Below, one piece after another: positions 1 through 64,000 of a DNA stretch of 64,000 nt (position 1 is its first letter; each line of letters starts with the position of its first letter). The stretch comes from Sphingomonas ginsenosidivorax. Lineage in GTDB: Bacteria; Pseudomonadota; Alphaproteobacteria; Sphingomonadales; Sphingomonadaceae. Made by a program: the position numbers and the translations under genes. Location: contig NZ_VOQR01000001.1 of assembly GCF_007995065.1 (NCBI RefSeq), positions 2,545,001 to 2,609,000 of the forward strand. Reading direction: 5' to 3'. A model generated the notes under the pieces. It searched no databases. It had not been told where the DNA came from and saw nothing but the letters and a program-made list of their open reading frames with translations.

Positions 1-251
1 TGATCGCTGCTGCCGCCGGCCTGATGTCCGTCGCAGCCTGCAACAAGTCGCCTGAAGCTGCCGCTGTTGAGAACAACGCGGACATGCTGGCGGACAACAT
101 GGAAATGCAGGCCGACAACATCGACGCGATGGCGGACAACACGTCCAACGCCGCTGCTTCGGACGTTCTCGAGAACGTGGCCGACAACGTCAACGCTGCT
201 GCGGACAACGTCCGTGACCAGGCTGACGCCAAGATCGACAACATGCAGTAA
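1..251 (+). CDS. Small alanine/asparagine-rich coiled-coil lipoprotein (5' end cut by window)
   Basis: The reading frame is open from the first bases of the window, so the true start lies upstream. The first visible residues are a hydrophobic Ala/Leu run ending in a lipobox (VAAC) followed by NKS, which is the end of a lipoprotein signal peptide; the mature protein would be anchored through that Cys. The rest, about 65 residues, is built from near-heptad units with the motif ADN at about 7-residue spacing, rich in Ala, Asn, Asp and Met, and should form an acidic amphipathic coiled coil. I recognise no enzyme domain. Short helical lipoproteins such as Lpp are a structural analogy only, and there is no C-terminal Lys. 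A clear terminator follows. Confidence 0.7.
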   Translation, partial: IAAAAGLMSVAACNKSPEAAAVENNADMLADNMEMQADNIDAMADNTSNAAASDVLENVADNVNAAADNVRDQADAKIDNMQ

Positions 252-296
252 TATCGCACCAGGGTGTTCGCACCCGGTACGATTTGCATGACGAAA

Positions 297-330
297 GGGC
301 GCTCCTTCGCGGGAGTGCCCTTTTTCTTTG
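297..330 (+). terminator. Intrinsic terminator after the lipoprotein gene
   Basis: A GGGC(G)CTCC / GGAG(T)GCCC stem with a short TTCGCG-type loop is followed directly by a T-rich run. It lies 46 bases after the lipoprotein stop codon and before the tRNA gene. Confidence 0.75.
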
Positions 331-372
331 CCTTTTTCTTTGGCGGCCGCTGCGCTATCGCAGCCTCAGGTG

Positions 373-448
373 GGGCCTGTAGCTCAACGGTTAGAGCTGG
401 CCGCTCATAACGGCTAGGTTGCGGGTTCGATTCCTGCCGGGCCCACCA
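373..448 (+). tRNA. tRNA-Ile2 (anticodon CAU, lysidine type) or tRNA-Met(CAU)
   Basis: This 76-base cloverleaf has an encoded CCA end. The acceptor GGGCCTG pairs with CGGGCCC, and the anticodon loop is CTCATAA. The anticodon stem lacks the three consecutive G-C pairs of initiator tRNA. The acceptor stem has C4-G69 and C5-G68, which are known recognition pairs for TilS, and the D-loop is short, as in Ile2 tRNAs. I therefore prefer tRNA-Ile2 decoding AUA over elongator tRNA-Met. That choice is an inference; the tRNA itself is certain. Confidence 0.9.
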
Positions 449-538
449 AATTTCTCCGATCGACATGACAAGCGATCAGCGCTTGCGCGACCGCGAACCC
501 GCGGGCAGGAGGCGGCCATTCGCTTCCAGGAGTTCCCT

Positions 539-808
539 ATGTCCAGCCGCCTCGATATCGACCAAGCCAGCCTGACCGACAACGACCGCCAGAAGCAGGT
601 CGAATTCACCGGTGAGATCGACGGCGAGGACCGGGATTTCGCGGTCAAGTACGCGGTTCTGAAAGAACTGAGCGGCGACGAGCCCGAGGACGACGCGCTC
701 GAGCTGTTCGAGCGGTTCAGCGACGAGATCGTCGACATCTGCGCCGAGGCCGCGGTCGCCAAGCCCAACGCGACGTTGATCGTGATCGACGAGGGCGACC
801 TCGAATAG
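539..808 (+). CDS. Small acidic protein of unknown function
   Basis: The protein has 89 residues and starts at ATG 539, preceded by a purine-rich CCAGGAG about nine bases upstream; the open frame continues upstream into the tRNA gene, so this is the first sensible start. It is strongly acidic, with a central stretch that looks like alternating beta strands (VEFTGEID, DFAVKYAVLKEL), an acidic linker and an amphipathic helix (LFERFSDEIVDICAEAA). The layout loosely resembles the small DUF1488 family, but I cannot confirm this. There is no signal peptide or membrane segment. The gene stands alone between tRNA-Ile2 and the RidA-like gene. Confidence 0.65.
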   Translation: MSSRLDIDQASLTDNDRQKQVEFTGEIDGEDRDFAVKYAVLKELSGDEPEDDALELFERFSDEIVDICAEAAVAKPNATLIVIDEGDLE

Positions 809-1016
809 ACCTGGTCCGTCGAACGCGTGTCATCCGCGGGGCAGGCCCGTGATGACGCGCGGATGTGCGAATCCCGTTGCGCGCGGCCGAATGCTCGGCT
901 TCAATCGTGCATTCCTGACGAACCGCCCGGACGTGGATCCGGCGGGCGCCGGGCGGGGATGCTGCGACAGGCCGTCGACGGGGGGTCCCCGCGACGTCGC
1001 GTCCGGGAGATTCCGC

Positions 1017-1523
1017 ATGATCAAGACGACAGCCTTCGCCGCCTGCCTGCTCGCCACCCTTCCCGTCGCCACCCCCGCCGCCGCGCAGACCGTCGTTCGG
1101 CACGCGAACACGCCGCCCGCGCTCATCCTGCAGGGCGTGACCGTGAAGCCGGGCGCGGAAATGCTCTATCTCAGCGGCCAGCTCGCCGCGCCGATCGACC
1201 CCACCAAGACGGTCGCGCCCGCGGCGCTGACGATCGCGGACTTCGGCGATACGAAGACGCAGACGATCAGCGTGCTCAAGAAGATCAAGGCTCTGGTCGA
1301 GGCCAAGGGCTTCACAATGTCCGATATCATCAGGCTGACGGTGTTCGTCGCGGGCGATCCGAAGCTCGGCGGCAAGATGGATTTCGCGGGCATGAACGAC
1401 GCCTACAAGATGTATTTCGGGAGCGCCGAGAACCCCAACACCGTCGCACGATCGACGGTGCAGGTCGCCGCGCTGGCAGCGCCGCAGTTCCTGGTCGAGA
1501 TCGAGGCGACCGCGGCGAAGTAA
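1017..1523 (+). CDS. Exported RidA (YjgF/YER057c/UK114) family protein
   Basis: The 168-residue protein starts at ATG 1017 behind a GGGAGA ribosome-binding site; the longer frame upstream lacks one. Residues 1-24 form a signal peptide ending in ATPAAAQ, so the product should be periplasmic, whereas classical RidA enamine/imine deaminases are cytosolic. The rest covers the family fold: a ligand-pocket strand (LYLSGQLAA), a central helix (LKKIKALVEAKGF), SDIIRLTVFV, and the C-terminal segment with the conserved Arg (VARSTVQVAALAAPQFLVEIEA). Family members of this exported subgroup are usually uncharacterised, so deaminase activity is unproven. It lies 94 bases upstream of the beta-glucosidase gene on the same strand. 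Confidence 0.85.
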   Translation: MIKTTAFAACLLATLPVATPAAAQTVVRHANTPPALILQGVTVKPGAEMLYLSGQLAAPIDPTKTVAPAALTIADFGDTKTQTISVLKKIKALVEAKGFTMSDIIRLTVFVAGDPKLGGKMDFAGMNDAYKMYFGSAENPNTVARSTVQVAALAAPQFLVEIEATAAK

Positions 1524-1617
1524 GCCCCCTGCCCGCGACACCTTTGCCCCCGATACCGCGGTTGCCGTGAGCGGTGCCGGGGGCGTAACGCTCCCTGGAC
1601 ATTCCAGGAGCAGACCC

Positions 1618-3843
1618 ATGTCCCATCTCGATCGCCGCCAGGTGCTGAAAGCCAGCGCGACCATTGCCGGCCTTTCGCTGGGCGGCGCGGCCGTCGCTCA
1701 GAGCGACCGGGTCGAAAGCCTGATCGCGCAGATGACGCCCGCCGAGAAGGCGGGGCAGTTGAGCTGCTTCTCGGACCAGATCCGGCCGATCGGCGTGCCG
1801 TTCAATCCGGGGCTGGCGAACGGCGGCGCGACCGAGCAGCTCGCGCGGATCAGGACCGGTGCGATCGGGATGCTGTTCAACGGCGTCGGCTATGCAGGCG
1901 CGAAGGCCGCGCAGGATGCGGCGATGGCGACGCGGCTGAAGATCCCGCTGATCTTCGCCGGCGACGTGATCCACGGGCTGCGGACCGCCTATCCGCTGCC
2001 GATCGCCGAGGCGTGCGCGTTCGATCCCGACCTGGCGATGCGCACCGCGCGTGCCGCGGCGCTGGAAAGCACGGCGCTGGGGATCCACTGGACCTTCGCG
2101 CCGATGGTCGACGTGGCGCGCGACCAGCGCTGGGGGCGCGTCGCGGAAGGATCGGGCGAGGATCCGTATCTCGGCATCGCGCTGGCGAAGGCCCGCGTGA
2201 AGGGGTTCCAGGGCGACGATCTGCGCGATCCGACGCGGGTCGCGGCCTGCGCCAAGCATTTCGCGGCCTATGGCGCGGTGTCGGGTGGGCAGGATTACAA
2301 TTTCACCGAGATTTCGCCGGCGACGCTGAACGAGGTGCATCTGGCGCCGTTCAAGGCGTGCGTCGATGCGGGCGTCGCGACGCTGATGAGCGCGTTCAAC
2401 GATATCGACGGGGTGCCGGCGAGCGGGAACCACTGGCTGATGACCGATCTGCTCCGCGGCCAGTGGCGGTTCAGGGGGATGGTCGTCGGCGACTATACCG
2501 CGGACGAGGAGCTGGTCGCGCACGGCTATGCCGCCGATGGCCGCGATGCCGCGAAGAAGGCGTTCCTGGCAGGGATGGACATGGCGATGCAGTCCAACCT
2601 GTTCAATCTGTGGCTGCCCGACCTGGTCGCCAAGGGCGAGGTGCCGATGGCGCGGCTCGACGAGGCGGTGCGGCGCGTGCTGCAGCTGAAGGAGGCGATC
2701 GGGCTGTTCGCCGATCCCTATCGCTCGGTCAGCGCGCGGGCCGAGCGGATCAGCGTGTCGACGCCGGCGATGCTGAAGCTGTCGCGCGAGGCTGGGGCGC
2801 GGTCGATCGTGATGCTGAAGAACGAGGGTGCGCTGCTGCCGCTCAAGAAGGCGCCGGGCAGAATCGCGCTGATCGGGCCGTTCGGGGAGGACCGGCAGAA
2901 CGTCGTCGGGACCTGGGCGTTCATGGCGGATGAAACGCTCAACGTCTCGATCGCGCAGGGTTTGCGCGCGCGGGGGGTGAGCGTGACCGCGGTGGCGGGG
3001 TCGGGGATCGAGGCGCCGCTGCCGGGTGGGATCGCGGCGGCGGTGGCGGCGGCGCAGGCGGCCGACGTGGTGCTGCTCGCAATCGGCGAGTCGCAGCTGA
3101 TGTCGGGCGAGGCGCAGGCGCGGACCGAGATCGTGGTGCCCACCCCGCAGATGGCGCTGGCCGAGGCGGTGGCGGCGACGGGGAAGCCGGTGGTCGTGCT
3201 GCTGCGGCATGGTCGCGCGCTCGCGCTCCACGGCGCGGTGAAGGACGCGCCGGCGATCCTGGCGACGTGGTTCCTGGGGTCGCAGAGCGGTCATGCGATC
3301 GCGGACGTGCTGTTCGGCGACGTGAACCCGTCGGCCAAGCTGTCGGCGAGCTTTCCGAACGAGAGCGGGCAGGAGCCGTATTTCTACAACCACAAGAATA
3401 CCGGCCGGCCGGCGCCCGATACGGGGTCGCAAGAGTATAAGTCGCGGTACCGCGAGACGAAGAACGAGGCGCTGTATCCGTTCGGGTTCGGGCTGAGCTA
3501 CACCAGCTTCGCGGTATCGGCGGTGTCTGTGCCGGCCCGGATGACCGACCGGATCGAGGTGTCGGCGACGGTCACGAACACGGGCGCGCGGGACGGGGAT
3601 GCCGTGGTGCAGCTGTACATCCACGACCGGGTCGCGAGCCGGACGCGGCCGGTGCGGGAGTTGAAGGGGTTTGCGCGGGTTTCGCTGAAGGCTGGCGAAT
3701 CGAAGCCGGTGCGGTTTGCTCTGGCGCGCGAGGACCTGCGGTTCTGGGGGGATGGCGGCTGGGTGGTCGAGCCGGGGATGTTCGACCTTTGGGTCGCGAC
3801 GAGTTCGGTCGATGGCGAGAAGCAGGCGTTCGAGCTGATGTAG
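1618..3843 (+). CDS. bglX: Glycoside hydrolase family 3 beta-glucosidase, BglX-like
   Basis: The 741-residue protein starts at ATG 1618 after a CAGGAG ribosome-binding site. The N-terminus carries a twin-arginine-like signal (DRRQVLKASATIAG, then a cleavage region near AVAQ), so it is probably a periplasmic enzyme. The GH3 N-terminal barrel shows the substrate-loop motif KHFAAYGAVSGGQDYN and the nucleophile loop VVGDYTADEE, with Asp292 the likely nucleophile. The GH3 C-terminal domain follows (IALIGPFGEDRQN, LLAIGESQLMSGE), and a fibronectin-III-like domain closes the chain (about 635-735). It should hydrolyse terminal beta-linked glucose or xylose from oligosaccharides. Length matches BglX. 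A palindromic repeat separates it from the convergent modC. Confidence 0.93.
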   Translation: MSHLDRRQVLKASATIAGLSLGGAAVAQSDRVESLIAQMTPAEKAGQLSCFSDQIRPIGVPFNPGLANGGATEQLARIRTGAIGMLFNGVGYAGAKAAQDAAMATRLKIPLIFAGDVIHGLRTAYPLPIAEACAFDPDLAMRTARAAALESTALGIHWTFAPMVDVARDQRWGRVAEGSGEDPYLGIALAKARVKGFQGDDLRDPTRVAACAKHFAAYGAVSGGQDYNFTEISPATLNEVHLAPFKACVDAGVATLMSAFNDIDGVPASGNHWLMTDLLRGQWRFRGMVVGDYTADEELVAHGYAADGRDAAKKAFLAGMDMAMQSNLFNLWLPDLVAKGEVPMARLDEAVRRVLQLKEAIGLFADPYRSVSARAERISVSTPAMLKLSREAGARSIVMLKNEGALLPLKKAPGRIALIGPFGEDRQNVVGTWAFMADETLNVSIAQGLRARGVSVTAVAGSGIEAPLPGGIAAAVAAAQAADVVLLAIGESQLMSGEAQARTEIVVPTPQMALAEAVAATGKPVVVLLRHGRALALHGAVKDAPAILATWFLGSQSGHAIADVLFGDVNPSAKLSASFPNESGQEPYFYNHKNTGRPAPDTGSQEYKSRYRETKNEALYPFGFGLSYTSFAVSAVSVPARMTDRIEVSATVTNTGARDGDAVVQLYIHDRVASRTRPVRELKGFARVSLKAGESKPVRFALAREDLRFWGDGGWVVEPGMFDLWVATSSVDGEKQAFELM

Positions 3844-3848
3844 CGATT

Positions 3849-3973
3849 AATCCTCCCCCGCCAGGGGGAGGTGGCAGGCGAAGCCTGACGGAGGGGGCGG
3901 AAACGATAACACCTGCTCCGTGTCCGCCCCCTCCGTCACCTGCGGTGACACCTCCCCCTGGCGGGGGAGGATT
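3849..3973. repeat. Palindromic element, family A (copy 1)
   Basis: An imperfect palindrome of about 125 bp lies between the convergent 3' ends of the GH3 gene and modC. The outer arms begin AATCCTCCCCCGCC and end in the reverse complement. Each side contains its own hairpin: CAGGCGAAGCCTG on the left and GTCACCTGCGGTGAC on the right. Other copies are at 10016 and 32988, with variants at 37682 and 40618. It could act as a bidirectional terminator; no protein is encoded. Confidence 0.85.
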
Positions 3974-3983
3974 GCGGAGAGGG

Positions 3984-4592
3984 TTACATTCTCACGATCT
4001 GCGTGCCGATCCTTTCGGCTTCCTCGGGGTCGTGGGTCACCATCAGGATCGGCAGCTTCAGCACGTCGCGGACGTGTTCGATCGCCTGCATGACTTCCTC
4101 GCGGCGGGCGTGGTCCAGCGAGGAGAGCGGTTCGTCGAGCAGCAGGAAGCGCGGGTTGCTGAGCAGCGCGCGGCCGATCGCGACGCGTTGCGCCTCGCCG
4201 CCCGAGAGCGAGCGGGGCCAGCGGTCGAGCAGGTGCGCGATGCCGAGGAACGCGGTGCGGTCCGTCAGCTCGACGTCGTCGGCGGCACCGTAGAGCAGGT
4301 TCGCGCGGACGCGCATGTGCGGGAAGAGGCGCGCGGCCTGGAAGACGTAGCCGGCTCGGCGGCGTTCGGGGGGCAGGTCTATGCCCCCCCAGTCGCTATC
4401 GCCGAACAGAGTCTCGCCACCGACGACGATGCGGCCGGTGTCGGGACGGAGGAGCCCGGCGACCATGTTGAGCACGCTGGTCTTGCCGACGCCCGAGCGA
4501 CCGAACAGCACCGTTGCGCCCTCGCCCACCCTGGCCGCGAGCGCGACGCGGGTGTCGCCGAGCCGGCGCACCACGTCGATGTCAAAGGACAT
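3984..4592 (-). CDS. modC: Molybdate ABC transporter ATP-binding protein, short form
   Basis: This 202-residue ATPase energises the ModB permease for molybdate import. Walker A (GRSGVGKTS), the ABC signature (LSGGEAQR), Walker B (FLLLDEP) and the switch His (MVTHD) are all present. The chain stops just after the nucleotide-binding domain, so the C-terminal TOBE/MOP molybdate-sensing domain found in typical ModC of about 350 residues is absent. The start overlaps the end of modB by 11 bases, and modA precedes modB, so the three genes form one operon. The assignment to molybdate rather than sulfate rests on the neighbours. No frameshift remnant of a TOBE domain is visible before the palindrome. 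Confidence 0.88.
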   Translation of the reverse strand: MSFDIDVVRRLGDTRVALAARVGEGATVLFGRSGVGKTSVLNMVAGLLRPDTGRIVVGGETLFGDSDWGGIDLPPERRRAGYVFQAARLFPHMRVRANLLYGAADDVELTDRTAFLGIAHLLDRWPRSLSGGEAQRVAIGRALLSNPRFLLLDEPLSSLDHARREEVMQAIEHVRDVLKLPILMVTHDPEEAERIGTQIVRM

Positions 4593-5268
4593 GGAGCCCC
4601 CTGCCCACGCGCCGGGTCAGCAGTTCGGAGGCGACCAGCGCGACGAGCGACAGCGCGACCGAGATCGCGGACAGCCGCCAGACCATCGCATCGCCGCCGG
4701 GCTGTTGCAGCGCCGAATAGATGGCGAGCGGCAGGGTCTGCGTCTCGCCGGGGACGTTCGAGACGAAGGTGATCGTCGCGCCGAACTCGCCGATCGACCG
4801 CGCGAAGCCGAGCACCGCGCCCGCGAGAACGCCGGGGATGCTGAGCGGCAAAGTGATCGTCCAGAACACGCGCCACCGGCCAGCGCCGAGCGTGCGCGCG
4901 GCCTGTTCGAGCCGGCGGTCGACCGCCTCGATCGACAACCGCATCGCGCGGACCATCAGCGGCAGTGCCATGACGCCCGCCGCGATCGCCGCGCCGGTCC
5001 AGCGGAACAGCACGGTGATGCCGAAGCCCTGCAGCCAGCCGCCGACCGGGCCGTTGGGCCCGAACGCGAGCAGCAGCACCCAGCCGGTCACCACGGGCGG
5101 CACTACCAGCGGCAGGTGGATCGCGGCGTCGACCAGGATCTTGCCCGGAAACGCGACGCGCGCGAGCATCCAGGCGAGCGCGAAGGCGATCGGCAGCGTC
5201 ACCGCCATCGCCACACCGCCGACTTTCAACGACAGCGCGACGATCTCCCATTCGGCGGCGCTCAGCAT
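4582..5268 (-). CDS. modB: Molybdate ABC transporter permease
   Basis: The 228-residue membrane protein has about five hydrophobic segments. It carries the permease-ATPase coupling motif in the form EQAARTLGAGRWRVFWTITLPLSIPG (Glu-Ala-Ala...Gly...Pro-Leu; EAA loop near residues 135-160), typical of ModB/CysT permeases. It moves molybdate across the inner membrane using ModC. The ATG start at 5268 lies inside the first unit of a 17-bp tandem repeat that fills the modA-modB gap. Other ATG triplets in that repeat are out of frame or soon blocked by stops, which supports this start. Confidence 0.92.
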   Translation of the reverse strand: MLSAAEWEIVALSLKVGGVAMAVTLPIAFALAWMLARVAFPGKILVDAAIHLPLVVPPVVTGWVLLLAFGPNGPVGGWLQGFGITVLFRWTGAAIAAGVMALPLMVRAMRLSIEAVDRRLEQAARTLGAGRWRVFWTITLPLSIPGVLAGAVLGFARSIGEFGATITFVSNVPGETQTLPLAIYSALQQPGGDAMVWRLSAISVALSLVALVASELLTRRVGRGLHVL

Positions 5269-5328
5269 GTCATCGCTCTCAGCATGTCAGCGCCCTCAGC
5301 ATATCCCCGGGCTCAGCATATCAGCGTG
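5261..5328. repeat. Four tandem 17-bp units spanning modA stop and modB start
   Basis: Four head-to-tail copies of a 17-base unit beginning CTCAGCAT lie at 5261, 5278, 5295 and 5312. On the coding strand each unit reads about GCTGACATGCTGAG, so every copy brings a TGA and an ATG or ATA. The modA stop codon lies in the fourth copy and the modB start codon in the first. The array looks like a slippage expansion of an originally tight TGA/ATG junction. Confidence 0.85.
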
Positions 5329-6067
5329 CGCTGAAGCCGTAGCGGACGAAGATCGCCTTGCCCTCGCGCGAGACGAGGAAGCGGCGGAATGCCTCGCCCT
5401 GCGGGTTGGTCGACGCTTTCAGGCGCGCGACCGGATAGGTGATCGCGGGATGCGACGATTCGGGGAACACGCCGGCGATGCGGACCTTCGCCGAAGCCTT
5501 GGCGTCGGTCGCATAGACGATGCCGAGCGGGGCGGCGCCGCGCTCGACCAGGGCGAGCGTCGCACGGACATTCTCGGCACGGACGACTTTGGGGGCGACC
5601 CGGGCCCAGACGCCGAGCTTTTCGAGCGCCTGCTGGCCATATTTGCCGGCGGGCACGGGGGTGTCGGCCATTGCCAGCGGGCCGGTGGTCAGCACGCGGG
5701 CGAGCGCGGCGGGCGGACGCACGGGGATGCGGACCTTGCTGCCCGCGGGGGCGGCGACGACGAGGCGGTTGCCGAGGAAGGTAACGCGGGTGCTGGCGAC
5801 GATCAGGCTCTTGCTGGCGAGGTCGTTCATCCAGTCCTCGTCCGCCGAGACGAACAGGTCGGCGGTCGCCCCGGCCTCGACCTGGCGGGCGAGCGCGGAC
5901 GAGGCGGCGAACGAGATGACCGGCTTGGGGTGCCCCTTCTTCGCCCAGGCGGCGGCGGCGGCGGTCATCGATTCCTGCAGCGATGCGGCCGCGAGGACCA
6001 GCGGTGCCTGCTGCGCGGTGGCGGCGGTCGGCAGCGCGAGGAGGAGCGCGTAGGGGAGGAATTTCAT
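5321..6067 (-). CDS. modA: Molybdate-binding periplasmic protein
   Basis: The 248-residue protein is the substrate-binding component of the molybdate transporter. Residues 1-18 (MKFLPYALLLALPTAATA) are a cleavable signal peptide. The mature N-terminus LVLAAASLQESM, followed by SFAASSALARQVEAGATADLFVSAD, is the standard ModA ligand-site pattern, with Ser and backbone contacts to the oxyanion. Near the C-terminus YPVARLKASTNPQGEAFRRFL is also typical of the family. It is the first gene of modABC. A dyad and a TTGAC box lie just upstream of the start and may carry its promoter. Confidence 0.94.
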   Translation of the reverse strand: MKFLPYALLLALPTAATAQQAPLVLAAASLQESMTAAAAAWAKKGHPKPVISFAASSALARQVEAGATADLFVSADEDWMNDLASKSLIVASTRVTFLGNRLVVAAPAGSKVRIPVRPPAALARVLTTGPLAMADTPVPAGKYGQQALEKLGVWARVAPKVVRAENVRATLALVERGAAPLGIVYATDAKASAKVRIAGVFPESSHPAITYPVARLKASTNPQGEAFRRFLVSREGKAIFVRYGFSAR

Positions 6068-6082
6068 GGCTGGCCCTCGATC

Positions 6083-6115
6083 GGGATGTCGATATCCCGC
6101 GATATATAGTCAACG
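6083..6115 (-). promoter_or_regulatory. Candidate promoter/operator of modABC
   Basis: Reading towards modA there is a TTGACT box (complement of 6110-6115), followed by a perfect 6-bp dyad CGGGAT-6 nt-ATCCCG (6083-6100) that would cover the -10 region. The dyad ends 16 bases before the modA start codon. This arrangement suits repression by a molybdate sensor such as ModE, but the sequence is not a clear match to a known Mo-box, so the regulator is unknown. Confidence 0.35.
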
Positions 6116-6206
6116 CGGGGAAAGGCCAGCGGGTGGCGCGCGGCGGTCGTGGAAAGTCGTAAAAGACACGGCGGAGGGGGGTGTTTTCCGGCGAATATCG
6201 TGCGCC

Positions 6207-6306
6207 ACCCCGGCGGAGGCCGGGGCCCAGTTTGGGGACGATCGCGTCGGAGCGCGGCTCTCCGTTACCACGACCTTCCCAACTGGGCCCCGGCCTTCGC
6301 CGGGGT
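6207..6306. repeat. Palindromic element, family B (copy 1)
   Basis: The 100-bp element has arms ACCCCGGCGGAGGCCGGGG and CCCCGGCCTTCGCCGGGGT, each itself a hairpin. Its internal segment contains CCGTTACCACGACCTTCCCA, a signature shared with the copies at 34570, 43776, 43952 and 53003. It lies in the 315-base gap between modA and the large glycosyltransferase gene. Apart from this element and the modA promoter region I see nothing in that gap. Confidence 0.85.
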
Positions 6307-6382
6307 AGTGAGGGACTGTGGTGGCGGGTGGAGGGCACTTGGTCCGACGCTGGCAATCGCGCGGGTGTAGAACAATGGTTTC

Positions 6383-9300
6383 TCAGGCGGCGGTCACCCT
6401 GCCCGTCCGCGCCAGCTTGCCCCAGCCGACGAGCGGACCGCGCAAGGCCTGCGCGATCGCTTTCAGCACGACATAGTACATGACCTGGCGATAGCCGATC
6501 CGTTGCGGGATCAGCAGCCAGAGCAGGTGCCAGCGCTCGCGGCGCTCGAGCGCGAACGCGATCGTCGCGGCGAGCAGGTCGATCGCGGTGAAGACCACCC
6601 AATAGCCGAGCATCGTATAGACGTCGTGACTCGTCTGTTCCCAGCCATGCGCGCGCACCGCGAGATAGGTGAAGAGGAAGCTGACCAGCAGCGCGAGATC
6701 GATGATCGGCGAGATCGCTGCGAGCACGATCTGGAACAGGATCGCCTGTGGCAGGCCGACCCAGCCGAGCCCCTTGGGATGCGAGCCGAAGATCGCCGAG
6801 CGATGTTTGTAGAGGCATTGCAGCGTGCCGTACGCCCAGCGAAACCGTTGCTTGGCGAGCGCGCGCATCGTCTCTGGCGCCTCGGTCCAGGCGATCGCGA
6901 ACTGGTCGTACTTCACCGCCCAGCCGGCGCGCTGGATCGCGATGGTCAGGTCCTGGTCCTCGGCGAGCGTGTCGTCGGGATAGCCCCCGACCGCCCGGAT
7001 CGCGGACAGCCGCCATGCCCCGACCGCACCGGGGACGACGGTCATCGCGTTCAGGCGGGCGAGCGCGCGGCGTTCGAGGTTCTGCGCGGTGATGTATTCG
7101 AGCGCCTGCCATTTGGTGATGATGTTGACGCGGTTGCCGACCTTCGCATTGCCCGCGACCGCGCCCAGCGTCGGATCGACGAACCAGCGCGCGAGGCGGG
7201 CGATCGTGACGGGCTCGAACTGCGTGTCGGCGTCGAGCGCGATGACGATCTCGCCGCGCGCTTCCTCCAGCCCGCGGTTGAGCGCGCGCGCCTTGCCGCC
7301 GTTCTGCAGCGTCATCAGGCGGACGCGAGGGTCGTCGGCAAAGGCGTCGCGCACGACCCGGCTGGTGCCGTCGCTCGACCCGTCGTCGATCACGATGACC
7401 TCGATCTGGACCTCGGTCGAGGCGAGCACGCCGTGCACTGCGCGGACGATGACGCGCTCCTCGTTGAACGCGGGGATCATGACGGTGACGAAGCGGTCGG
7501 GGTCGATCGGCGGGAACACGGTCTTCAACTCGCGGCGCGCCTGGATCAGCGCGAGTGCGGACAAGGCGAGTGCGCGGAGGATACCGATCGTGATCGCGAT
7601 CCCGAAAATCCAGCGCAGCGCGACGACGAGGCCGCCGAGCGTGCTGAACAGCGCGAGGTCGGCCATCGCTGCGACGCGGTCGCCCGACGAGATGACCGGC
7701 ATCGCGGCGTCGCGCGACAGGCCGGCGAGCGTCGAGACGGGAACGAAGCTGTAGCCCATCGCGCGGAGCCGTTCGATGATGATCGGCAGCGCGGCGACGG
7801 TCTGCGCGCGGTTGCCGCCGGCGTCGTGGAGCAGGATGACGTTGCCGCTGCGCTCGGGGTTGCCAGCCTCGACGCCCGCTATGGTGCGGTCGACGATTTG
7901 CTGGACACCCGGGCGCTTCCAGTCGTCGGGGTCGACGTGGAGGCCGACCGAGATGTAGCCGCGCTCCTGCGCCTGCAGCGCGGGGACGATCTCGTCCGCG
8001 GTGCTCGGCTCGGCGTCGCCGAAATAGGGCGCGCGGAACAGGCGGAGCGAGCGGCCGGTGAACGCCTGGAACAGCCGCTGCGTGGTGTTCAGCTCGAACT
8101 TGACCTGGCGCGGCGAGACGGTGGCGAGATTGGGGTGGGTGTAGGTGTGGCTGCCGATCTCGTGCCCCTCCGCGACCATGCGTTCGAGCAGCGAGCGCTG
8201 CGTCAGCGCGTTCTCGCCGATCACGAAGAAGGTCGCGGGCGCGTGCTCGCGCTTGAGGATGTCGAGGATCTGCGGGGTCCATTCGGCGTCGGGCCCGTCG
8301 TCGAAGGTCAGTGCGAGCTGGCGCGGGCGATAGCCGGTGCGATCGACGACATAGGGCGACGGCATCCGGGTGAAGACGACATCGGCGATGCTGCCGTCCC
8401 TGGCGGGCACCGCGTCGCGGATGCCGGTGACGGGGGTCGCGCCGATTTTGAGGATTTCGCCCGATCCTTCGATATCGACATTGGTGCCCGCGGGCATCGC
8501 GTCGATCGAATCGGGGACGGGCAAGGTGCGGTGATCGCGGCCGAAGATCGACCAGAGGCTGGGGTCCTCCGACCCGAGGCGCCACAAGGCGACGCTGCCG
8601 AGCCCGGCCTTTTGCAGGAACGCGATCTGGTTGTACGCCGACGCCGCATCGAGCAGCCAGACCTGGTGGCGGCTGGCGCCTTCGGAATAGGCGAAGCTGC
8701 TGTTGCCGCTGGCCTTGTCGAAGGTCGGGACGGTGCCTGAATCGGCGGCGTTCTGCCACGCTTCCTCGACGTCCAATGCGTCGCCCGATCCGTCGTGCCA
8801 GTCATAGGCGTAGGAGCCGATCGCGACGACGAGCTTGGCGGGCGGAATGCCGCGTGCAGCGTCGGCGACGGTGCGCGCGAACCAGCGCTGCGAGGCGATC
8901 GGGCCGGCCGGACCGCTGGTCTCGTGCTCGTCATACGCCATCAGGACAATCTTGTCGGTCACCGCGGCGTAGGCGGGCAGGTTCCAGTCGGGGTTGGCGA
9001 CCGGGGCTGCGATCGCGACGACCCAGCCGCGGGCCGCGAACCGCGCCTTGGCCTCGGCGAGGAACGTGCGGTAGTCGCGTTGCGCGGTGACCGGCAGGTC
9101 CTCGAAGTCGAAGAACGCGCCGCCGGCGTGGTTGACCGCGAGGAACGGTACCAGCGAATCGAGGAACGCCTTGCGTGCCTTCGGGTCGGCGAACATCGCC
9201 GCGCTGCCCTTGCCGTCCCAGTTTCCGTCGACCGCGTTCTGGACCATCGGCAGGATGACCGGGCGGTGCACCGCCTTGTTGAGGATGTCGCGTCCGGCCT

Positions 9301-9739
9301 GGTCGCGGAACACGGTGATGTGGTGGTTCGCGCCGGTGACCGAGATCCAGCCGGGGATCAGCCAGTCGAGCTGGTCGACGTGACGTGCGAGGCTGGCGGC
9401 GCTCGACTGGTCCCAGGGGGCGTGGAAGGCGATCGCGAGCGACGGGTTGCCGGGTCGCGCGGTCCGCGTGCCCCTGGGCGGGACGCCGAACAGCCGCTTG
9501 GCATAATAGTCGATGTCGCGCCGGGTGCGGCCGATGATCCCGCCGCGCGGCGGCGGCAGGCGGTGGAGCGCGGGGTGTTCAGGCTCGATCGGGAGCAGCG
9601 GCGCTGCGGGGACGATGCCGATCGAGACCGCGAACACGGTGGTCGCTAGTACCAGCAGCGCGACGAACGCGGCGACCGCGAGCGCGAAACGACGGCGGCG
9701 GCGGCCGCTGGCGTCGAAGAAGACGGGACGTTGGGACAT
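6383..9739 (-). CDS. Trifunctional GH18-like / NodB deacetylase / GT2 glycosyltransferase membrane protein
   Basis: The 1118-residue protein starts at ATG 9739 (GGAG five bases upstream; another ATG is 18 bases earlier). The order is: a basic N-terminus and one membrane anchor (about 19-45); a GH18-like barrel (about 70-400) with FFDFED as a reduced DxxDxDxE motif; a NodB polysaccharide deacetylase domain (about 480-670) with metal/catalytic motifs TFDDGPD and SHTYTH; a membrane segment; a family 2 glycosyltransferase (about 745-990) with IPAFNEE, DADTQFEP, AEDQDL and QRFRWAYG; and several C-terminal membrane helices. The GT2 part resembles PgaC/NodC/hyaluronan-type processive synthases. The protein should make and modify an N-acetylhexosamine polymer at the inner membrane. 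It stands alone, without other pga-type genes. Confidence 0.88.
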   Translation of the reverse strand: MSQRPVFFDASGRRRRRFALAVAAFVALLVLATTVFAVSIGIVPAAPLLPIEPEHPALHRLPPPRGGIIGRTRRDIDYYAKRLFGVPPRGTRTARPGNPSLAIAFHAPWDQSSAASLARHVDQLDWLIPGWISVTGANHHITVFRDQAGRDILNKAVHRPVILPMVQNAVDGNWDGKGSAAMFADPKARKAFLDSLVPFLAVNHAGGAFFDFEDLPVTAQRDYRTFLAEAKARFAARGWVVAIAAPVANPDWNLPAYAAVTDKIVLMAYDEHETSGPAGPIASQRWFARTVADAARGIPPAKLVVAIGSYAYDWHDGSGDALDVEEAWQNAADSGTVPTFDKASGNSSFAYSEGASRHQVWLLDAASAYNQIAFLQKAGLGSVALWRLGSEDPSLWSIFGRDHRTLPVPDSIDAMPAGTNVDIEGSGEILKIGATPVTGIRDAVPARDGSIADVVFTRMPSPYVVDRTGYRPRQLALTFDDGPDAEWTPQILDILKREHAPATFFVIGENALTQRSLLERMVAEGHEIGSHTYTHPNLATVSPRQVKFELNTTQRLFQAFTGRSLRLFRAPYFGDAEPSTADEIVPALQAQERGYISVGLHVDPDDWKRPGVQQIVDRTIAGVEAGNPERSGNVILLHDAGGNRAQTVAALPIIIERLRAMGYSFVPVSTLAGLSRDAAMPVISSGDRVAAMADLALFSTLGGLVVALRWIFGIAITIGILRALALSALALIQARRELKTVFPPIDPDRFVTVMIPAFNEERVIVRAVHGVLASTEVQIEVIVIDDGSSDGTSRVVRDAFADDPRVRLMTLQNGGKARALNRGLEEARGEIVIALDADTQFEPVTIARLARWFVDPTLGAVAGNAKVGNRVNIITKWQALEYITAQNLERRALARLNAMTVVPGAVGAWRLSAIRAVGGYPDDTLAEDQDLTIAIQRAGWAVKYDQFAIAWTEAPETMRALAKQRFRWAYGTLQCLYKHRSAIFGSHPKGLGWVGLPQAILFQIVLAAISPIIDLALLVSFLFTYLAVRAHGWEQTSHDVYTMLGYWVVFTAIDLLAATIAFALERRERWHLLWLLIPQRIGYRQVMYYVVLKAIAQALRGPLVGWGKLARTGRVTAA

Positions 9740-9836
9740 GGGGCTCCGCGTGCGCAATTCAGGCTGGCGTTACCATTGTGGATGCGGGTGCCGCTCCTGA
9801 CAAATGCGTCACGTGCGCGGTGGTAGGTCTTGCCCT

Positions 9837-9936
9837 CGTCACCCCGGACTTGGTCCGGGGTGTCCACCGCGCGGCGTACCCTCTGGCCGAAGAGTTCGCG
9901 GAGGGGTGGATGCCGGACCAAGTCCGGCATGACGGG
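9837..9936. repeat. Palindromic element, family C (copy 1)
   Basis: Two hairpins face each other: CCCCGGACTTGGTCCGGGG on the left and TGCCGGACCAAGTCCGGCA on the right. They are bounded by CGTCA and TGACG and separated by about 45 bases. It lies in the 400-base gap between the glycosyltransferase start and the lepA stop, which holds only repeats: this element, a half element and a family A copy. Confidence 0.85.
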
Positions 9937-9962
9937 GGCTTTTAGCGGGCGGGCATCTGTGC

Positions 9963-10008
9963 GCGGAACCCTGGATCCCGGGACGAGCGCGGGATGACGG
10001 AGGGAAGC
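9963..10008. repeat. Degenerate half of a family C element
   Basis: The segment contains GGATCCCGGGACGAGCGCGG followed by GATGACGG, which matches the right half of a family C unit (hairpin plus terminal TGACGG). The left half is missing. It sits between a complete family C copy and a family A copy. Confidence 0.5.
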
Positions 10009-10015
10009 GCTCCTC

Positions 10016-10139
10016 ATCCTCCCCCGCCAGGGGGAGGTGGCGCCGAAGGCGACGGAGGGGGCAGATACGGAACGACGGTTACCCTGTCCGCCCCCTCCGT
10101 CAGGCTGCGCCTGCCACCTCCCCCTGGCGGGGGAGGATT
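10016..10139. repeat. Palindromic element, family A (copy 2)
   Basis: About 124 bp with the same outer arms as the copy at 3849. The inner left loop is GGCGCCGAAGGCG-like and the inner right hairpin is CAGGCTGCGCCTG, so the hairpin sequences differ from copy 1 while remaining self-complementary. It ends six bases before the lepA stop codon. Confidence 0.85.
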
Positions 10140-10145
10140 GATGGC

Positions 10146-11969
10146 TTAGCCGTCGTCGCCCATTCTCAGCGCGGCGATGAAGGCTTCCTGGGGGATGCTG
10201 ACCGAACCGTATTCGCGCATCTTCGCCTTCCCCTTCTTCTGCTTTTCCAGCAGCTTCTTCTTGCGGGTGGCGTCGCCGCCATAGCATTTCGCGGTGACGT
10301 CCTTGCGCATCGCGCTGATCGTCTCGCGCGCGATGACCTTGCCGCCGATCGCCGCCTGGATCGGGATCTTGAACAGATGGCGCGGGATCAGTTCCTTCAG
10401 TCGCTCGACCATGCCACGGCCGCGGACTTCGGCGGTGCCGCGGTGGACGATCATGCTGAGCGCGTCGACCGGCTCCTCGTTGACGAGGATGCCCATCTTG
10501 ACGAGGTCACCCTCGCGGTAGCCGATCTGGTGATAGTCGAAGCTGGCATAGCCCTTCGACATCGATTTCAGCCGGTCGTAGAAGTCGAACACGACCTCGT
10601 TGAGCGGCAGTTCGTAGGTCGCCTGCGCGCGGCCGCCCACGTATGTCAGGTTCTTCTGGATGCCGCGGCGATCCTGGCACAGCTTCAGCACCGAGCCGAG
10701 ATATTCGTCTGGGACGTAGATCGTCGCCTCGATCCACGGCTCGCTGATCGTCGCGATCTTGTTCGGCTCGGGCATGTCGGCGGGGTTGTGCAGCTCGATA
10801 TGCGTCGTGCCCGCGGGATCGGGGTGGCTCAGCTCGATCTCGTACACCACCGACGGCGCGGTGGTGATGAGGTCGAGGTCGTATTCGCGCGTGAGGCGCT
10901 CCTGGATGATTTCCAGGTGCAGCAGCCCGAGGAACCCGCAGCGGAAGCCGAAGCCGAGCGCGGCCGAGGTCTCCATCTCGAACGAGAAGCTCGCGTCGTT
11001 CAGACGCAGCTTCGAGATCGATTCGCGCAGCTTCTCGAACTCGGCGGCGTCGACCGGGAACATCCCGCAGAACACCACCGGCTGGACTTCCTTGAAGCCG
11101 GGCAAGGCCTCGAGCGCGGGGCGCTTGGCATCGGTGATGGTGTCGCCGACGCGGGTCTGCGCGACCTCTTTGATCTGCGCGGTGATGAAGCCCATCTCGC
11201 CGGTGCCGAGTTCGGTCAGCTGCTCGATCTTGGGGCGGAAACAGCCGACGCGGTCGACGAGGTGCATCGTCCCCGTCTGCATGAACTTGATCTGCTGGCC
11301 CTTCTTGAGGACGCCGTCGATCACGCGGACGAGGATGACGACGCCGAGATACGGGTCGTACCAGCTGTCGACAAGCATCGCTTTCAGCGGTGCCTCGGGA
11401 TCACCCTTGGGCGGCGGGATCTTCGTCACGATCGCCTCGAGGATGTCGGCGATGCCGATCCCCGACTTAGCCGAGGCGAGCACCGCCTCCGACGCGTCGA
11501 TGCCGATCACGTCCTCGATCTCCTTCCGCACCTTTTCGGGCTCGGCGGCGGGGAGATCGATCTTGTTGATCACCGGCACGATCTCGTGGTCGTGCTCGAT
11601 CGACTGGTAGACGTTGGCGAGCGTCTGCGCCTCGACGCCCTGCGCCGCGTCGACCACCAGCAGCGCGCCCTCGCATGCGGCGAGGCTGCGCGAGACTTCG
11701 TACGCGAAGTCGACATGGCCCGGCGTGTCCATCAGGTTGAGGACGTAATCGAGCCCGTCCTTCGCCTTGTAGGCGAGGCGCACGGTCTGCGCCTTGATGG
11801 TGATCCCGCGCTCCTTCTCGATGTCCATGTTGTCGAGCACCTGCTCGGACATCTCGCGCTCGGTGAGCCCGCCTGTCTGCTGGATGAGGCGATCGGCGAG
11901 CGTCGACTTGCCGTGGTCGATATGCGCGATGATCGAGAAGTTGCGGATGCGGTCGAGCGGCGTGGTCAC
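10146..11969 (-). CDS. lepA: Elongation factor 4 (ribosomal back-translocase)
   Basis: The 607-residue GTPase is full length for LepA/EF4. Domain I shows G1 AHIDHGKST (residues 15-23), G3 DTPGH and G4 NKIDLPAA, with [16 protein letters not shown] closing the G domain. Domains II, III and V follow, and the LepA-specific C-terminal domain includes [20 protein letters not shown] and the terminal [21 protein letters not shown] motif. It binds stalled or mistranslocated ribosomes and is membrane-associated in part. It is transcribed alone, divergently from the CsgG-like gene, and ends at a cluster of palindromic repeats. Confidence 0.97.
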
Positions 11970-12110
11970 TGGTTATCGTTCTTTGCGAAAAGGGAGTTGG
12001 AAAGGCCGTTAGCATCGCGCGGCGGATATGCCAAAGCGCGCATGTCCGAACGACTTCCCCCCGTCACGGCCGACCGATACACTTCGGTCCACAAACCGGG
12101 GGTCTTTGCC

Positions 12111-13055
12111 ATGCTTCGAGTCGCAACCGTAACGTTCGCTGTCCTAGTCGCGATTCCGGGAGCGGCCGAAGCGCAGGCCCGCGCGTCCAAGGGGCAGCAG
12201 TTGCAGGTCCAGGCCGCGAACGACGTGCCGCGCTGCGTACGCAAGCTGGGCACGCTGTCGATCGCGGATGGCGACGATCCCTATGCCTGGACGCAGAACA
12301 GCCTCGCCCCGCCCTCCAAGGTGCTGCGCGCGCTGGTCCAGCGGTCGGGCTGCTTCAACCTGGTCGACCGCGGCACCGGGCTGAACGCCGCCAGCCGCGA
12401 ACGCGACATCGGATCGAACCTGGGTCTCCAGCGCCAGTCGAACGTCGGCCAGGGCCAGATCAAGGCCGCGGACTATGTGCTGGTCGCGGAAATCCAGGGC
12501 GCGAACAGCAACGTCAGCGGCAGCGGCGCGGCGGGTGCGGTCGGCGGATTGCTCGGCGGGCGCGTCGGCGGCCTGCTGGGCGGCATGAAGAGCAAGAAGA
12601 TGGAGGCGAACACGGTGCTGTCGCTGACCAACGTCCGCACGACGGAGACGATCGCGGTCGAGGAAGGCTATGCCGCCAAGAACAACCTCGCCTTCGGCGG
12701 GGGCGGGTTCTTCGCGGTCGGCGGTGCGGTCGGCGGCGGGTACGACAACACCGATATCGGCCGGATCGTGACGCTGAGCTTCATCCAGGCCTATTCGAAA
12801 TTGGTGACCGGGCTCGGGCTGGTGACGCCCGGCAGCGCGGGGACCGCGGAGGCGGCCCCGACCAAGACCTATACGGCTCAGGGTCCGGTGGCGATGCGCG
12901 CGAGCGGCGTTGCCACCGCGAAGGTGCTCCGCACGCTGCCCGCGGGCGCGATCGTCTATCCGACCGGCACCAAGGCCGGGCTGTGGTGGGAGGTCGCGGA
13001 CGAGAACGACAATGTCGGCTGGGTGCTGAACACCAAGCTGGCCCCCTCGAACTGA
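12111..13055 (+). CDS. CsgG/HfaB-like exported protein with C-terminal SH3 domain
   Basis: The 314-residue protein starts at ATG 12111 with a clear signal peptide (MLRVATVTFAVLVAIPGAAEAQA). The middle section carries the pattern of CsgG-type outer-membrane secretion proteins: a helix followed by ALVQRSGCFNLVDRG, then strands (ADYVLVAEIQGA, ANTVLSLTNVRTTETI) and Gly-rich loops (about 150-250) of low complexity. The last 65 residues (GPVAMRASGVATAKVLRTL ... VGWVLNTKLAP) form a bacterial SH3-like domain, usually a peptidoglycan binder. It has no lipobox, unlike E. coli CsgG. A role as an envelope assembly factor is inferred. The neighbours give no further clue. Confidence 0.75.
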   Translation: MLRVATVTFAVLVAIPGAAEAQARASKGQQLQVQAANDVPRCVRKLGTLSIADGDDPYAWTQNSLAPPSKVLRALVQRSGCFNLVDRGTGLNAASRERDIGSNLGLQRQSNVGQGQIKAADYVLVAEIQGANSNVSGSGAAGAVGGLLGGRVGGLLGGMKSKKMEANTVLSLTNVRTTETIAVEEGYAAKNNLAFGGGGFFAVGGAVGGGYDNTDIGRIVTLSFIQAYSKLVTGLGLVTPGSAGTAEAAPTKTYTAQGPVAMRASGVATAKVLRTLPAGAIVYPTGTKAGLWWEVADENDNVGWVLNTKLAPSN

Positions 13056-13164
13056 GGCGCCGCAACAGGGCGGCGAACTGGCGCTTGCGCGGCGCGAAAC
13101 CTGTGTCTATAGCCGCGCCTCCAAGCACGGACATGCCGCCTCACGGCGCCGGTCCGGACTCCGT

Positions 13165-13241
13165 CGGGGAGTAGCTCAGCCTGGTAGAGCACTGTCTTCG
13201 GGAGGCAGGGGCCGGAGGTTCGAATCCTCTCTTCCCGACCA
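13165..13241 (+). tRNA. tRNA-Pro (anticodon CGG)
   Basis: The 77-base cloverleaf has an encoded CCA. Acceptor CGGGGAG pairs with CTTCCCG; the anticodon arm is CTGTC-TTCGGGA-GGCAG, giving anticodon CGG, which reads CCG proline codons. The TpsiC loop TTCGAAT is present. Confidence 0.96.
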
Positions 13242-13284
13242 TTTTCCACATTTTAGCGGGTTCGCCGCATCGCCCGGGTCGGCG

Positions 13285-13917
13285 TCAGGCTTCTGCGCCC
13301 TCGCGGGTCGGAAACACCGGGCCGCGCACCGTCATGCGGTCGGCGGGATAGGGCCGCTGCAACGCGACGACGTCGTCATAGCTGCCGGTCAGCCACCGCG
13401 CGTGATCCTCGGGATGGAGGATCGTGATCATCGCCTTGGGATGGATCGGGGCGACCAGTGGGTTCGGGTCGCAGGTGACCATCGTGAAGCCGGCGCCCTT
13501 TACGGTCTGCTGCCAGAAGCCGGCGACGGCGAACAGCGGCTGGTCGGGCACCGCGAACCACATCTCGCCCTTGATCGGCGCGCCCTTCCCCACCTTGTGC
13601 TTGTCGGGGGTCCATTCGCAGAATTCGGTCAACGGGATCAGGCAGCGGTTGTGCGGTTCGGCCGCGAGACGCCGCCACTGCGGCAGGCCGAGATTGCGGA
13701 CGTTGGTCATCGGCCACGCCGCCTGCCCGCCCAGCACGTCCCAAGCCATGACGTCGAGGACGCGCCGGTCGCGTTCCGCGCGAACGACATACGCCTTGCC
13801 ACGGGGATAGAGTTCGACGGGGTCGCTGTTCGGCCGCACGACACCCGGTGCCCAGCCCGCGTCGAAGCGGCTGAACAGGGCTTCGGGTTCGCCGAGGTTG
13901 CGCGCGCGGTTGCACAT
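13285..13917 (-). CDS. yedK: SOS response-associated peptidase (SRAP/HMCES/YedK family)
   Basis: The 210-residue protein begins Met-Cys-Asn. I chose start 13917 because SRAP proteins need Cys2 exposed after Met removal to form the thiazolidine crosslink with abasic sites in single-stranded DNA; the frame is open 40 codons further upstream, but that extension would bury the Cys. Further family motifs: WGPVP-like AWDVLGG, an Asn-rich stretch (MTNVRNLG), [16 protein letters not shown] with the conserved Glu, and near the C-terminus HPKAMITIL, where the catalytic His lies. It shields abasic sites during replication. The gene stands alone. Confidence 0.93.
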
Positions 13918-14158
13918 CAGCCCGGGCTGCCGGCCAAGGGAGTGACAATGATCGACACGGCGATCACCGTACACGATGCCCGTCGTTGACGACAGCCCGG
14001 CGGAGCTGCCCTTCGCGCGCGCGCCCTGACCGGCCATGTAGCAACAGTCATCGTCAGGGTTCGACCGTTGCGGACTCCGACAAAGGCAAGTTGAGGGATC
14101 GCTCCGAGTCGCGATCCGTAGAACGGGCGGCGTTGAGAGGTCTCCGTCTCTTCCATCG

Positions 14159-14206
14159 CGATTATGGTTGACCGGATGGAAAAGCTAACTAGCGAAACCA
14201 TAATCG
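14159..14206. promoter_or_regulatory. Long-spaced perfect inverted repeat before the AraC-type gene
   Basis: CGATTATGGTT at 14159-14169 is matched exactly by its reverse complement AACCATAATCG at 14196-14206, with 26 bases between. The right arm ends a few bases before the start of the AraC-family gene. This AT-rich palindrome stands out from its GC-rich surroundings and could be an autoregulatory operator. The remaining roughly 240 bases between the SRAP gene and this site hold nothing I recognise. Confidence 0.45.
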
Positions 14207-14213
14207 TTTTGTG

Positions 14214-15200
14214 ATGACGATCCGCGTGAAGGCTCGTCAGGTGAGGCCGTCGAGACACATGAGCGTTCAGATCGAGCGGCATGCAACCGAAGAGTTCGCA
14301 TCCGTCAACCTGCCCGAGGGACTGTCGGTCCGGTACGACATGCCAGATCGCAGACTGGCCGACCTGGTTACCGGATACAACGCCTACACCGCGGATAACC
14401 GCGACTGCCGTACCGACTGGTTCCTTCCCGCGCCCGTCATGCTGTGCATTGCGGTGGACGCCGGCCCCATCGAGGCCCGCATCGGCAACCGCCGCTTCTC
14501 GCCGATGCCGCAAGCCAGCCTGATCGGCCCCACCAGTCGTCCGCTCAACGTGACGACGCATGGCGGCATGATGGTCGGCATCGGGATCAGCCCGGCGGGC
14601 TGGGCCGCGCTCACCGACCGGAGCGCGGGCGACTTCCATAATCTCATCGTTCCGGCCGCGACGATATTGGGTCAGGACACGGTCGATCGCCTCATCACCA
14701 CGCTGGCGACGGCACCCGACACGCGCAGCCTCAAGCCCCTGCTCGACACGTTCTGCGTCCCGCTGTTTGCCCGCACGGACCCGCGGATCAACGAGATCCG
14801 GGCGCTGTCGCAGCTGATCGTTCGGCCCGGCATGAACGAGGTTCGAGAACTCAGCGCCGAACTGGGCATCACCGAGCAGGCGCTGCTCCGCCTGTCGCGG
14901 CGGTATTTCGGCATGCCGGCCAAGCTGTTGCTCCGACGGGCGCGGTTCCTGCGCTCGTTCATCACCCTGTTCGTGTCCGGGACTCCAACCGACGCGTCCG
15001 CGATCGATCCGAGCTATCACGACATCTCGCATTTCCACCGCGATGCCAATACGTTCCTGGGTATGACGCCACGCCGTTTCATGAAGCTCGCCAACACCTT
15101 CCTCGAAGCGAGCGTGCGCGCCCGTGCCGCGGTCCTTGGCGCGCCGACCCAGGCGCTGCATGTCATACCGCCTGCGGTGGATGACGGAACGTCCCGTTGA
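14214..15200 (+). CDS. AraC-family transcriptional regulator
   Basis: About 328 residues from ATG 14214; GTG 14211 and ATG 14259 are possible alternatives, and no strong ribosome-binding site decides between them. The N-terminal half (to about 200) resembles the AraC-associated ligand/effector domain (LPEGLSVRYDMPDRRLADLV...GYNAY, PQASLIGPTSRPL). The C-terminal part has the paired helix-turn-helix: first HTH near NEVRELSAELGITEQALLRLSRRYFG, second near YHDISHFHRDANTFLGMTPRRF, the standard AraC end motif. It binds DNA as activator or repressor of unknown targets. The downstream HIRAN gene overlaps its stop codon, so the two are co-translated. Confidence 0.88.
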   Translation: MTIRVKARQVRPSRHMSVQIERHATEEFASVNLPEGLSVRYDMPDRRLADLVTGYNAYTADNRDCRTDWFLPAPVMLCIAVDAGPIEARIGNRRFSPMPQASLIGPTSRPLNVTTHGGMMVGIGISPAGWAALTDRSAGDFHNLIVPAATILGQDTVDRLITTLATAPDTRSLKPLLDTFCVPLFARTDPRINEIRALSQLIVRPGMNEVRELSAELGITEQALLRLSRRYFGMPAKLLLRRARFLRSFITLFVSGTPTDASAIDPSYHDISHFHRDANTFLGMTPRRFMKLANTFLEASVRARAAVLGAPTQALHVIPPAVDDGTSR

Positions 15201-15649
15201 GCAGCCGCGACGAACTGACCACCTCGATCGTCGGGATCGATTTTCCGAACCCCGACAAGAGCGCGAGCAACCGGCGCATGGAGATCATGCTCTGCGCGCC
15301 CGGCGACCCGGTCGAGTTGCGGCTCGAACCGACCAACCAGCATGACGCCAACGCGATCGGCATATGGTCCGAGCGCGGCGTGCAGATGGGCTATGTCAGT
15401 GCGGAGCGCGCGCCGTGGATCGGGAAGCGGATGCAGGAGGACGAGGTCGCGGCGGTGTTCCAGGGACTGGTCCAGAGCGGCGCCTATGTCCGGATACGGT
15501 TCGGCGGCGGGCTCCCCACCCTGCCGCCTGCGCCCGTGGAGCCGCCACGCGCGCCGCCCGCGCCCCGGCCGATGCGCGCCGCGCCGCGGCCGGTGCACGA
15601 TCCGCACGCCTTCTATCCCGACGAGGACGGCCCGGAGTTCGGGGCCTGA
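15197..15649 (+). CDS. Stand-alone HIRAN domain protein
   Basis: The 150-residue protein starts at TTG 15197, which shares four bases with the AraC gene stop (TTGA). This fits translational coupling, and the HIRAN fold starts immediately after (SIVGIDFPNPDKSASNRR). Residues about 8-100 show the HIRAN pattern: ELRLEPTNQHDANAIGIW and GVQMGYVSAERAPWI. HIRAN domains recognise 3' single-stranded DNA ends or damaged DNA, as in HLTF. The C-terminal 45 residues are a Pro/Ala-rich linker ending in an acidic tail, with no helicase or nuclease domain attached. The function of the free domain is unknown. Confidence 0.8.
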   Translation: MSSRDELTTSIVGIDFPNPDKSASNRRMEIMLCAPGDPVELRLEPTNQHDANAIGIWSERGVQMGYVSAERAPWIGKRMQEDEVAAVFQGLVQSGAYVRIRFGGGLPTLPPAPVEPPRAPPAPRPMRAAPRPVHDPHAFYPDEDGPEFGA

Positions 15650-15746
15650 AGCGGCAATCGTGGCGATGGGCCGACGGGGCGCCCGGGTAACGCATTGTAC
15701 GCGAACGGAATCGGGCTATGGTCCCGACGACTCCCGGAGACGTACG

Positions 15747-16001
15747 ATGAAGATGATGATCGCGATCGCACTGATCCTGAGTTCGAGTGCCGGTCTTGCC
15801 CAGACCGCGGCGACCGGTTCGGCGGCGGCCAATGCCAAGCCACCGAAGCCGATCTGTCGCAGCGAACCCGTCACCGGATCGATCTTTCCGCAGCGGTCAT
15901 GCCATTCGAAAGAGGAATGGACCGCGATCGATGCCGCGAACGCCGCAAATGCCGAGCGCATGTCGGCGGCGCGCAACGCCGGCGGCAGCACGAACCACTG
16001 A
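15747..16001 (+). CDS. Small exported two-cysteine protein (paralogue 1)
   Basis: The 84-residue protein has a GGAGA ribosome-binding site at 15736-15740 and starts at ATG 15747. Residues 1-19 form a signal peptide ending SAGLAQ. The mature part contains PICRSEPVTGSIFPQRSCHSKEEW, a pattern of two cysteines flanking TGS with a Trp after the second Cys, followed by a short Ala/Asn-rich helix. The next gene encodes the same pattern, so the two are tandem paralogues. The cysteines could form a disulfide in the periplasm. No known domain is recognised. Confidence 0.7.
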   Translation: MKMMIAIALILSSSAGLAQTAATGSAAANAKPPKPICRSEPVTGSIFPQRSCHSKEEWTAIDAANAANAERMSAARNAGGSTNH

Positions 16002-16098
16002 TCGTTCGGCAGGCGTCGTTGCCCGGGCAGACCACCGGCGCGTGATGGCCGGCCTGCCGGGACGGAAACTACGGGATACTCCAATGGGGAGCTACGCG

Positions 16099-16368
16099 AT
16101 GAAGACGGTAATGACTGCTACACTGTTGCTCATATCCGGCGTCGCGGTCGCGCAGACGGCGCCGGAGGCTCCACAGCCGACGGAGCAACCGGCGAAAGAG
16201 AAGAAGACCTGCCGGTCGATGACGGCGACGGGCTCGTTCATGGCGACCCGCGTGTGCAACACCGCCGCCGCGTGGCGGGCGTTCGACGGCTATACCGCCG
16301 ACGGCGCGCAACAGACCCGCGATGCGTATCGGATGTCGGTTACGAGCAGCCGGATGGACCGACGGTAG
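16099..16368 (+). CDS. Small exported two-cysteine protein (paralogue 2)
   Basis: The 89-residue protein starts at ATG 16099 (GGGGAG nine bases upstream; an in-frame ATG at 16084 is less likely). It has a signal peptide ending GVAVAQ. The mature part has KKTCRSMTATGSFMATRVCN then AAAWRAF, matching the Cys-Arg-Ser...Thr-Gly-Ser...Cys...Trp pattern of the preceding gene. The two proteins diverge elsewhere, so the duplication is old or under relaxed selection outside the motif. It converges with the FAD/NAD(P) gene, whose stop lies 16 bases away. Function unknown. Confidence 0.7.
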   Translation: MKTVMTATLLLISGVAVAQTAPEAPQPTEQPAKEKKTCRSMTATGSFMATRVCNTAAAWRAFDGYTADGAQQTRDAYRMSVTSSRMDRR

Positions 16369-16384
16369 CGCGCCGAGCGACTGC

Positions 16385-17797
16385 CTAGAGCCCCTCGCCG
16401 CCCACCCATTGTGCGTTGGACAGGCGGCGGGCGAGGTCCCAGCTCTGCTGGCGGATGTCGGGAACGGCGACGACCTCCCACAAGCCGCCGCGGGTCATCG
16501 GGCCGATGCAGTGGAGTCGGTCGTCGGCACTGCCGTCGCGGCGGATCGCACGCGATTGCGCATCGACGTCCACCCCGAGCCGCAGCGGATCGGGCCGTAT
16601 CGCGCCGCTGGCCACCAGATGCCGCACGAGCGGTTCGTCGGAGCGGAGCAGGTCGCCCTGTGGGCCCGTGCAATTGACGATCCGCGCAGTGCGCGTGACG
16701 ACCGGATCCGCGCTGCCGCGCGGGCGCCAGGTCAGGTCGGCCTGCGTGCCATGAGCCTGCGCGCCGACCAGCTTGCCCGCGGCGAAGCGGAGGCGCCCCT
16801 CGGCGACCAGGGCATCGACCCGGTCGGCGACGCGCGGCGCGAGGCGGTGGCGATGCACGTCCCAATAGGGGCGGAGGTGACGCAGGAAGCGCGCGCGTTC
16901 GCGTTGCGCGGCGGCGCCCCACATCATCTGCGTGACCGGGCGGAGCTCGTCGACCGCGGCGCGCCAGCCTATCTCCACCGCGCGGGCACGGACATGCACG
17001 ATCAGGTCGGCGAGCCCGCCTTGCGGCTTGTCGGTCACGCCGCGCGTCGCGGGCGCACCGTCGACATGCCGGCGCGGAACCAGCCCGCGGCGCGAGATCG
17101 CGAGCATCGTGCCGGCAAAGCCACGCGCGTCTAGCAGCAATGCGGCGTCGATCGCGGTGAGCCCGGTGCCGACGAGGACGATGGTGTCGTCGTCGCCAAG
17201 GTCCTCGGCGAGGTCCGCGGCCCAGGGGTCGGGACAATAGGTGCCTGCCGGCAGCGTCTCGGGCGCGAGGCCCGGCGGGGTGTGCGGCGGCAGGTTGCCG
17301 AGCGCCAGCACCGCGCTGTCGGCGTCGATCCGGCTGCCGTCCGCCATCGTCAGCGTCACCCGCTCGGCCGAGTCCAAGGCGCAGACCTCGCCCTCGACCA
17401 GCGCGAGCCGCCCGCCCGATCGCGCGATCGTGTCGTCGAGCATCGTCCGCAGATAGCGGCCATAGGTGGTGCGCGGCACGAAGGTGGTGCGGTCGCCCTC
17501 GCCGCGTTCGCCGAGCCAGCGGACGAAATGGTCGGGATCGTCGGGCAGCGCGCTCATGTTGCCGGCGCGGACGTTGAGCAGGTGGCTGGGATGCGCGGCG
17601 CTGTACGCGACGCCGCGGGCGAGCTGGCGCTGGCGGCGCTCGACCAGCGTCGCGCGCGGGCCGCCGTGGCGCATCAGGTTGATCGCCAGCAACGTCCCCG
17701 AAAAGCCGCCGCCGACGATCACGACGTGATCCTCCGGCCCTGCGATTCGTGTGCCCACGCCGCCGGAGCCGGTGCCGCTAGTGATGCTGGTCGCCAT
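16385..17797 (-). CDS. FAD/NAD(P)-binding protein (SidA/CzcO-like oxidoreductase fold)
   Basis: About 470 residues from ATG 17797. It has an N-terminal dinucleotide-binding motif HVVIVGGGFSGTLLAINLMRHG (near residue 25), then GVAYSAAHPSHLLNVRAGNMSALPDDPDHFVRWL, typical of the FAD-NAD(P)-binding family that includes hydroxyacylglutathione-like and PvdA-related proteins of unknown substrate. A second nucleotide fold appears at DTIVLVGTGLTAIDAALLL, and the C-terminal part holds IVNCTGP, where the flavin site closes. It should be a soluble flavoprotein. The substrate cannot be read from the sequence. The MscS gene is divergent, 119 bases upstream of its start. Confidence 0.8.
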   Translation of the reverse strand: MATSITSGTGSGGVGTRIAGPEDHVVIVGGGFSGTLLAINLMRHGGPRATLVERRQRQLARGVAYSAAHPSHLLNVRAGNMSALPDDPDHFVRWLGERGEGDRTTFVPRTTYGRYLRTMLDDTIARSGGRLALVEGEVCALDSAERVTLTMADGSRIDADSAVLALGNLPPHTPPGLAPETLPAGTYCPDPWAADLAEDLGDDDTIVLVGTGLTAIDAALLLDARGFAGTMLAISRRGLVPRRHVDGAPATRGVTDKPQGGLADLIVHVRARAVEIGWRAAVDELRPVTQMMWGAAAQRERARFLRHLRPYWDVHRHRLAPRVADRVDALVAEGRLRFAAGKLVGAQAHGTQADLTWRPRGSADPVVTRTARIVNCTGPQGDLLRSDEPLVRHLVASGAIRPDPLRLGVDVDAQSRAIRRDGSADDRLHCIGPMTRGGLWEVVAVPDIRQQSWDLARRLSNAQWVGGEGL

Positions 17798-17916
17798 GCC
17801 GATCGCGATAGCGGCATCGCAGGTCCGACACCATAGCGGGCGCCCATGGGGCAGCCCGCCGGGCTGGCGCGGCAGGCGCCCCTGCAAACCCCCGCCCGGC
17901 GTGTATAAGGCTAGCG

Positions 17917-20331
17917 ATGACGTACCGATCGATGACGCGCGTCCGCCTGATCTGGCTGGCGGTATTCACCCTGTTCTGCACGCAGGCGGCAGCAGCGCAG
18001 ACCGCAAAGGGCGATCCCGTCGCCGACGCGGTCGCGCAGCTCGCGCAGGCGTCGCAGGACGTGCAAGCGGCCGACCGGATGCTCGACGCGCGGCTCGACG
18101 AGGACGGCCAGCGCGACCTGAAGGCGCGGCTGGCGGCGGCGCGCAAGGCGGCGTCGGACAGCGCGGACACGCTGCAGGCGCAGATCACGATGGTCGATGC
18201 GCGGATCGCGCAGCTCGGGCCGCCGACGCCGGGGGTCGCCGAGGCGCCCGACATCGCCGCACAGCGCAAGCTGCTGGCCCAGCAGCGCTCGACGATCGAT
18301 TCGGCGATCAAGCGCGAACGACTGCTCGTGATCGAATCGAAGCAGATCGACGACGAACTCGACGCGACGATCGCGGCGCGACGCGGTCGGCGGCTCGCGC
18401 AGCAGATGCCGTCGATCCTGACGCCGGGCTTCTGGGGGCCGCTGTTGCAGGCCATCCCCGGGGACGTGGCGCGGACCGGCCAGTTGGCGCGACTCGGGTT
18501 CGCCACCGCGGTCGCGGGTGCACGCGGCGCGCATGGCTGGCTCGCGCTGGTCGGCGCGCTGGTCGCGATCCTGGTGCTCGGACCGGTGCGGCTGCGGCTC
18601 CGCGCGGTCGGGCGGCAATATGCGATCGACAACGTGCCGGGACACCGCGTGCGGCGGTCGGGCTATGCATTGTGGCGACTGGTGATCGGGACCGCGACCC
18701 CGGCGCTCGCGGCGCTGGCGTTCGCCTGGGGGTTGCGCGCCGCTGGGATGGTCAATGCGCGGTGGGAGCCGATCATCTCGGCGCTGGTGCCCGCCACCGT
18801 CGTCGCGGCGTTCATCACTGCGCTGGCGGGTGCGCTGCTGCTGCGCCACCAGGCGTCGTGGCGGCTGCTGCCGATCGACGATACGCTGGCGGATTCGCTC
18901 AGGCCGTGGAGCTGGTGGCTGGCGGCGCTGGCGCTGGTCGATCCGGTGCTGCTCGCGGTCAACGACGCCGCGCGCGCCAGCCGCGCCGCGCACACCGCCG
19001 CCGACACCGCCGAGGCGGTGCTGACGCTGGCGGTGGCGATCGGCGCGCTGGTCACGATCGTGCGCCGGCGCCGTGCCGCGCGCCTCGCGCTGCAGGCCGA
19101 GGGCGGCGAGGCCGCGTCGGGGTTCGCGCATCCGACGATCGCGCTGGTCGCGCTGATCGTATCGGCCGCGACGATCGGCGCGGCGATCGCGATCCTGGGC
19201 GGCTATATCGGGCTGGCGCTGTGGCTGATGCGGTCAGTGATCTTCTGGCCGGCGATCGTCATCGGTGCGCTGTACATCCTGCTCACGGTCGCCGACGACG
19301 TCGCGACCAGCCTGTTCGCCGCCTCCAGCCGGCCGGGCATCCTGATCGGACGCAGCATCGGCATCCGCCCCAGCGCGATCGACCAGTTCGGCGTGCTGCT
19401 GTCGGGCGTCGTCCGGCTGATGCTGGTCGTGCTCGGGCTGGGCGCGATCCTGACGCCGTTCGGTGCGGGGTTCGGGTCGTTCTTCTCGCAGCTCGGCACG
19501 CTGTCGGACGGACTGACGATCGGGCAGGTGACGATCTCGCCGAACGCGGTGCTGCGCGCGCTGGCGGTGTTCGTCGTCGGGCTGGCGCTCGCGCGCGGGT
19601 TCCTCGGCTGGCTCAACAATCGGTACCTGCCGACCACCGAGCTCGACGACAGCGCGCGCAATTCGGTCGGGCTGGTCGCGCGCTATATCGGTATCCTGAT
19701 CGCGGTGCTGTGGGGGCTCGCCGCACTGGGCATCGGGCTCGAGCGGATCGCGCTGCTGCTGTCGGCGCTGTCGGTCGGCATCGGCTTCGGCCTGCAGGCG
19801 ATCACGCAGAACTTCGTGTCGGGCCTGATCCTGCTCGCCGAGCGCCCGGTGAAGATCGGCGACCTGATCCGGATCGGCGCGGACGAGGGCGACGTGAAAC
19901 GGATCAGCGTGCGCTCGACCGAGATCGTGCTCGGCGATCATTCGACGCTGATCGTGCCGAATTCGAAGCTGATCACCGAGACGGTGCTCAACAAGACGCT
20001 GTCGAATGCGCTGGGGCGGATCCAGATCCTGTTCACGGTGCCGCTGAACACCGATCCGGGGCCCGTGCGCGCGATCGTGCTGCAGGCGTTCGCGGATGCC
20101 GAGGCGGTGCTCGACACGCCTGCACCGGTCGTGTTCCTCGACGGCATCGTCGACGGGCGGATCGGCTTCAACTGCATGGCGCACGTCGCAGGGCCGCGCG
20201 AAGCCTATCCTACGCGCAGCGCGGTGTTGATGCAGGTGCTGCAGCGCTTCGTCGCGGAGGGGATCGACATCGGCACGCCGGCGACGCGGTTCGAGCTGGT
20301 CGGCGACAAACGGACCGACGGTATCGCGTGA
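17917..20331 (+). CDS. DUF3772-containing mechanosensitive channel (MscS family)
   Basis: The 804-residue protein has a signal peptide (cleavage near AAAAQ, residue 28), a periplasmic coiled-coil region (about 40-115) and a DUF3772 segment around residues 120-200. About ten membrane segments follow. The MscS core is at the end: the pore helix region GIGFGLQAITQNFVSGLILLAERPVKIGDLI, the beta domain IGADEGDVKRISVRSTEIVLGDHSTLIVPNSKLI, and an alpha/beta C-terminal domain. It should open on membrane tension and release solutes, like the large E. coli paralogues MscK and YbdG. The start at 17917 could equally be ATG 17932. A strong hairpin terminator follows the stop. Confidence 0.9.
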   Translation: MTYRSMTRVRLIWLAVFTLFCTQAAAAQTAKGDPVADAVAQLAQASQDVQAADRMLDARLDEDGQRDLKARLAAARKAASDSADTLQAQITMVDARIAQLGPPTPGVAEAPDIAAQRKLLAQQRSTIDSAIKRERLLVIESKQIDDELDATIAARRGRRLAQQMPSILTPGFWGPLLQAIPGDVARTGQLARLGFATAVAGARGAHGWLALVGALVAILVLGPVRLRLRAVGRQYAIDNVPGHRVRRSGYALWRLVIGTATPALAALAFAWGLRAAGMVNARWEPIISALVPATVVAAFITALAGALLLRHQASWRLLPIDDTLADSLRPWSWWLAALALVDPVLLAVNDAARASRAAHTAADTAEAVLTLAVAIGALVTIVRRRRAARLALQAEGGEAASGFAHPTIALVALIVSAATIGAAIAILGGYIGLALWLMRSVIFWPAIVIGALYILLTVADDVATSLFAASSRPGILIGRSIGIRPSAIDQFGVLLSGVVRLMLVVLGLGAILTPFGAGFGSFFSQLGTLSDGLTIGQVTISPNAVLRALAVFVVGLALARGFLGWLNNRYLPTTELDDSARNSVGLVARYIGILIAVLWGLAALGIGLERIALLLSALSVGIGFGLQAITQNFVSGLILLAERPVKIGDLIRIGADEGDVKRISVRSTEIVLGDHSTLIVPNSKLITETVLNKTLSNALGRIQILFTVPLNTDPGPVRAIVLQAFADAEAVLDTPAPVVFLDGIVDGRIGFNCMAHVAGPREAYPTRSAVLMQVLQRFVAEGIDIGTPATRFELVGDKRTDGIA

Positions 20332-20336
20332 CATGA

Positions 20337-20373
20337 AAAAGCCGGCCGGGGATCGCTTCCCCGGCCGGCCTTG
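20337..20373. terminator. Bidirectional terminator between the MscS gene and RTX gene
   Basis: A perfect stem GCCGGCCGGGG / CCCCGGCCGGC with a 7-base loop is flanked by AAAAA on the left and CTT on the right. It lies between two convergent stop codons at 20331 and 20391. Confidence 0.85.
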
Positions 20374-20390
20374 TCGTCCGCGACCTGCGA

Positions 20391-22376
20391 TCAGGCGAAG
20401 AGGAACGCGTCCTGGTTGGGCGCGGCGGCCGCACCGAACACGTCGATCGCGAAGTCCGCGACGCCATCGCCATTGGTGTCGCCCTGGACGACGTAATGGC
20501 CCGCATCGCTCGCCGCCGAGACGGTCAGCTGCCCGGCCTGGCCGCTGAAACTGTCGACGAACGCGAAGCGGTCGAGCGGATTGGCGTTGCCCTGCACCGC
20601 GTCGACGCTGCGCAGGTCGATACGGTCGCCCGCCCCCTGGCTGAAGTCGAGGATGGTGTCGCGCGCCGTGGCATTGGCGACAAAGCTGTCCGCGCCCGCA
20701 CCGCCGGTGAGCGTGTTGGTGCCGATCCCACCGACCAGTATGTCATTGCCGTCGCCGCCGTCGAGCACGTCATTGCCCTGCCCGCCGTACAGCGTGTCGG
20801 TGCCGATGTTGCCGAACAGCGAGTCATCGCCCTGGTTGCCGAACAGCACGTCGTCGCCCTGGCCGCCATACAGCGTGTCGGTGCCGAACCCGCCGTTGAG
20901 CGTGTCGTTGTCCTGATTGCCATAGAGCGTGTCGTTGCCGTCACCACCGCTGAGCGTGTCGGCGCCGAAGCCGCCGGTCAGGACGTTGGCGTTGGCATCG
21001 CCGGTCAGCGTGTCGGCATAGGCCGATCCGGTCAGATTGGCGATGTCATAGAGCGAGTCGGTGCTGACCCCGGTAGCCTGTGCGACCGCGCCCGTTCCGC
21101 CGACGCCCTGCCCGACCAGCGTGACGGTCACACCGGTCGCGGCATTGGCATAGCCCGCCGTATCCGTCCCACCATCGCCGAAGATCTGGTTGGCGCCGAT
21201 ACCGCCCTCGAGATAATCGTTGCCCAGATTGCCGTGGAGCACGTCGTCGCCCTGCCCACCGAACAGCTGGTCCTCACCCTGGCCTCCGAACAACGTGTCA
21301 TTGCCCTGGTTGCCATACAGAATGTCGTTGCCCTGGTTGCCGTAGAGCATGTCGGCACCGCCGCCGCCGCGCAGCACGTCCATCCCTGCGCCGCCAGCAA
21401 GATAGTCGTCGCCGTCGCCGGTGATAACGCTGTCATCGCCCGATCCGGTGGTGATGCGGAAATTCTCGACGCCCATGAAGTCGGCCTTGGCACCCGACAG
21501 ATCGGCGATCGACCCGACATAGCCGCCGCCGAGGTCCCCGCTGGTGACACCGCCCGTGACCGCCGTCACCGCCGCCGAATAGTCGACGATCAGCTGGTCG
21601 GTGCCGCCACCGGCGACGATCGTGTCCTGTCCGCCGGTGATCGTCATGATGTCGTTGCCGGCACCCGTGGTGATCGAATCGGCGCCATTGCCAGTCGTGA
21701 CAATGTCGGCACCCGCGCCAGTGGTGATCGTATTGGCGCCGTTGCCGGCCTCGACGCGGTTGCCGCCGTCGCCTGCGATGATGGTGTCGGCGTCGTTGCC
21801 GCCGACGATCAGGTTGCGGCCGTTGCCCGCGGTGACGGTGTTGGCGCCGTCGCCGACGCGAATTTCGTTGGTGCCGTTACCGACGGTGATGGTGTCGGCG
21901 CCGCTGCCGGTCAGGACGGTGAAGTCCTCGAACCCGCCATTGATCGTGACGAGGCGACCGCCGCTGCCGGCTTCGGCGAAGTTCGATAGTGAATCACCGG
22001 TGACCGCACCGGTCGCAAGCCTGTAATCGACGATCAGGCGATCCTGGCCGAGCCCTCCGCTGACCGCGTCTGCGCCGCCCGAGACTTGGATGACGTTGTC
22101 GCCGTCGTTGCCGGTGATCATGTTGCCGTCGGCACCATCGAACACGTTGATCGGTGCGGTCCCGCCCAACGTGACGCTGGTGACGCCGCCGGCGAGGTTG
22201 AGCACGATGCCGGTCGACGTCGCGTCGCCGGCAATCGTCATGCCGGTGTAGAGAACCGAGGCGGTTTCGCCCGAATAGCCGGACTCGAGCAGGATGACAT
22301 CACCGGGGCCGCCGGCGACCATGGCATCCTGGATGGAACGGAACGTGGAATTGGGACCTACGGTAAGTGTAGCCAC
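20391..22376 (-). CDS. RTX-type calcium-binding secreted protein
   Basis: The 661-residue protein has no Sec signal, as expected for a type I secretion substrate. The N-terminus (SIQDAMVAGGPGDVILLESG) looks like the start of a parallel beta-helix. Two long blocks of glycine/aspartate repeats follow: asparagine-rich turns (TVGNGTNEIRVGDGANTVTA, about 150-260) and canonical nonapeptides of the form GGxGxDxLx (about 340-420 and 465-590), which bind Ca2+ on export. The chain ends with the serralysin-type C-terminal module RDTILDFSQGAGDRIDLR and a hydrophobic tail DAFLFA that should serve as the secretion signal. No peptidase domain or HlyB/HlyD genes are nearby. Function is probably surface or matrix related. 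Confidence 0.9.
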   Translation of the reverse strand: MATLTVGPNSTFRSIQDAMVAGGPGDVILLESGYSGETASVLYTGMTIAGDATSTGIVLNLAGGVTSVTLGGTAPINVFDGADGNMITGNDGDNVIQVSGGADAVSGGLGQDRLIVDYRLATGAVTGDSLSNFAEAGSGGRLVTINGGFEDFTVLTGSGADTITVGNGTNEIRVGDGANTVTAGNGRNLIVGGNDADTIIAGDGGNRVEAGNGANTITTGAGADIVTTGNGADSITTGAGNDIMTITGGQDTIVAGGGTDQLIVDYSAAVTAVTGGVTSGDLGGGYVGSIADLSGAKADFMGVENFRITTGSGDDSVITGDGDDYLAGGAGMDVLRGGGGADMLYGNQGNDILYGNQGNDTLFGGQGEDQLFGGQGDDVLHGNLGNDYLEGGIGANQIFGDGGTDTAGYANAATGVTVTLVGQGVGGTGAVAQATGVSTDSLYDIANLTGSAYADTLTGDANANVLTGGFGADTLSGGDGNDTLYGNQDNDTLNGGFGTDTLYGGQGDDVLFGNQGDDSLFGNIGTDTLYGGQGNDVLDGGDGNDILVGGIGTNTLTGGAGADSFVANATARDTILDFSQGAGDRIDLRSVDAVQGNANPLDRFAFVDSFSGQAGQLTVSAASDAGHYVVQGDTNGDGVADFAIDVFGAAAAPNQDAFLFA

Positions 22377-22502
22377 GGAAAAATCCTTCGGCGCGCGACG
22401 GAAGCTGCACGCATCCCGAGCGCTATCGCATCGATTTGTAAGGAACGCCGCGCCAGCGTTGCAGGATAGTGCCGTGAGGGCATACCGAAGGCGAAGATCT
22501 CA

Positions 22503-22544
22503 GGGTGTACGCACCCAAATAGCGCCTTCTTCGGTTGACCGAAG
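22503..22544. promoter_or_regulatory. Two short hairpins in the leader of the RTX gene
   Basis: GGGTG-TACG-CACCC (22503-22516) and CTTCGGT-TG-ACCGAAG (22529-22544) are perfect small inverted repeats. They lie between the putative promoter near 22580 and the RTX start at 22376. They may be operators or leader RNA structure; the sequence gives no regulator identity. The rest of the 294-base gap up to tRNA-Cys is AT-richer than average and holds no gene. Confidence 0.4.
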
Positions 22545-22563
22545 ACAGTCGATGCTAGCCCAA

Positions 22564-22594
22564 CATTAGTTAGAAACAATAGTTCCTACGTCAA
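22564..22594 (-). promoter_or_regulatory. Candidate promoter for the RTX gene
   Basis: On the minus strand TTGACG (complement of 22589-22594) is followed after 17-19 bases by AACTAAT, an acceptable -35/-10 pair in an unusually AT-rich stretch. The predicted leader would be about 180 bases long. Confidence 0.35.
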
Positions 22595-22670
22595 GCGTTA
22601 TTGTACGGAATTGCGCTTCATTCTAGGGCCCCGTCGCAAGGCCGGAGACCTGAAACCAGATCTGCACGAT

Positions 22671-22744
22671 TGGAGGCCCGACCGGGAATCGAACCCGGGT
22701 GCGAGGATTTGCAGTCCTCTACGTCACCACTCCGCCATCGGGCC
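22671..22744 (-). tRNA. tRNA-Cys (anticodon GCA)
   Basis: The 74-base cloverleaf lies on the minus strand with an encoded CCA. Acceptor GGCCCGA pairs with TCGGGCC; the anticodon arm is GAGGA-CTGCAAA-TCCTC, giving GCA. TTCGATT is present in the TpsiC loop. Confidence 0.96.
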
Positions 22745-22825
22745 TCGATCGCGTGAAGGCGGCGCAAATGCGGGGGTTTTGCGCGGCGGTCAACCCTGTC
22801 TTTGCAACGAGCGCCGTTCCGCGCG

Positions 22826-23245
22826 TCAGAGCAACGCGTCGAGCAGCCCGATCAGCGGGCGATCGGCGGGTGGCATCGGCAGCGCGTGCATGTCCGCGGG
22901 CCGGACCCATTTCAACACCGTGGCCTCCAGCGCGCGCGGTACGCCGACCCATTTGCGCGCGATATAGAGCAGCAACAGCAGATGCCGGTCGCCGAGCGGC
23001 GCGCTGGCGAAGGCGGCAGGCGCGAGGCAGGCATGGGGTACCGCGATGCCCAGTTCCTCCTCGAGTTCGCGGATCAGCGCGTCCTCCGGCGTTTCGCCCG
23101 ACTCGACCTTGCCGCCGGGAAATTCCCACAATCCTGCGAGGGACTTGTCGGCAGGCCGCTGCTGCAGAAGCACGCGGCCATCGGCATCGACGAGCGCCGC
23201 GGCGACGACGGGAAGGAGGATGTTCGGCACCACGGCGTTGGTCAT
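22826..23245 (-). CDS. mutT: Nudix hydrolase, MutT-like (8-oxo-dGTP diphosphatase)
   Basis: The 139-residue protein has a complete Nudix box, GGKVESGETPEDALIRELEEELGI (Gx5Ex7REUxEExGU form) near residues 44-67, preceded by LLQQRPADKSLAGLWEFPGG, which is the typical MutT context. It should hydrolyse oxidised nucleoside triphosphates such as 8-oxo-dGTP and so prevent mutation. Length is close to E. coli MutT (129). The gene is divergent from the Flp pilin gene and separated by only 31 bases, so their promoters must overlap. Confidence 0.9.
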   Translation of the reverse strand: MTNAVVPNILLPVVAAALVDADGRVLLQQRPADKSLAGLWEFPGGKVESGETPEDALIRELEEELGIAVPHACLAPAAFASAPLGDRHLLLLLYIARKWVGVPRALEATVLKWVRPADMHALPMPPADRPLIGLLDALL

Positions 23246-23276
23246 TCGTTAAGTATCCCGGCGGTAAACATCGGTC

Positions 23277-23480
23277 ATGAAGCCCCTTACGTTCGCCGTA
23301 AAGCGCGCCGCCGGCACGCTCAGCCGTCTGGTACGGGATCGCCGGGGCGCGACTGCGACCGAATACGGCCTGATTCTCGCGTTCGTCTTCCTTGCCCTGC
23401 TCATCGGCGTCACCTCGGTCGGCACCGCGACCAGCGGGATGTGGCACTATGTGTCGGGCAGCGTCAGCAACGCGCGCTGA
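23277..23480 (+). CDS. Flp/Fap-type IVb pilin-like protein
   Basis: The 67-residue protein has the prepilin signature RRGATATEYGLILAFVFLALL. A short basic leader with Gly at residue 24 (RDRRG) precedes ATATEYG, so cleavage by a TadV/CpaA-type peptidase would leave Glu at +5 and Tyr at +6. The hydrophobic helix follows and the tail is short (WHYVSGSVSNAR). Its leader is longer than usual and its tail differs from the next gene, so it may be a minor pilin or pseudopilin. No tad/cpa secretion genes are in the window. Confidence 0.85.
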   Translation: MKPLTFAVKRAAGTLSRLVRDRRGATATEYGLILAFVFLALLIGVTSVGTATSGMWHYVSGSVSNAR

Positions 23481-23603
23481 CGATCCGACACGACGGGCCC
23501 GGTCTTAAACCTTTCTCAACCTGCCAGCTTTATCCGTCGATTTGCTGATCCGGTCCGTCCGGTCCAGCCGGGTGACTGAAACGACCAGACAATGGAGACC
23601 GGA

Positions 23604-23777
23604 ATGAAGACGATTCGCAATTTCCTGAAGAACAACAAGGGCGCCACCGCAATCGAGTACGGCCTGATCGCCGCGCTGATCGCCGTTGCCGCCATCGCAG
23701 CGATGCAGGGTCTGGGCACCAGCCTGAACAAGACCTTCAACAACGTCTCGGGCCAGCTCAACAGCTCGGTCAAGTAA
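23604..23777 (+). CDS. flp: Flp family type IVb pilin (major pilin candidate)
   Basis: The 57-residue protein starts at ATG 23604 behind GGAG; the ATG at 23592 overlaps that site. The sequence KNNKGATAIEYGLIAALIAVAAIAAM is the standard Flp prepilin processing site and N-terminal helix, with Glu at +5 and Tyr at +6. The C-terminal part (LNKTFNNVSGQLNSS) is as in Caulobacter PilA-like pilins. A good terminator directly follows, as expected for a strongly expressed structural gene. Pilus assembly must rely on genes elsewhere in the chromosome. Confidence 0.92.
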   Translation: MKTIRNFLKNNKGATAIEYGLIAALIAVAAIAAMQGLGTSLNKTFNNVSGQLNSSVK

Positions 23778-23804
23778 GCCCGTCCCGCAAGGGATGGAAC
23801 GATG

Positions 23805-23839
23805 GGGCGGCGGGACTTCTGTTCCGCCGCCCTTTTCGT
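23805..23839 (+). terminator. Terminator after the flp gene
   Basis: The stem GGGCGGCGG / CCGCCGCCC with a loop of about 13 bases is followed by TTTT. It lies 28 bases after the flp stop and just before the convergent accA stop, so it can serve both. Confidence 0.8.
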
Positions 23840-23846
23840 GTCGGTC

Positions 23847-24794
23847 TTACAGCCGGCCCATCTTCAGGAATTTCGCGCGGCGGTCGCTGCGAAGTTCGGC
23901 CGGCGACAGATGCGTCAGGTCGTCGAGCGCGTTCGACAAGGCGGCGCCGAGCGTGTCGATCGCAGCCGCGGGATCGCGGTGCGCGCCGCCCAGCGGTTCG
24001 GCGACGATGTCGTCGATCACGCCGAACGCCTTCAAGTCCTGCGCGGTGATCTTCATCGCCTCGGCGGCTTCCGCCGCCTTGTCCGCGGTGCGCCACAGGA
24101 TCGAGGCGCAGCCCTCGGGGCTGATCACCGAATAGACCGCGTGTTCGAACATCAGCACGCGGTTGCCCGCGGCAAGCGCCACCGCGCCGCCCGAACCGCC
24201 CTCGCCGACGATCGCGCAGACGATCGGCACGCCGGCGCCGAGGCACGCCTCGGTCGAGCGCGCGATGGCCTCCGCCTGGCCGCGCTCTTCGGCCTGGATC
24301 CCGGGGAACGCGCCCGAGGTGTCGACCAAGGTCACGATGGGCAGGCCGAAGCGGTCGGCGAGTTCGACGAGGCGGATCGCCTTGCGGTACCCTTCGGGCT
24401 TGCCCATGCCGAAATTGTGGCGGAGCCGGCTGGCAGTGTCGTCGCCCTTTTCGTGGCCGAGTACCATCACCTTGCGGCCGCGGAAGGTCGCGAAGCCGCC
24501 GATGATCGCCTGGTCGTCGCCGAACGCGCGGTCGCCCGCGAGCGGCACGAACTCGTCGAACAGCGCCGCGCAATAATCCTTGAAGTGCGGGCGCTCGGGA
24601 TGACGCGCGACCTGCGTCTTCTGCCACGGCGTCAGCTTGGCGAAGGTGTCCTTCAACAGCTTGTCGGACTTGGCCTGGAGCCGCGTGATGTCGGCGGTGA
24701 GGTCGACGCTGCCTTCGGCGGCGGTGTCGCGGAGTTCGTCGATCCGGCCCTGGAGTTCGGCGATCGGTTTCTCGAAGTCGAGGAAGCTTGGCAT
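23847..24794 (-). CDS. accA: Acetyl-CoA carboxylase carboxyltransferase alpha subunit
   Basis: The 315-residue protein is full length for AccA. It starts [22 protein letters not shown]. Key family motifs are [47 protein letters not shown], the oxyanion/CoA-site stretch [24 protein letters not shown], and [38 protein letters not shown]. It pairs with AccD to transfer the carboxyl group from biotin to acetyl-CoA, the first step of fatty acid synthesis. It lies directly downstream of xerD (10-base gap) and is probably co-transcribed with it. Confidence 0.97.
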
Positions 24795-24804
24795 GCGTCT
24801 GCGG

Positions 24805-25725
24805 TTACGGTGCGCGCGGCGGCGCGTCAACGCGAGGCGGGATGTCGGCGAGCGGGTGGCGCGTGTTGACCAGCTCGACCAGCCGGCTCGAATCGACATG
24901 CGTATAGATTTCGGTGGTCGCGATATCGGCATGGCCGAGCATCGATTGCAGCGCGCGCAGGTCCGCCCCGCCCTCCAGCAGATGCGTCGCGAAGGCGTGG
25001 CGGAGCACGTGCGGCGAGACGCGGTCGGGCGGGATCCCGGCGTCGGCGGCGAGCGCCTTGACGAGCTGATACAGCCGGATCCGCGAGAGATGGCCCTTGC
25101 CCGAGGGGAACAGCCAGGCGCGGTCGGCCGCGACATGCTCGCGCCACGCGGCGACGGCGGCGCGCGCGCGATCGGAGATCGGCACGAGCCGCTCGCGCCC
25201 GCCCTTGCCGCGCAGGATCAGGAACGGGCGATCGGGGTGCACCGCGGCGCGCGGCAGGCTGACGAGCTCGGTCGCGCGCAGCCCGGAGCCGTAGAGCAGC
25301 TCGATCAGCGCGGCGAGCCGCAGGTCGTTCGGGTCCGAGATCTCGCGCGCGAGCCGCTCGGCGATCGCCGCAAACAGCCGATCGACATCGGCATGGCTGA
25401 GGATCCTGGGCAGCGGGCGCGCGGTGCCGGGCCGGGGCAGCGACTGGCCCGGATCGTCGGCGCGGTGGCCCTCGTCCGCGAGGAACGCGAAGAACCGCCG
25501 CAGCGATGCCGATTTGCGGCTCACGGTCGCGCGCGACAACGACGCCCAGCCACCCGACAGCCGCACCAGGGCGTCGGCATCCGCGTCCGCCAGCCGACCA
25601 CTCAAAGCCTGCGACGCGAGCGTCAGGTCGCTGCGATACGCCGCCACCGTGTTCGGCGCAGCGCCCGCCTCGGCCATCATCATTTCGAGGAAGCGGTCGA
25701 TCAGCGCGTGATCGACCAGGCTCAT
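24805..25725 (-). CDS. xerD: Site-specific tyrosine recombinase XerD
   Basis: The 306-residue protein has an N-terminal SAM-like core-binding domain (about 5-90) and a catalytic domain with the complete set of tyrosine recombinase residues: Arg150 (GLRATEL), Lys174 (GKGGRE), His239 and Arg242 ([14 protein letters not shown]), His265 ([10 protein letters not shown]) and Tyr274 (IYTHV). [15 protein letters not shown] fits XerD better than XerC. With XerC it resolves chromosome dimers at dif. It is not a phage integrase, since no attachment site or phage genes are near. Its ATG overlaps the stop of the upstream 604-residue gene by four bases. Confidence 0.93.
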
Positions 25726-27536
25726 GCGCGCGCGATCGCCTCCGCCGCGATCATCCGCGCCTCTCCGTCGAGCCCAACGGCACGGAGCGCACCGACGATG
25801 CGGTACAGCGCCTCGGGGGGCACGCCCTTCCACGCGGAAGTCTGGATCCCGGTCGCGGCGAGCAACACGACGGTGCCGACCTGACCGGCGCGCGCGGCCG
25901 AATCGAGCGCGCGCGTCCAGCTGTTCTCGGCGCCGACGCGCACGTCGAGCGACTTGGCCGCGCGTTCGACGTCGTTCGGCGACAGGCGGCCGAGGCCGGC
26001 GAGCCCCGCGAACAGCATGCGCTGCTTGAGCGCCGAATCGCCTTCGCCACCGGTATAGGAGGCGAGGTCGCCATAGCTGACCCGACCATAGGCGTCGGGA
26101 TCGGCGAGCAGGATCATCGCCCAGGCGTCGCTGCCGGTCTCGACGCGGCCGCGCCAGCGCACCGCGGTCCGGTCCAGCCCGGCCGAGAGTATCGACGCGA
26201 CCAGACGGTCGTTCTCGGCCTTGTCCTTGGCCCCCGGCATCCGCGCGGCGGCGCGCGCGGTGAGCACGAGGCGACCATAGGGCGGACGCGCGCTGGCATC
26301 GCCCCAGAGCTGGCGGAGCGCCGCCATCCGCGCATCGGGATCGCGATCGGCATAGGCAGTCTGCAGGTCGCGCGCGGTCGCGGTCGTCATGCTCTGCACG
26401 CTGTCGTCGTCGGCAGCGGCACCGTAGAGATCGACCAGCGCCGCGCTCGACAGTACGCCCTGCGCCGCGGCCGCCTCCGCCGCGGCGATCCGGTCGGCGA
26501 TCGTCATGCTCGGCGACAGCGCGCGCCAATAGGTGACCTGGCGCCCGGCGGTCGCGTAGAGCGAATCGGGCACCGGGACCGCGGTCGCCATCGCGAGCCC
26601 GAACCGCCAGCTGGTCAGCGCGTCGACGCCGTCCCATTCGATCGTCACCGCCTGGCGCCCCTGGGCGCCCGCCCCGATCACCTTCTGTGCGAGCAGCAGG
26701 TCGATCCCGCTCGCGACGCTGCGGCGGCGCGCCGCGGTGAGCAGCGGTCCCGCCTGCGCGGGATAGCCCGACAGGCCGGCACACATCGCCTGCGCCATCG
26801 TCCAGCTCCGCGACGGCACCGCGCGCATCGCGCCCTCGACCAGCGGGCACAGCCCGCCCGGATCGCCGGTCGCGAGCGACGTGTTCATCGCGACCTGATA
26901 GAGTTTGGGCGTGTAGTTGTCGGTGTCGACGCCCTGCACGACCGCGCGTGCGGCGACCGATTCGCCCATGCGCAGCAACAGCCAGCCGCGTTCGGCGGCA
27001 AAGTCCGCGCCGTTGACGTTCCGTGGCGTATCGACGCGCGACACAAGAGCGCGGCGCAGCAGGATCGACATCCAGCGCGACGGCAGCGGCGCGGTCAGGC
27101 GGCGCATCAGCCGCTCGACATAGCGGCCGTCCGCGGTGCCGAACGCGTCCGCGTCGATCCCGCCTTGCCCGGCACCGAGCGGGCCGATGCTGTCGAGCGA
27201 CCGCCGTGCCGACGCCGGCATCTCATATTGCGCGAGGACGGCCGGGTCGACCATCGGCGCAGGCGCGGGCGTTTCCGGCGGCGTATCGGTCTGCGGCGGC
27301 AGCGGCTGAATGGTCGCGGTCGGCGGAATCGGCGTGCCGGGCCGCGGTGGCGCCGGCGCCGCGTTGGGAGCGGGCGTCGGCGCAGGAGCCGGCGCGGGCG
27401 CATCGCCGAACCCCGGCGGCAGGATCGATTCGGGCTTGTCCTGCCCGATCGCGGGCGCCAGCGCGGCAAGCCCGCCGACGGCTACCCCTGCACTGACCAG
27501 GGCCGCCGCCAGCGAAAGCTTAGGAAAGGTTCGCAA
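25722..27536 (-). CDS. Exported proline-rich protein of unknown function
   Basis: The 604-residue protein has an N-terminal signal or anchor (about 8-31, ending APAIGQ), then a Pro/Ala-rich linker (about 40-95) and a long mostly helical, Ala-rich region. The helical region has TPR-like features (SWTMAQAMCAGLSGYPAQAGPLL, SALVDLYGAAADDDSVQSM), but no motif lets me name a family. It is probably located in the periplasm or envelope. It is translationally linked to xerD downstream (ATGA overlap), and its start overlaps the upstream 44-residue gene by 17 bases, giving a compact 44aa-604aa-xerD-accA operon. Function unknown. Confidence 0.75.
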   Translation of the reverse strand: MRTFPKLSLAAALVSAGVAVGGLAALAPAIGQDKPESILPPGFGDAPAPAPAPTPAPNAAPAPPRPGTPIPPTATIQPLPPQTDTPPETPAPAPMVDPAVLAQYEMPASARRSLDSIGPLGAGQGGIDADAFGTADGRYVERLMRRLTAPLPSRWMSILLRRALVSRVDTPRNVNGADFAAERGWLLLRMGESVAARAVVQGVDTDNYTPKLYQVAMNTSLATGDPGGLCPLVEGAMRAVPSRSWTMAQAMCAGLSGYPAQAGPLLTAARRRSVASGIDLLLAQKVIGAGAQGRQAVTIEWDGVDALTSWRFGLAMATAVPVPDSLYATAGRQVTYWRALSPSMTIADRIAAAEAAAAQGVLSSAALVDLYGAAADDDSVQSMTTATARDLQTAYADRDPDARMAALRQLWGDASARPPYGRLVLTARAAARMPGAKDKAENDRLVASILSAGLDRTAVRWRGRVETGSDAWAMILLADPDAYGRVSYGDLASYTGGEGDSALKQRMLFAGLAGLGRLSPNDVERAAKSLDVRVGAENSWTRALDSAARAGQVGTVVLLAATGIQTSAWKGVPPEALYRIVGALRAVGLDGEARMIAAEAIARA

Positions 27537-27654
27537 GCGTCACGGCCTTTTCGACGCGGGTCTGCGGACGCTCGGTCGCGCGACCGGCGAGCAGGAACAA
27601 CCCACCCACGATCACGACGAGGATGACGACGACCGAAAGAAGCAGGCGGGACAT
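27520..27654 (-). CDS. 44-residue single-pass membrane microprotein
   Basis: A single membrane helix (residues 2-25: SRLLLSVVVILVVIVGGLFL) is followed by a short basic/polar tail (RATERPQTRVEKAVTLANLS). It starts at ATG 27654; CAGGCGGG is on the other strand, and on this strand only weak purines precede it. Its end overlaps the start of the 604-residue gene by 17 bases, consistent with translational coupling. The start codon also overlaps, on the opposite strand, a possible upstream start of aroK at 27653. Membrane insertion is predicted; function unknown. Confidence 0.6.
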   Translation of the reverse strand: MSRLLLSVVVILVVIVGGLFLLAGRATERPQTRVEKAVTLANLS

Positions 27655-27730
27655 GGCGGACCTTAAACGACCGGAGGAAACGCGCACGGCGTTTCCCACC
27701 GCGCGACGCCGCTGTATAGCGCGTGCCAGC

Positions 27731-28285
27731 ATGTTGCAAAGCCACAACCCCGATACCGGACCCGCGAAGGGGCAACGGGCCCCTCGCCCGATCGTGCTGG
27801 TGGGCCTGATGGGCGTCGGCAAGACCACGGTCGGCCGCCGCCTGGCGCAGCGCCTGAAGCTGCCCTTCGTCGACGCCGATCATGAGATCGAGGCCGCGGC
27901 GGGGATGACGGTCGCCGAAATCTTCGAGCGGTTCGGCGAGCCCTATTTCCGCGACGGCGAGCGCCGGGTGATCGCACGGCTGGTCGACGGCACGCCCAAG
28001 GTCATCGCGACCGGCGGCGGCGCGTTCATCGACGATGCGACGCGCGCGCTGATCCTGTCCGCCTCGACCGCGATCTGGCTGAGCGCGCGGCCCGAGGTGC
28101 TCGCCGAGCGCGTCGGCCGCCGCGACACCCGCCCGCTGCTGCGCAACCGCAATGCGAAGGAAGTGCTGTCCGAACTGGCGCGCGTCCGCAACCCGATCTA
28201 CGCGCAGGCGCACATCCACATCGCCAGCCAGAAGGCGCCGCACGAGGCGACCGTGGCGGCCATCCTGAAGGCACTCCGCGCATGA
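27731..28285 (+). CDS. aroK: Shikimate kinase
   Basis: About 184 residues from ATG 27731; the frame is open back to 27623 and ATG 27653 is an alternative that would add 26 residues without family similarity. Motifs: P-loop GLMGVGKTT, shikimate-site DADHEIE and the GGGAF loop (ATGGGAFI), LID Arg region (RRDTRPLL). The enzyme phosphorylates shikimate at the 3-hydroxyl, the fifth step of the shikimate pathway. aroB follows with a 4-base overlap (ATGA), the classic aroK-aroB pair. Confidence 0.95.
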
Positions 28286-29382
28286 AGACGATCACCGTGG
28301 ATCTGGGCGCGCGGACCTATCCGATCCTGATCGAGGCCGGGCTGCTCGCGCGCGCCGCCGATCATTTGGCGCCGCTGGCGCGGGGCCGGATGATGGCGAT
28401 CGTCACCGACGAGAACCTCGCGCCGCATCTGGCGACGCTGCAGGGCGCGCTGACCGCCGCGGGGGTCGAGAGCGAGGCGATCGTGCTTACGCCTGGCGAA
28501 GGCAGCAAGAGCTGGGCGACGCTGGAGGCGCTGTGCGACCGGCTGCTCGACCTGGGGATCGAGCGCGGCGACCATGTGATCGCGCTGGGCGGCGGGGTGA
28601 TCGGCGACCTGGTCGGCTTCGCCTGCGCGATCCTCAAGCGCGGGTGCAAATTCGTGCAGATCCCGACCAGCCTGCTGGCGCAGGTCGACAGCTCGGTCGG
28701 CGGCAAGACCGCGATCAACACGCGCGCGGGCAAGAACCTGATCGGCGCGTTCCACCAGCCGGCGATGGTGCTGATCGACCCTGCGGTGCTCGACACGCTG
28801 CCGGCGCGCGAGCTGCGCGCGGGCTATGCCGAGGTCGTCAAATACGGGCTGATCGACGATTTCGCGTTCTTCGAATGGTGCGAGGCGAACGGCGCGGCGT
28901 TGCTGGCCGGCGACCTCGCGTTGCGCGAACATGCGATCGCGCACGCGGTGGCGGCGAAGGCGCGGATCGTCGCGGCGGACGAGCACGAGACCAACGGCAC
29001 GCGCGCGCTGCTCAACCTGGGGCATACGTTCGGGCATGCGCTGGAGGCGGAAACCGGGTTCTCGCAGGCGCTGATTCACGGCGAGGGCGTCGCCGCAGGC
29101 TGTGCGCTGGCGTTCGGCTTCTCCGCTGCGCAGGGGCTGTGTGCGGGGCAGGATGCGGCGCGGGTGGCCGCGCATTGGCACAGCGTCGGGCTGCCCGACG
29201 GGCTGGCCTCCGCGCGGATCGATGCGAGCGGCGCGACTTTGGTCGAGCATATGCGGCACGACAAGAAGATGGCGGCGGGCACCCTGCCCTTCCTGCTCGC
29301 GCGCGGGATCGGGCAGACCTATCTCGACAAGACGGTGGACCTCGGCGACGTCGAGCGTTTCCTCGACGCGCAGCCGCGCTGA
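28282..29382 (+). CDS. aroB: 3-dehydroquinate synthase
   Basis: The 366-residue protein matches AroB length. It has the NAD-binding region [45 protein letters not shown], the substrate loop [33 protein letters not shown], and the zinc ligands within Glu-Val-Val-Lys-Tyr-Gly (AEVVKYG), [13 protein letters not shown] and LIHGEGVA. It converts DAHP to 3-dehydroquinate. Its stop codon TGATG overlaps the start of the small DUF2256 gene, so the operon has at least three genes. Confidence 0.97.
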
Positions 29383-29522
29383 TGCCGACAGGGGTCAAGA
29401 AGCAGAATTTGCCCAGCAAGATCTGCCCGGCGTGCGAGCGGCCGTTTTCGTGGCGGAAGAAATGGGAGCGGGACTGGGAGAGCGTTGTCTATTGCTCGGA
29501 TCGGTGCCGGAAGGCGCGGTAG
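29382..29522 (+). CDS. DUF2256 small zinc-ribbon protein
   Basis: The 46-residue protein has [19 protein letters not shown] followed by [12 protein letters not shown]. The four cysteines in CxxC and CxxxC arrangement should bind a zinc ion. The length and pattern match the DUF2256 family. The start shares one base with the aroB stop (TGATG), implying coupled translation. Function unknown; the basic character would allow nucleic-acid binding. Confidence 0.85.
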
Positions 29523-29535
29523 CCCTTGCCACCCC

Positions 29536-29619
29536 CCGTCATCCTGACGAACGTCAGGATCCAGGGTAACGACCGCAGCGCTGCTTGGCTCTGGATCCTG
29601 ACGTTCGTCAGGATGACGG
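29536..29619. repeat. Palindromic element, family C (copy 2)
   Basis: CCGTCATCCTGACGAACGTC-AGGATCC on the left and GGATCCTGACGTTCGTCAGG-ATGACGG on the right give an 84-bp near-perfect palindrome, each half being a hairpin. It lies at the aroB-DUF2256 operon end and next to a duplicated gene tail. Confidence 0.85.
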
Positions 29620-29627
29620 CAGGTTGA

Positions 29628-29706
29628 ATGCACTCCACGCGAGCCACAGCCACCCGCCGATCAGCAGCGCGCCGCCGATCGGGGTGATCGCGCCGAACCA
29701 GCGCGG
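29628..29706 (-). pseudogene. Duplicated 3'-end fragment of the DUF423 gene
   Basis: These 79 bases match 29813-29891, the 3' coding end of the DUF423 gene, at 75 of 79 positions. In the minus-strand frame they still encode RWFGAITPIGGALLIGGWLWLAWSA, but the copy has no start and continues into the family C element at 29536. It is separated from the intact gene by another family C element. See the corresponding finding. Confidence 0.85.
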
Positions 29707-29710
29707 TAGC

Positions 29711-29803
29711 GACCGTCATGCTGAACTTGTTTCAGCATCCACCGCGACATGGGCGCCTACGCTCGCGGAATGGTGGACCCTGAACCGAGTTCAGGGTGAC
29801 GGG
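29711..29803. repeat. Palindromic element, family C (copy 3)
   Basis: ACCGTCATGCTGAACTTGTT-TCAGCAT on the left and CCCTGAACCGAGTTCAGGG-TGACGGG on the right. The element fills the space between the DUF423 stop (29805) and the duplicated tail fragment of that gene. Confidence 0.85.
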
Positions 29804-29804
29804 T

Positions 29805-30131
29805 CTAGCGGGATGCACTCCACGCGAGCCATAGCCACCCGCCGATCAGCAGCGCGCCGCCGACGGGCGTGATCGCGCCGAACCAGCGCGGCGCGCCCAA
29901 TGCCATCGCGTAGAGCGTGATCGCGAAGATCGCCGCGCCCACCACGAACAGCCAAGCCGGTCCGCGCGCCTCCATCCGCGCCGCGACGAGGGCGGCGACG
30001 ACGTGGACGAGCTGATACTGCGCGCCGGTCCGCAGCCATTCGGCGGCCGACCCGCTGGCGCCGTGCGCGCCGAACGCGCCAGCGGCCACCGCGAGGGCGC
30101 CCGACAGCGCGGCGAGGACGATCAAGATCAT
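29805..30131 (-). CDS. DUF423 membrane protein (YwdK/TMEM256 family)
   Basis: The 108-residue protein has four hydrophobic segments. The family signature AAGAFGAHG is near residues 17-25, with a polar stretch TGAQYQLVHVVAAL (about 40-53) and the C-terminal FGAITPVGGALLIGGWLWLAW. The function of the family is unknown. The start overlaps the stop of the cation/proton antiporter by four bases, so the pair is co-translated. The last residues (WSASR) differ from those read in the neighbouring duplicated tail (WSAFN), so one of the two ends has changed. Confidence 0.88.
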   Translation of the reverse strand: MILIVLAALSGALAVAAGAFGAHGASGSAAEWLRTGAQYQLVHVVAALVAARMEARGPAWLFVVGAAIFAITLYAMALGAPRWFGAITPVGGALLIGGWLWLAWSASR

Positions 30132-31885
30132 CGCGGTTCATTCCCCCAGGGAAAGCGCTCGGCGGTCTCGGACCGCGCGGCGCGGAGGTCGCCGGCCTCG
30201 ATCTGGATCGCGAGGCGTTCCTTGTCCTTCGACCGGTATTTGTCCTCCGCGCGGTCGATGTCGGCGGGCGACACGCCGAGCCCGCGCAGCGCGAGGCGCG
30301 CCATCTTGACCGCGGATTCGAGCACTTCGCGGACGACGAAATCGGCCGAGGTCTTCTTGAGCTTCACCAGCGCGCGGCGGTCGAACACGCGGACATAGAT
30401 CGATGCCTTGGGGAACGCGCTGTGGATGCCGTCGAGCGTATCGGGCTCGATCTGGTCGCCGTCCATGCAGAAGCAGATGAGTTCGGCATCCGCCGCGCCG
30501 GCCTGGCGCAGCAGGTCGAGCCGCGTGCCGTCGCCGTAATAGACCTTCGCACCGAATTCCCTCGCGATGTCGATCATCACGATATCGGTGTCGATCAGCG
30601 TGACCGGGATGCCCTGCAGCAGCAGCATCTGGCCGACGGTCTGCCCGAACCGGCCATAGCCGACGATGATCGCGTTGGCGCCGTCGGCCTGCGGGCCCGC
30701 GCGCTCGCCGCCCGCGACGATCGGCTCGGCGCGGAAGCGGCGCGTGACGCCCATCAGGAACGGCGTGGTCGCCATCGACAGCGTGATGATCGCGCCGAAC
30801 AGGCTCGCTGCCTCGGGCGCGATCAGATAGCCGGCCTGCGCCTGCGCGAAGAGCACGAAGCCGAACTCGCCGCCCTGGCTGAGCAGCAGCCCGAGCGCGA
30901 ACGCCTGGCGCCACGTCATCTTGAACGCCATGCCGATGCCGGTGATCACCGCCGTCTTGGTCGCGATCAGCGCGAGCGCCATCGCGATCACGAACAGCGG
31001 GCGGTCGGCGATCGCCTGCAGGTTGAGCAGCATGCCGACCGCGAGGAAGAACAGCCCGAGCAGGATCGATCGGAACGGCTCGACGTCCGCTTCCAGTTCG
31101 TGGCGGTACGGGCTGTCGGCGAGCATCACGCCGGCGATGAACGCGCCGAGCGCGGTCGACAGGCCGAGCATCTCCATGATCGCGGCGCTGGCGATGACGG
31201 TGAAGAGGCCGGCGAACACGAACATCTCGCGCTCGCCGAGATTGCCGATGAGACGGAACATCGGGCGCAGCAGGAAGCGGCCGGCGATGATCAGCCCGCC
31301 GACCGCGAGCACGGTGTAGATCGCGAGCAGCCAGCCCGGCGGCGCGTTGGCATCGGCGGGGTTGCGGCTCATCGCCGCGACGATCGTGATCAGGGGCACG
31401 ATCGAGAGGTCCTGGAAGAGCAGGATCGAGAAGGCCCGCTCGCCGAACGGGGTGCGCATCCGCCCCGAGCTCTGCAGCATCGGCAGCACCTGCGCGGTCG
31501 ACGACAGCGCGAGCGGCAGGCCGAGCGCGAGCGCTGCGGTGGGCGAGAAATGCGCGACCCAGACGATCGCGGTGATGGCGAGCCCGCACAGCACGACCTG
31601 GAGCAGGCCGAGCCCGAAGATCTCCTCCTTCATCCGCCACAGCCGCGACGGATTGAGCTCGAGCCCGACGAGGAAGAGGAGCAGGGTGATGCCGAGCTCG
31701 GCGATCCCGAGCTTCGCCTCCGCATCGCCGACCAGCCCGAGCACGTGCGGGCCGACCACCGCGCCCGCGACGAGATAGCCGAGCGTCGCGCCGAGCCCGA
31801 GCTTGCGAAACAGCAGGACGAAGACGAGCCCCGCCCCGAGCAGGACGACACCGTCGCGCAGCAGGGACGTCGTGCCTTCGTGCAT
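30128..31885 (-). CDS. Monovalent cation:proton antiporter-2, KefB/KefC-like with RCK domain
   Basis: The 585-residue protein has a 12- to 13-helix Na+/H+ exchanger domain (residues 8-380) with the typical GLELNPSRLWRM, LALSSTAQVLPML and LLFQDLSIVPL motifs. A C-terminal RCK_N/TrkA-N domain (about 405-520) shows the Rossmann pattern NAIIVGYGRFGQTVGQMLL and LIDTDIVMI, followed by a helical tail. KefB/C proteins exchange K+ for H+ and are gated by NAD(H) or glutathione adducts at the RCK domain. No KefF/KefG-type ancillary subunit gene is adjacent. It sits in a compact operon cvpA-IscU/NifU-like-antiporter-DUF423. Confidence 0.92.
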   Translation of the reverse strand: MHEGTTSLLRDGVVLLGAGLVFVLLFRKLGLGATLGYLVAGAVVGPHVLGLVGDAEAKLGIAELGITLLLFLVGLELNPSRLWRMKEEIFGLGLLQVVLCGLAITAIVWVAHFSPTAALALGLPLALSSTAQVLPMLQSSGRMRTPFGERAFSILLFQDLSIVPLITIVAAMSRNPADANAPPGWLLAIYTVLAVGGLIIAGRFLLRPMFRLIGNLGEREMFVFAGLFTVIASAAIMEMLGLSTALGAFIAGVMLADSPYRHELEADVEPFRSILLGLFFLAVGMLLNLQAIADRPLFVIAMALALIATKTAVITGIGMAFKMTWRQAFALGLLLSQGGEFGFVLFAQAQAGYLIAPEAASLFGAIITLSMATTPFLMGVTRRFRAEPIVAGGERAGPQADGANAIIVGYGRFGQTVGQMLLLQGIPVTLIDTDIVMIDIAREFGAKVYYGDGTRLDLLRQAGAADAELICFCMDGDQIEPDTLDGIHSAFPKASIYVRVFDRRALVKLKKTSADFVVREVLESAVKMARLALRGLGVSPADIDRAEDKYRSKDKERLAIQIEAGDLRAARSETAERFPWGNEPR

Positions 31886-32316
31886 TAGCGCGCCGCCTTG
31901 GCGGTCGCGGCGGCTTCGGCAGCATCGGCCGCCGCTTGAAAAGCAAGTTGGACTGATGCCTTTCGGACTGAGTTAAGGCGCTCCGGGCGTAAATCCCAAA
32001 TTCCAGGCCAGTCAGGAACGTCTCCGTTTCCAGCTATCCAATTCGCGATGTTATCTCGCAGCGATGACAACTCTGCTGGTGTCCTATTTGCCAAGCTCTG
32101 AGCTAAGACGGTTGCAGCGGCTTGGCCAAACGCGCACGCGTTCACACGCATGCCAATATCGCTGACCCGGCCTTCATTGTTCAGATTAACATCTACGATG
32201 ACTCGGCTGCCGCAAATTGGTGAGCGCTTTTCAGCGGATCCCATCGGTTCTGTAAGCCGGCCAGGGTACTGATACGCTGTATGTCGCAGAATTTCCGGTG
32301 GGATACCCATCGTCAT
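31885..32316 (-). CDS. Iron-sulfur cluster scaffold-like protein (IscU/NifU-N type)
   Basis: About 143 residues from ATG 32316 (overlapping the cvpA stop by four bases). The IscU-like fold is seen in MGSAEKRSPICGSRVIVDVNLN, VNACAFGQAAATVLAQSL and the helix TPAELSSLRDNI. Two cysteines (in ICGS and ACAF) match two of the three scaffold ligands; the third usual Cys is not obvious. Most of the gene (about 31940-32316) is visibly AT-richer (about half GC) than its neighbours, while its last 45 bases (AAADAAEAAATAKAAR) have normal high-GC composition. This looks like local allele replacement. The stop shares one base with the antiporter start. Confidence 0.75.
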   Translation of the reverse strand: MTMGIPPEILRHTAYQYPGRLTEPMGSAEKRSPICGSRVIVDVNLNNEGRVSDIGMRVNACAFGQAAATVLAQSLANRTPAELSSLRDNIANWIAGNGDVPDWPGIWDLRPERLNSVRKASVQLAFQAAADAAEAAATAKAAR

Positions 32317-32882
32317 AATGTTGGATCGCTTACGTTCTCGGTGGTGGGAGCAAGCGGCGTCCGCGCGCCGAACACCGGCAGGCCGCGGCGGCGGCGGTCG
32401 ACGAAATCGGCGATGCTCGCGCTGGTCGCGTTGAGCAGCGGATAGGTGCGCGAGGTGGTCATCCAGAGTGGCCGCCGCGACGGGCCGCCGTGGAGCGTGT
32501 CGAGCACCAGCGTCGTCAGCAGGAAGGCGAGGCTGGCGAGAATCAGGCCCTTGAGCGCGCCGAAGCCGAGACCGAGCGCGCGGTCCACGGGTCCGAGGAT
32601 CGAGGTCCGCGTCCGCTTGCCGATCGCGTTGGCGACGAGGCGGCCGCCGATATAGGTGACGCCTGCGATGATCGCGAAGGCGAGGACGGCGGCCCCCGAT
32701 ACCGTCCCGACGACCGGCGTCAGCATCGCGGCGAGCGGGACGTGGAAGAGTTTGAGCGCGGCGACGATTCCGATCCACGCGAACAGCGACAGCACTTCGG
32801 TGACGAAGCCGCGCAGCAGCCCGAGAACCGCGGATCCCGCGACGGCGAGGAGGACGACGATGTCTAGCGCGGTCAGGTTCAT
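32313..32882 (-). CDS. cvpA: CvpA family membrane protein
   Basis: The 189-residue protein has four membrane helices: LDIVVLLAVAGSAVLGLLRGFVTEVLSLFAWIGI, then two central ones (GTVSGAAVLAFAIIAGVTYIGG, LGFGALKGLILASLAFLLTTLVL). The pattern GxxRGFVxExLSLxxW is characteristic of CvpA, first described as needed for colicin V production. It is the first gene of a four-gene minus-strand operon. A family A palindrome precedes it and separates it from radA. Confidence 0.9.
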   Translation of the reverse strand: MNLTALDIVVLLAVAGSAVLGLLRGFVTEVLSLFAWIGIVAALKLFHVPLAAMLTPVVGTVSGAAVLAFAIIAGVTYIGGRLVANAIGKRTRTSILGPVDRALGLGFGALKGLILASLAFLLTTLVLDTLHGGPSRRPLWMTTSRTYPLLNATSASIADFVDRRRRGLPVFGARTPLAPTTENVSDPTL

Positions 32883-32930
32883 GGAGGATGGAATAGGGAT
32901 GCGGGGGGCCTACGGCTAGGGGGCGACAGC

Positions 32931-33006
32931 GATGGCTTGGCCGGCAATGCTCCCCTGCCAGGGGGCGCCGCCGATGGCGTGGCCAGCAATCCTCCCCCGC
33001 CAGGGG
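32931..33006. repeat. Partial tandem duplication of the left arm of a family A element
   Basis: GATGGCTTGGCCGGCAAT at 32931 and GATGGCGTGGCCAGCAAT at 32973 each lead into a CTCCCC-GCCAGGGGG arm. The first copy is a truncated arm without the rest of the element. The period is about 42 bases. Confidence 0.65.
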
Positions 33007-33113
33007 GAGGTGGCAGGCGAAGCCTGACGGAGGGGGCGGGCGGCGGCCACTTCCGTTCCGTGTCCGCCCCCTCCGTCGCCTTCGGCGCCACCTCCCCCTG
33101 GCGGGGGAGGATT
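32988..33113. repeat. Palindromic element, family A (copy 3)
   Basis: About 126 bp, with arms identical to the copies at 3849 and 10016. The left inner hairpin is CAGGCGAAGCCTG and the right one is GCGCCTTCGGCGC, so the two sides are not each other's complement but each is self-paired. It lies between cvpA (start side) and the radA stop. Confidence 0.85.
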
Positions 33114-33132
33114 CGCAAGGTGCGTTGGCCCC

Positions 33133-34503
33133 CTATCCCCGCCCGAGCATATGCTCGACGAACGCCGCGAGCGTCTTGAACCCCTGCAGCCGCATCCCCG
33201 ATTTCTCATCCGTCATAGACGCGGGCACCAGCGCGCGTTCGAAGCCGAGTTTGCTCGCTTCCTTGAGCCTGAGCGGGCCGTGCGCGACCGGGCGGATCTC
33301 GCCCGACAGCGCGACCTCGCCGAACGCGACCGCGTCGACCGGGACCGGGCGCTCGGACATCGCCGAGATCAGCGCCGCCGCGACCGCGAGGTCGGCCGCG
33401 GGATCCTGCACGCGGTAGCCGCCGGCGATGTTGAGATAGACTTCGGCCGAGGAGAAGCTGAGCCCGCACCGCGCCTCGAGCACCGCGAGGATCATCGCGA
33501 GACGTCCCGAATCCCAGCCGACCACCGCACGCCGGGGCGTCGCGCCGCTCGCCAGCCGCACGGTCAGCGCCTGGATCTCGACCAGCACGGGGCGCGTGCC
33601 CTCGAGCGCCGGGAAGACGGTGGCGCCGGTCATCGCGTCGTCGCGGTGCGTCAGGAACAGCGACGACGGGTTGCCGACCTCGGCCAGCCCCTCGGTCTGC
33701 ATCGAGAACACGCCGATCTCATCGGTGCCGCCGAAGCGGTTCTTGATCGCGCGCAGGATGCGGTACTGGTGGCTGCGCTCACCCTCGAAGCTCAGCACCG
33801 TGTCGACCATGTGTTCGAGCACGCGGGGGCCGGCGATGCTGCCGTCCTTGGTGACGTGGCCGACGAGCACGACCGCGGTGCCGCGTTCCTTGGCGAAGCG
33901 AATCAGTTCCTGCGCGGAGGCGCGGACCTGGCTGACGGTGCCGGGCGCGCCCTCGATCAGGTCGGAGTGCATCGTCTGGATCGAATCGATCACGAGCAAG
34001 GCGGGCGGCCGGGTCTGCAGCGTCGTCAGGATGTCGCGCGTCGAGGTCGCCGCGGCGAGCTGGACGGGCGCGTTGCCGAGGCCGAGGCGCCGCGCGCGGA
34101 GGCGGACCTGGTCGGCGGCTTCCTCGCCCGAGACATAGGCGACCGATTGCCCGGCGAGTGCCATCTTGGCCGCGGCCTGGAGCAGCAGGGTGGACTTGCC
34201 GATGCCGGGGTCGCCGCCGATCAGCGTCGCTGAGCCTTCCACGAAGCCGCCGCCCAGTGCGCGGTCGAGTTCGGCGATCCCCGTCGCCATGCGGTCGGGC
34301 AGCTTGATCTCGGCGTCGAGCCCGACCAGCTGGATCGCGCGGCCGCCGGTCTGGAGGTTGTGCTTCGAATGGAACGGCGTCGCGGCGGTGTTCGCCTCCT
34401 CGACCAGCGTGTTCCATTCCGCGCAGTCGGCGCATTGGCCGGCCCAGCGCGAGGCCACCGACCCGCAGGCCTGGCATACGTAACGTTTCTGCGGTTTTGC
34501 CAT
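33133..34503 (-). CDS. radA: DNA repair protein RadA (Sms)
   Basis: The 456-residue protein starts at ATG 34503; the longer frame lacks family similarity. An N-terminal C4 zinc finger has Cys10, Cys13, Cys24 and Cys27. The RecA-like core has Walker A GGDPGIGKST (96-105), Walker B LLVIDS, and the RadA-specific KNRFG motif (254-258). The C-terminal Lon-protease-like domain contains RPVPVDAVAFGEVALSGEIRPV. RadA is a DnaB-type branch-migration helicase for recombination intermediates. The gene is read alone. A family B palindrome lies between it and bamB. Confidence 0.96.
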   Translation of the reverse strand: MAKPQKRYVCQACGSVASRWAGQCADCAEWNTLVEEANTAATPFHSKHNLQTGGRAIQLVGLDAEIKLPDRMATGIAELDRALGGGFVEGSATLIGGDPGIGKSTLLLQAAAKMALAGQSVAYVSGEEAADQVRLRARRLGLGNAPVQLAAATSTRDILTTLQTRPPALLVIDSIQTMHSDLIEGAPGTVSQVRASAQELIRFAKERGTAVVLVGHVTKDGSIAGPRVLEHMVDTVLSFEGERSHQYRILRAIKNRFGGTDEIGVFSMQTEGLAEVGNPSSLFLTHRDDAMTGATVFPALEGTRPVLVEIQALTVRLASGATPRRAVVGWDSGRLAMILAVLEARCGLSFSSAEVYLNIAGGYRVQDPAADLAVAAALISAMSERPVPVDAVAFGEVALSGEIRPVAHGPLRLKEASKLGFERALVPASMTDEKSGMRLQGFKTLAAFVEHMLGRG

Positions 34504-34569
34504 CTGAGTGACGTAGCAAAAGCGGAACGATAGGGGAACGACTTTAGCGGACACCGTTCTCCATAGGTG

Positions 34570-34672
34570 CTCCCCGGCGAAGGCCGGGGCCCAGGTGGGA
34601 AGGCAGATGTAACGGAAGCCAGTGCTTCGTTACCGTAGTTCCCCAACTGGGCCCCGGCCTTCGCCGGGGAAC
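34570..34672. repeat. Palindromic element, family B (copy 2)
   Basis: Arms TCCCCGGCGAAGGCCGGGG and CCCCGGCCTTCGCCGGGGA enclose a segment with CGTTACCGTAGTTCCCCAAC. About 103 bp between the radA start and the bamB stop. Confidence 0.85.
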
Positions 34673-34678
34673 TGCAGG

Positions 34679-36001
34679 TCACCTATACGCGGTGATCTTG
34701 CCCTTCTGGTCGAGCGTGTAGAGCGTGGAGTTGGCGACGATCGGCGGCAGCGTGAACGGCACCTTGGTCTCGACGGTCGAGGCGACCGCACCGTCGCCGG
34801 GGTTGATATAGACGATCTCGCCGCGCGAGTTGGTCAGGATCAGGTGGTTGCCCGCGAGCACCGGACCGTACCAGGTGACCGCGTTGCTGCGCTTCTTCTC
34901 GTTCTGGAAGCGCTGGAGCTGCGCGATCCAGCGCGCCTTGCCGTTGGTGCGCGACAGGCAGACGAGGCGCGCGTCGTCGGTGACGACGAACAGCCATTCG
35001 CCCGCGATCCACGGCGTCGAGATGCCGGCGAAATTCTGCTCCCACAGCCGCTGGCCGGTCGCGAGTTCGAGCGCGACCATGCGCCCGCCCTGCCCGACCG
35101 CATAGACGCGGCCATTGTCGATCACCGGCGCGGCGTCGATGTCCGACAGGCTCGACACCGACGTCGTTACCGAGGTGCGCGACAGCGCGTCCTGCCACAG
35201 GATGCGGCCATTCTCGTAGCGATAGGCGCTGAGCTCGCCGCTCGAGAAGCCCGCGACGACAGTGCCCTGCCCGACCGCAGGCGCCGCGACGCCGAACACG
35301 CCCTGCGTCTCGAGCGTGCCCGACTGGACCCACTGGACCTTGCCGTCGCCCTGATCGAGCGAGAAGATCTGGTTGTCCTGCGTGAGGACGTAGACCGACC
35401 CGTTCGCGACCGTCGGCGAACCGCGCAGCGGGCCGCCGGGCTTGACCCGCCACAGCTGCTTGCCGTCGGCGGCGTTGAGCGCGACGACGTCCCCGACGCC
35501 GTCGGTCGCATAGACCTTGCCGTCGTCATAGCTGACGCCGCCGCCGAAGCGTGCGCTGGCGTTGAGCTTGCCCTCGGTGAGCGGGGTGGTCCAGAGCGGC
35601 GCGCCGGTGTCGGCGGCATAGGCGTGGATGACTGCTGCGACGTCGGACACGAACAGCTTGTTCTCGGCGACGACCGGCGCGGCGGCGAGCCGCTCGCGGT
35701 TCGAGCCGCCGTTTATCCCGACTTGCCACGCGCGCGTCGGCGCGTTGCCGAGTGCCAGCTGGCCGAGCGAATGCGTCGGGTTGCCGCCGGGCTGGGCCCA
35801 GGCGTCGTTGGGCGCGGCGGCGGGGAGCAGGACCTGGATGTCGGCGATCGTCTTGTCGGTCTCGACCTCGTTCTCCGAGACCAGGATCGGCACACGCTCG
35901 CCGACGGTCGGGGTCTTCTTGGCCCCGCCCTTGAAGATGCCGCAGCCGCCAAGCGCCAGAAGGGCGGCCACCGCGACGCTCAGACGATAGGCGTTCTTCA
36001 T
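34679..36001 (-). CDS. bamB: Outer membrane assembly lipoprotein BamB
   Basis: The 440-residue protein starts at ATG 36001; a long upstream extension in frame is unrelated. The signal peptide ends with the lipobox LGGC (Cys20-21 region), then a beta-propeller of PQQ-like repeats follows (e.g. ADTGAPLWTTPL, AADGKQLWRVKPGG, LATGQRLWEQNF, NPGDGAVAS). BamB is a lipoprotein of the BAM complex that inserts beta-barrel proteins in the outer membrane. The start overlaps the stop of the TPR gene by four bases, the usual neighbour pair in alphaproteobacteria (der normally lies next to it but is not seen here). Confidence 0.92.
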   Translation of the reverse strand: MKNAYRLSVAVAALLALGGCGIFKGGAKKTPTVGERVPILVSENEVETDKTIADIQVLLPAAAPNDAWAQPGGNPTHSLGQLALGNAPTRAWQVGINGGSNRERLAAAPVVAENKLFVSDVAAVIHAYAADTGAPLWTTPLTEGKLNASARFGGGVSYDDGKVYATDGVGDVVALNAADGKQLWRVKPGGPLRGSPTVANGSVYVLTQDNQIFSLDQGDGKVQWVQSGTLETQGVFGVAAPAVGQGTVVAGFSSGELSAYRYENGRILWQDALSRTSVTTSVSSLSDIDAAPVIDNGRVYAVGQGGRMVALELATGQRLWEQNFAGISTPWIAGEWLFVVTDDARLVCLSRTNGKARWIAQLQRFQNEKKRSNAVTWYGPVLAGNHLILTNSRGEIVYINPGDGAVASTVETKVPFTLPPIVANSTLYTLDQKGKITAYR

Positions 36002-36702
36002 TTCGTTACCTCGGTAGGGGTCGCGTTCGGCGCGGCGTCGACGCCCAGTACGCCCGCCATCTGAACCGCGCGTTGACGGATCGTGTCGGGGACATTGGTA
36101 TCGCGTGCGATCTGGCCGAACAGCGTGCCGGCCTGGGCGCGCTGGTTGAGACGGATATAGGCGACGCCGACCATCTCGCCCGCGCTGCCGAGCCACGGCC
36201 CGCCCGGGACCGCGAGCGGCCGCAGGCGCTCGACCACGACCTGAGGCTTGAGCGTGTCATATTCCGCCGAGGTCTGGCGGACGAGCGCGAGATCGCGGAA
36301 CGGTTTTGCCAGCGACGCATCGGCGGCGACCGCGCCGAACTTGGCGGCGGCGCCCTTCAGGTCGTTCTTCTGGAGCAGGATGTCGGCCTGCGTGAACATT
36401 GCCAGCGCGCGGTAGCCGTCGCGGTTCGAGCCGGCGAGTTCGGCCAGCGACTTGGACGCGGCGGGCACGTTGCTGGCGCCGAGCGAATCATAGGCGGCCT
36501 GGAGCTGTTCGCCCTCGATACCCGCGGCCTCGGCCTGGCGGTGCTGCCAGTAGAGGAAACAGCCCAGGGCTGCGAGCGCGGCGACGACCGCCACCCCGAC
36601 CCAGATGCCCCAGTTGGTCCAGAATCCGGCGAGCTTGTCGCGACGCAGTTCCTCGTCGACCTCGCGCAGGAATGCTTCATCGGTTTTCGGCGGCAGGGCC
36701 AA
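35998..36702 (-). CDS. Membrane-anchored TPR-like protein (YfgM type)
   Basis: The 234-residue protein has a cytosolic N-terminus (residues 1-28, EEFLREVDEELRRDKL-like), one membrane segment (about 28-50, WGIWVGVAVVAALAALGCFLYW) and a periplasmic helical domain with tetratricopeptide-type pairs (AASKSLAELAGSNRDGYRALAMFTQADILLQKNDLKGAAAKFG). It matches the YfgM family that works with the SecYEG/PpiD periplasmic chaperone network. It is translated together with bamB, whose start codon overlaps its stop. Upstream is panB, 68 bases away. Confidence 0.82.
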   Translation of the reverse strand: MALPPKTDEAFLREVDEELRRDKLAGFWTNWGIWVGVAVVAALAALGCFLYWQHRQAEAAGIEGEQLQAAYDSLGASNVPAASKSLAELAGSNRDGYRALAMFTQADILLQKNDLKGAAAKFGAVAADASLAKPFRDLALVRQTSAEYDTLKPQVVVERLRPLAVPGGPWLGSAGEMVGVAYIRLNQRAQAGTLFGQIARDTNVPDTIRQRAVQMAGVLGVDAAPNATPTEVTK

Positions 36703-36770
36703 GGAGAACTCCGGATCTGGAAAGGGAACGCACGGTCCTTAGCCGCGACACGGGTGAAACGAAAGTCGGA

Positions 36771-37631
36771 TCACTCCTTCGCCGCGTAGGTCTGCTCGGA
36801 CGTCGGGAAGGTCCGCGCCCGGACTTCGGCGGCATAGTCGCCGACCGCGGCGGAAATGCGGCCGGCCATGTCGTCATAGCGCTTCACGAACCGCGCGGTG
36901 CGATCGAACAGGCCGAGCATGTCCTCGGTCACCAGCACTTGCCCGTCGCAGTCGGCCGACGCGCCGATGCCGATCACCGGGCACGACACCTCCGCGGTGA
37001 TGGTGCGCGCGAGCGGTTCGAGTACGCCCTCCACCACCATCGCAAATGCGCCGGCCTCGGCGACCGCACGGGCGTCGCCGATGATCTTGGCGTGCTCGGC
37101 GTTGGTCCGCCCGCGTGCGCCATAGCCGCCGAGCACGTTCACCGCCTGCGGCGTGAGGCCGATATGCGCCATCACCGGGATCCCGCGCGCGGTGAGGAAC
37201 GCGATCGTCGGCGCCATCGCCTCGCCGCCTTCCAGCTTCACCGCCGCCGCGCCGGTCTCCGCCATGATCCGCGAGGCGGCGGCGAAGGCAGCTTCGGGAC
37301 TCGCCTCGTAGCTGCCGAACGGCATGTCGATGACGACGACGCTGTGATAGCTGCCGCGCACCACCGCGGCGCCGTGCGCGCACATCATGTCGAGCGTGAC
37401 GGCGAGCGTCGAGGGGAGGCCGTAGATCACCTGCCCCAGGCTGTCGCCGACCAGCAAAAGGTCGCAATGGCTGTCGAGCAGTTGCGCCATCCGCGCGGTA
37501 TAGGCGGTGAGCATGACCAGCGGCTCGCCGCCCTTGCGACGCTGGATCGCGGGCACGGTCAGGCGCTTCATCGGCGCGGGGGTGGGCGTGGCGCGACTCG
37601 TCGCGGTGTCGAGCTGGAAGGTCGTGGACAT
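36771..37631 (-). CDS. panB: 3-methyl-2-oxobutanoate hydroxymethyltransferase
   Basis: The 286-residue protein is a TIM barrel, full length for PanB. It has the [21 protein letters not shown] entry, the catalytic/substrate loop [64 protein letters not shown] and [15 protein letters not shown], and the C-terminal [22 protein letters not shown]. It transfers a hydroxymethyl group from methylene-tetrahydrofolate to ketoisovalerate, making ketopantoate for CoA synthesis. The gene is separate from panC. Confidence 0.97.
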
Positions 37632-37681
37632 GGCGACGGGTCTTAGCGCGAGGGCGCGGCGGGGTACAATCCACCGCCCCC

Positions 37682-37801
37682 GATCCTCCCCTGCAAGGGG
37701 AGGTGGCTGGCGCAGCCAGACGGAGGGGTGACCCGCTCTCGATAGGGCGCTCCCCCTCCGTCAGTCCTTCGGACTGCCACCTCCCCTTGCAGGGGAGGAT
37801 T
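37682..37801. repeat. Palindromic element, family A variant (copy 1)
   Basis: Outer arms GATCCTCCCCTGCAAGGGGA and the reverse complement; inner left hairpin GGCTGGCGCAGCC, inner right hairpin CAGTCCTTCGGACTG. The same two hairpins occur in swapped order in the copy at 40618. It lies between the panB start and the DUF427 stop. Confidence 0.85.
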
Positions 37802-37806
37802 GGCGG

Positions 37807-38088
37807 TCACGCGACCGTCACGCCCTTCCAGAACGCGTAGCGGCCCTTGATCTCGGCGGCGGCGTCCTTGGGTTCCGGATAGTACCAGACTGCGTCGACG
37901 TTGCGTTGCCCGTCGACGACGAGCGTCTTGTACCGCGCGTCGCCCTTCCACGGGCAGTGCGTGGTGGTCGCGCTGTCTTCGAGCAGCGCGGGGTCGATGC
38001 TGTCCGCGGGGAAATAATGGTTGCGCTCGACGACGACGGTGTCGTCGGAGCGCGCGATTTCGGTGCCGTTCCAGGTGGCGACGGGCAT
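37807..38088 (-). CDS. DUF427 domain protein
   Basis: The 93-residue protein starts at ATG 38088, directly behind AGGAGA (a better site than the upstream frame start). It carries the DUF427 pattern: IARSDDTVVVERNHYFPADSI, THCPWKGDARYKTLVVDG, and DAVWYYPEPKDAAAEIKGRYAFW. The fold is a small beta-barrel, and the family function is unknown; the Cys-Pro-Trp-Lys-Gly loop is its most conserved feature. It lies 10 bases downstream of the ArsC-like gene, so the two probably form a unit. Confidence 0.9.
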   Translation of the reverse strand: MPVATWNGTEIARSDDTVVVERNHYFPADSIDPALLEDSATTTHCPWKGDARYKTLVVDGQRNVDAVWYYPEPKDAAAEIKGRYAFWKGVTVA

Positions 38089-38098
38089 GGTCTTCTCC

Positions 38099-38452
38099 TC
38101 AGCGGGTAAGCTCTGCGGCCTCATAGCGCTCGGGCTTGAACCCGACCAGCAGCGCGTTGCCGGTATCGAGCACCGGGCGCTTGATCATCGAGGGCTGCGC
38201 CAGCATCAGCGCGGTGGCTTTCGCCGCATGGAGATCGGCGCGATCCGCCTCGGGCAGTTTGCGGAACGTCGTGCCCGCGCGGTTGAGCAGGACCTCCCAG
38301 CCGACACGGCCGATCCAGTCGGCGAGCCGGGCGGCGTCGATGCCTGCGACCTTGTAGTCGTGGAACGCGTAGTCGACCCCGTGCGCGTCGAGCCACGCGC
38401 GGGCCTTCTTCATCGTGTCGCAGTTGCGGATTCCGTAGAGGGTAGAGGTCAT
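38099..38452 (-). CDS. ArsC/Spx-family protein, YffB-like
   Basis: The 117-residue protein has a thioredoxin-like fold with IRNCDTMKKARAWLDAHGV at the N-terminus, where the Cys (residue 11) sits in the NCDTM motif typical of YffB rather than of arsenate reductase proper. RPVLDTGNALLVGFKPERYEA closes the chain. YffB has been suggested to be a glutathione-dependent thiol reductase; arsenate reduction is unproven. The DUF427 gene follows. Confidence 0.85.
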   Translation of the reverse strand: MTSTLYGIRNCDTMKKARAWLDAHGVDYAFHDYKVAGIDAARLADWIGRVGWEVLLNRAGTTFRKLPEADRADLHAAKATALMLAQPSMIKRPVLDTGNALLVGFKPERYEAAELTR

Positions 38453-38477
38453 GCCAGTCCTTCCGTCGCGTCCCTAG

Positions 38478-38519
38478 CCCATTACCCCTCTCCCGCGTTC
38501 GCGGGAGAGGGGTAATGGG
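38478..38519. repeat. Perfect 20-bp inverted repeat
   Basis: CCCATTACCCCTCTCCCGCG and its exact reverse complement are separated by only two bases (TT). It lies between the divergent ArsC-like gene and nadE. It has no T-run on either side. It may be a shortened palindromic element or a protein-binding cruciform. Confidence 0.8.
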
Positions 38520-38562
38520 AAGCCGGTGGCGCCGCGGGCGTGGCGCGGGTATCGGTGCGGGC

Positions 38563-40611
38563 ATGAGCGAGCACCCCTTCTACGCGATCCATCGCCACGG
38601 CCTGATCCGCGTTGCCGCGGCAACGCCCCTGGGGTCGGTCGGCGATACCGCGTTCAATGCCGAGCAGACCATCGCGCTTGCCGTGGACGCGGATGCCAAG
38701 GGCGTCGACCTCCTGGTGTTTCCCGAGCTCAACCTCAGCTCCTATGCGATCGACGACCTGCACCTGCAGAGCGCGCAGCAGCGCGCGGCGGACGAGGCGC
38801 TGGGCGCGGTGGCGGCGGCGACCGTAGAGCTGCGGACGGTGCTGCTCGTCGGCGTCGCGCTGCCGCGCAACGGGCGGCTGTACAATTGCGCGGTCGCGGT
38901 TGCGCGCGGGGAAATCCTCGGCGTGGTGCCCAAGACGTTCCTGCCCAACTACCGCGAATATTACGAGAAGCGCTGGTTCGCGAGTGGCGCGGGACTGACC
39001 GGACTGTCGATCGACGTCGCGGGGCGGAGCGTACCGTTCGGGGCCGACCTGGTGTTTGCCGCGCGCGACCGGCCGGGCTTCGTGGTCCATGCCGAGATTT
39101 GCGAGGATTACTGGGCCCCTACCCCGCCCTCGACCGCGGGCGCGCTGGCGGGTGCGCTGATCTGCTGCAACCTGTCGGCGTCTAACATCGTCGTCGGCAA
39201 GGCGCGCGAGCGGGCGATGCTGTGCGCGGCGCAGAGCGCGCGGGGCGTGTGCGCGTACGTCTATTCGGCGGCGGGGCCCGGCGAGAGCACCACCGAGGTG
39301 GCGTGGGACGGCCAAGGCATGATCCACGAACTGGGCGAGCTGATCGCCGAATCGACGCGGTTCGCACCCGAGCCCGGCCTCGTCGTCGCCGATGTCGACG
39401 TCGAGCGGATCGCACAGGAGCGGATGCGGTTCGGCACGTTCAACGACGCCGCGCGCGCGGCTGGCGATCCCGAGACGCGGTTCCGGCGGATCTCCTTCGA
39501 GCAGGCCGCGCCGGTCGCGGATATCGGGCTCGAGCGCGCCATCCGCCGCTTCCCGTTCGTGCCCAACACGCCCGAGAAGCGCGACGCGGACTGTTACGAG
39601 GCGTTCAACATCCAGGTCGAGGCACTGGCCAAGCGCTTCGTCGCGTCGCGCAGCGAGACGCTGGTGATCGGGGTGTCGGGCGGGCTCGATTCGACGCATG
39701 CGCTGATCGTCGCGGCGAAGGCGATGGACCGGCTGGGTCGGCCGCGGACCGATATCCTGGGGTTCACGATGCCCGGATTCGCGACCGGCGATGCGAGCAA
39801 GGCGAACGCCTGGGCGCTGATGCGCGCGCTGGGGATTACCGCCGAGGAGATCGACATCCGTCCCGCCGCCGAGCGGATGCTGGCAAACATGGGCCACCCT
39901 TACGGCCGCGGCGAGCGGGTGTACGATGTGACGTTCGAGAATGTGCAGGCGGGGCTGCGGACCGACTACCTGTTCCGGCTGGCCAACCAGCGGCGCGGGA
40001 TCGTGGTCGGGACGGGCGACCTGAGCGAGATGGCGCTGGGCTGGTGTACCTACGGCGTCGGCGACCAGATGAGTCATTACGCGGTCAATGCGGGCGTGCC
40101 CAAGACGCTGATCCAGTTCCTGATCCGCTGGTGCATCCGGACCGACCAGTATGATGCGGCGACCGATGCGATCCTGACCGCGATTCTGGACCAGGAGATT
40201 TCGCCCGAGCTGGTGCCCGTGGGCGCGGACGGGGCGATGCAGAGCACCGAGTCGATGGTCGGGCCCTACGCGCTCAACGACTTCTTCGCGCATTACGTGA
40301 TCCGCCATGGGCTGGCGCCGTCGAAGATCGCGTTTCTGGCGTGGCATGCGTGGCGCGATGTCGACGCGGGGCGCTGGCCGGAGGATTTCCCGGCCGCGGC
40401 GCGCGTGGCGTACGATTTGCCGACGATTCGGCACTGGCTGGAGAAGTTCCTCGTCCGGTTCTTCGCGACGAGCCAGTTCAAGCGGTCGGCGATGCCCAAT
40501 GGGCCGAAAGTGTCGGCAGGCGGGTCGCTGTCCCCGCGCGGCGACTGGCGCGCGCCATCGGACGGGACCGCGGACGTATGGCTGCGCGAATTGCGGGCGG
40601 GGGTGCCCTAG
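38563..40611 (+). CDS. nadE: Glutamine-dependent NAD+ synthetase
   Basis: The 682-residue enzyme starts at ATG 38563. Residues 1-300 form a nitrilase-type glutaminase domain with the catalytic triad candidates Glu55 (VFPELNLS), a Lys near YYEKRWF and Cys180 (AEICEDYW). From about 340 is the NAD synthetase domain with the PP-loop SGGLDS (372-377) and LGFTMPGFATGD. Two domains of this total length match the glutamine-using NadE of mycobacteria and alphaproteobacteria. It amidates deamido-NAD using ammonia channelled from glutamine. The gene is read alone, with a family A palindrome after its stop. Confidence 0.96.
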   Translation: MSEHPFYAIHRHGLIRVAAATPLGSVGDTAFNAEQTIALAVDADAKGVDLLVFPELNLSSYAIDDLHLQSAQQRAADEALGAVAAATVELRTVLLVGVALPRNGRLYNCAVAVARGEILGVVPKTFLPNYREYYEKRWFASGAGLTGLSIDVAGRSVPFGADLVFAARDRPGFVVHAEICEDYWAPTPPSTAGALAGALICCNLSASNIVVGKARERAMLCAAQSARGVCAYVYSAAGPGESTTEVAWDGQGMIHELGELIAESTRFAPEPGLVVADVDVERIAQERMRFGTFNDAARAAGDPETRFRRISFEQAAPVADIGLERAIRRFPFVPNTPEKRDADCYEAFNIQVEALAKRFVASRSETLVIGVSGGLDSTHALIVAAKAMDRLGRPRTDILGFTMPGFATGDASKANAWALMRALGITAEEIDIRPAAERMLANMGHPYGRGERVYDVTFENVQAGLRTDYLFRLANQRRGIVVGTGDLSEMALGWCTYGVGDQMSHYAVNAGVPKTLIQFLIRWCIRTDQYDAATDAILTAILDQEISPELVPVGADGAMQSTESMVGPYALNDFFAHYVIRHGLAPSKIAFLAWHAWRDVDAGRWPEDFPAAARVAYDLPTIRHWLEKFLVRFFATSQFKRSAMPNGPKVSAGGSLSPRGDWRAPSDGTADVWLRELRAGVP

Positions 40612-40617
40612 CGTCCC

Positions 40618-40736
40618 ATCCTCCCCTGCAAGGGGAGGTGGCAGTCCGAAGGACTGACGGAGGGGTGTCCACGCCAATTGGAGGGTGACACCCCTCCGTC
40701 TGGCTGCGCCAGCCACCTCCCCTTGCAGGGGAGGAT
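40618..40736. repeat. Palindromic element, family A variant (copy 2)
   Basis: Arms ATCCTCCCCTGCAAGGGGAG and the reverse complement. The inner left hairpin CAGTCCGAAGGACTG and inner right hairpin GGCTGCGCCAGCC are the two inner hairpins of the copy at 37682 in the opposite order, so this is the same element inverted. It lies in the 215-base gap between nadE and the inositol gene set; nothing else is recognised there. Confidence 0.85.
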
Positions 40737-40826
40737 TGCAAGACTCGATACCGCACTCCTCCGCCGGTCGCAGAGGCCGCGGGATTGCTTGCATAAGTTC
40801 CACCGCGGGCGCATTATGAAAATCCT

Positions 40827-41681
40827 ATGACAGTGCCTCCACCGGATGGATCGCGCGATCGCCGGATCGAGGACCCATCGAACCTCTGGCTGATCCACCC
40901 AGCGAGCCGGGCCCTTGTGCCTTTCGCCATCGCGCGCGGGATTTCCGCGAACGCGGTGTCGGGTGCCGGCCTGTGCCTGGGGGCGGCCGCGGCGCTGGCC
41001 TGGGCGCAGTGGCACGACTGGCGGTTCGCGGTCCTCGGGTTGCTGCTGTCGATGGGGTGGCTGATCGCCGACGGGCTGGACGGCATGGTCGCGCGCGCGA
41101 CGGGCAGCGCGAGCCCGTTCGGACGGATGCTCGACGGGCTGGTCGACCACGGCGTGTTCGCGATGATCTATGTCGCGCTCGCGATCACCGTCGGCACGGC
41201 CGAGGGCTGGGTCCTCGCCTTTGCCGCGGGCGGCGCGCATGCGGTGCAGTCGAGCCTGTACGAGGGCGAGCGCGCGCGCTTCCACCGCCGCGTCAAGGGC
41301 GTCGCGATCGCCGCGCCGGCAGTGCCCACGGGTAACGCGCTGGTCCGCCTCTACGACAGCTTCGCGACCAGCATCGACAGCGTCGCGATGCCGTTCGAGC
41401 GGATGCTCGGCCAGGCCAGCGATCCGGTCGCGTGCGGCGCGCGCTATGGCGAGCGCGCGACGCCGCCGTTGCGGCTGTTGTCGCTGCTGACCGCGAACGT
41501 CCGCGTCGCTGCCATCTTCGTGGCGTGTTTCGCGGGTAATCCGCGCATCTTCTGGTGGTTCGAGATCGTCGCTCTGACGATCGTCGCCATTATCGGGCTC
41601 GTCTGGCACCGCCGTGTCGAACGCGCCTTCGTCCAATCCACGCCGCGTCCCAAAGCCGCGTCGCGCATGCACTTATCGTAA
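40827..41681 (+). CDS. CDP-alcohol phosphatidyltransferase family protein
   Basis: The 284-residue membrane protein carries the full active-site motif DGLDGMVARATGSASPFGRM-LDGLVDH (D-xx-DG-xx-AR-x8-G-xxx-D-xxx-D), near residues 83-109. The metal-binding aspartates are all present. The rest contains several membrane helices. The family transfers a phosphoalcohol from CDP-activated donors. The next genes make inositol 1-phosphate and a sugar-nucleotide-type transferase, so inositol phosphate is a plausible acceptor or donor part. The intergenic distance to the next gene is 16 bases. Confidence 0.85.
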   Translation: MTVPPPDGSRDRRIEDPSNLWLIHPASRALVPFAIARGISANAVSGAGLCLGAAAALAWAQWHDWRFAVLGLLLSMGWLIADGLDGMVARATGSASPFGRMLDGLVDHGVFAMIYVALAITVGTAEGWVLAFAAGGAHAVQSSLYEGERARFHRRVKGVAIAAPAVPTGNALVRLYDSFATSIDSVAMPFERMLGQASDPVACGARYGERATPPLRLLSLLTANVRVAAIFVACFAGNPRIFWWFEIVALTIVAIIGLVWHRRVERAFVQSTPRPKAASRMHLS

Positions 41682-41697
41682 GGGAACAGGGTCAGTA

Positions 41698-42789
41698 ATG
41701 AATAGCATTCGGATCGCCGTCGTCGGCATCGGCAACTGCGCGAGCTCGCTTGTCCAGGGGCTCGAGCATTACCGCGAGGGCACGAACGACAGCGTCGGCC
41801 TGATGCATTGGGAAATGGGCGGTTACAAGCCGAGCGACATCAAGGTCGTCGCGGCCTGGGACGTCGACAAGCGTAAGGTCGGCAAGGACGTCGCCGAGGC
41901 GATCTTCGCCAAGCCCAACTGCACCGCGGTGTTTGCCGCGAACATCGGCAGCACCGGCACCGTCGTGAAGATGGGCCGCAAGCTGGACGGCGTCGCCGAC
42001 CACATGGCCGACTTCAAGGACGACCGCACCTTCCTGGTCGCGGACGCTCCCGAGCCCAGCCGTGAAGAGGTCATTGCCGAGCTGAAGGCGTCGGGCGCCG
42101 ACGTGCTGATGAACTACCTGCCGGTCGGCAGCCAGGAGGCGACCGAGTTCTACGCCGACTGCGCGATCGAGGCGGGCGTGGCGTTCGTCAACAACATCCC
42201 CGTGTTCATCGCGTCGAACCCGGTCTGGGCGAAGAAGTTCGAGGACGCGGGCGTCGCGATCATCGGCGACGACATCAAGGCGCAGCTGGGCGCGACGATC
42301 GTCCACCGCGTGCTGACCGACCTGTTCGCCAAGCGCGGCGTGAAGCTGGATCGTACCTACCAGCTCAACACCGGCGGCAACACCGACTTCCTCAACATGT
42401 CGAACCATCGCCGGCTCGAGTCGAAGAAGATTTCGAAGACCGAGGCCGTGCAGTCGGTCGCGGCCGAGCGGATGGACGACGACAACGTGCATATCGGTCC
42501 GTCGGACTATGTGCCGTGGCAGAACGACAACAAGGTCTGCTTCCTGCGGATGGAAGGCCAGCTGTTCGGCGGCGTGCCGATGAACCTCGAGCTGCGCCTG
42601 TCGGTCGAGGATTCGCCCAACTCGGCGGGTGTCGCGATCGACATGATCCGCTGCGCGAAGATCGCCAAGGACCGCGGCATCGCGGGCGTGATCGATCCGG
42701 CTTCGGCCTACTTCTGCAAGCATCCGCGCACGCAGATGACCGACGATCTCGCGCAGATCGAAGTCGAGAACTTCATCAAGGCGGCGTGA
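41698..42789 (+). CDS. ino1: Inositol-3-phosphate synthase
   Basis: The 363-residue protein starts at ATG 41698 (AGGG upstream). It has the NAD-binding motif IAVVGIGNCASSLVQGLE, the extended region with AWDVDKRKVGKDV, the substrate-binding part IIGDDIKAQLGATIVHRVLTDLF, LNTGGNTDFLN and KISKTEAVQS, and PSDYVPWQNDNKVCFLRMEGQLFGGVPM. This is the compact myo-inositol-1-phosphate synthase type found in actinobacteria and archaea. It isomerises glucose-6-phosphate to L-myo-inositol 1-phosphate. It lies between a CDP-alcohol transferase and a nucleotidyltransferase, which suggests use in an inositol lipid or soluble inositol phosphodiester. Confidence 0.95.
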   Translation: MNSIRIAVVGIGNCASSLVQGLEHYREGTNDSVGLMHWEMGGYKPSDIKVVAAWDVDKRKVGKDVAEAIFAKPNCTAVFAANIGSTGTVVKMGRKLDGVADHMADFKDDRTFLVADAPEPSREEVIAELKASGADVLMNYLPVGSQEATEFYADCAIEAGVAFVNNIPVFIASNPVWAKKFEDAGVAIIGDDIKAQLGATIVHRVLTDLFAKRGVKLDRTYQLNTGGNTDFLNMSNHRRLESKKISKTEAVQSVAAERMDDDNVHIGPSDYVPWQNDNKVCFLRMEGQLFGGVPMNLELRLSVEDSPNSAGVAIDMIRCAKIAKDRGIAGVIDPASAYFCKHPRTQMTDDLAQIEVENFIKAA

Positions 42790-42790
42790 G

Positions 42791-43498
42791 ATGATCGACA
42801 CGGCAGTCATCCTCGCGGCCGGCGAAGGCAGCCGGCTGCGGGCGTCGGCGCCGTACAAGCCGCTCTGCCCGGTGGCGGGGCGGCCGTTGATCGACCATGC
42901 GCTCGACGGCCTCGCCGCGGCGGGTTTGACGCGCGTGGTGGTCGTGCTCGGGTACGGCGAAGAGCGAATCGCGGCGCATCTGGCGTCGCGGCGCTGGGAT
43001 ATCGCGGTCGAGACGGTGCGGAGCGATCCGCGCCGGCCGAACGGCGTGTCGGTGCTCGCCGCCGCGCCGGTGCTGGACGGCGGCGAGGCGGTACTCGCGA
43101 TGTGCGACCATCTCGTCACGCCGGCGCATTATGGGCGGATGGCGCGGGCTGGTGCGGGAACGGGCTTGCGGCTCGGAATCGACCGGCGGCTGGGGCATGA
43201 CTGGGTCGATCCCGAGGACGTGACCTGCGTCGCGACCGACGGCGACGCGATCGTCGCGATCGGCAAGGGACTCGAGCCGCACGACTGCTACGATACCGGC
43301 GTGTTCGCGATCGGCCCGGCGCTGATGGACGCGCTGGCGACGCTGGAGGCGCCGTCGCTGACCGAGGGCGTGCGGTTGCTGATGGCGGACGGGTCGGCAC
43401 AGGTGGTCGATTGCAGCGATCTCGACTGGATCGACGTGGACGACGCCGCGGCGCTGGCCAAGGCGGAAGCCTGGATGGCGGGCGCGATCGCGGCCTGA
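42791..43498 (+). CDS. MobA/sugar-phosphate nucleotidylyltransferase-like protein
   Basis: The 235-residue protein has the nucleotidyltransferase signature VILAAGEGSRLR near residue 7, KPLCPVAGRPLIDHAL, and the metal-site region MCDHLV (residues about 105-110), in the order expected for MobA-like or sugar-phosphate cytidylyl/guanylyltransferases. Its start is only one base after the ino1 stop, so both are co-translated. In archaea and Thermotoga the inositol-1-phosphate cytidylyltransferase belongs to this fold and is fused to a CDP-alcohol transferase; by analogy it could make CDP-inositol. Donor nucleotide and acceptor sugar are unproven. Confidence 0.85.
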   Translation: MIDTAVILAAGEGSRLRASAPYKPLCPVAGRPLIDHALDGLAAAGLTRVVVVLGYGEERIAAHLASRRWDIAVETVRSDPRRPNGVSVLAAAPVLDGGEAVLAMCDHLVTPAHYGRMARAGAGTGLRLGIDRRLGHDWVDPEDVTCVATDGDAIVAIGKGLEPHDCYDTGVFAIGPALMDALATLEAPSLTEGVRLLMADGSAQVVDCSDLDWIDVDDAAALAKAEAWMAGAIAA

Positions 43499-43533
43499 GT
43501 TTCCGGGCGAGCGCCATCGCCGCGGTTCGTTCC

Positions 43534-43597
43534 CCCGCGCAGGGGTCCAGGAGCCGCAAGCGCTGCCCCCGTCACCCTGGGCTCCCGCCTGCGCGGG
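43534..43597. repeat. Palindromic sequence preceding the cyclophilin repeat cluster
   Basis: CCCGCGCAGG and CCTGCGCGGG flank about 44 bases that include CTGGGCTCCCG. It looks like a diverged member of the hairpin families. It begins the 582-base gene-free stretch 43499-44080, which otherwise holds the family C and B elements and duplicated cyclophilin tails listed here. Confidence 0.6.
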
Positions 43598-43606
43598 AGA
43601 ACTCTT

Positions 43607-43703
43607 CGTCACCCCGGACGCGTTCCGGGGTCCATGGTGCCGCGTAATCGAGAGCGGTTGGTTTGCGGCACGATGGATGCCGGAACACGTCCGGCATGAC
43701 GGA
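43607..43703. repeat. Palindromic element, family C (copy 4)
   Basis: CGTCACCCCGGACGCGTTCC-GGGG on the left and TGCCGGAACACGTCCGGCA-TGACGG on the right, separated by about 50 bases. It is followed directly by a degenerate cyclophilin gene tail. Confidence 0.85.
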
Positions 43704-43709
43704 GAAGCA

Positions 43710-43768
43710 TTACTTCGTTCGCCGCACCGTCAGGATCGGCACGCGCGGCGCCAGCATCTGGCTTTCCC
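43710..43768 (-). pseudogene. Duplicated 3' tail of the cyclophilin gene (copy A)
   Basis: On the minus strand these bases read MLAPRVPILTVRRTK-stop, closely matching the real cyclophilin end (MLAAPVRILTVRRAK-stop at 44081). No upstream part of the gene is present. It is followed upstream by a family B palindrome. Confidence 0.8.
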
Positions 43769-43775
43769 CCCTCCA

Positions 43776-43878
43776 CTTCCCCGGCGAAGGCCGGGGCCCA
43801 AATGGGGGGCGTTCATGATGACGGGCAGCGCGCCGTTACCGCAACCTTCTCAATTGGGCCCCGGCCTTCGCCGGGGTG
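43776..43878. repeat. Palindromic element, family B (copy 3)
   Basis: Arms TTCCCCGGCGAAGGCCGGGG and CCCCGGCCTTCGCCGGGG, with the internal signature CCGTTACCGCAACCTTCTCA. It separates two degenerate cyclophilin tails. Confidence 0.85.
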
Positions 43879-43885
43879 GTCCCTG

Positions 43886-43943
43886 TTACTCCGTTCGCCG
43901 CTCCATCAAGATCCGCACCGACGCGGCATACATCTGCCCTTCC
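43886..43943 (-). pseudogene. Duplicated 3' tail of the cyclophilin gene (copy B)
   Basis: On the minus strand it reads MYAASVRILMERRTE-stop, a more diverged version of the cyclophilin C-terminus, still with the TAA stop in register. It starts 176 bases after copy A. Confidence 0.75.
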
Positions 43944-43951
43944 AACCCTCC

Positions 43952-44053
43952 CCTTCCCCGGCGGAGGCCGGGGCCCAGATGGGAACATGCGTGAAGAGGG
44001 GCGCGCTCCGTTACCGCGACCTTTCCAACTGGGCCCCGGCCTTCGCTGGGGTG
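43952..44053. repeat. Palindromic element, family B (copy 4)
   Basis: Arms TTCCCCGGCGGAGGCCGGGG and CCCCGGCCTTCGCTGGGG, with the internal signature CTCCGTTACCGCGACCTTTC. It lies just downstream of the intact cyclophilin stop codon (44081-44083). Confidence 0.85.
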
Positions 44054-44080
44054 GTGTTCGGGGGTGGGCGGTGCCGCGGG

Positions 44081-44746
44081 TTACTTCGCGCGGCGTACCG
44101 TCAGGATCCGCACCGGCGCGGCGAGCATCTGGCCCTTCATCGCGCCCACGCCCTCGGTCGCCGAGGTCGGCGCGTCGAGGATGCGGCGGACGACGTCCAT
44201 GCCTTCGACGACGTGGCCGAACGCGGCGAACCCCTGGTTGTCGCCTTCGCGCTTGGGATCGGCGTCGAGATACGGGATCGCGCCGACGGTGATGAAGAAA
44301 TCGGCGGTCCCCGTCCCCGGTGCGAAGCGGGCGAGCGAGATCGTGGCGTCGTCGTGCGTCAGGCCGGTCAGGCTCGTCGGCTCGTGCGCGACCGGCGGCA
44401 GGACGCGCTTGGGTTCGCCCTTGGCGCCGCCCTGGATCAGCCCGACGCCATTGCCGAGCTTCATCGCACGGTAGAAGGTGACGCCGTCGAGCCGCTTCTG
44501 GTCGACATAGCGCAGGAAATTTGCGGTCGTCTTGGGCGCATGGTCCTTGTCGAGCGCGAAGGTCATTGGCCCTTCGCTCGTCGTCAGCACCACGCGGATC
44601 GCGGTTGCGGGAACGGTGGGCGCAGGAGCGGCGGGCACGGGAACCGCATAGGCCGGCACGGCCGGAGCGAGCGGAATCCCGTTCTGCGCGGACACGGCGG
44701 GAGCGATGCAGAGCGCGATCGCGGCGAGGGAGGATCGATGGGCCAT
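44081..44746 (-). CDS. ppiA: Periplasmic peptidyl-prolyl cis-trans isomerase, cyclophilin type
   Basis: The 221-residue protein starts at ATG 44746 with a signal peptide (MAHRSSLAAIALCIAPAVSAQ) and a short Pro/Ala-rich linker. The cyclophilin domain follows: IRVVLTTSEGPMTFALDKDHAPKTTANFLRYVD, GVTFYRAMKLGNGVGLIQGG, ISLARFAPGTGTADFFITVG, and FAAFGHVVEGMDVVRRI. The Phe-rich catalytic core and the usual active-site Arg in the FYRAM motif are present. It speeds proline isomerisation in the envelope. The gene is followed by two degenerate copies of its own C-terminal coding end alternating with palindromes. Confidence 0.93.
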   Translation of the reverse strand: MAHRSSLAAIALCIAPAVSAQNGIPLAPAVPAYAVPVPAAPAPTVPATAIRVVLTTSEGPMTFALDKDHAPKTTANFLRYVDQKRLDGVTFYRAMKLGNGVGLIQGGAKGEPKRVLPPVAHEPTSLTGLTHDDATISLARFAPGTGTADFFITVGAIPYLDADPKREGDNQGFAAFGHVVEGMDVVRRILDAPTSATEGVGAMKGQMLAAPVRILTVRRAK

Positions 44747-44854
44747 GTGCCCGACGTAGCGCAGCGTTTCCGTGCTGTCAGCCCGCTTGCCCCCCCTGCC
44801 CGCTTGCCCCCCTCCCCGCTTGCCCTGCCTGCCAGGGGCCCTATCAGACATCGC

Positions 44855-45973
44855 ATGCCGCCGATCGCTTCGCTTGCCCGCACTTGGGTCCACGCCAACG
44901 ATGCGCATCTGCGCCAGGCGGTGCGGATCATGGTCGCGGTCGCGGTGACGTTTGCGACCTACAAGCTGATCGGCCTGCAACAGGGCTATTGGGCGGTGTT
45001 CACCGTGCTGGTGGTGATGCAGGGCTCGATCGGCAGCACGCTGGGCGCGGCACTCGACCGGTTGCTCGGCACGCTGATCGGTGCGGCGCTGGGCGGGATC
45101 GGGCTTGCCTTCCATCCCGAGGCGCCGCTCGAACTGTGCGCGATCTTGGTCGTGGTGACGGGGATCGGTGGGCTCGTCGCGGCCGTGCGCCCGCAGTTGA
45201 GGATCGCGCCGGTGACTGCGGCGATCATGCTGCTGACCGCGCCGCCGGGGCTGCCGGTGCAGAGCTTCGTCGCGGACCGGATCGTCGAGATCGGCCTGGG
45301 CGGGCTGATCGGCGTGCTCGCCGCACTGCTGATCCTGCCCGCACGGTCGCGCGACCTGGTCGTCGAGCGGACCGTCGCGGTGCTCGAACGGATCGGTACG
45401 ATGCTCGACGAACAGGCCGAGGCGCTGGAGGCGGGAAAAGCGCTGCCGACATCGCCCAACCACCGGGCGCTGCGCAACGCACTGGGTGCGGTCGAGGCGG
45501 CGATGAAGGATGCCGACCGCGAGCGCGCGTCGCGGCTGGCGAACCACGGTATCCCGTCAGCGATCCCGCGCACGCTGTGGCGCGTCCGCAACGACCTGAC
45601 GCAGATCGGGCGCGCGATCGACGAGGCGCTGCCGGGCAACGCCGCGGCGGGGCTCGCGGCGGCGGCCGCGATGTCGCTCCGCGCGGAAGGCGCGCTGGCA
45701 CGGCGATGCGCGACGGCGCTGACTGCGGTGAAGACCGTGGATCGCGGCACCGTCGTGGCGGGACAGGCGCAGTTCGCCGAGAGCTTCGATGCGTTCCGCC
45801 GCGATCCCGACGCGCAGACGCTCGACTTCGACCAGTCGGGCCGGATCTTCGGCCTCGCCTTCGCGATCGGGCGGCTGCACCGCGACCTGCTCGACCTCGC
45901 CAAGCGCGTCGACGAGATCGCCGGCGGGGGGCGACGCGGAAGCCGGCGCGGGGTTGCGCCCCCGACCGATTGA
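44855..45973 (+). CDS. FUSC family inner-membrane protein (aromatic acid exporter-like)
   Basis: The 372-residue protein starts at ATG 44855. The N-terminal half (about 20-170) has six hydrophobic segments with AVTFATYKLIGLQQGYWAVFTVLVVMQGSIGSTLGAALDRLLGTLIGAALG, a clear FUSC-like signature (fusaric acid resistance, YccS and AaeB families). The C-terminal half is a cytosolic helical domain (about 200-365). It may export toxic aromatic acids or be a general membrane protein of the YccS type. It diverges from the cyclophilin gene over 108 bases. Neighbours give no substrate clue. Confidence 0.85.
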   Translation: MPPIASLARTWVHANDAHLRQAVRIMVAVAVTFATYKLIGLQQGYWAVFTVLVVMQGSIGSTLGAALDRLLGTLIGAALGGIGLAFHPEAPLELCAILVVVTGIGGLVAAVRPQLRIAPVTAAIMLLTAPPGLPVQSFVADRIVEIGLGGLIGVLAALLILPARSRDLVVERTVAVLERIGTMLDEQAEALEAGKALPTSPNHRALRNALGAVEAAMKDADRERASRLANHGIPSAIPRTLWRVRNDLTQIGRAIDEALPGNAAAGLAAAAAMSLRAEGALARRCATALTAVKTVDRGTVVAGQAQFAESFDAFRRDPDAQTLDFDQSGRIFGLAFAIGRLHRDLLDLAKRVDEIAGGGRRGSRRGVAPPTD

Positions 45974-45977
45974 CCGG

Positions 45978-46814
45978 TCAGGCGAAGAGCTCGGCTTCGG
46001 CAAGGATCCGGATCGGATGCCCGGCGCGTCGCAGGCCGTCGGCCTTCAGGAACTGTGCATTGTAGCGGATGTCGACCGGATAGGGCGCGACGCCCGCGAT
46101 CGCGAGGATCGTCGTCGTCAACCCGACCGAGGCGACCACGCGCCCGCCCTGCGCCGCGATCGCCTGCGCCAGCCGCCCGTCGCGCGGTTCGCCGAGCACG
46201 GCGATACGTTCGCCTTTCAAGGGGCCCTGCGCCGCGGGCTTGGGCAACGGGCGGCGCGGCGGCTTGGGCGCGGGCAGCAACCAGTCGGCGAGCGGGATGC
46301 CGGTATGCTCGATCGCCTTGACCACCACCCATCCCGCGGCGCGCGCGTCGCTCAGCGCATCATGATGGCGATGCGCGATCCCCAGATGACTGGTGAGCAC
46401 GTTGAGGCGGTGGCTCGCGAGTTCGGGCCAGGCGCGTTTGGCGACGCGGACGCTGTCGAGCCAGGTCGTCTGGATTGCGTCCAGGTCGTGCACCCGGCAC
46501 GCCGCGGCGAGTGCGCCCTTGTCGAAATAGGAATGCGCGACCGTCGTCCGCCCGGCGAGATAGCCGTCGACGATGCTGTGGATGTCGCCGAAATGCGGCT
46601 GTCCGACGACGTGGTCGGCCGCGATGCCGTGGATCCGCGTGTTGAACAGGTGGAATTCGTCGCGCGGGTCGACCAGCGTTTCATAGGCGAAGGCCTCGCG
46701 GCCGTCGCGAAACCCGACGATGCCGATCTGGCAGATGCTGCTGACCCGCGAACAGGCGGTCTCGACGTCCACGACCACGAAATCGGGCACGTCGTCGGGC
46801 GGGCTGGAAACCAT
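45978..46814 (-). CDS. DEDDh 3'-5' exonuclease with BRCT-like C-terminal domain
   Basis: The 278-residue protein has an N-terminal exonuclease domain of DnaQ type: VVVDVETA (Asp and Glu ligands of motif I, residues about 14-20), VAHSYFDKGAL (motif II), and HRHHDALSDARAA (His and Asp of motif III). From about residue 195 the sequence GPLKGERIAVLGEPRDGRLAQAIAAQGGRVVASVGLTTTILAIAG resembles a BRCT fold, as in some stand-alone exonucleases. It should degrade single-stranded ends or process replication/repair intermediates. It ends 5 bases from the FUSC stop, converging. Confidence 0.85.
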   Translation of the reverse strand: MVSSPPDDVPDFVVVDVETACSRVSSICQIGIVGFRDGREAFAYETLVDPRDEFHLFNTRIHGIAADHVVGQPHFGDIHSIVDGYLAGRTTVAHSYFDKGALAAACRVHDLDAIQTTWLDSVRVAKRAWPELASHRLNVLTSHLGIAHRHHDALSDARAAGWVVVKAIEHTGIPLADWLLPAPKPPRRPLPKPAAQGPLKGERIAVLGEPRDGRLAQAIAAQGGRVVASVGLTTTILAIAGVAPYPVDIRYNAQFLKADGLRRAGHPIRILAEAELFA

Positions 46815-46901
46815 CGCGGTTGCCTAGAACCCCGCCGCATGACGGATCAAGCCGGAACTTCAACGCCTTGACCGCCACGCGATCTCGTGGCTTGGGGCGC
46901 C

Positions 46902-47288
46902 ATGCCGAAATCAGCCACCGACCTCATGCAGGACATCATCAACGCGGCCGTCGTGGACGCGATCGTCGCGCTCAAGGACAGCGCCAAGGGGATGCCCAAC
47001 GCGCTGCTCCGCGACCTGAACGCGGTGCACGCCAATACCGCGTTCACCGACCTGCCCGCTGCGGTCCAGACCGCGGTCGCGACCAGCGTGCGCGATGCGT
47101 TCGGCAAGCTGCGCAAGGAAGGCTATGCGATTGCCGAGGCGCAGGCGACCCCGCGGCCGCCACGGCCTGTCGGCGTTCCGGTGACGCGGCGGCCGGGGGG
47201 CGGCCGCCGGTTCGGCGGTAATTCCGTCACCCTGAACTCGGTTCAGGGTCCACCTCGCCGCAAGCGCTCGGGGCGAGGTGGATGCTGA
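46902..47288 (+). CDS. Small protein of unknown function whose C-terminus is supplied by a repeat
   Basis: The 128-residue protein starts at ATG 46902 (GTG 46887 is an alternative). The first 107 residues have a helical Ala-rich pattern (DLMQDIINAAVVDAIVALKD, DLPAAVQTAVATSVRDAFGKL) and an Arg/Gly/Pro-rich end (PRPPRPVGVPVTRRPGGGRR). Residues about 108-128 (SVTLNSVQGPPRRKRSGRGG) are translated from the family C palindrome at 47225-47309, which also provides the stop. The original stop was probably just before it. No domain is recognised. Confidence 0.6.
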   Translation: MPKSATDLMQDIINAAVVDAIVALKDSAKGMPNALLRDLNAVHANTAFTDLPAAVQTAVATSVRDAFGKLRKEGYAIAEAQATPRPPRPVGVPVTRRPGGGRRFGGNSVTLNSVQGPPRRKRSGRGGC

Positions 47289-47309
47289 AACGAGTTCAGC
47301 ATGACGGAG
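47225..47309. repeat. Palindromic element, family C (copy 5)
   Basis: CGTCACCCTGAACTCGGTTC-AGGGTCCACC on the left, GGTGGATGCTGAAACGAGTT-CAGCATGACGG on the right. Its first 64 bases are part of the reading frame of the preceding small gene. It lies in the convergent gap before the PQQ-type dehydrogenase stop. Confidence 0.85.
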
Positions 47310-47313
47310 GGGA

Positions 47314-48612
47314 TCAGGACCCCGTCACGCGCCACACCACGTTCGCGAGGTCGTCCGCGATCAGCAACCCGCCGCGCTGGTCGATCGCCAAGCCCACCGG
47401 CCGGCCGCGCGCGTGGTTCTGCGCGTCGATGAAGCCGGTGACGACATCGCGTGCCTTGCCGGCGGGCTTGCCGCCCGCGAACGGTACCCAGACGACCTTG
47501 TAGCCGTTGAGATGGCCGCGGTCCCAGCTGCCATGCTCGCCAACGAACGCGCCCTGGCGATAGGCGGCGGGCGTCTGCGCGGTGCCGAAGGCGAGCCCCA
47601 GCGGCGCGACGTGGCTGCTGAGGCTGTAGTCGGGCATCACCGCCTTCGCGACCATGTCGGGGCGCCTCGGCATCACGCGTGGATCGACGTGCTGTCCCCA
47701 ATAGCTGTACGGCCAGCCATAGAAGGCGCCGTCGCGGACCGAGGTCAGGTAATCGGGCACCAGGTCCGGCCCGATCTCGTCGCGCTCGTTGATCACCGCC
47801 CAGAGCTGGCCCGATTGCGGGTTCCAGCTGAGGCCGTTGGGGTTGCGCAATCCGGTGGCGAAGTCGCGGTGCGCGCCGGTCGCGCGGTCGACCTCCCAGA
47901 TCTTGGCGCGGTCGCGCTCGGCCTCGATCCCCGCCTCGGTGATGTTGCTGTTCGAGCCGATGCCGACATAGAGCTTCGATCCGTCGGGGCTGGCGACGAG
48001 GCTCTTGGTCCAGTGATGGTTGATCGGCCCGCCCGGCAGCGGGGTCAGGATCGTGCCCGGCGCGGTGATCCGGGTCTGGCCGGTCACATAGGGGAAGCGG
48101 ACGATCGCGTCGGTGTTGGCGACGTACAGGTCGCCGCCCACCAGTGCGACGCCGAACGGCGAGACCAGGTGATCGAGCAGCACGGTGCGGACGTCCGCCT
48201 TGCCGTCGCCATCGGTGTCGCGCAGCAGCGTGATCCGGTCGCCGCCCTGGGTCTTGCTGTGGCCGAAGCCCTGGATCAGGCCGACGAGGATATCCTTGGG
48301 CCGCGAGACGGGTTCGGTCGGTCCCTTGGGCTCGACCGCCAGCACGTCGCCATTGGGCAGGACGTAGAGCGAGCGGACATTCTTGAAGCCGGTTGCGAAC
48401 GCTGACACCTTGAGCCCCGCCGCTACCGTCGGCACCGCGGTGCCCCAGGGCACGGGCTTGGCGATCTTCATCGGCGGGAGCAGATATTGCTGGAGCGAGG
48501 GCAGTCCGGGGTTGGCGCCGAGCTGTGCGCTGGCGTCGCCGCCCTTGCCGCTGCAACCCGACAGGAGGATGGCGGCGGTCGCGAGCGAGAGCGTGAGGGT
48601 CGTGCGCATCAT
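47314..48612 (-). CDS. PQQ-dependent sugar dehydrogenase / sorbosone dehydrogenase-like lipoprotein
   Basis: The 432-residue protein starts at ATG 48612 (overlapping the DUF2231 stop), with signal peptide and lipobox LLSGC, so it is a periplasmic lipoprotein. The rest is a beta-propeller of the soluble aldose/sorbosone dehydrogenase type: AFATGFKNVRSLYVLPNGDVLAVEPKG, SRPKDILVGLIQGFGHS, VSPFGVALVGGDLYVANTDA, ERDRAKIWEVDRATGAHRDFATGLRNPNGLSWNP and HVAPLGLAFG. The family uses PQQ to oxidise sugars or alcohols. Whether this one binds PQQ is unproven; no pqq genes are nearby. It forms an operon with the DUF2231 gene. Confidence 0.87.
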   Translation of the reverse strand: MMRTTLTLSLATAAILLSGCSGKGGDASAQLGANPGLPSLQQYLLPPMKIAKPVPWGTAVPTVAAGLKVSAFATGFKNVRSLYVLPNGDVLAVEPKGPTEPVSRPKDILVGLIQGFGHSKTQGGDRITLLRDTDGDGKADVRTVLLDHLVSPFGVALVGGDLYVANTDAIVRFPYVTGQTRITAPGTILTPLPGGPINHHWTKSLVASPDGSKLYVGIGSNSNITEAGIEAERDRAKIWEVDRATGAHRDFATGLRNPNGLSWNPQSGQLWAVINERDEIGPDLVPDYLTSVRDGAFYGWPYSYWGQHVDPRVMPRRPDMVAKAVMPDYSLSSHVAPLGLAFGTAQTPAAYRQGAFVGEHGSWDRGHLNGYKVVWVPFAGGKPAGKARDVVTGFIDAQNHARGRPVGLAIDQRGGLLIADDLANVVWRVTGS

Positions 48613-49055
48613 GCGTCCTGCCGTGCCTGGAGGGAATAGCCCGACCAGCTCGTCGCCAGCGCGAGGATCGAGACGATCACCGACAGGATGATCCCGGTCG
48701 GCACCACCGAGGTCCAGGCGTCGCGGCTGTGGATGAAGGCGTTGAGCAACGCGAGGCCCATCATCAGCAACGTGCCGACGCTGTGCGGCCAGGGTCGTCG
48801 TGCGCGCGCCCTGCCCCGGTTGGCGATCGCGTCGACGATGCCGACGATCGCCGCGAGCACGCCCATGACGAGACCGCCCGCGATCAGCCAGACCGAGAAG
48901 TTCGCCCACTGCATGTTGGCGGTATTGAGATAGGTGATGTCGGTCGCGAGCGCGCCGGTGAAGAACGCCAGCGGATAGGCGGACAGGATGCCGTGGATCG
49001 GGTGCGCGCGTGCGACCCGCGGCGGGGTCGAGCGGGTCGGATAGGCTGTGGCCAC
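48609..49055 (-). CDS. DUF2231 membrane protein
   Basis: About 148 residues from the likely start GTG 49055 (AAGGTG eight bases upstream; an in-frame ATG at 49115 has no ribosome-binding site). The protein has four membrane segments and the family signature ARAHPIHGILSAYPLAFFTGALATDITYL at its N-terminus. DUF2231 proteins are usually paired with sugar dehydrogenases or other redox proteins. Here the stop overlaps the start of a PQQ-type dehydrogenase by four bases. The function might be electron transfer to the membrane, but there are no heme motifs (only scattered His), so this is inference. Confidence 0.82.
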   Translation of the reverse strand: MATAYPTRSTPPRVARAHPIHGILSAYPLAFFTGALATDITYLNTANMQWANFSVWLIAGGLVMGVLAAIVGIVDAIANRGRARARRPWPHSVGTLLMMGLALLNAFIHSRDAWTSVVPTGIILSVIVSILALATSWSGYSLQARQDA

Positions 49056-49177
49056 AAGCGCACCTTTGCGGGAGGTTAGACCCTTGATACGCCCCGCAGC
49101 GACGGTGCGTTCCATGACGTCTGTGTCATGCGGGCCCGTGCCTTCGGTCAGCGCCCCCCCATTGGCCGCCGGGCGCG

Positions 49178-49669
49178 TCAGGCCCGCTGGATGCGCGCGA
49201 AGATCGACTGCGCCTCGGTCCCCATCAGATGCTGCATCACGACCCAGAAGCCCGCGACCGCCTGCCCGCCCGACGCGCCATAGGCGCGCGCCATGTTGTC
49301 GTGGAGGACGATGAACAGGTCTTGTTCCAGCTTCGCGCCCGCCGGCGTCAGCCGCAACAGTCGCTGGCGACGGTCGCGATCGCCGGGGCGGGATTCCATC
49401 AGGCCCTGCTCGGTCAGCGCATTGGCGACGCGGCCGAAGGATTGCTTGGTGATCGCGAGGATCGTCAGGATTTCGTTGACCGGCATGTCGGGCTTGCGCG
49501 CGAGGAAGTACAGAACGCGGTGGTGTGCCCGGCCGAGGTTCAGCTTGGCGAGCTCCTCGTCGGCGTGCTGCAGGTGGCGGCTGTGCGCGAACAGCATCAG
49601 ATCCATCCCGCCCCGGATCGCGTCTTCACGCAGGAACTGCTCGGGCGGCGGGGATAGGATGTCTGGCAT
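49178..49669 (-). CDS. MarR-family transcriptional regulator
   Basis: The 163-residue protein starts at ATG 49669 (AGGA upstream; GTG 49675 is in frame). The winged helix is recognised in LGRAHHRVLYFLARKPDMPVNEILTILAITKQSFGRVANALTEQGLMESRPGDRDRRQRLLRLT, with the recognition helix TKQSFGRVANAL and the wing RPGDRDRRQRLLRLT. The flanking helices would give dimerisation. It binds DNA and responds to small ligands. Targets are unknown; the DUF2231 gene lies downstream on the same strand and DUF1467 upstream. Confidence 0.9.
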   Translation of the reverse strand: MPDILSPPPEQFLREDAIRGGMDLMLFAHSRHLQHADEELAKLNLGRAHHRVLYFLARKPDMPVNEILTILAITKQSFGRVANALTEQGLMESRPGDRDRRQRLLRLTPAGAKLEQDLFIVLHDNMARAYGASGGQAVAGFWVVMQHLMGTEAQSIFARIQRA

Positions 49670-49751
49670 GCGCACATCCTGACGCGCCCTACGGCGGGCG
49701 GCAAGTCATTACGCAGGCGTTAGGGTTGCCGGGCGAGCGTGACCGGCCGCG

Positions 49752-50033
49752 TCAGCGCGTAATCATGGACTTGCGGCCGAACAGGTCGACGCTCTGCGGC
49801 GTGACCCAGCCATAGGTGTAGTTGAGCAGGAACAGCACGAACAAGATGGTCGCGACGATCGTCACGCGCCACGCGATCCGCCCCGCATGGAATTCATGCG
49901 GGGCACTCTCGGCCTGGCCGGGGACGAGATCGCCCCCGGCCTCCCGCGTCGTGCGGACGCCGAACGGCAGGACCAGGAACACCGACAGCGACCAGAACAG
50001 GATGTAGATCGCCAGTGCCGAGGTCCAGCGCAT
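49752..50033 (-). CDS. DUF1467 membrane protein
   Basis: The 93-residue protein has two membrane helices (MRWTSALAIYILFWSLSVFLVLPFGVRT and RVTIVATILFVLFLLNYTYGWVT) separated by a short acidic loop (EAGGDLVPGQAESAPHEF). It matches the alphaproteobacterial DUF1467 family. It lies 4 bases after the rnj stop, completing the conserved nuoN-birA-coaX-rnj-DUF1467 order. Function unknown. Confidence 0.9.
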   Translation of the reverse strand: MRWTSALAIYILFWSLSVFLVLPFGVRTTREAGGDLVPGQAESAPHEFHAGRIAWRVTIVATILFVLFLLNYTYGWVTPQSVDLFGRKSMITR

Positions 50034-50037
50034 GGGA

Positions 50038-51675
50038 TCAGCCCTGGATCAGCAGGACGTCGACGATCGGCTTCTTGCCGGTCCAGCGGCTCGCGACTTT
50101 CCGGACCGCGAGACGGATCTGCTCGCGCATCTTGTCGGCCTCCCGCTTGCCGCCGCGCACCGCGTCGGCGGTCGCCTGGACCGCGTCGGCGACGAACGCC
50201 GCGCGGTCTTCCTCGACCGGCACGCCCTGCACGCGGACCTGCGGCTGGCCGATCATCCGGCCGTCCTTGCCGATCGCGACGCCGACCGAGATCTGGCCGT
50301 TGATCGCGAGCTTGCGACGATCCGCAATCGTCGCGCCGTCGGCGGGCAGGATCACGTCGCCGTCGAGGACCAGGCGGCCGACGGTCGCGTTGCCGATCTT
50401 GGCCGGGCCCTTGGGTGCCAAACGCACGATGTCGCCGTTGCTCTGCACGAGCGCGCGCGGAATGCCTTCGCCCAGGCCGAAGCGCGCATGCTCCATCATG
50501 TGGCGCATCTCGCCGTGCGTCGGGATCAGCACGTCGGGCCGCAGCCAGTCGTACATCTGCGCGAGTTCGGGCTGGCCGGGATGGCCCGAGACATGGACGT
50601 GCGCCTGGCGCTCGGTCACCATCTTGATGCCCTTGGCCGCCAGCGTGTTCTGGATGCGGCCGATCTGCACTTCGTTGCCGGGGATCTGCTTCGACGAGAA
50701 GATTACGGTATCGTCGGCCTGGAGCTGGATCGTGTGGCTGCCATTGGCGACGCGAGCGAGCGCGGCGCGTTCCTCGCCCTGCCCGCCCGTCGCGATGATC
50801 AGCACCTTGTTGCGCGGCAGGCGCATCGCGGTGTCGGGATCGATCGTCTCGGGAAAGTCCTTCAGATAGCCGGTCGCGCGTGCGACCTTGATGATCCGGT
50901 CGAGCGAGCGCCCGGTGACGCACAGCTTGCGCCCGGTTTCCTTGGCCACTTCGCCGAAGGTGTGCAGACGTGCCGCGTTCGACGCGAAGCTGGTGATCAT
51001 CACGCGGCCCTTGGCCTTGCTGACCTCCTCGAACAGGCCCTGGCGGACGGTGCTCTCGCTGCCCGACGCCGTGGTGTTGAAGATGTTGGTCGAGTCGCAG
51101 ACGAGCACGTCGACGCCCTTGTCGCCGATCGCGATGAAGCCCTCGGGCTTGGTCGGGTTGCCGATCACGGGGTTGGCGTCGAGCTTCCAGTCGCCGGTGT
51201 GGAACACGCGGCCATGCGGTGTGTCGATCAGCAGCGCGTTGGCTTCGGGGATCGAGTGCGACATCTCGACGAAGGTGAAGCCAAAGGGCCCCAGCTGGAA
51301 GCTGCCGCCCATCGGGATGGTCTTGAGCTTCACGCGGTTGGCGATGCCCTCTTCCTCGAGCTTGCCGCGGATCAGCCCCATGGTGAACGGGGTCGCGTAG
51401 ATCGGCACGCCGAGGTCCTCGGCGAGGTACGGCAGCGAGCCGATATGATCCTCGTGCCCGTGCGTGATGACGATGCCGACGAGATCGTCGAGGCGCTCCT
51501 CGATGAAGGACAGGTCGGGCAGGATCACGTCGACGCCGGGATATTGCGGGTCGGCGAAGGTGATGCCGAGATCGACCATCACCCACTTGCCGTTACAGCC
51601 ATAGAGGTTGACGTTCATGCCGATTTCGCCGGAACCGCCCAGCGCGCAGAAAAGGAGTTCGTTCTTCGGAGTCAT
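50038..51675 (-). CDS. rnj: Ribonuclease J
   Basis: The 545-residue protein has a metallo-beta-lactamase core with HGHEDHIG (72-77 for the metal motif), the beta-CASP motifs GGSFQLGPFGFTFVEMSHSIPEANALLI and HTGDWKLD, and a C-terminal domain of RNase J type (from about 440). It acts as a 5'-3' exonuclease and endonuclease on RNA and takes part in rRNA maturation and mRNA decay. In alphaproteobacteria one such enzyme often coexists with RNase E. The gene follows coaX with a 90-base gap and precedes DUF1467. Confidence 0.95.
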   Translation of the reverse strand: MTPKNELLFCALGGSGEIGMNVNLYGCNGKWVMVDLGITFADPQYPGVDVILPDLSFIEERLDDLVGIVITHGHEDHIGSLPYLAEDLGVPIYATPFTMGLIRGKLEEEGIANRVKLKTIPMGGSFQLGPFGFTFVEMSHSIPEANALLIDTPHGRVFHTGDWKLDANPVIGNPTKPEGFIAIGDKGVDVLVCDSTNIFNTTASGSESTVRQGLFEEVSKAKGRVMITSFASNAARLHTFGEVAKETGRKLCVTGRSLDRIIKVARATGYLKDFPETIDPDTAMRLPRNKVLIIATGGQGEERAALARVANGSHTIQLQADDTVIFSSKQIPGNEVQIGRIQNTLAAKGIKMVTERQAHVHVSGHPGQPELAQMYDWLRPDVLIPTHGEMRHMMEHARFGLGEGIPRALVQSNGDIVRLAPKGPAKIGNATVGRLVLDGDVILPADGATIADRRKLAINGQISVGVAIGKDGRMIGQPQVRVQGVPVEEDRAAFVADAVQATADAVRGGKREADKMREQIRLAVRKVASRWTGKKPIVDVLLIQG

Positions 51676-51765
51676 TCAAAAGCTTTCAAACATACGGATA
51701 ATATGGCCCAACGGCCGGTCGGAATGATTTCGGGATGGTGCCCAGCGGCTCAGCGGCGCGAGCGT

Positions 51766-52548
51766 TCAGGCTGCTATATGGGTATTTTCCCACATCATGG
51801 CCAGCCCCTGGATCGTCAGGTCGGGCTCGATATGGTCGAAGACGTTGGTTTGTTTCTCGAATAAAGTCGCAAGACCGCCGGTGGCGATCACTTTCGAGGG
51901 CCGGCCGATCTCTGCCTTCAGCCGCGTGACGAGACCTTCGATCATCGCGATATAGCCCCAGAAGATGCCGATGTGCATCTGCGAGATCGTGTCGCGGCCG
52001 ATCACGCTGGTCGTCGCGGGCGCCTCGATCGCGATGCGCGGCAGCTTGGCGGCGGCGGTGACGAGCGCGTCCAGGGACAAGTTGATCCCCGGCGCGATGA
52101 TCCCGCCCTTGTACGCTCCCGAAAAGTCGCTGACGTCGAAGGTGGTCGCGGTGCCGAAGTCGATCACGATCAGGTCGCCGCGGTGCAGGGCGTGCGCGGC
52201 GATCGTGTTGACCGCGCGGTCGGCACCGAGCGACTGCGGCTCGGCGACGTCGATCGAGAAGCCCCAGGGAGCGGCGGGCGAGCCGGCAATGACGGCCTCG
52301 GTCGCGAAATACTTGCTCGCCAGCACCTGGAGGTTGTGGAGCGCGCGCGGCACGACGGTCGCCACGATGACGCCGTGGACCTGGCTGCGGTCAAAGCCTT
52401 CGAGCTGGAGCAGCTGGCTGAGCCACACCGCATATTCGTCAGCCGTGCGGCGCGGATCCGTCGCGATCCGCCAGCGCGCGACGATGCGCCGCGCCTCGAC
52501 GAGTGCGAACACGACATTGGTGTTGCCGGCATCTATCGCGAGCAGCAT
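51766..52548 (-). CDS. coaX: Type III pantothenate kinase
   Basis: The 260-residue protein starts [16 protein letters not shown], the actin-fold phosphate-1 motif of CoaX. Further motifs: [58 protein letters not shown] and the C-terminal KVIATGGLA. It phosphorylates pantothenate in the first step of CoA synthesis. The type III enzyme is not inhibited by CoA and needs a monovalent cation. It lies 10 bases downstream of birA, so both are probably on the nuo transcript. Confidence 0.95.
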
Positions 52549-52558
52549 GGGCTGGCTT

Positions 52559-53371
52559 TCAGATCAGGAAGACGTCGGCGGCGTGAATGACACGCCGGCC
52601 GCCGTCCGCCAAGCGGAGGATGAGCGCACCGTCCGCGTCGAGCCCGTCGAACAGCCCGTCATGCGCGGTGCCGTCGGGCAGCCGCGCGGTGAGCGCGGTG
52701 CCGATCGGGTGCGCGCGGTCGAGCCAGCGCTGGCGGACGGGGGCTAGCCCCTCGCCGCGCCAGCGGGACAGCCAGCGGGCGAAGGTTTCGGCGAGCGTTT
52801 CGGCGAACTGGGCCGGGGCGACGGGGGCGGCGTGCGCGGCGAGGCTGGTGGTGGGGCGATCGGGGAGGTCTGGGTGATGCGCGAGGTTGACGCCGATCCC
52901 GACGATGACCGCGTCGTCCGTGCGCTCGAGGAGGATGCCGGAGAGTTTTGCGCCATCGACGAGGAGATCGTTCGGCCATTTGAGGCGAACCCCGCCCTGC
53001 CCTGTTCCCCGGCGAAGGCCGGGGTCCAGTTGCGACGTCGGTACTTGGCGTACGGCGCGCGTCGTTACGACAGCCTTCCCACCTGGGCCCCGGCCTTCGC
53101 CGGGGAACGGCAGGAAGGTGGAAACGGCCTCTTCCAGCGCCACCGCTGCGAGCAGGGCTAGCGTTGCAGGCGCCGGATCTCTCGGTCGCAACCGGACCAC
53201 CGTGCTCCCGTAGAAATTGCCGACCGGCGAGGACCATTCCCGCCCCATCCGGCCCCGCCCCGAGCTCTGTCGCTCGGCGCGCAGCCACACCCCTTCGGCA
53301 ACGCCGCTGCGCGCGAGCGCGAGCATGTCGGCGTTGGTCGATCCCGTCTCCGCGACGGTCCGGATACTCAG
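52559..53371 (-). CDS. birA: Biotin-[acetyl-CoA carboxylase] ligase, interrupted in frame by a palindromic element
   Basis: The frame covers about 270 residues. The motif [19 protein letters not shown] needs an N-terminus upstream of the first ordinary start codon (ATG 53326). The only in-frame candidates are CTG 53371 or other rare starts, so I extend it to 53371. Then: [22 protein letters not shown] (biotin/ATP site), [19 protein letters not shown], and a C-terminal SH3-like domain. Residues about 87-123 ([14 protein letters not shown] ... [14 protein letters not shown]) are encoded by a family B palindrome. BirA ligates biotin to AccB; no repressor HTH domain is present. Confidence 0.85.
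53003..53112. repeat. Palindromic element, family B (copy 5), inside birA
   Basis: Arms TTCCCCGGCGAAGGCCGGGG and CCCCGGCCTTCGCCGGGGAA enclose the internal signature GTCGTTACGACAGCCTTCCC. It is fully contained in the birA reading frame, which stays open through it. Confidence 0.85.
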
Positions 53372-54813
53372 AAGAGCGCCCGTGCCGCCACCATCGTCCA
53401 GCCCGCGAGCACCGGAATGGCGAGGTACCCGAGCGGCGAGACGAAGACCGCGGCGACCGCGATCAGGCCGCCTTCGACGCGGCTCTCCATCGGCGCGAAC
53501 GCGGGTGCGGGATCGTCGAAGTACATCGTCTTGACCACGCGCAGATAATAGTAGGCGCCGATCACCGAGGCGACATAGCCGATCACCGCGAGCGGGAAGA
53601 GCCCGGCACCGATCGCCGCGTTGAACACCGCGAACTTCGCATAGAAGCCGAACAGCGGCGGGATGCCGGCAAGGCTGAACATGAAGATCGCGAGTGCCGC
53701 CGCCAGCGCCGGCCGCGTGCGCGACAGCCCCGACAGGCTGGCGATGGTCTCGATCGGCTGGCCGTCCTCACCGCGCATCTGCAGCACGACGAGGAACGAG
53801 CCCAGAGTCATCGCGATATAGATCACCAGGTACATGAGCACCGACGACACGCCTTCCTGCGTGCCCGCGGCGAGGCCGACGAGCGCGTAGCCGACATTGT
53901 TGATCGACGAATAGGCAAGCAGGCGCTTGACGTTGGTCTGGCCGATCGCGCCGACCGCACCGAGGATGATCGAGGCGAGTGCCGCGAAGATCACGATCTG
54001 GCGCCACTCGTCGGTCGCCGGGCCCATCGCCTCGACCGCGACGCGGACGGCGAGCGCCATCGCGGCGACCTTGGGTGCGGAGGCGAAGAAGGCAGTGACC
54101 GGGGTGGGCGCGCCTTCGTACACGTCGGGTGTCCACATGTGGAACGGCACGGCGCTGATCTTGAAGGCTAGCCCCGCGAACACGAACACCAGCCCGAACA
54201 GCAGGCCGAGCGAATGCGTACCCGCATAGGCCTGCGCGATGCCCGAGAACAACGTCGTCCCTGAGAAGCCGTAGACCAGGCTGATGCCGTAGAGCAGGAT
54301 GCCGCTCGCGAGCGCACCGAGCACGAAATACTTCAGGCCCGCCTCGGCCGAACGACCGTCGCGGCGCATGAAGCTGGCCAGCACATAGGCGGCCAGGCTC
54401 TGCAGTTCGAGACCTACATACAGCGTCAGCATGTCACCCGCCGACACCATGATCCCCATACCCGCCGCGGACAGCAGCATCAGCACGGGATATTCGGGAC
54501 GCAGGTCGTCGCCGGCGGTCTTCTGGAAGAAGCGCGGCGCAATCACGATCGAGACCGCGGTGGCGATGTAGATGAGGACCTTGGCGAACGCCGCGAACGC
54601 ATCGGCGCGGTAGAGGCCGCCGAACGCGAGGCCGCCATAGGAGGCAGGCCCCATCAGCGAGATGCCGGCGCCCGCGAGCACCGCGACCGCGGTCCACGAG
54701 ACCATTTTGGTCGACGCGCTACCGCCCCAGGCCGAGACGAGCATGAGCACGATCGCGCCGAGCGACAGCACGATCTCCGGCAGGGTCATCGCCAGATTTG
54801 CGGAATAGTCCAT
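53368..54813 (-). CDS. nuoN: NADH-quinone oxidoreductase subunit N
   Basis: The 481-residue antiporter-like subunit of complex I has about 14 helices. It starts [25 protein letters not shown]. The conserved proton-channel region is seen in LELQSLAAYVLASFMRRDGRSAEAGLKYFVLGALASGILLYG, with the Glu of LELQ and the Lys of LKYFVLG, and in KISAVPFHMWTPDVYEGAPTPVTAF. It is the last nuo gene. Its ATG shares one base with the nuoM stop and its stop overlaps the extended birA frame by four bases. Confidence 0.96.
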   Translation of the reverse strand: MDYSANLAMTLPEIVLSLGAIVLMLVSAWGGSASTKMVSWTAVAVLAGAGISLMGPASYGGLAFGGLYRADAFAAFAKVLIYIATAVSIVIAPRFFQKTAGDDLRPEYPVLMLLSAAGMGIMVSAGDMLTLYVGLELQSLAAYVLASFMRRDGRSAEAGLKYFVLGALASGILLYGISLVYGFSGTTLFSGIAQAYAGTHSLGLLFGLVFVFAGLAFKISAVPFHMWTPDVYEGAPTPVTAFFASAPKVAAMALAVRVAVEAMGPATDEWRQIVIFAALASIILGAVGAIGQTNVKRLLAYSSINNVGYALVGLAAGTQEGVSSVLMYLVIYIAMTLGSFLVVLQMRGEDGQPIETIASLSGLSRTRPALAAALAIFMFSLAGIPPLFGFYAKFAVFNAAIGAGLFPLAVIGYVASVIGAYYYLRVVKTMYFDDPAPAFAPMESRVEGGLIAVAAVFVSPLGYLAIPVLAGWTMVAARALF

Positions 54814-56339
54814 CAGTGCGCCTCCGCGTGCGCTGCAATCGGGGCTACGCGCCCCTTGGTCGGCTGGGAATCGCTGGCGGGCTTGGCACGGTCGATGCGC
54901 TGGAGCAGCACGCCGACATCCTTGCGCATCGGCGCGAGGAAGCTCTCGGGGTACACGCCCATCCACAGCACGACGGCGGCGATCGGGGCGAGCAGCCAGA
55001 GTTCGCGGCCCGACAGGTCGACCATCGCGCGGACGTCGTCCGACTTGATCTCGCCGAACGCGACGCGGCGGTAGAGGAACAGCATGTAGCCGGCACCGAG
55101 GATGATGCTGGTCGTGCAGAGCAACGCGGTCCAGGTCGACACCTGATAGGTGCCCATCAGCGACAGGAACTCGGCGACGAAGCCGCTGGTACCCGGCAGG
55201 CCGATCGACGCCATGGTGAAGAACAGGAAGAACACGGCGTAGCGCGGCATGTTGATGCTGAGACCGCCGTAGCGCGCGATCTCACGCGTGTGCAGCTGGT
55301 CGTAGATGACGCCGACGCACAGGAACAACGCGCCCGATACGAGCCCGTGGCTGAGCATCATGATCATCGCGCCTTCGATGCCCTGCCGGTTGAACGCGAA
55401 CAGGCCGATCGTGACGATCGCCATGTGCGCGACGGACGAATAGGCGATCAGCTTCTTCATGTCCGACTGCACCAGCGCGACAAGGCTGGTGTAGATCACC
55501 GCGACCGCCGACAGGCCGAAGATCAGCCAGGTGAGCTGGCCGCTCGCCTCGGGGAACATCGGCAGCAGGAAGCGCAGGAAGCCGTAGCCGCCGAGCTTCA
55601 GCAGCACGCCCGCCAGGATCACCGAGCCCGCGGTCGGCGCCTGCACGTGCGCGTCGGGCAACCAGGTGTGGACCGGCCACATCGGCATCTTGACCGCGAA
55701 CGACGCGAAGAAAGCGAGCCACAGCCAGGTCTGAACCGAGGCGGGGAAGTCGTACGCCATCAGCGCCGGGATGCTCGTCGTGCCTGCGGTCTTCGCCATG
55801 TAGAGCATGGCGACGAACATCAGCACCGAGCCGAGCAGCGTGTAGAGGAAGAACTTGTACGACGCGTAGATGCGGTTCGCCCCGCCCCAGATGCCGATGA
55901 TCAGGTACATCGGGATCAGGCCGGCTTCGAAGAACACGTAGAACAGGAACAGGTCCTGCGCCGCGAAGGTGCCGATCATCAGCACCTCGGTGAACAGGAA
56001 CGCCGCCATGTATTCCGGCACGCGCGTCGTGATCGAGCGCCAGCTGGCGCCGATGCAGATCGGCATCAGGAACACGCTGAGCATGATCAGCATCAGCGCG
56101 AAGCCGTCGATGCCGAGCGACCAGCCGAACGGACCGAACACGCCGGGATGCGCCTCGACGAACTGCCACTGCGCACCGCCGATGTCGTAGCTCGACCACA
56201 GCACGACGCCGAGGACGAGGTCGACCAGAGTCGCCGACAGCGCCATCGCGCGCGCGGTCTGTGCGGACACGAACAGGCACGCGACCGCGGCGATCGCCGG
56301 AACCGCGATCATCAGCGAAAGAAGGGGGAAGTCGCTCAT
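54813..56339 (-). CDS. nuoM: NADH-quinone oxidoreductase subunit M
   Basis: The 508-residue proton-pumping subunit has about 14 helices. Motifs: [39 protein letters not shown] with the conserved channel Glu, [41 protein letters not shown] with Lys, and the discontinuous helix regions of the antiporter fold. It belongs to the membrane arm of complex I. Its start overlaps the nuoL stop by four bases. Confidence 0.97.
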
Positions 56340-58465
56340 TTATAGAGTCCGATCGCCCAGGTTACGGCGGCTGTCAGGCCGATCAGCATGACGAAGGCAT
56401 AGGTGTAGAGATATCCGGTCTGGAAGCGGTTGGCGACGCGGCTGCCGAGCTGGACCGCCCAGGCCGAGCCGTCGGGCCCGAACCGGTTGATCGTCTGCTC
56501 GTCGCCGCGGTGCCACAGGAGGCGTCCGATCGCGAAGGCTGGGCGCACGAAGAGCAGGTGATACAGCTCGTCGAAATACCATTTGTGCAGCAGGAACCGG
56601 TAGAGGATCCGGAAATGCTCCGAGACCGACGTCGGCAGGCTCGGCGACCTGATGTACGCGACCCATGCGCCGAACAGGCCGAGCAGCATCGCGATCGTCG
56701 CCGACAGCTTCACCATCAACGGCACACCGTGCATGTGGTGCATCAGTTCCTCGCGGAACGCGATCGCGCCCTTCCAGTAGCGTTCGCCTGCTTCCGGCTC
56801 GATGAAATAGCCGTGGAAAACGAAGCCGGCCAGGACAGCACCGATCGACAGCAGAAGCAGCGGGATCAGCATCGGGAGCGGGCTCTCGTGCGGATGATAG
56901 CCACCCGTGCCGGCAGGCAGATCATGCTGGCCGGCGGCATGCGTCGACGGCGTACCACCGGCGTCCTCGGCCTTGGCCGGGTTCGCGTGGTGATCGTCGG
57001 CATGGTGCGCGTCGTGTGCATGATCGTGCGCGTGGTCGTCATGACCATGGCCGTGCGCGTCATGCAGCGCGTGCTGGATATGCTCCGACGCGGCCCAGCG
57101 CGGCGTTCCCCAGAAGGTGAGGAACATCAGGCGCCACGAATAGAAGCTGGTGAGCAGCGCGACGAGCACGCCGACGAACCAGGTGCCGCCCTCGCCGGCC
57201 GCCCAGCTCACCTCGATGATCGCGTCCTTCGAATGGAAGCCTGCAAAACCGAACGGCGTATTGCCGAAGATGCCGGGGATGCCGACGCCGGTGATGGCGA
57301 GCGTACCCATCATCATCGCCCAGAAGGTCAGCGGGATCTTCTTCCGCAGGCCGCCATAGAAGCGCATGTCCTGCTCGTGATGCATCGCATGGATCACCGA
57401 GCCGGCACCGAGGAACAGCAGCGCCTTGAAGAAGGCGTGCGTGAAAAGGTGGAACATCGCCGCGCCGTACGCGCCGACGCCGGCCGCGAAGAACATGTAG
57501 CCGAGCTGCGAACAGGTCGAATAGGCGATCACGCGCTTGATGTCGGTCTGGACGAGCGCGACGGTCGCCGCGAACAGGCAGGTCGCCGCGCCGATGCCCA
57601 TGATCAGGTGCAGCGCGAACGGGCTCTGTTCGAACATCGGCGACAGGCGGCAGACCATGAAGACGCCGGCCGTCACCATCGTCGCGGCGTGGATCAGCGC
57701 CGACACCGGGGTCGGGCCTTCCATCGCGTCGGGGAGCCAGGTGTGCAGGCCGAGCTGCGCCGACTTGCCCATCGCACCGACGAACAGCAGCAGGCACAGT
57801 ACCGTCATCGTGTCGAAGCGCGAGCCGAGGAAGCCGATCGTCGAGCCCGTCATGCCGGGTGCGGCGGCGAGGATCTCGGGGATCGAGACCGTGCCGAACA
57901 CCAGGTACGTGCCGAAGATGCCGAGCATGAAGCCCAAGTCACCCACACGGTTCACGACGAACGCCTTGATCGCGGCGGCGTTGGCCGAGGGCTTGCGGAA
58001 CCAGAATCCGATGAGGAGGTACGAGGCGAGGCCCACCCCTTCCCAGCCGAAGAACATCTGCACCAGGTTGTTCGCGGTCACGAGCATCAGCATCGCGAAG
58101 GTGAACAGGCAGAGATAGGCGAAGAAGCGCGGCTGGTCCGGGTCCTCGCTCATATAGCCCCAGCTATAGAGGTGGACGAGTGCGGACACCGAGGTGATCA
58201 CGACCAGCATCACCGCGGTCAGCGAGTCGACCCGCAGCGACCAGGCGACGTTCATCGTCCCCGACTGGATGAAGTCGAGTACGGGCGTGACCGTGGCCAC
58301 GCTCGCGCCCGACAGATAGCCGAGGAAGATCGGCCACGACAGCGCGGCCGAGACGAACAGCGCGCCGGTGGTGACGATCTTGGCGGGCCCCGCGCCGATG
58401 GCGCGGTTGCCGAACCCGGCGACGATCGATGCCAGCAGCGGCAGGAAGACGATTAGGAGGATCAA
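56336..58465 (-). CDS. nuoL: NADH-quinone oxidoreductase subunit L
   Basis: The 709-residue distal pump subunit is longer than E. coli NuoL (613). Channel motifs include [45 protein letters not shown] and [31 protein letters not shown]. The extra length includes a His/Asp-rich stretch at about 460-530 ([20 protein letters not shown] and further His) between membrane helices. The long C-terminal lateral helix with its final membrane anchor follows. nuoK precedes it with five bases between stop and start. Confidence 0.95.
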
Positions 58466-58470
58466 CCGAG

Positions 58471-58776
58471 TTACCCCTTCATCCGGTTGACGTCGTCGAC
58501 CGCAATGGTGCCGCGACCGCGGAAATAGATGACGAGAATGGCGAGGCCGATCGCGGCTTCACCCGCGGCGACGGTCAGCACGAACATCGCGAAAATCTGG
58601 CCGACCAGATCGTGCAGATAGGCCGAGAAGGCGACGAGGTTCAGGTTCACCGCGAGCAGGATGAGCTCGATGGCCATCAGGATGACGATCAGGTTCTTCC
58701 GGTTCAGGAAGATGCCGAGCACCCCCATGGTGAACAGGATCGCCGCGACGACGAGGTAATGGACGAGACCGATCAC
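58471..58776 (-). CDS. nuoK: NADH-quinone oxidoreductase subunit K
   Basis: The 101-residue protein has three membrane helices ([48 protein letters not shown], then [28 protein letters not shown]). The conserved channel Glu residues are in AIELIL and [10 protein letters not shown]. It links the proton path of the membrane arm. A family C palindrome separates it from nuoJ, which normally overlaps or abuts it. Confidence 0.96.
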
Positions 58777-58794
58777 GAGGCAGTTCCCATTTCG

Positions 58795-58890
58795 TCATGC
58801 CGGACTTGTTCCGGCATCCATCGTGCGGCGAACTCCACCGACGACTGGATGCGCGGAAGCATGGACCCCGGAACAAGTCCGGGGTGACGG
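58795..58890. repeat. Palindromic element, family C (copy 6), inside the nuo operon
   Basis: CGTCATGCCGGACTTGTTCC-GGCAT on the left and CCCCGGAACAAGTCCGGGG-TGACGG on the right. It fills most of the 124-base gap between nuoJ and nuoK and interrupts an operon that otherwise has 1-5-base gene junctions. Confidence 0.88.
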
Positions 58891-58900
58891 AGTGTGTGCG

Positions 58901-59512
58901 TCATATCTCGACGCCCCCACCAACCACAGGCTGGGTGTTGCGCGTCGCGTCCTGCGGACGGCGCGCGTTCTGGCGGCTGATGTTCTGCGCCTTGACGCCG
59001 CCACGCTGGCGGTGGGTCAGCACGATCGCACCGATCATCGCGACCAGCAGGACGAGCCCGGCGCCTTCGAACACGAACAGGTAGCGCGTGTAGAGCAGGT
59101 TGCCGATCGCCTGGATGTTGGGGACCGCATCATCGATCGGCGCCGCGCGCCGCGCGAGCTGGATCGGACCGGTGCTCCAGGCACCGACCGCGATCATCAC
59201 CTCGGCGGCAAGCGCTACGGCAAGCGCAAGGCCGATGCCGAAATAGCGCGCGACCCCTGCCCGCAACTCGGTGAAGTCGATGTCGAGCATCATCACGACG
59301 AACAGGAACAGCACCGCGACCGCACCGACATAGACGATGACGAGCAGCATCGCGATGAACTCGGCACCGACGAGGATCATGAGCCCGGCGGCGTTGAAGA
59401 ACGCCAGGATCAGCCACATCACCGAATGGACCGGGTTGCGCGACGCGATCGTCATGCCGGCCGACAGGATGACGACGATGGCGAAGAGATAGAAGGCGAT
59501 GGCCTGGATCAT
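58901..59512 (-). CDS. nuoJ: NADH-quinone oxidoreductase subunit J
   Basis: The 203-residue protein has five membrane helices. It starts MIQAIAFYLFAIVVILSAGMTIASRNPVHSVMWLILAFFNAAGLMILVGAEFIAMLLVIVYVGAVAVLFLFVVMMLD, with the conserved pi-bulge region (YVGAVAVLFLFVVMMLD) of TM3. The polar C-terminal tail (about 170-203) is rich in Asn, Arg and Gln, as in other alphaproteobacterial NuoJ. Palindromic elements lie at both ends of the gene, at 58795 and 59521. Confidence 0.95.
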   Translation of the reverse strand: MIQAIAFYLFAIVVILSAGMTIASRNPVHSVMWLILAFFNAAGLMILVGAEFIAMLLVIVYVGAVAVLFLFVVMMLDIDFTELRAGVARYFGIGLALAVALAAEVMIAVGAWSTGPIQLARRAAPIDDAVPNIQAIGNLLYTRYLFVFEGAGLVLLVAMIGAIVLTHRQRGGVKAQNISRQNARRPQDATRNTQPVVGGGVEI

Positions 59513-59520
59513 AGTGTCCT

Positions 59521-59602
59521 CGTCACCCCAGCGAAGGCTGGGGTCTCGTGCGGCAAGCGCGCGCTTTGTAACGGGGAGATCCCAGCCTGCGCTGGGATGA
59601 CG
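59521..59602. repeat. Palindromic element, family C variant (copy 7), inside the nuo operon
   Basis: CGTCACCCCAGCGAAGGCTG-GGGT on the left and ATCCCAGCCTGCGCTGGGAT-GACGG on the right. The hairpin loops differ from the other family C copies (GCGAAGGC, GCCTGCGC), but the CGTCA and TGACGG ends are kept. It lies in the nuoI-nuoJ gap. Confidence 0.85.
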
Positions 59603-59629
59603 GAGTGTCGGGACTTCATGCGGGGTCGC

Positions 59630-60115
59630 CTACCGGTACGGCGCATCGGCGGCAAGGTTCGCCGCGATGGCGCTTTCCCAGCGGTCGCCGTTATCGAGCA
59701 GCTTCGACTTGTCGTAGATCAGCTCTTCGCGCGTCTCGGTCGAGAATTCGTAGTTCGGCCCCTCGACGATCGCATCGACCGGGCACGCTTCCGCACAGAG
59801 CCCGCAATAGATGCACTTGGTCATGTCGATGTCGTAGCGCGTCGTGCGGCGGCTGCCGTCGTCGCGCGGCTCGGCCTCGATCGTGATCGCCTGGGCCGGG
59901 CACACCGCCTCGCACAGCTTGCACGCGATGCAGCGTTCCTCACCGTTCGGATAGCGGCGCAGCGCATGCTCGCCGCGGAACCGCGGGCTGACCGGGTTGC
60001 GCTCGTAGGGATAGTTGATCGTCGCCTTTTCCTTGAAGAAATAGCGAAGCGTCAGCGCGTGCGCCTTCACGAATTCCCACAGGGTGAACGACTTGATGAT
60101 CTGAGCGACGCTCAT
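59630..60115 (-). CDS. nuoI: NADH-quinone oxidoreductase subunit I
   Basis: The 161-residue protein starts [38 protein letters not shown]. It carries two 4Fe-4S motifs, [17 protein letters not shown] and [17 protein letters not shown], which hold clusters N6a and N6b that pass electrons toward N2. Its start overlaps the nuoH stop by four bases. Confidence 0.97.
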
Positions 60116-61164
60116 GAACCCACTCCAACGCGCGTCAGCATGAGATAGCCCGACACGAGGAAAACCCAGAACAGCGATACCGGCAGGAAGATCTTCCAGC
60201 CCAGCCGCATCAGCTGGTCGTAACGATAGCGCGGCACGGTCGCCTTCACCCAGCTGAACAGGAAGAAGAAGAACAGCATCTTGGCGAACAGCCAGATGAT
60301 GCCGGGCACGTAGTAGAGCGGCGCCCAGTCGACCGGGGGCAGATAGCCGCCCCAGAACAGGATCGCGTTGAGCGCGCACATCAGGATGACGTTGGCGTAC
60401 TCACCGAGCCAGAACAGCGCGAACGACATCGACGAATATTCGGTCTGGTACCCGGCGACGAGCTCGCTCTCCGCCTCGGTCAGATCGAACGGCGCGCGCT
60501 GCGTCTCGGCCAGACTTGAGATGAAGAACATCACCGCCATCGGGAACAGCAGCGGGTTGAGGACATTGCCGTTCAGGTGGAGATAGACGTTGGTCTGCGC
60601 GAGCACGATGCCCGACAGGTTGAACGTCCCCGACCACAGCACGACCGAGATCAGGATGAAGCCGATCGCGACCTCGTAGGACACCATCTGCGCGGCAGCA
60701 CGAAGCGCCGAGTAGAAGGGGTATTTCGAGTTCGACGCCCAGCCCGACAGGATCACGCCGTAGACGCCGAGCGACGAGGCCGCGAGCACGTATAGCAGAC
60801 CGACATTGATGTCGGCGAGCACGACGCCGGTCTGGAACGGCACCACCGCCCAAACGATCAGCGCGACGGTGAAGGTGATGATCGGCGCGAGCAGGAACAA
60901 AGTCCGGTTGGCGGCCGCAGGGACGATCGTCTCCTGCAGGAACACCTTCAAGCCGTCGGCGAAGCTCTGCAGCAGACCGAACGGGCCGACCACGTTGGGG
61001 CCGCGACGCAGCGCCATCGCCGCCCAGATCTTGCGGTCGGCATAGATGATCATCGCGACCGCGAGCATCAGCGGCAGCGCGATCACGAGGATGCCGATGA
61101 TCGTCGCGACGAACCACGCCCAGCCATAGGACAGGCCGACGGTATCCTGGAAGAAGCTGGTCAT
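60112..61164 (-). CDS. nuoH: NADH-quinone oxidoreductase subunit H
   Basis: The 350-residue membrane protein is the quinone-site subunit. It has eight or nine helices, with [28 protein letters not shown] and the Glu-rich loop ([42 protein letters not shown]), which are the strongest family signatures. It couples quinone reduction to proton translocation. It overlaps both nuoG and nuoI by four bases. Confidence 0.97.
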
Positions 61165-63155
61165 TCCGCGGCCTCCGCGAAGTCTTCGCCGTGGAGGAGT
61201 TCGGCCGAGCAGCGCTGCATCGTCGGCGATGCGCGGCAGATCGCGTTGGTCAGGTAGAAGTCCTTGATCGGATAGCCGGCCAGGACGCCCTCACCCTTGG
61301 TGTCGAGCGACGGCATCTGCCAGTCGAACGTCGCGAGCGCCTGGTGGCGCAGCGCAGGCACCGCCGCGTACATCTCTTCGCGCAGGCCAGCGAGGCTGTC
61401 GAACGACAACGTGTGGCCCAGCACTTCGGAGAGCGCGCGGAAGATCGACCAGTCGTCGCGCGCGTCGCCGGGGGCGAACACCGCGCGCTCGCCCTGCTGG
61501 ACGCGCCCTTCCAGGTTCACCCAGGTGCCCGACTTCTCGGCATAGGTGACGCCCGGCAGGATGACGTCGGCGGCCGCCGCGCCCTTGTCGCCGTGATGGC
61601 CGACGAACACCTTGAAGCCGGCAAACTGGCTGAAGTCGACCTCGTCCGCGCCGAGGAAGAAGCCGAGCTTCGCCCCCATCACGTCGGCGATGCCGCCCTT
61701 CTGCGCATAGCCGAGCATCAGCCCGCCCATCCGCGACGCTGCCATGTGGACGACGTTGAAGCCGTTCCAGCCGTCCTTCACCAGACCCAGCGTGTCGACG
61801 AGCGCGAGTGCTGCGCCGTGGCCGCCCTTGAGCGCACCGCCGCCGACGATGACCATCGGGCGTTCGGCCTTGCCGAACACCTCGGTGACCGCCTCGGGCA
61901 GATTGCCGAGCAGCGCGAGATCGTCGCCGAGCCATTCGACCTTGTAGGTCAGGTCGGTCTCGGGCCCGATCGCGAAGACCTTGGCGCCCTTCTTGATCGC
62001 CTTGCGGATCCGCGTGTTCACCAGCGGCGCTTCCCAGCGCAGGTTGGTGCCGACCAGCAGGATCGCATCCGCACGCTCGGTGCCGGCGATCGTGGTGTTG
62101 AAGTTGACCGCAGCCAGGCTCGACGTGTCGTACGCCATGCCGGTCTGGCGGCCCTCCAGCATCGTCGAGCCCATCTTGGCGAGCAGCGCCTTGGCGGCGA
62201 ACATCGTCTCGCAATCGACCAGGTCGCCGGCGACGGCAGCGACGCTGTTACCCGCGTCGACCGCCTTGATCGCCGCGAACGCCTCGTCCCAGGTCGCGGG
62301 CACGAGCTTGCCGTTCACGCGGACATAGGGCTTGTCAAGACGACGACGGACGAGACCGTCGATCGCATGGCGCGTCTTGTCGGTCGCCCACTCCTCGTTC
62401 ACATCCTCGTTGATCCGCGGCACGCAGCGCAGCACCTGGCGACCACGGCTGTCGAGCCGGATGTTGGTGCCGACCGCGTCCATGACGTCGATCGTCAGCG
62501 TCTTGCGCAGTTCCCACGGACGCGCCTCGAACGCATAGGGCTTCGACGTCAGCGCGCCGACCGGGCACAGATCGACGACGTTGCCCGACAGCTCGCTCTT
62601 GACCGCGTTTTCGAGATACGAGGTGATCTGCATGTCCTCGCCGCGGAAGATCGCACCGATCTCCTCGACGCCCGACACTTCCTCGGCAAAGCGGATGCAG
62701 CGCGTGCACTGGATGCAGCGGGTCATGACCGTCTTCACGATCGGACCCATATACTTCTCGGTGACCGCGCGCTTGTTCTCGTCGTAGCGCGAATGGCCCC
62801 GGCCATAGGCGACCGACTGGTCCTGCAGGTCGCACTCGCCGCCCTGATCGCAGATCGGGCAATCGAGCGGATGGTTGATCAGCAGGAATTCCATGATGCC
62901 CTCGCGGGCATTCTTGACCATCGGCGAGTTGGTGAAGATTTCCTGCTTGTCCGCCGCCGGCAGCGCGCACGACGCCTGCGGCTTGGGCGGACCAGGCTTC
63001 ACCTCGACCAGGCACATCCGGCAGTTGCCGGCGATGCTCAGCCGTTCGTGATAACAGAAACGCGGGATCTCCTTGCCGGCAAGCTCGCACGCCTGCAGCA
63101 CGGTGGCACCCTGCGGCACCTCGATCTCGACGCCATCGACTTTGACTATCGGCAT
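61161..63155 (-). CDS. nuoG: NADH-quinone oxidoreductase subunit G
   Basis: The 664-residue protein starts [27 protein letters not shown]. It has a 2Fe-2S ferredoxin-like N-terminus ([19 protein letters not shown]), the HxxxCxxCxxxxxC motif for N5 ([15 protein letters not shown]), and the 4Fe-4S N4 motif [16 protein letters not shown] with the second half [16 protein letters not shown] molybdopterin-oxidoreductase-like domain without a cofactor follows. It extends the electron chain from NuoE/F. Its start shares one base with the nuoF stop. Confidence 0.97.
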
Positions 63156-64000
63156 TATTCGGCAGCTTCCATCATCGGCGCGGTGTCGCTCCCAGAAACG
63201 TGGGCACGTTCGCGGATACGGCGTTCCATCTCGGGGCGGAAATGCTTGATCAGGCCCTGGATCGGCCACGCCGCGGCGTCGCCCAGCGCGCAGATCGAGT
63301 GACCCTCGACCTGCTTGGTGACCTGCTGCAGCATGTCGATCTCGGACAGCTCGGCGTCGCCGGTGCGCATCCGCTCCATCACGCGCCACATCCAGCCAGT
63401 GCCCTCGCGGCACGGCGTGCACTGCCCGCAGCTTTCATGCTTGTAGAAGTAGGAGATGCGGCTGATCGCGCGGACGATGTCGGTCGACTTGTCCATGACG
63501 ATGATCGCCGCAGTGCCGAGGCCCGATCCGACCGCCTTCAGGCCGTCGAAATCCATCGCGCAGTCCATGATCTGCGCGGCGGGAACCAGTGGCACCGAAG
63601 AGCCGCCCGGGATTACCGCGAGCAGATTGTCCCAGCCGCCGCGGATACCGCCGCAATGCGTCTCGATCAGGTCGCGGAACGAGATGCTCATCTCTTCCTC
63701 GACGACGCAGGGCTTGTTCACATGGCCGCTGATCTGGAACAGCTTGGTGCCGCGGTTGTTCTCCGCGCCGAAGCTAGAGAACCAGGCCGCACCGCGCCGC
63801 AGGATCGTCGGGGCGACCGCGATCGATTCGACATTGTTGACCGTAGTCGGGCAGCCATAAAGTCCCGCACCCGCCGGGAACGGAGGTTTCAACCGCGGCT
63901 GGCCCTTCTTGCCCTCGAGGCTCTCGAGCATCGCGGTCTCTTCGCCGCAGATATAGGCGCCCGCGCCACGGTGGACGAACACGTCGAAGTCGTAGCCCGA
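63155..64000 (-). CDS. nuoF: NADH-quinone oxidoreductase subunit F (5' part beyond the window)
   Basis: This is the C-terminal portion of the flavoprotein that oxidises NADH. The frame stays open to the window edge ([30 protein letters not shown] at the edge), so the start lies outside. Motifs: [31 protein letters not shown] (FMN/NADH region) and [19 protein letters not shown], the 4Fe-4S N3 cysteines, followed by [28 protein letters not shown] with the fourth Cys. Its stop TAA shares one base with the nuoG start. Confidence 0.97.

Follow-up and report, generated by a model that had tools for sequence, protein, structure and literature searches.

The 3' end of a cyclophilin-type peptidyl-prolyl isomerase gene was found to be followed by a short tandem array, in which degenerate copies of the gene end alternate with inverted pairs of REP palindromes. 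Local duplication around a REP hairpin is the probable origin of this array. The array is a variant of known tandem REP clusters, and the recurrent capture of gene ends is the newer part; the loci that were examined point to five or more separate origins of gene-end copies beside palindromic repeats. Positions refer to the window, that is, the whole stretch of 64,000 nucleotides that was analysed.

The array downstream of the cyclophilin gene

The cyclophilin gene (44081..44746, minus strand; Pfam PF00160, 84 bits, start Met left off) has the C-terminus ILTVRRAK-stop and was matched in 293 of the 295 genus genomes searched, its own included. The native gene tail, identified by alignment as the source of the copies, occupies 44081..44147. 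The array was read on the minus strand. From the stop codon, a 24-bp spacer (44057..44080) leads to REP pair 1 of family B (43956..44056), followed by tail copy 2 (43886..43955; junction 43939-43955 and 53-nt core 43886-43938, ending ILMERRTE-stop), a 5-bp spacer (43881..43885), REP pair 2, again of family B (43779..43880), and tail copy 3 (43710..43778; junction 43763-43778 and 53-nt core 43710-43762, ending ILTVRRTK-stop). A CGTC-type REP pair (43607..43701, minus strand) closes the array; it was recognised by sequence inspection and fold and had been called family C in the first-pass annotation. Next to it lies a REP pair of a third type (43529..43602, minus strand), which syntenic relatives (L058, L062) have at the same place, and beyond that a convergent nucleotidyltransferase gene (42791-43498), also the next gene in the relatives' loci L056, L058, L060 and L062. 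Homology between the 24-bp and the 5-bp spacer is not evident; the REP-to-tail junction is alike in both units when tail copies 2 and 3 are aligned.

The gene end is copied over 68 nt without gaps, at spacings of 176 and 195. Local alignment gave scores of 31 (gene against copy 2), 33 (gene against copy 3) and 33 (copy 2 against copy 3), compared with maxima of 15, 17 and 15 among 2000 dinucleotide shuffles for each comparison. As every pairwise comparison exceeded all shuffles, chance similarity of the tails was ruled out, and the alternating gene-tail and palindrome units described in the first-pass annotation are real. Within the 53-nt core, identity was 40/53 (gene and copy 2), 43/53 (gene and copy 3) and 39/53 (copy 2 and copy 3). 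TRF reported the array at 43710-44055 with a period of 175, 2.0 copies and 80% matches. An assembly artefact is unlikely, as the tail copies here and at the DUF423 locus described below differ from their genes by 5–26% and the chromosome is one 3.96 Mb contig.

The cyclophilin tail copies are old (tails 74–81% identical) and decaying, and no function is indicated for them. Copies 2 and 3 agree with their own gene end at 40 and 43 of 53 positions, and with the gene ends of 22 REP-bearing relatives at 31–40 and 32–39 of 53; they thus fit their own gene at least as well as those of relatives and were probably copied after the split from them. In the alignment, the two copies have in common four bases at which the gene differs, which weakly supports their being sisters. 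At two of the four, the relatives mostly side with the copies, so the gene itself changed there; the other two (AA) occur in the copies only.

What had been described as a 'family B palindrome' is indeed present twice, but each element is an inverted pair of palindromes of ~101–102 bp rather than a single palindrome, with a predicted RNA fold of one long hairpin. Fold energies were -61.7 kcal/mol for REP pair 1 (z -5.8) and -69.2 kcal/mol for REP pair 2 (z -7.4); the CGTC-type pair region (43607-43708) had a fold z of -9.2, and tail copy 2 folded no better than shuffles (z 0.24). The two family-B pairs are 83% identical overall and 72% in the loop, compared with up to 75% between the loops of the best unrelated family-B pairs among 53 from this genome, and up to 79% among 94 from relatives.

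Family-B arms occur 71 times in forward and 65 times in reverse orientation in the genome (reversed-pattern control 0), so that family B shows the inverted palindromes in many copies by which REPINs and REP pairs are recognised. At least 55 pairs, most of them 104–107 bp long, were extracted from about 100 of the 136 arms. The RAYT-type transposase PF01797 had no match in this genome and matched in five of 14 control genomes; family B is therefore REP-like, without a cognate RAYT (Y1) transposase found in the genome. CGTC REPs are characterised by CGTC at one end, an 8–9 bp stem starting AT, a 4–5 nt loop and a CCA tail. On inspection, the pair at 43607-43701 shows these features, and so do the DUF423 pairs, except for one arm with a stem starting AC; at L124 the genome has another pair like that at 43607-43701. 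Both the CGTC and the GTAG tag are missing from family B (CCCCGGCGAAGGCCGGGGCCCA), which falls outside the CGTC definition. The 20 Rfam matches all fell short of the thresholds set for their families; 18 were to microRNA hairpin models, and they were taken as chance.

Family-B pairs in relatives and elsewhere in the genome

The region downstream of the cyclophilin gene was inspected in the best 29 of the 293 genus genomes with a cyclophilin match (own genome counted in the 293). Family-B arms were present there in 22 of the 29 relatives, the first arm starting 11–40 nt past the stop codon (29 here), and the loci whose sequence was viewed have one family-B pair each. None of the 29 had a self-copy of the gene end above shuffles (one tie, L077). 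A separate set of 21 relatives' loci, overlapping the 29 in species, gave the same outcome. With the REP in 22 of 29 relatives and the tail copy in none, the REP probably predates the array, which would then have formed by local duplication around it, rather than being an element that carries gene tails.

Flanking copies were also sought at other family-B pairs. None of the 53 sampled in this genome had a convincing one, the two cyclophilin pairs alone showing it, and the 94 pairs tested from relatives, most of them from G014 and G039 and a few from other genomes, had no convincing one either. Tail copying does not characterise family B as a whole, and long target-site duplication was rejected as a general rule on the same 53 and 94 pairs. 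In the own-genome flank test, L110, L015 and L126 scored above control and proved on inspection to be gapped low-identity matches of coding-like flanks to each other. About ten further rows (scores 18–25, controls 16–20), taken together, were mostly long gapped matches and were set aside, as were L103 (22 against 19) and L015 (19 against 17) in a second test. In this second test the two cyclophilin rows scored 33 against an own control maximum of 46, which came from unmasked other REP families beside the locus (L124 and others) and not from tails; the tails therefore rest on the shuffle comparison and the first flank test. Among relatives, row L194 (33, control 18) was rejected because the same terminator type stands on both sides of the REP, L207 (20, control 16) was set aside, and L188 and L183 had high scores that were below their own controls. 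The relatives' test covered family B, and CTGAAC-family arms numbered 0 in that sample.

Two of these loci have further features. At L110 (about 1873.2 kb), a short family-B pair at 1459-1530 lies amid coding-like stretches and is possibly an intragenic REP. At L194 (relative G014), an inverted repeat of about 100 bp and the same terminator type were seen by eye to flank the REP pair (7520-8110); the pair and its flanking repeats sit between two genes.

Gene-end copies at other loci

The absence of other tail-copy loci had been named in the first-pass annotation among the conditions that would refute its reading. It is contradicted by the copies at DUF423, met in a scan of the window, at GspE and TrcR elsewhere in this genome, and at TrcR in one relative (G038). 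At the DUF423 gene (29805..30131, minus strand; PF04241), the last ~80 bp are copied downstream. A CGTC (CTGAAC) REP pair (29713..29803, minus strand) separates the gene end from the copy (29628..29706, minus strand), which is identical at 75/79 positions to its source at 29813-29891. After the copy comes a second, unlike CGTC (CTGACG) pair (29531..29624, minus strand); the best local match between the two pairs is only 21/29. None of the 23 relatives examined, out of a set of 29, has the copy, and its identity of 75/79 suggests that it is more recent than the cyclophilin copies. The DUF423 end that resembles those of relatives (ASR-stop) is the one next to the nearer REP, and the downstream copy is truncated.

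Following the CGTC REPs genome-wide led to a run of tandem arrays with periods of 95–201; 100 of the 186 CGTC REP places were taken in, so the loci are a lower bound. The repeat unit at L308 (GspE by PF00437; about 806.6 kb) contains the GspE tail (28/34) together with the start of the following gene (40/49), which from sequence and position we take to be GspF. No GspE tail copy was present in 22 relatives. At L344 (about 2.691 Mb; TrcR by PF06242), the TrcR tail forms part of the unit (33/38 in one copy and 26/35 in a second), which by eye also seems to take in the first few codons of a gene on the other side. One of 22 relatives, G038, has a TrcR tail copy (score 93 against 16), quite unlike that at L344: about 123 nt of tail and a palindromic repeat are copied downstream (L404, gene-sense 2050-2620), the stop codon is altered in the copy, and another REP pair stands between the two tails. 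The two TrcR copies are apparently independent. The five loci, four here and one in a relative, differ in age (about 74–95% identity), and at each the tail belongs to its own neighbour gene.

The intergenic site downstream of GspE was also viewed in 22 relatives (L377-L398). By eye, the same site holds different palindromic repeats, which therefore seem to turn over quickly there. At L323 (about 1302.2 kb), the stop of a predicted ORF at 1830 apparently comes from the REP arm itself (CCC TGA), and the tandem copy carries a few last codons of this ORF.

Origin of the array and duplications near REPs

Repeated duplication of a tail-plus-palindrome unit, already suggested in the first-pass annotation, fits best, with two 175-bp TRF units. 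The ancestor, as the relatives suggest, would have had the cyclophilin gene, a short spacer and one family-B REP pair. A segment from about 58 bp before the gene end through the REP pair would have been duplicated in place in this lineage; as it began within the gene, the copied flank of the REP happened to be coding. The REP-plus-tail unit would have doubled again, since copies 2 and 3 have common changes absent from the gene, and the last REP would have been lost or bypassed, leaving the array to end at the CGTC-type pair. The agent was likely replication slippage or template switching as the polymerase met a strong hairpin, which would not need a transposase. Tandem duplication with breakpoints in the flanks would explain the GspE and TrcR loci directly. 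At the cyclophilin and DUF423 loci, where the last unit breaks off at the hairpin foot and a different REP follows, either the last hairpin would have been lost or a second template switch would have passed it.

Several observations speak against duplication. Plain doubling of tail and REP predicts a family-B REP after copy 3, whereas a different REP stands there, as likewise at DUF423, and the loops of REP pairs 1 and 2 (72%) are less alike than the loops of family-B pairs that are most similar without being related. The 24-bp and 5-bp spacers show no evident homology, and duplications around REPs were not enriched in the relatives' sample described below. Where the breakpoint is presumed, microhomology was weak, with 8 bp in one relative, a value reached by 15 of 200 shuffles. 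We tentatively propose, as a possible though rather doubtful account, that REP hairpins are local copying hot spots, where a polymerase that has passed the hairpin switches back and recopies the end of the preceding gene. On its second pass it would stop or jump at the hairpin foot, giving the tail-REP-tail'-(other REP) anatomy seen at cyclophilin and DUF423. If so, gene-end copies would be seeded repeatedly beside intact genes, offering alternative C-termini for recombination.

The different REP at the array end and the modest loop similarity would suit REP pairs that insert with an unusually long (50–80 bp) target-site duplication, each leaving a gene-tail copy. Such insertion would likewise yield tail-REP-tail, REP pairs 1 and 2 need then be no more alike than the best unrelated copies, and the DUF423 tails are identical at 75/79 positions although the REPs adjoining them belong to different subfamilies, the cyclophilin array likewise ending at another REP family. 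We nevertheless consider it unlikely. The duplication should be present wherever the element sits, and in 22 of 29 relatives the cyclophilin gene is followed by a family-B REP and no tail copy; none of the 53 own and 94 relatives' pairs sampled showed a convincing flanking copy. At DUF423, the relatives-like end lies at the nearer REP and the truncated copy farther away, which is the wrong order for insertion. Insertion with a 50–60 bp target copy, which had been given as the alternative in the first-pass annotation, is accordingly not favoured.

That selection maintains the array as a series of terminators or a stabiliser of mRNA ends, a role proposed for the tandem units after E. coli tyrT, is improbable. 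Strong hairpins are predicted right after the cyclophilin stop codon, a REP follows the gene in 22 of 29 relatives, and the layout resembles that at E. coli tyrT/tyrV, but none of the 22 REP-bearing relatives has the tail-copy array, the loci whose sequence was viewed having a single family-B pair, while tail copy 2 folds no better than shuffles and the copies are diverging. Selection would in any case account for the persistence of the array and not for its origin. That a mobile element moves captured gene tails between places is highly improbable, as nothing beyond the local copies speaks for it, every locus carries the tail of its own neighbour, and a search of the genome with the 439-bp array found tails only here (40 of 210 candidate places scored), the 80 other matches listed covering REP sequence and no more than a few bases of tail.

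Local duplication has counterparts in other bacteria. In E. coli K-12 MG1655, a sequence check after tyrV/tyrT (rttR) showed a unit that occurs three times, spaced by 178 bp and 95% identical, with about 19 bp of the tRNA gene 3' end in every copy; a fourth copy (66%) lies between the two tRNA genes. These tandem units after tyrT have a proposed role in rho-dependent termination. Like the cyclophilin array, they hold the 3' end of the upstream gene, although that gene encodes a tRNA; the likeness is one of layout, and homology is not claimed. REP-REP recombination forms the join point of large tandem duplications, and there too REPs are the places where duplications form, but the joins lie in REPs kilobases apart, whereas here the units are 95–201 bp and the joins lie in the flanks.

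In Pseudomonas fluorescens SBW25, 16 tandem REPIN clusters 'including the flanking sequences' were reported (Bertels and Rainey 2011, PMC3116915). The arrangement in the available part of that report, an inverted REP pair and its flank in tandem, with units usually parted by a short unrepeated stretch, is also that of the cyclophilin locus, where the TRF units (175 x 2.0, 80%) and the tail copies form an ordered tandem REPIN cluster. It differs in that the flank here is a coding 3' end at some loci, gene ends not being mentioned in that part of the report, that the cyclophilin array ends at another REP family, and that PF01797 was not found in this genome. CGTC REP families occur in alphaproteobacteria including S. 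wittichii, with REPs close to gene 3' ends, and clusters reiterated with flanking DNA were noted for GTAG families, as given in the available part of PMC3733652. The REPs at the array end, DUF423, GspE and TrcR agree by inspection with the CGTC families described there (CGTC start, stem of about 8 bp, 4–5 nt loop, CCA tail); family B, with neither tag, does not. In the available text of open-licence PMC papers, no discussion of coding gene ends in REP clusters was found. The earlier statement that no described REP copies the end of its neighbour gene is nevertheless too strong, given the flank-including clusters in that part of PMC3116915 and the E. coli tyrT/tyrV array.

In many bacteria, REPs lie against the 3' ends of genes. 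Should they duplicate these ends recurrently, they would give rise to small structural variants and to changes at C-termini, and a short tail copy next to a REP would need no special mobile element. The five loci of different age offer examples for working out how such duplications start.

Short tandem duplications were counted in an own-genome sample of 0.59 Mb chosen around REPs: 13 in 125,555 bp near REPs and 2 in 469,056 bp away from them. Some of the 13 are mainly REP pair with little flank and could be two adjacent insertions. Flank duplication exceeded the control at cyclophilin, DUF423, L308, L338, L340, L344 and L354. The CGTC-led flank test comprised 164 REP pairs, with 38 of family B kept and the cyclophilin pairs apparently not among them, so that the family-B result rests on the two own-genome flank tests above; L015 (23 against 15) and some rows of 15–19 (controls 14–18) were regarded as noise. 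The near-REP excess was absent from the relatives' sample, which was chosen around family B (2 duplications within 91,042 bp near REPs and 5 within 422,583 bp elsewhere). CTGAAC-family arms dominate the own-genome sample (132) and are absent from the relatives' one, and the duplication process may thus be tied to a REP family that expanded recently, with cyclophilin, beside the older family B, as an exception.

Both duplications away from REPs fall in one coding repeat region (20694-21801). Coding repeats of 27 bp, which look RTX-like, form a long run over 20694-22137 of the window. At 23345-23690 there are two similar short stretches, 294 bp apart, which by their motif resemble paired Flp-type pilin genes.
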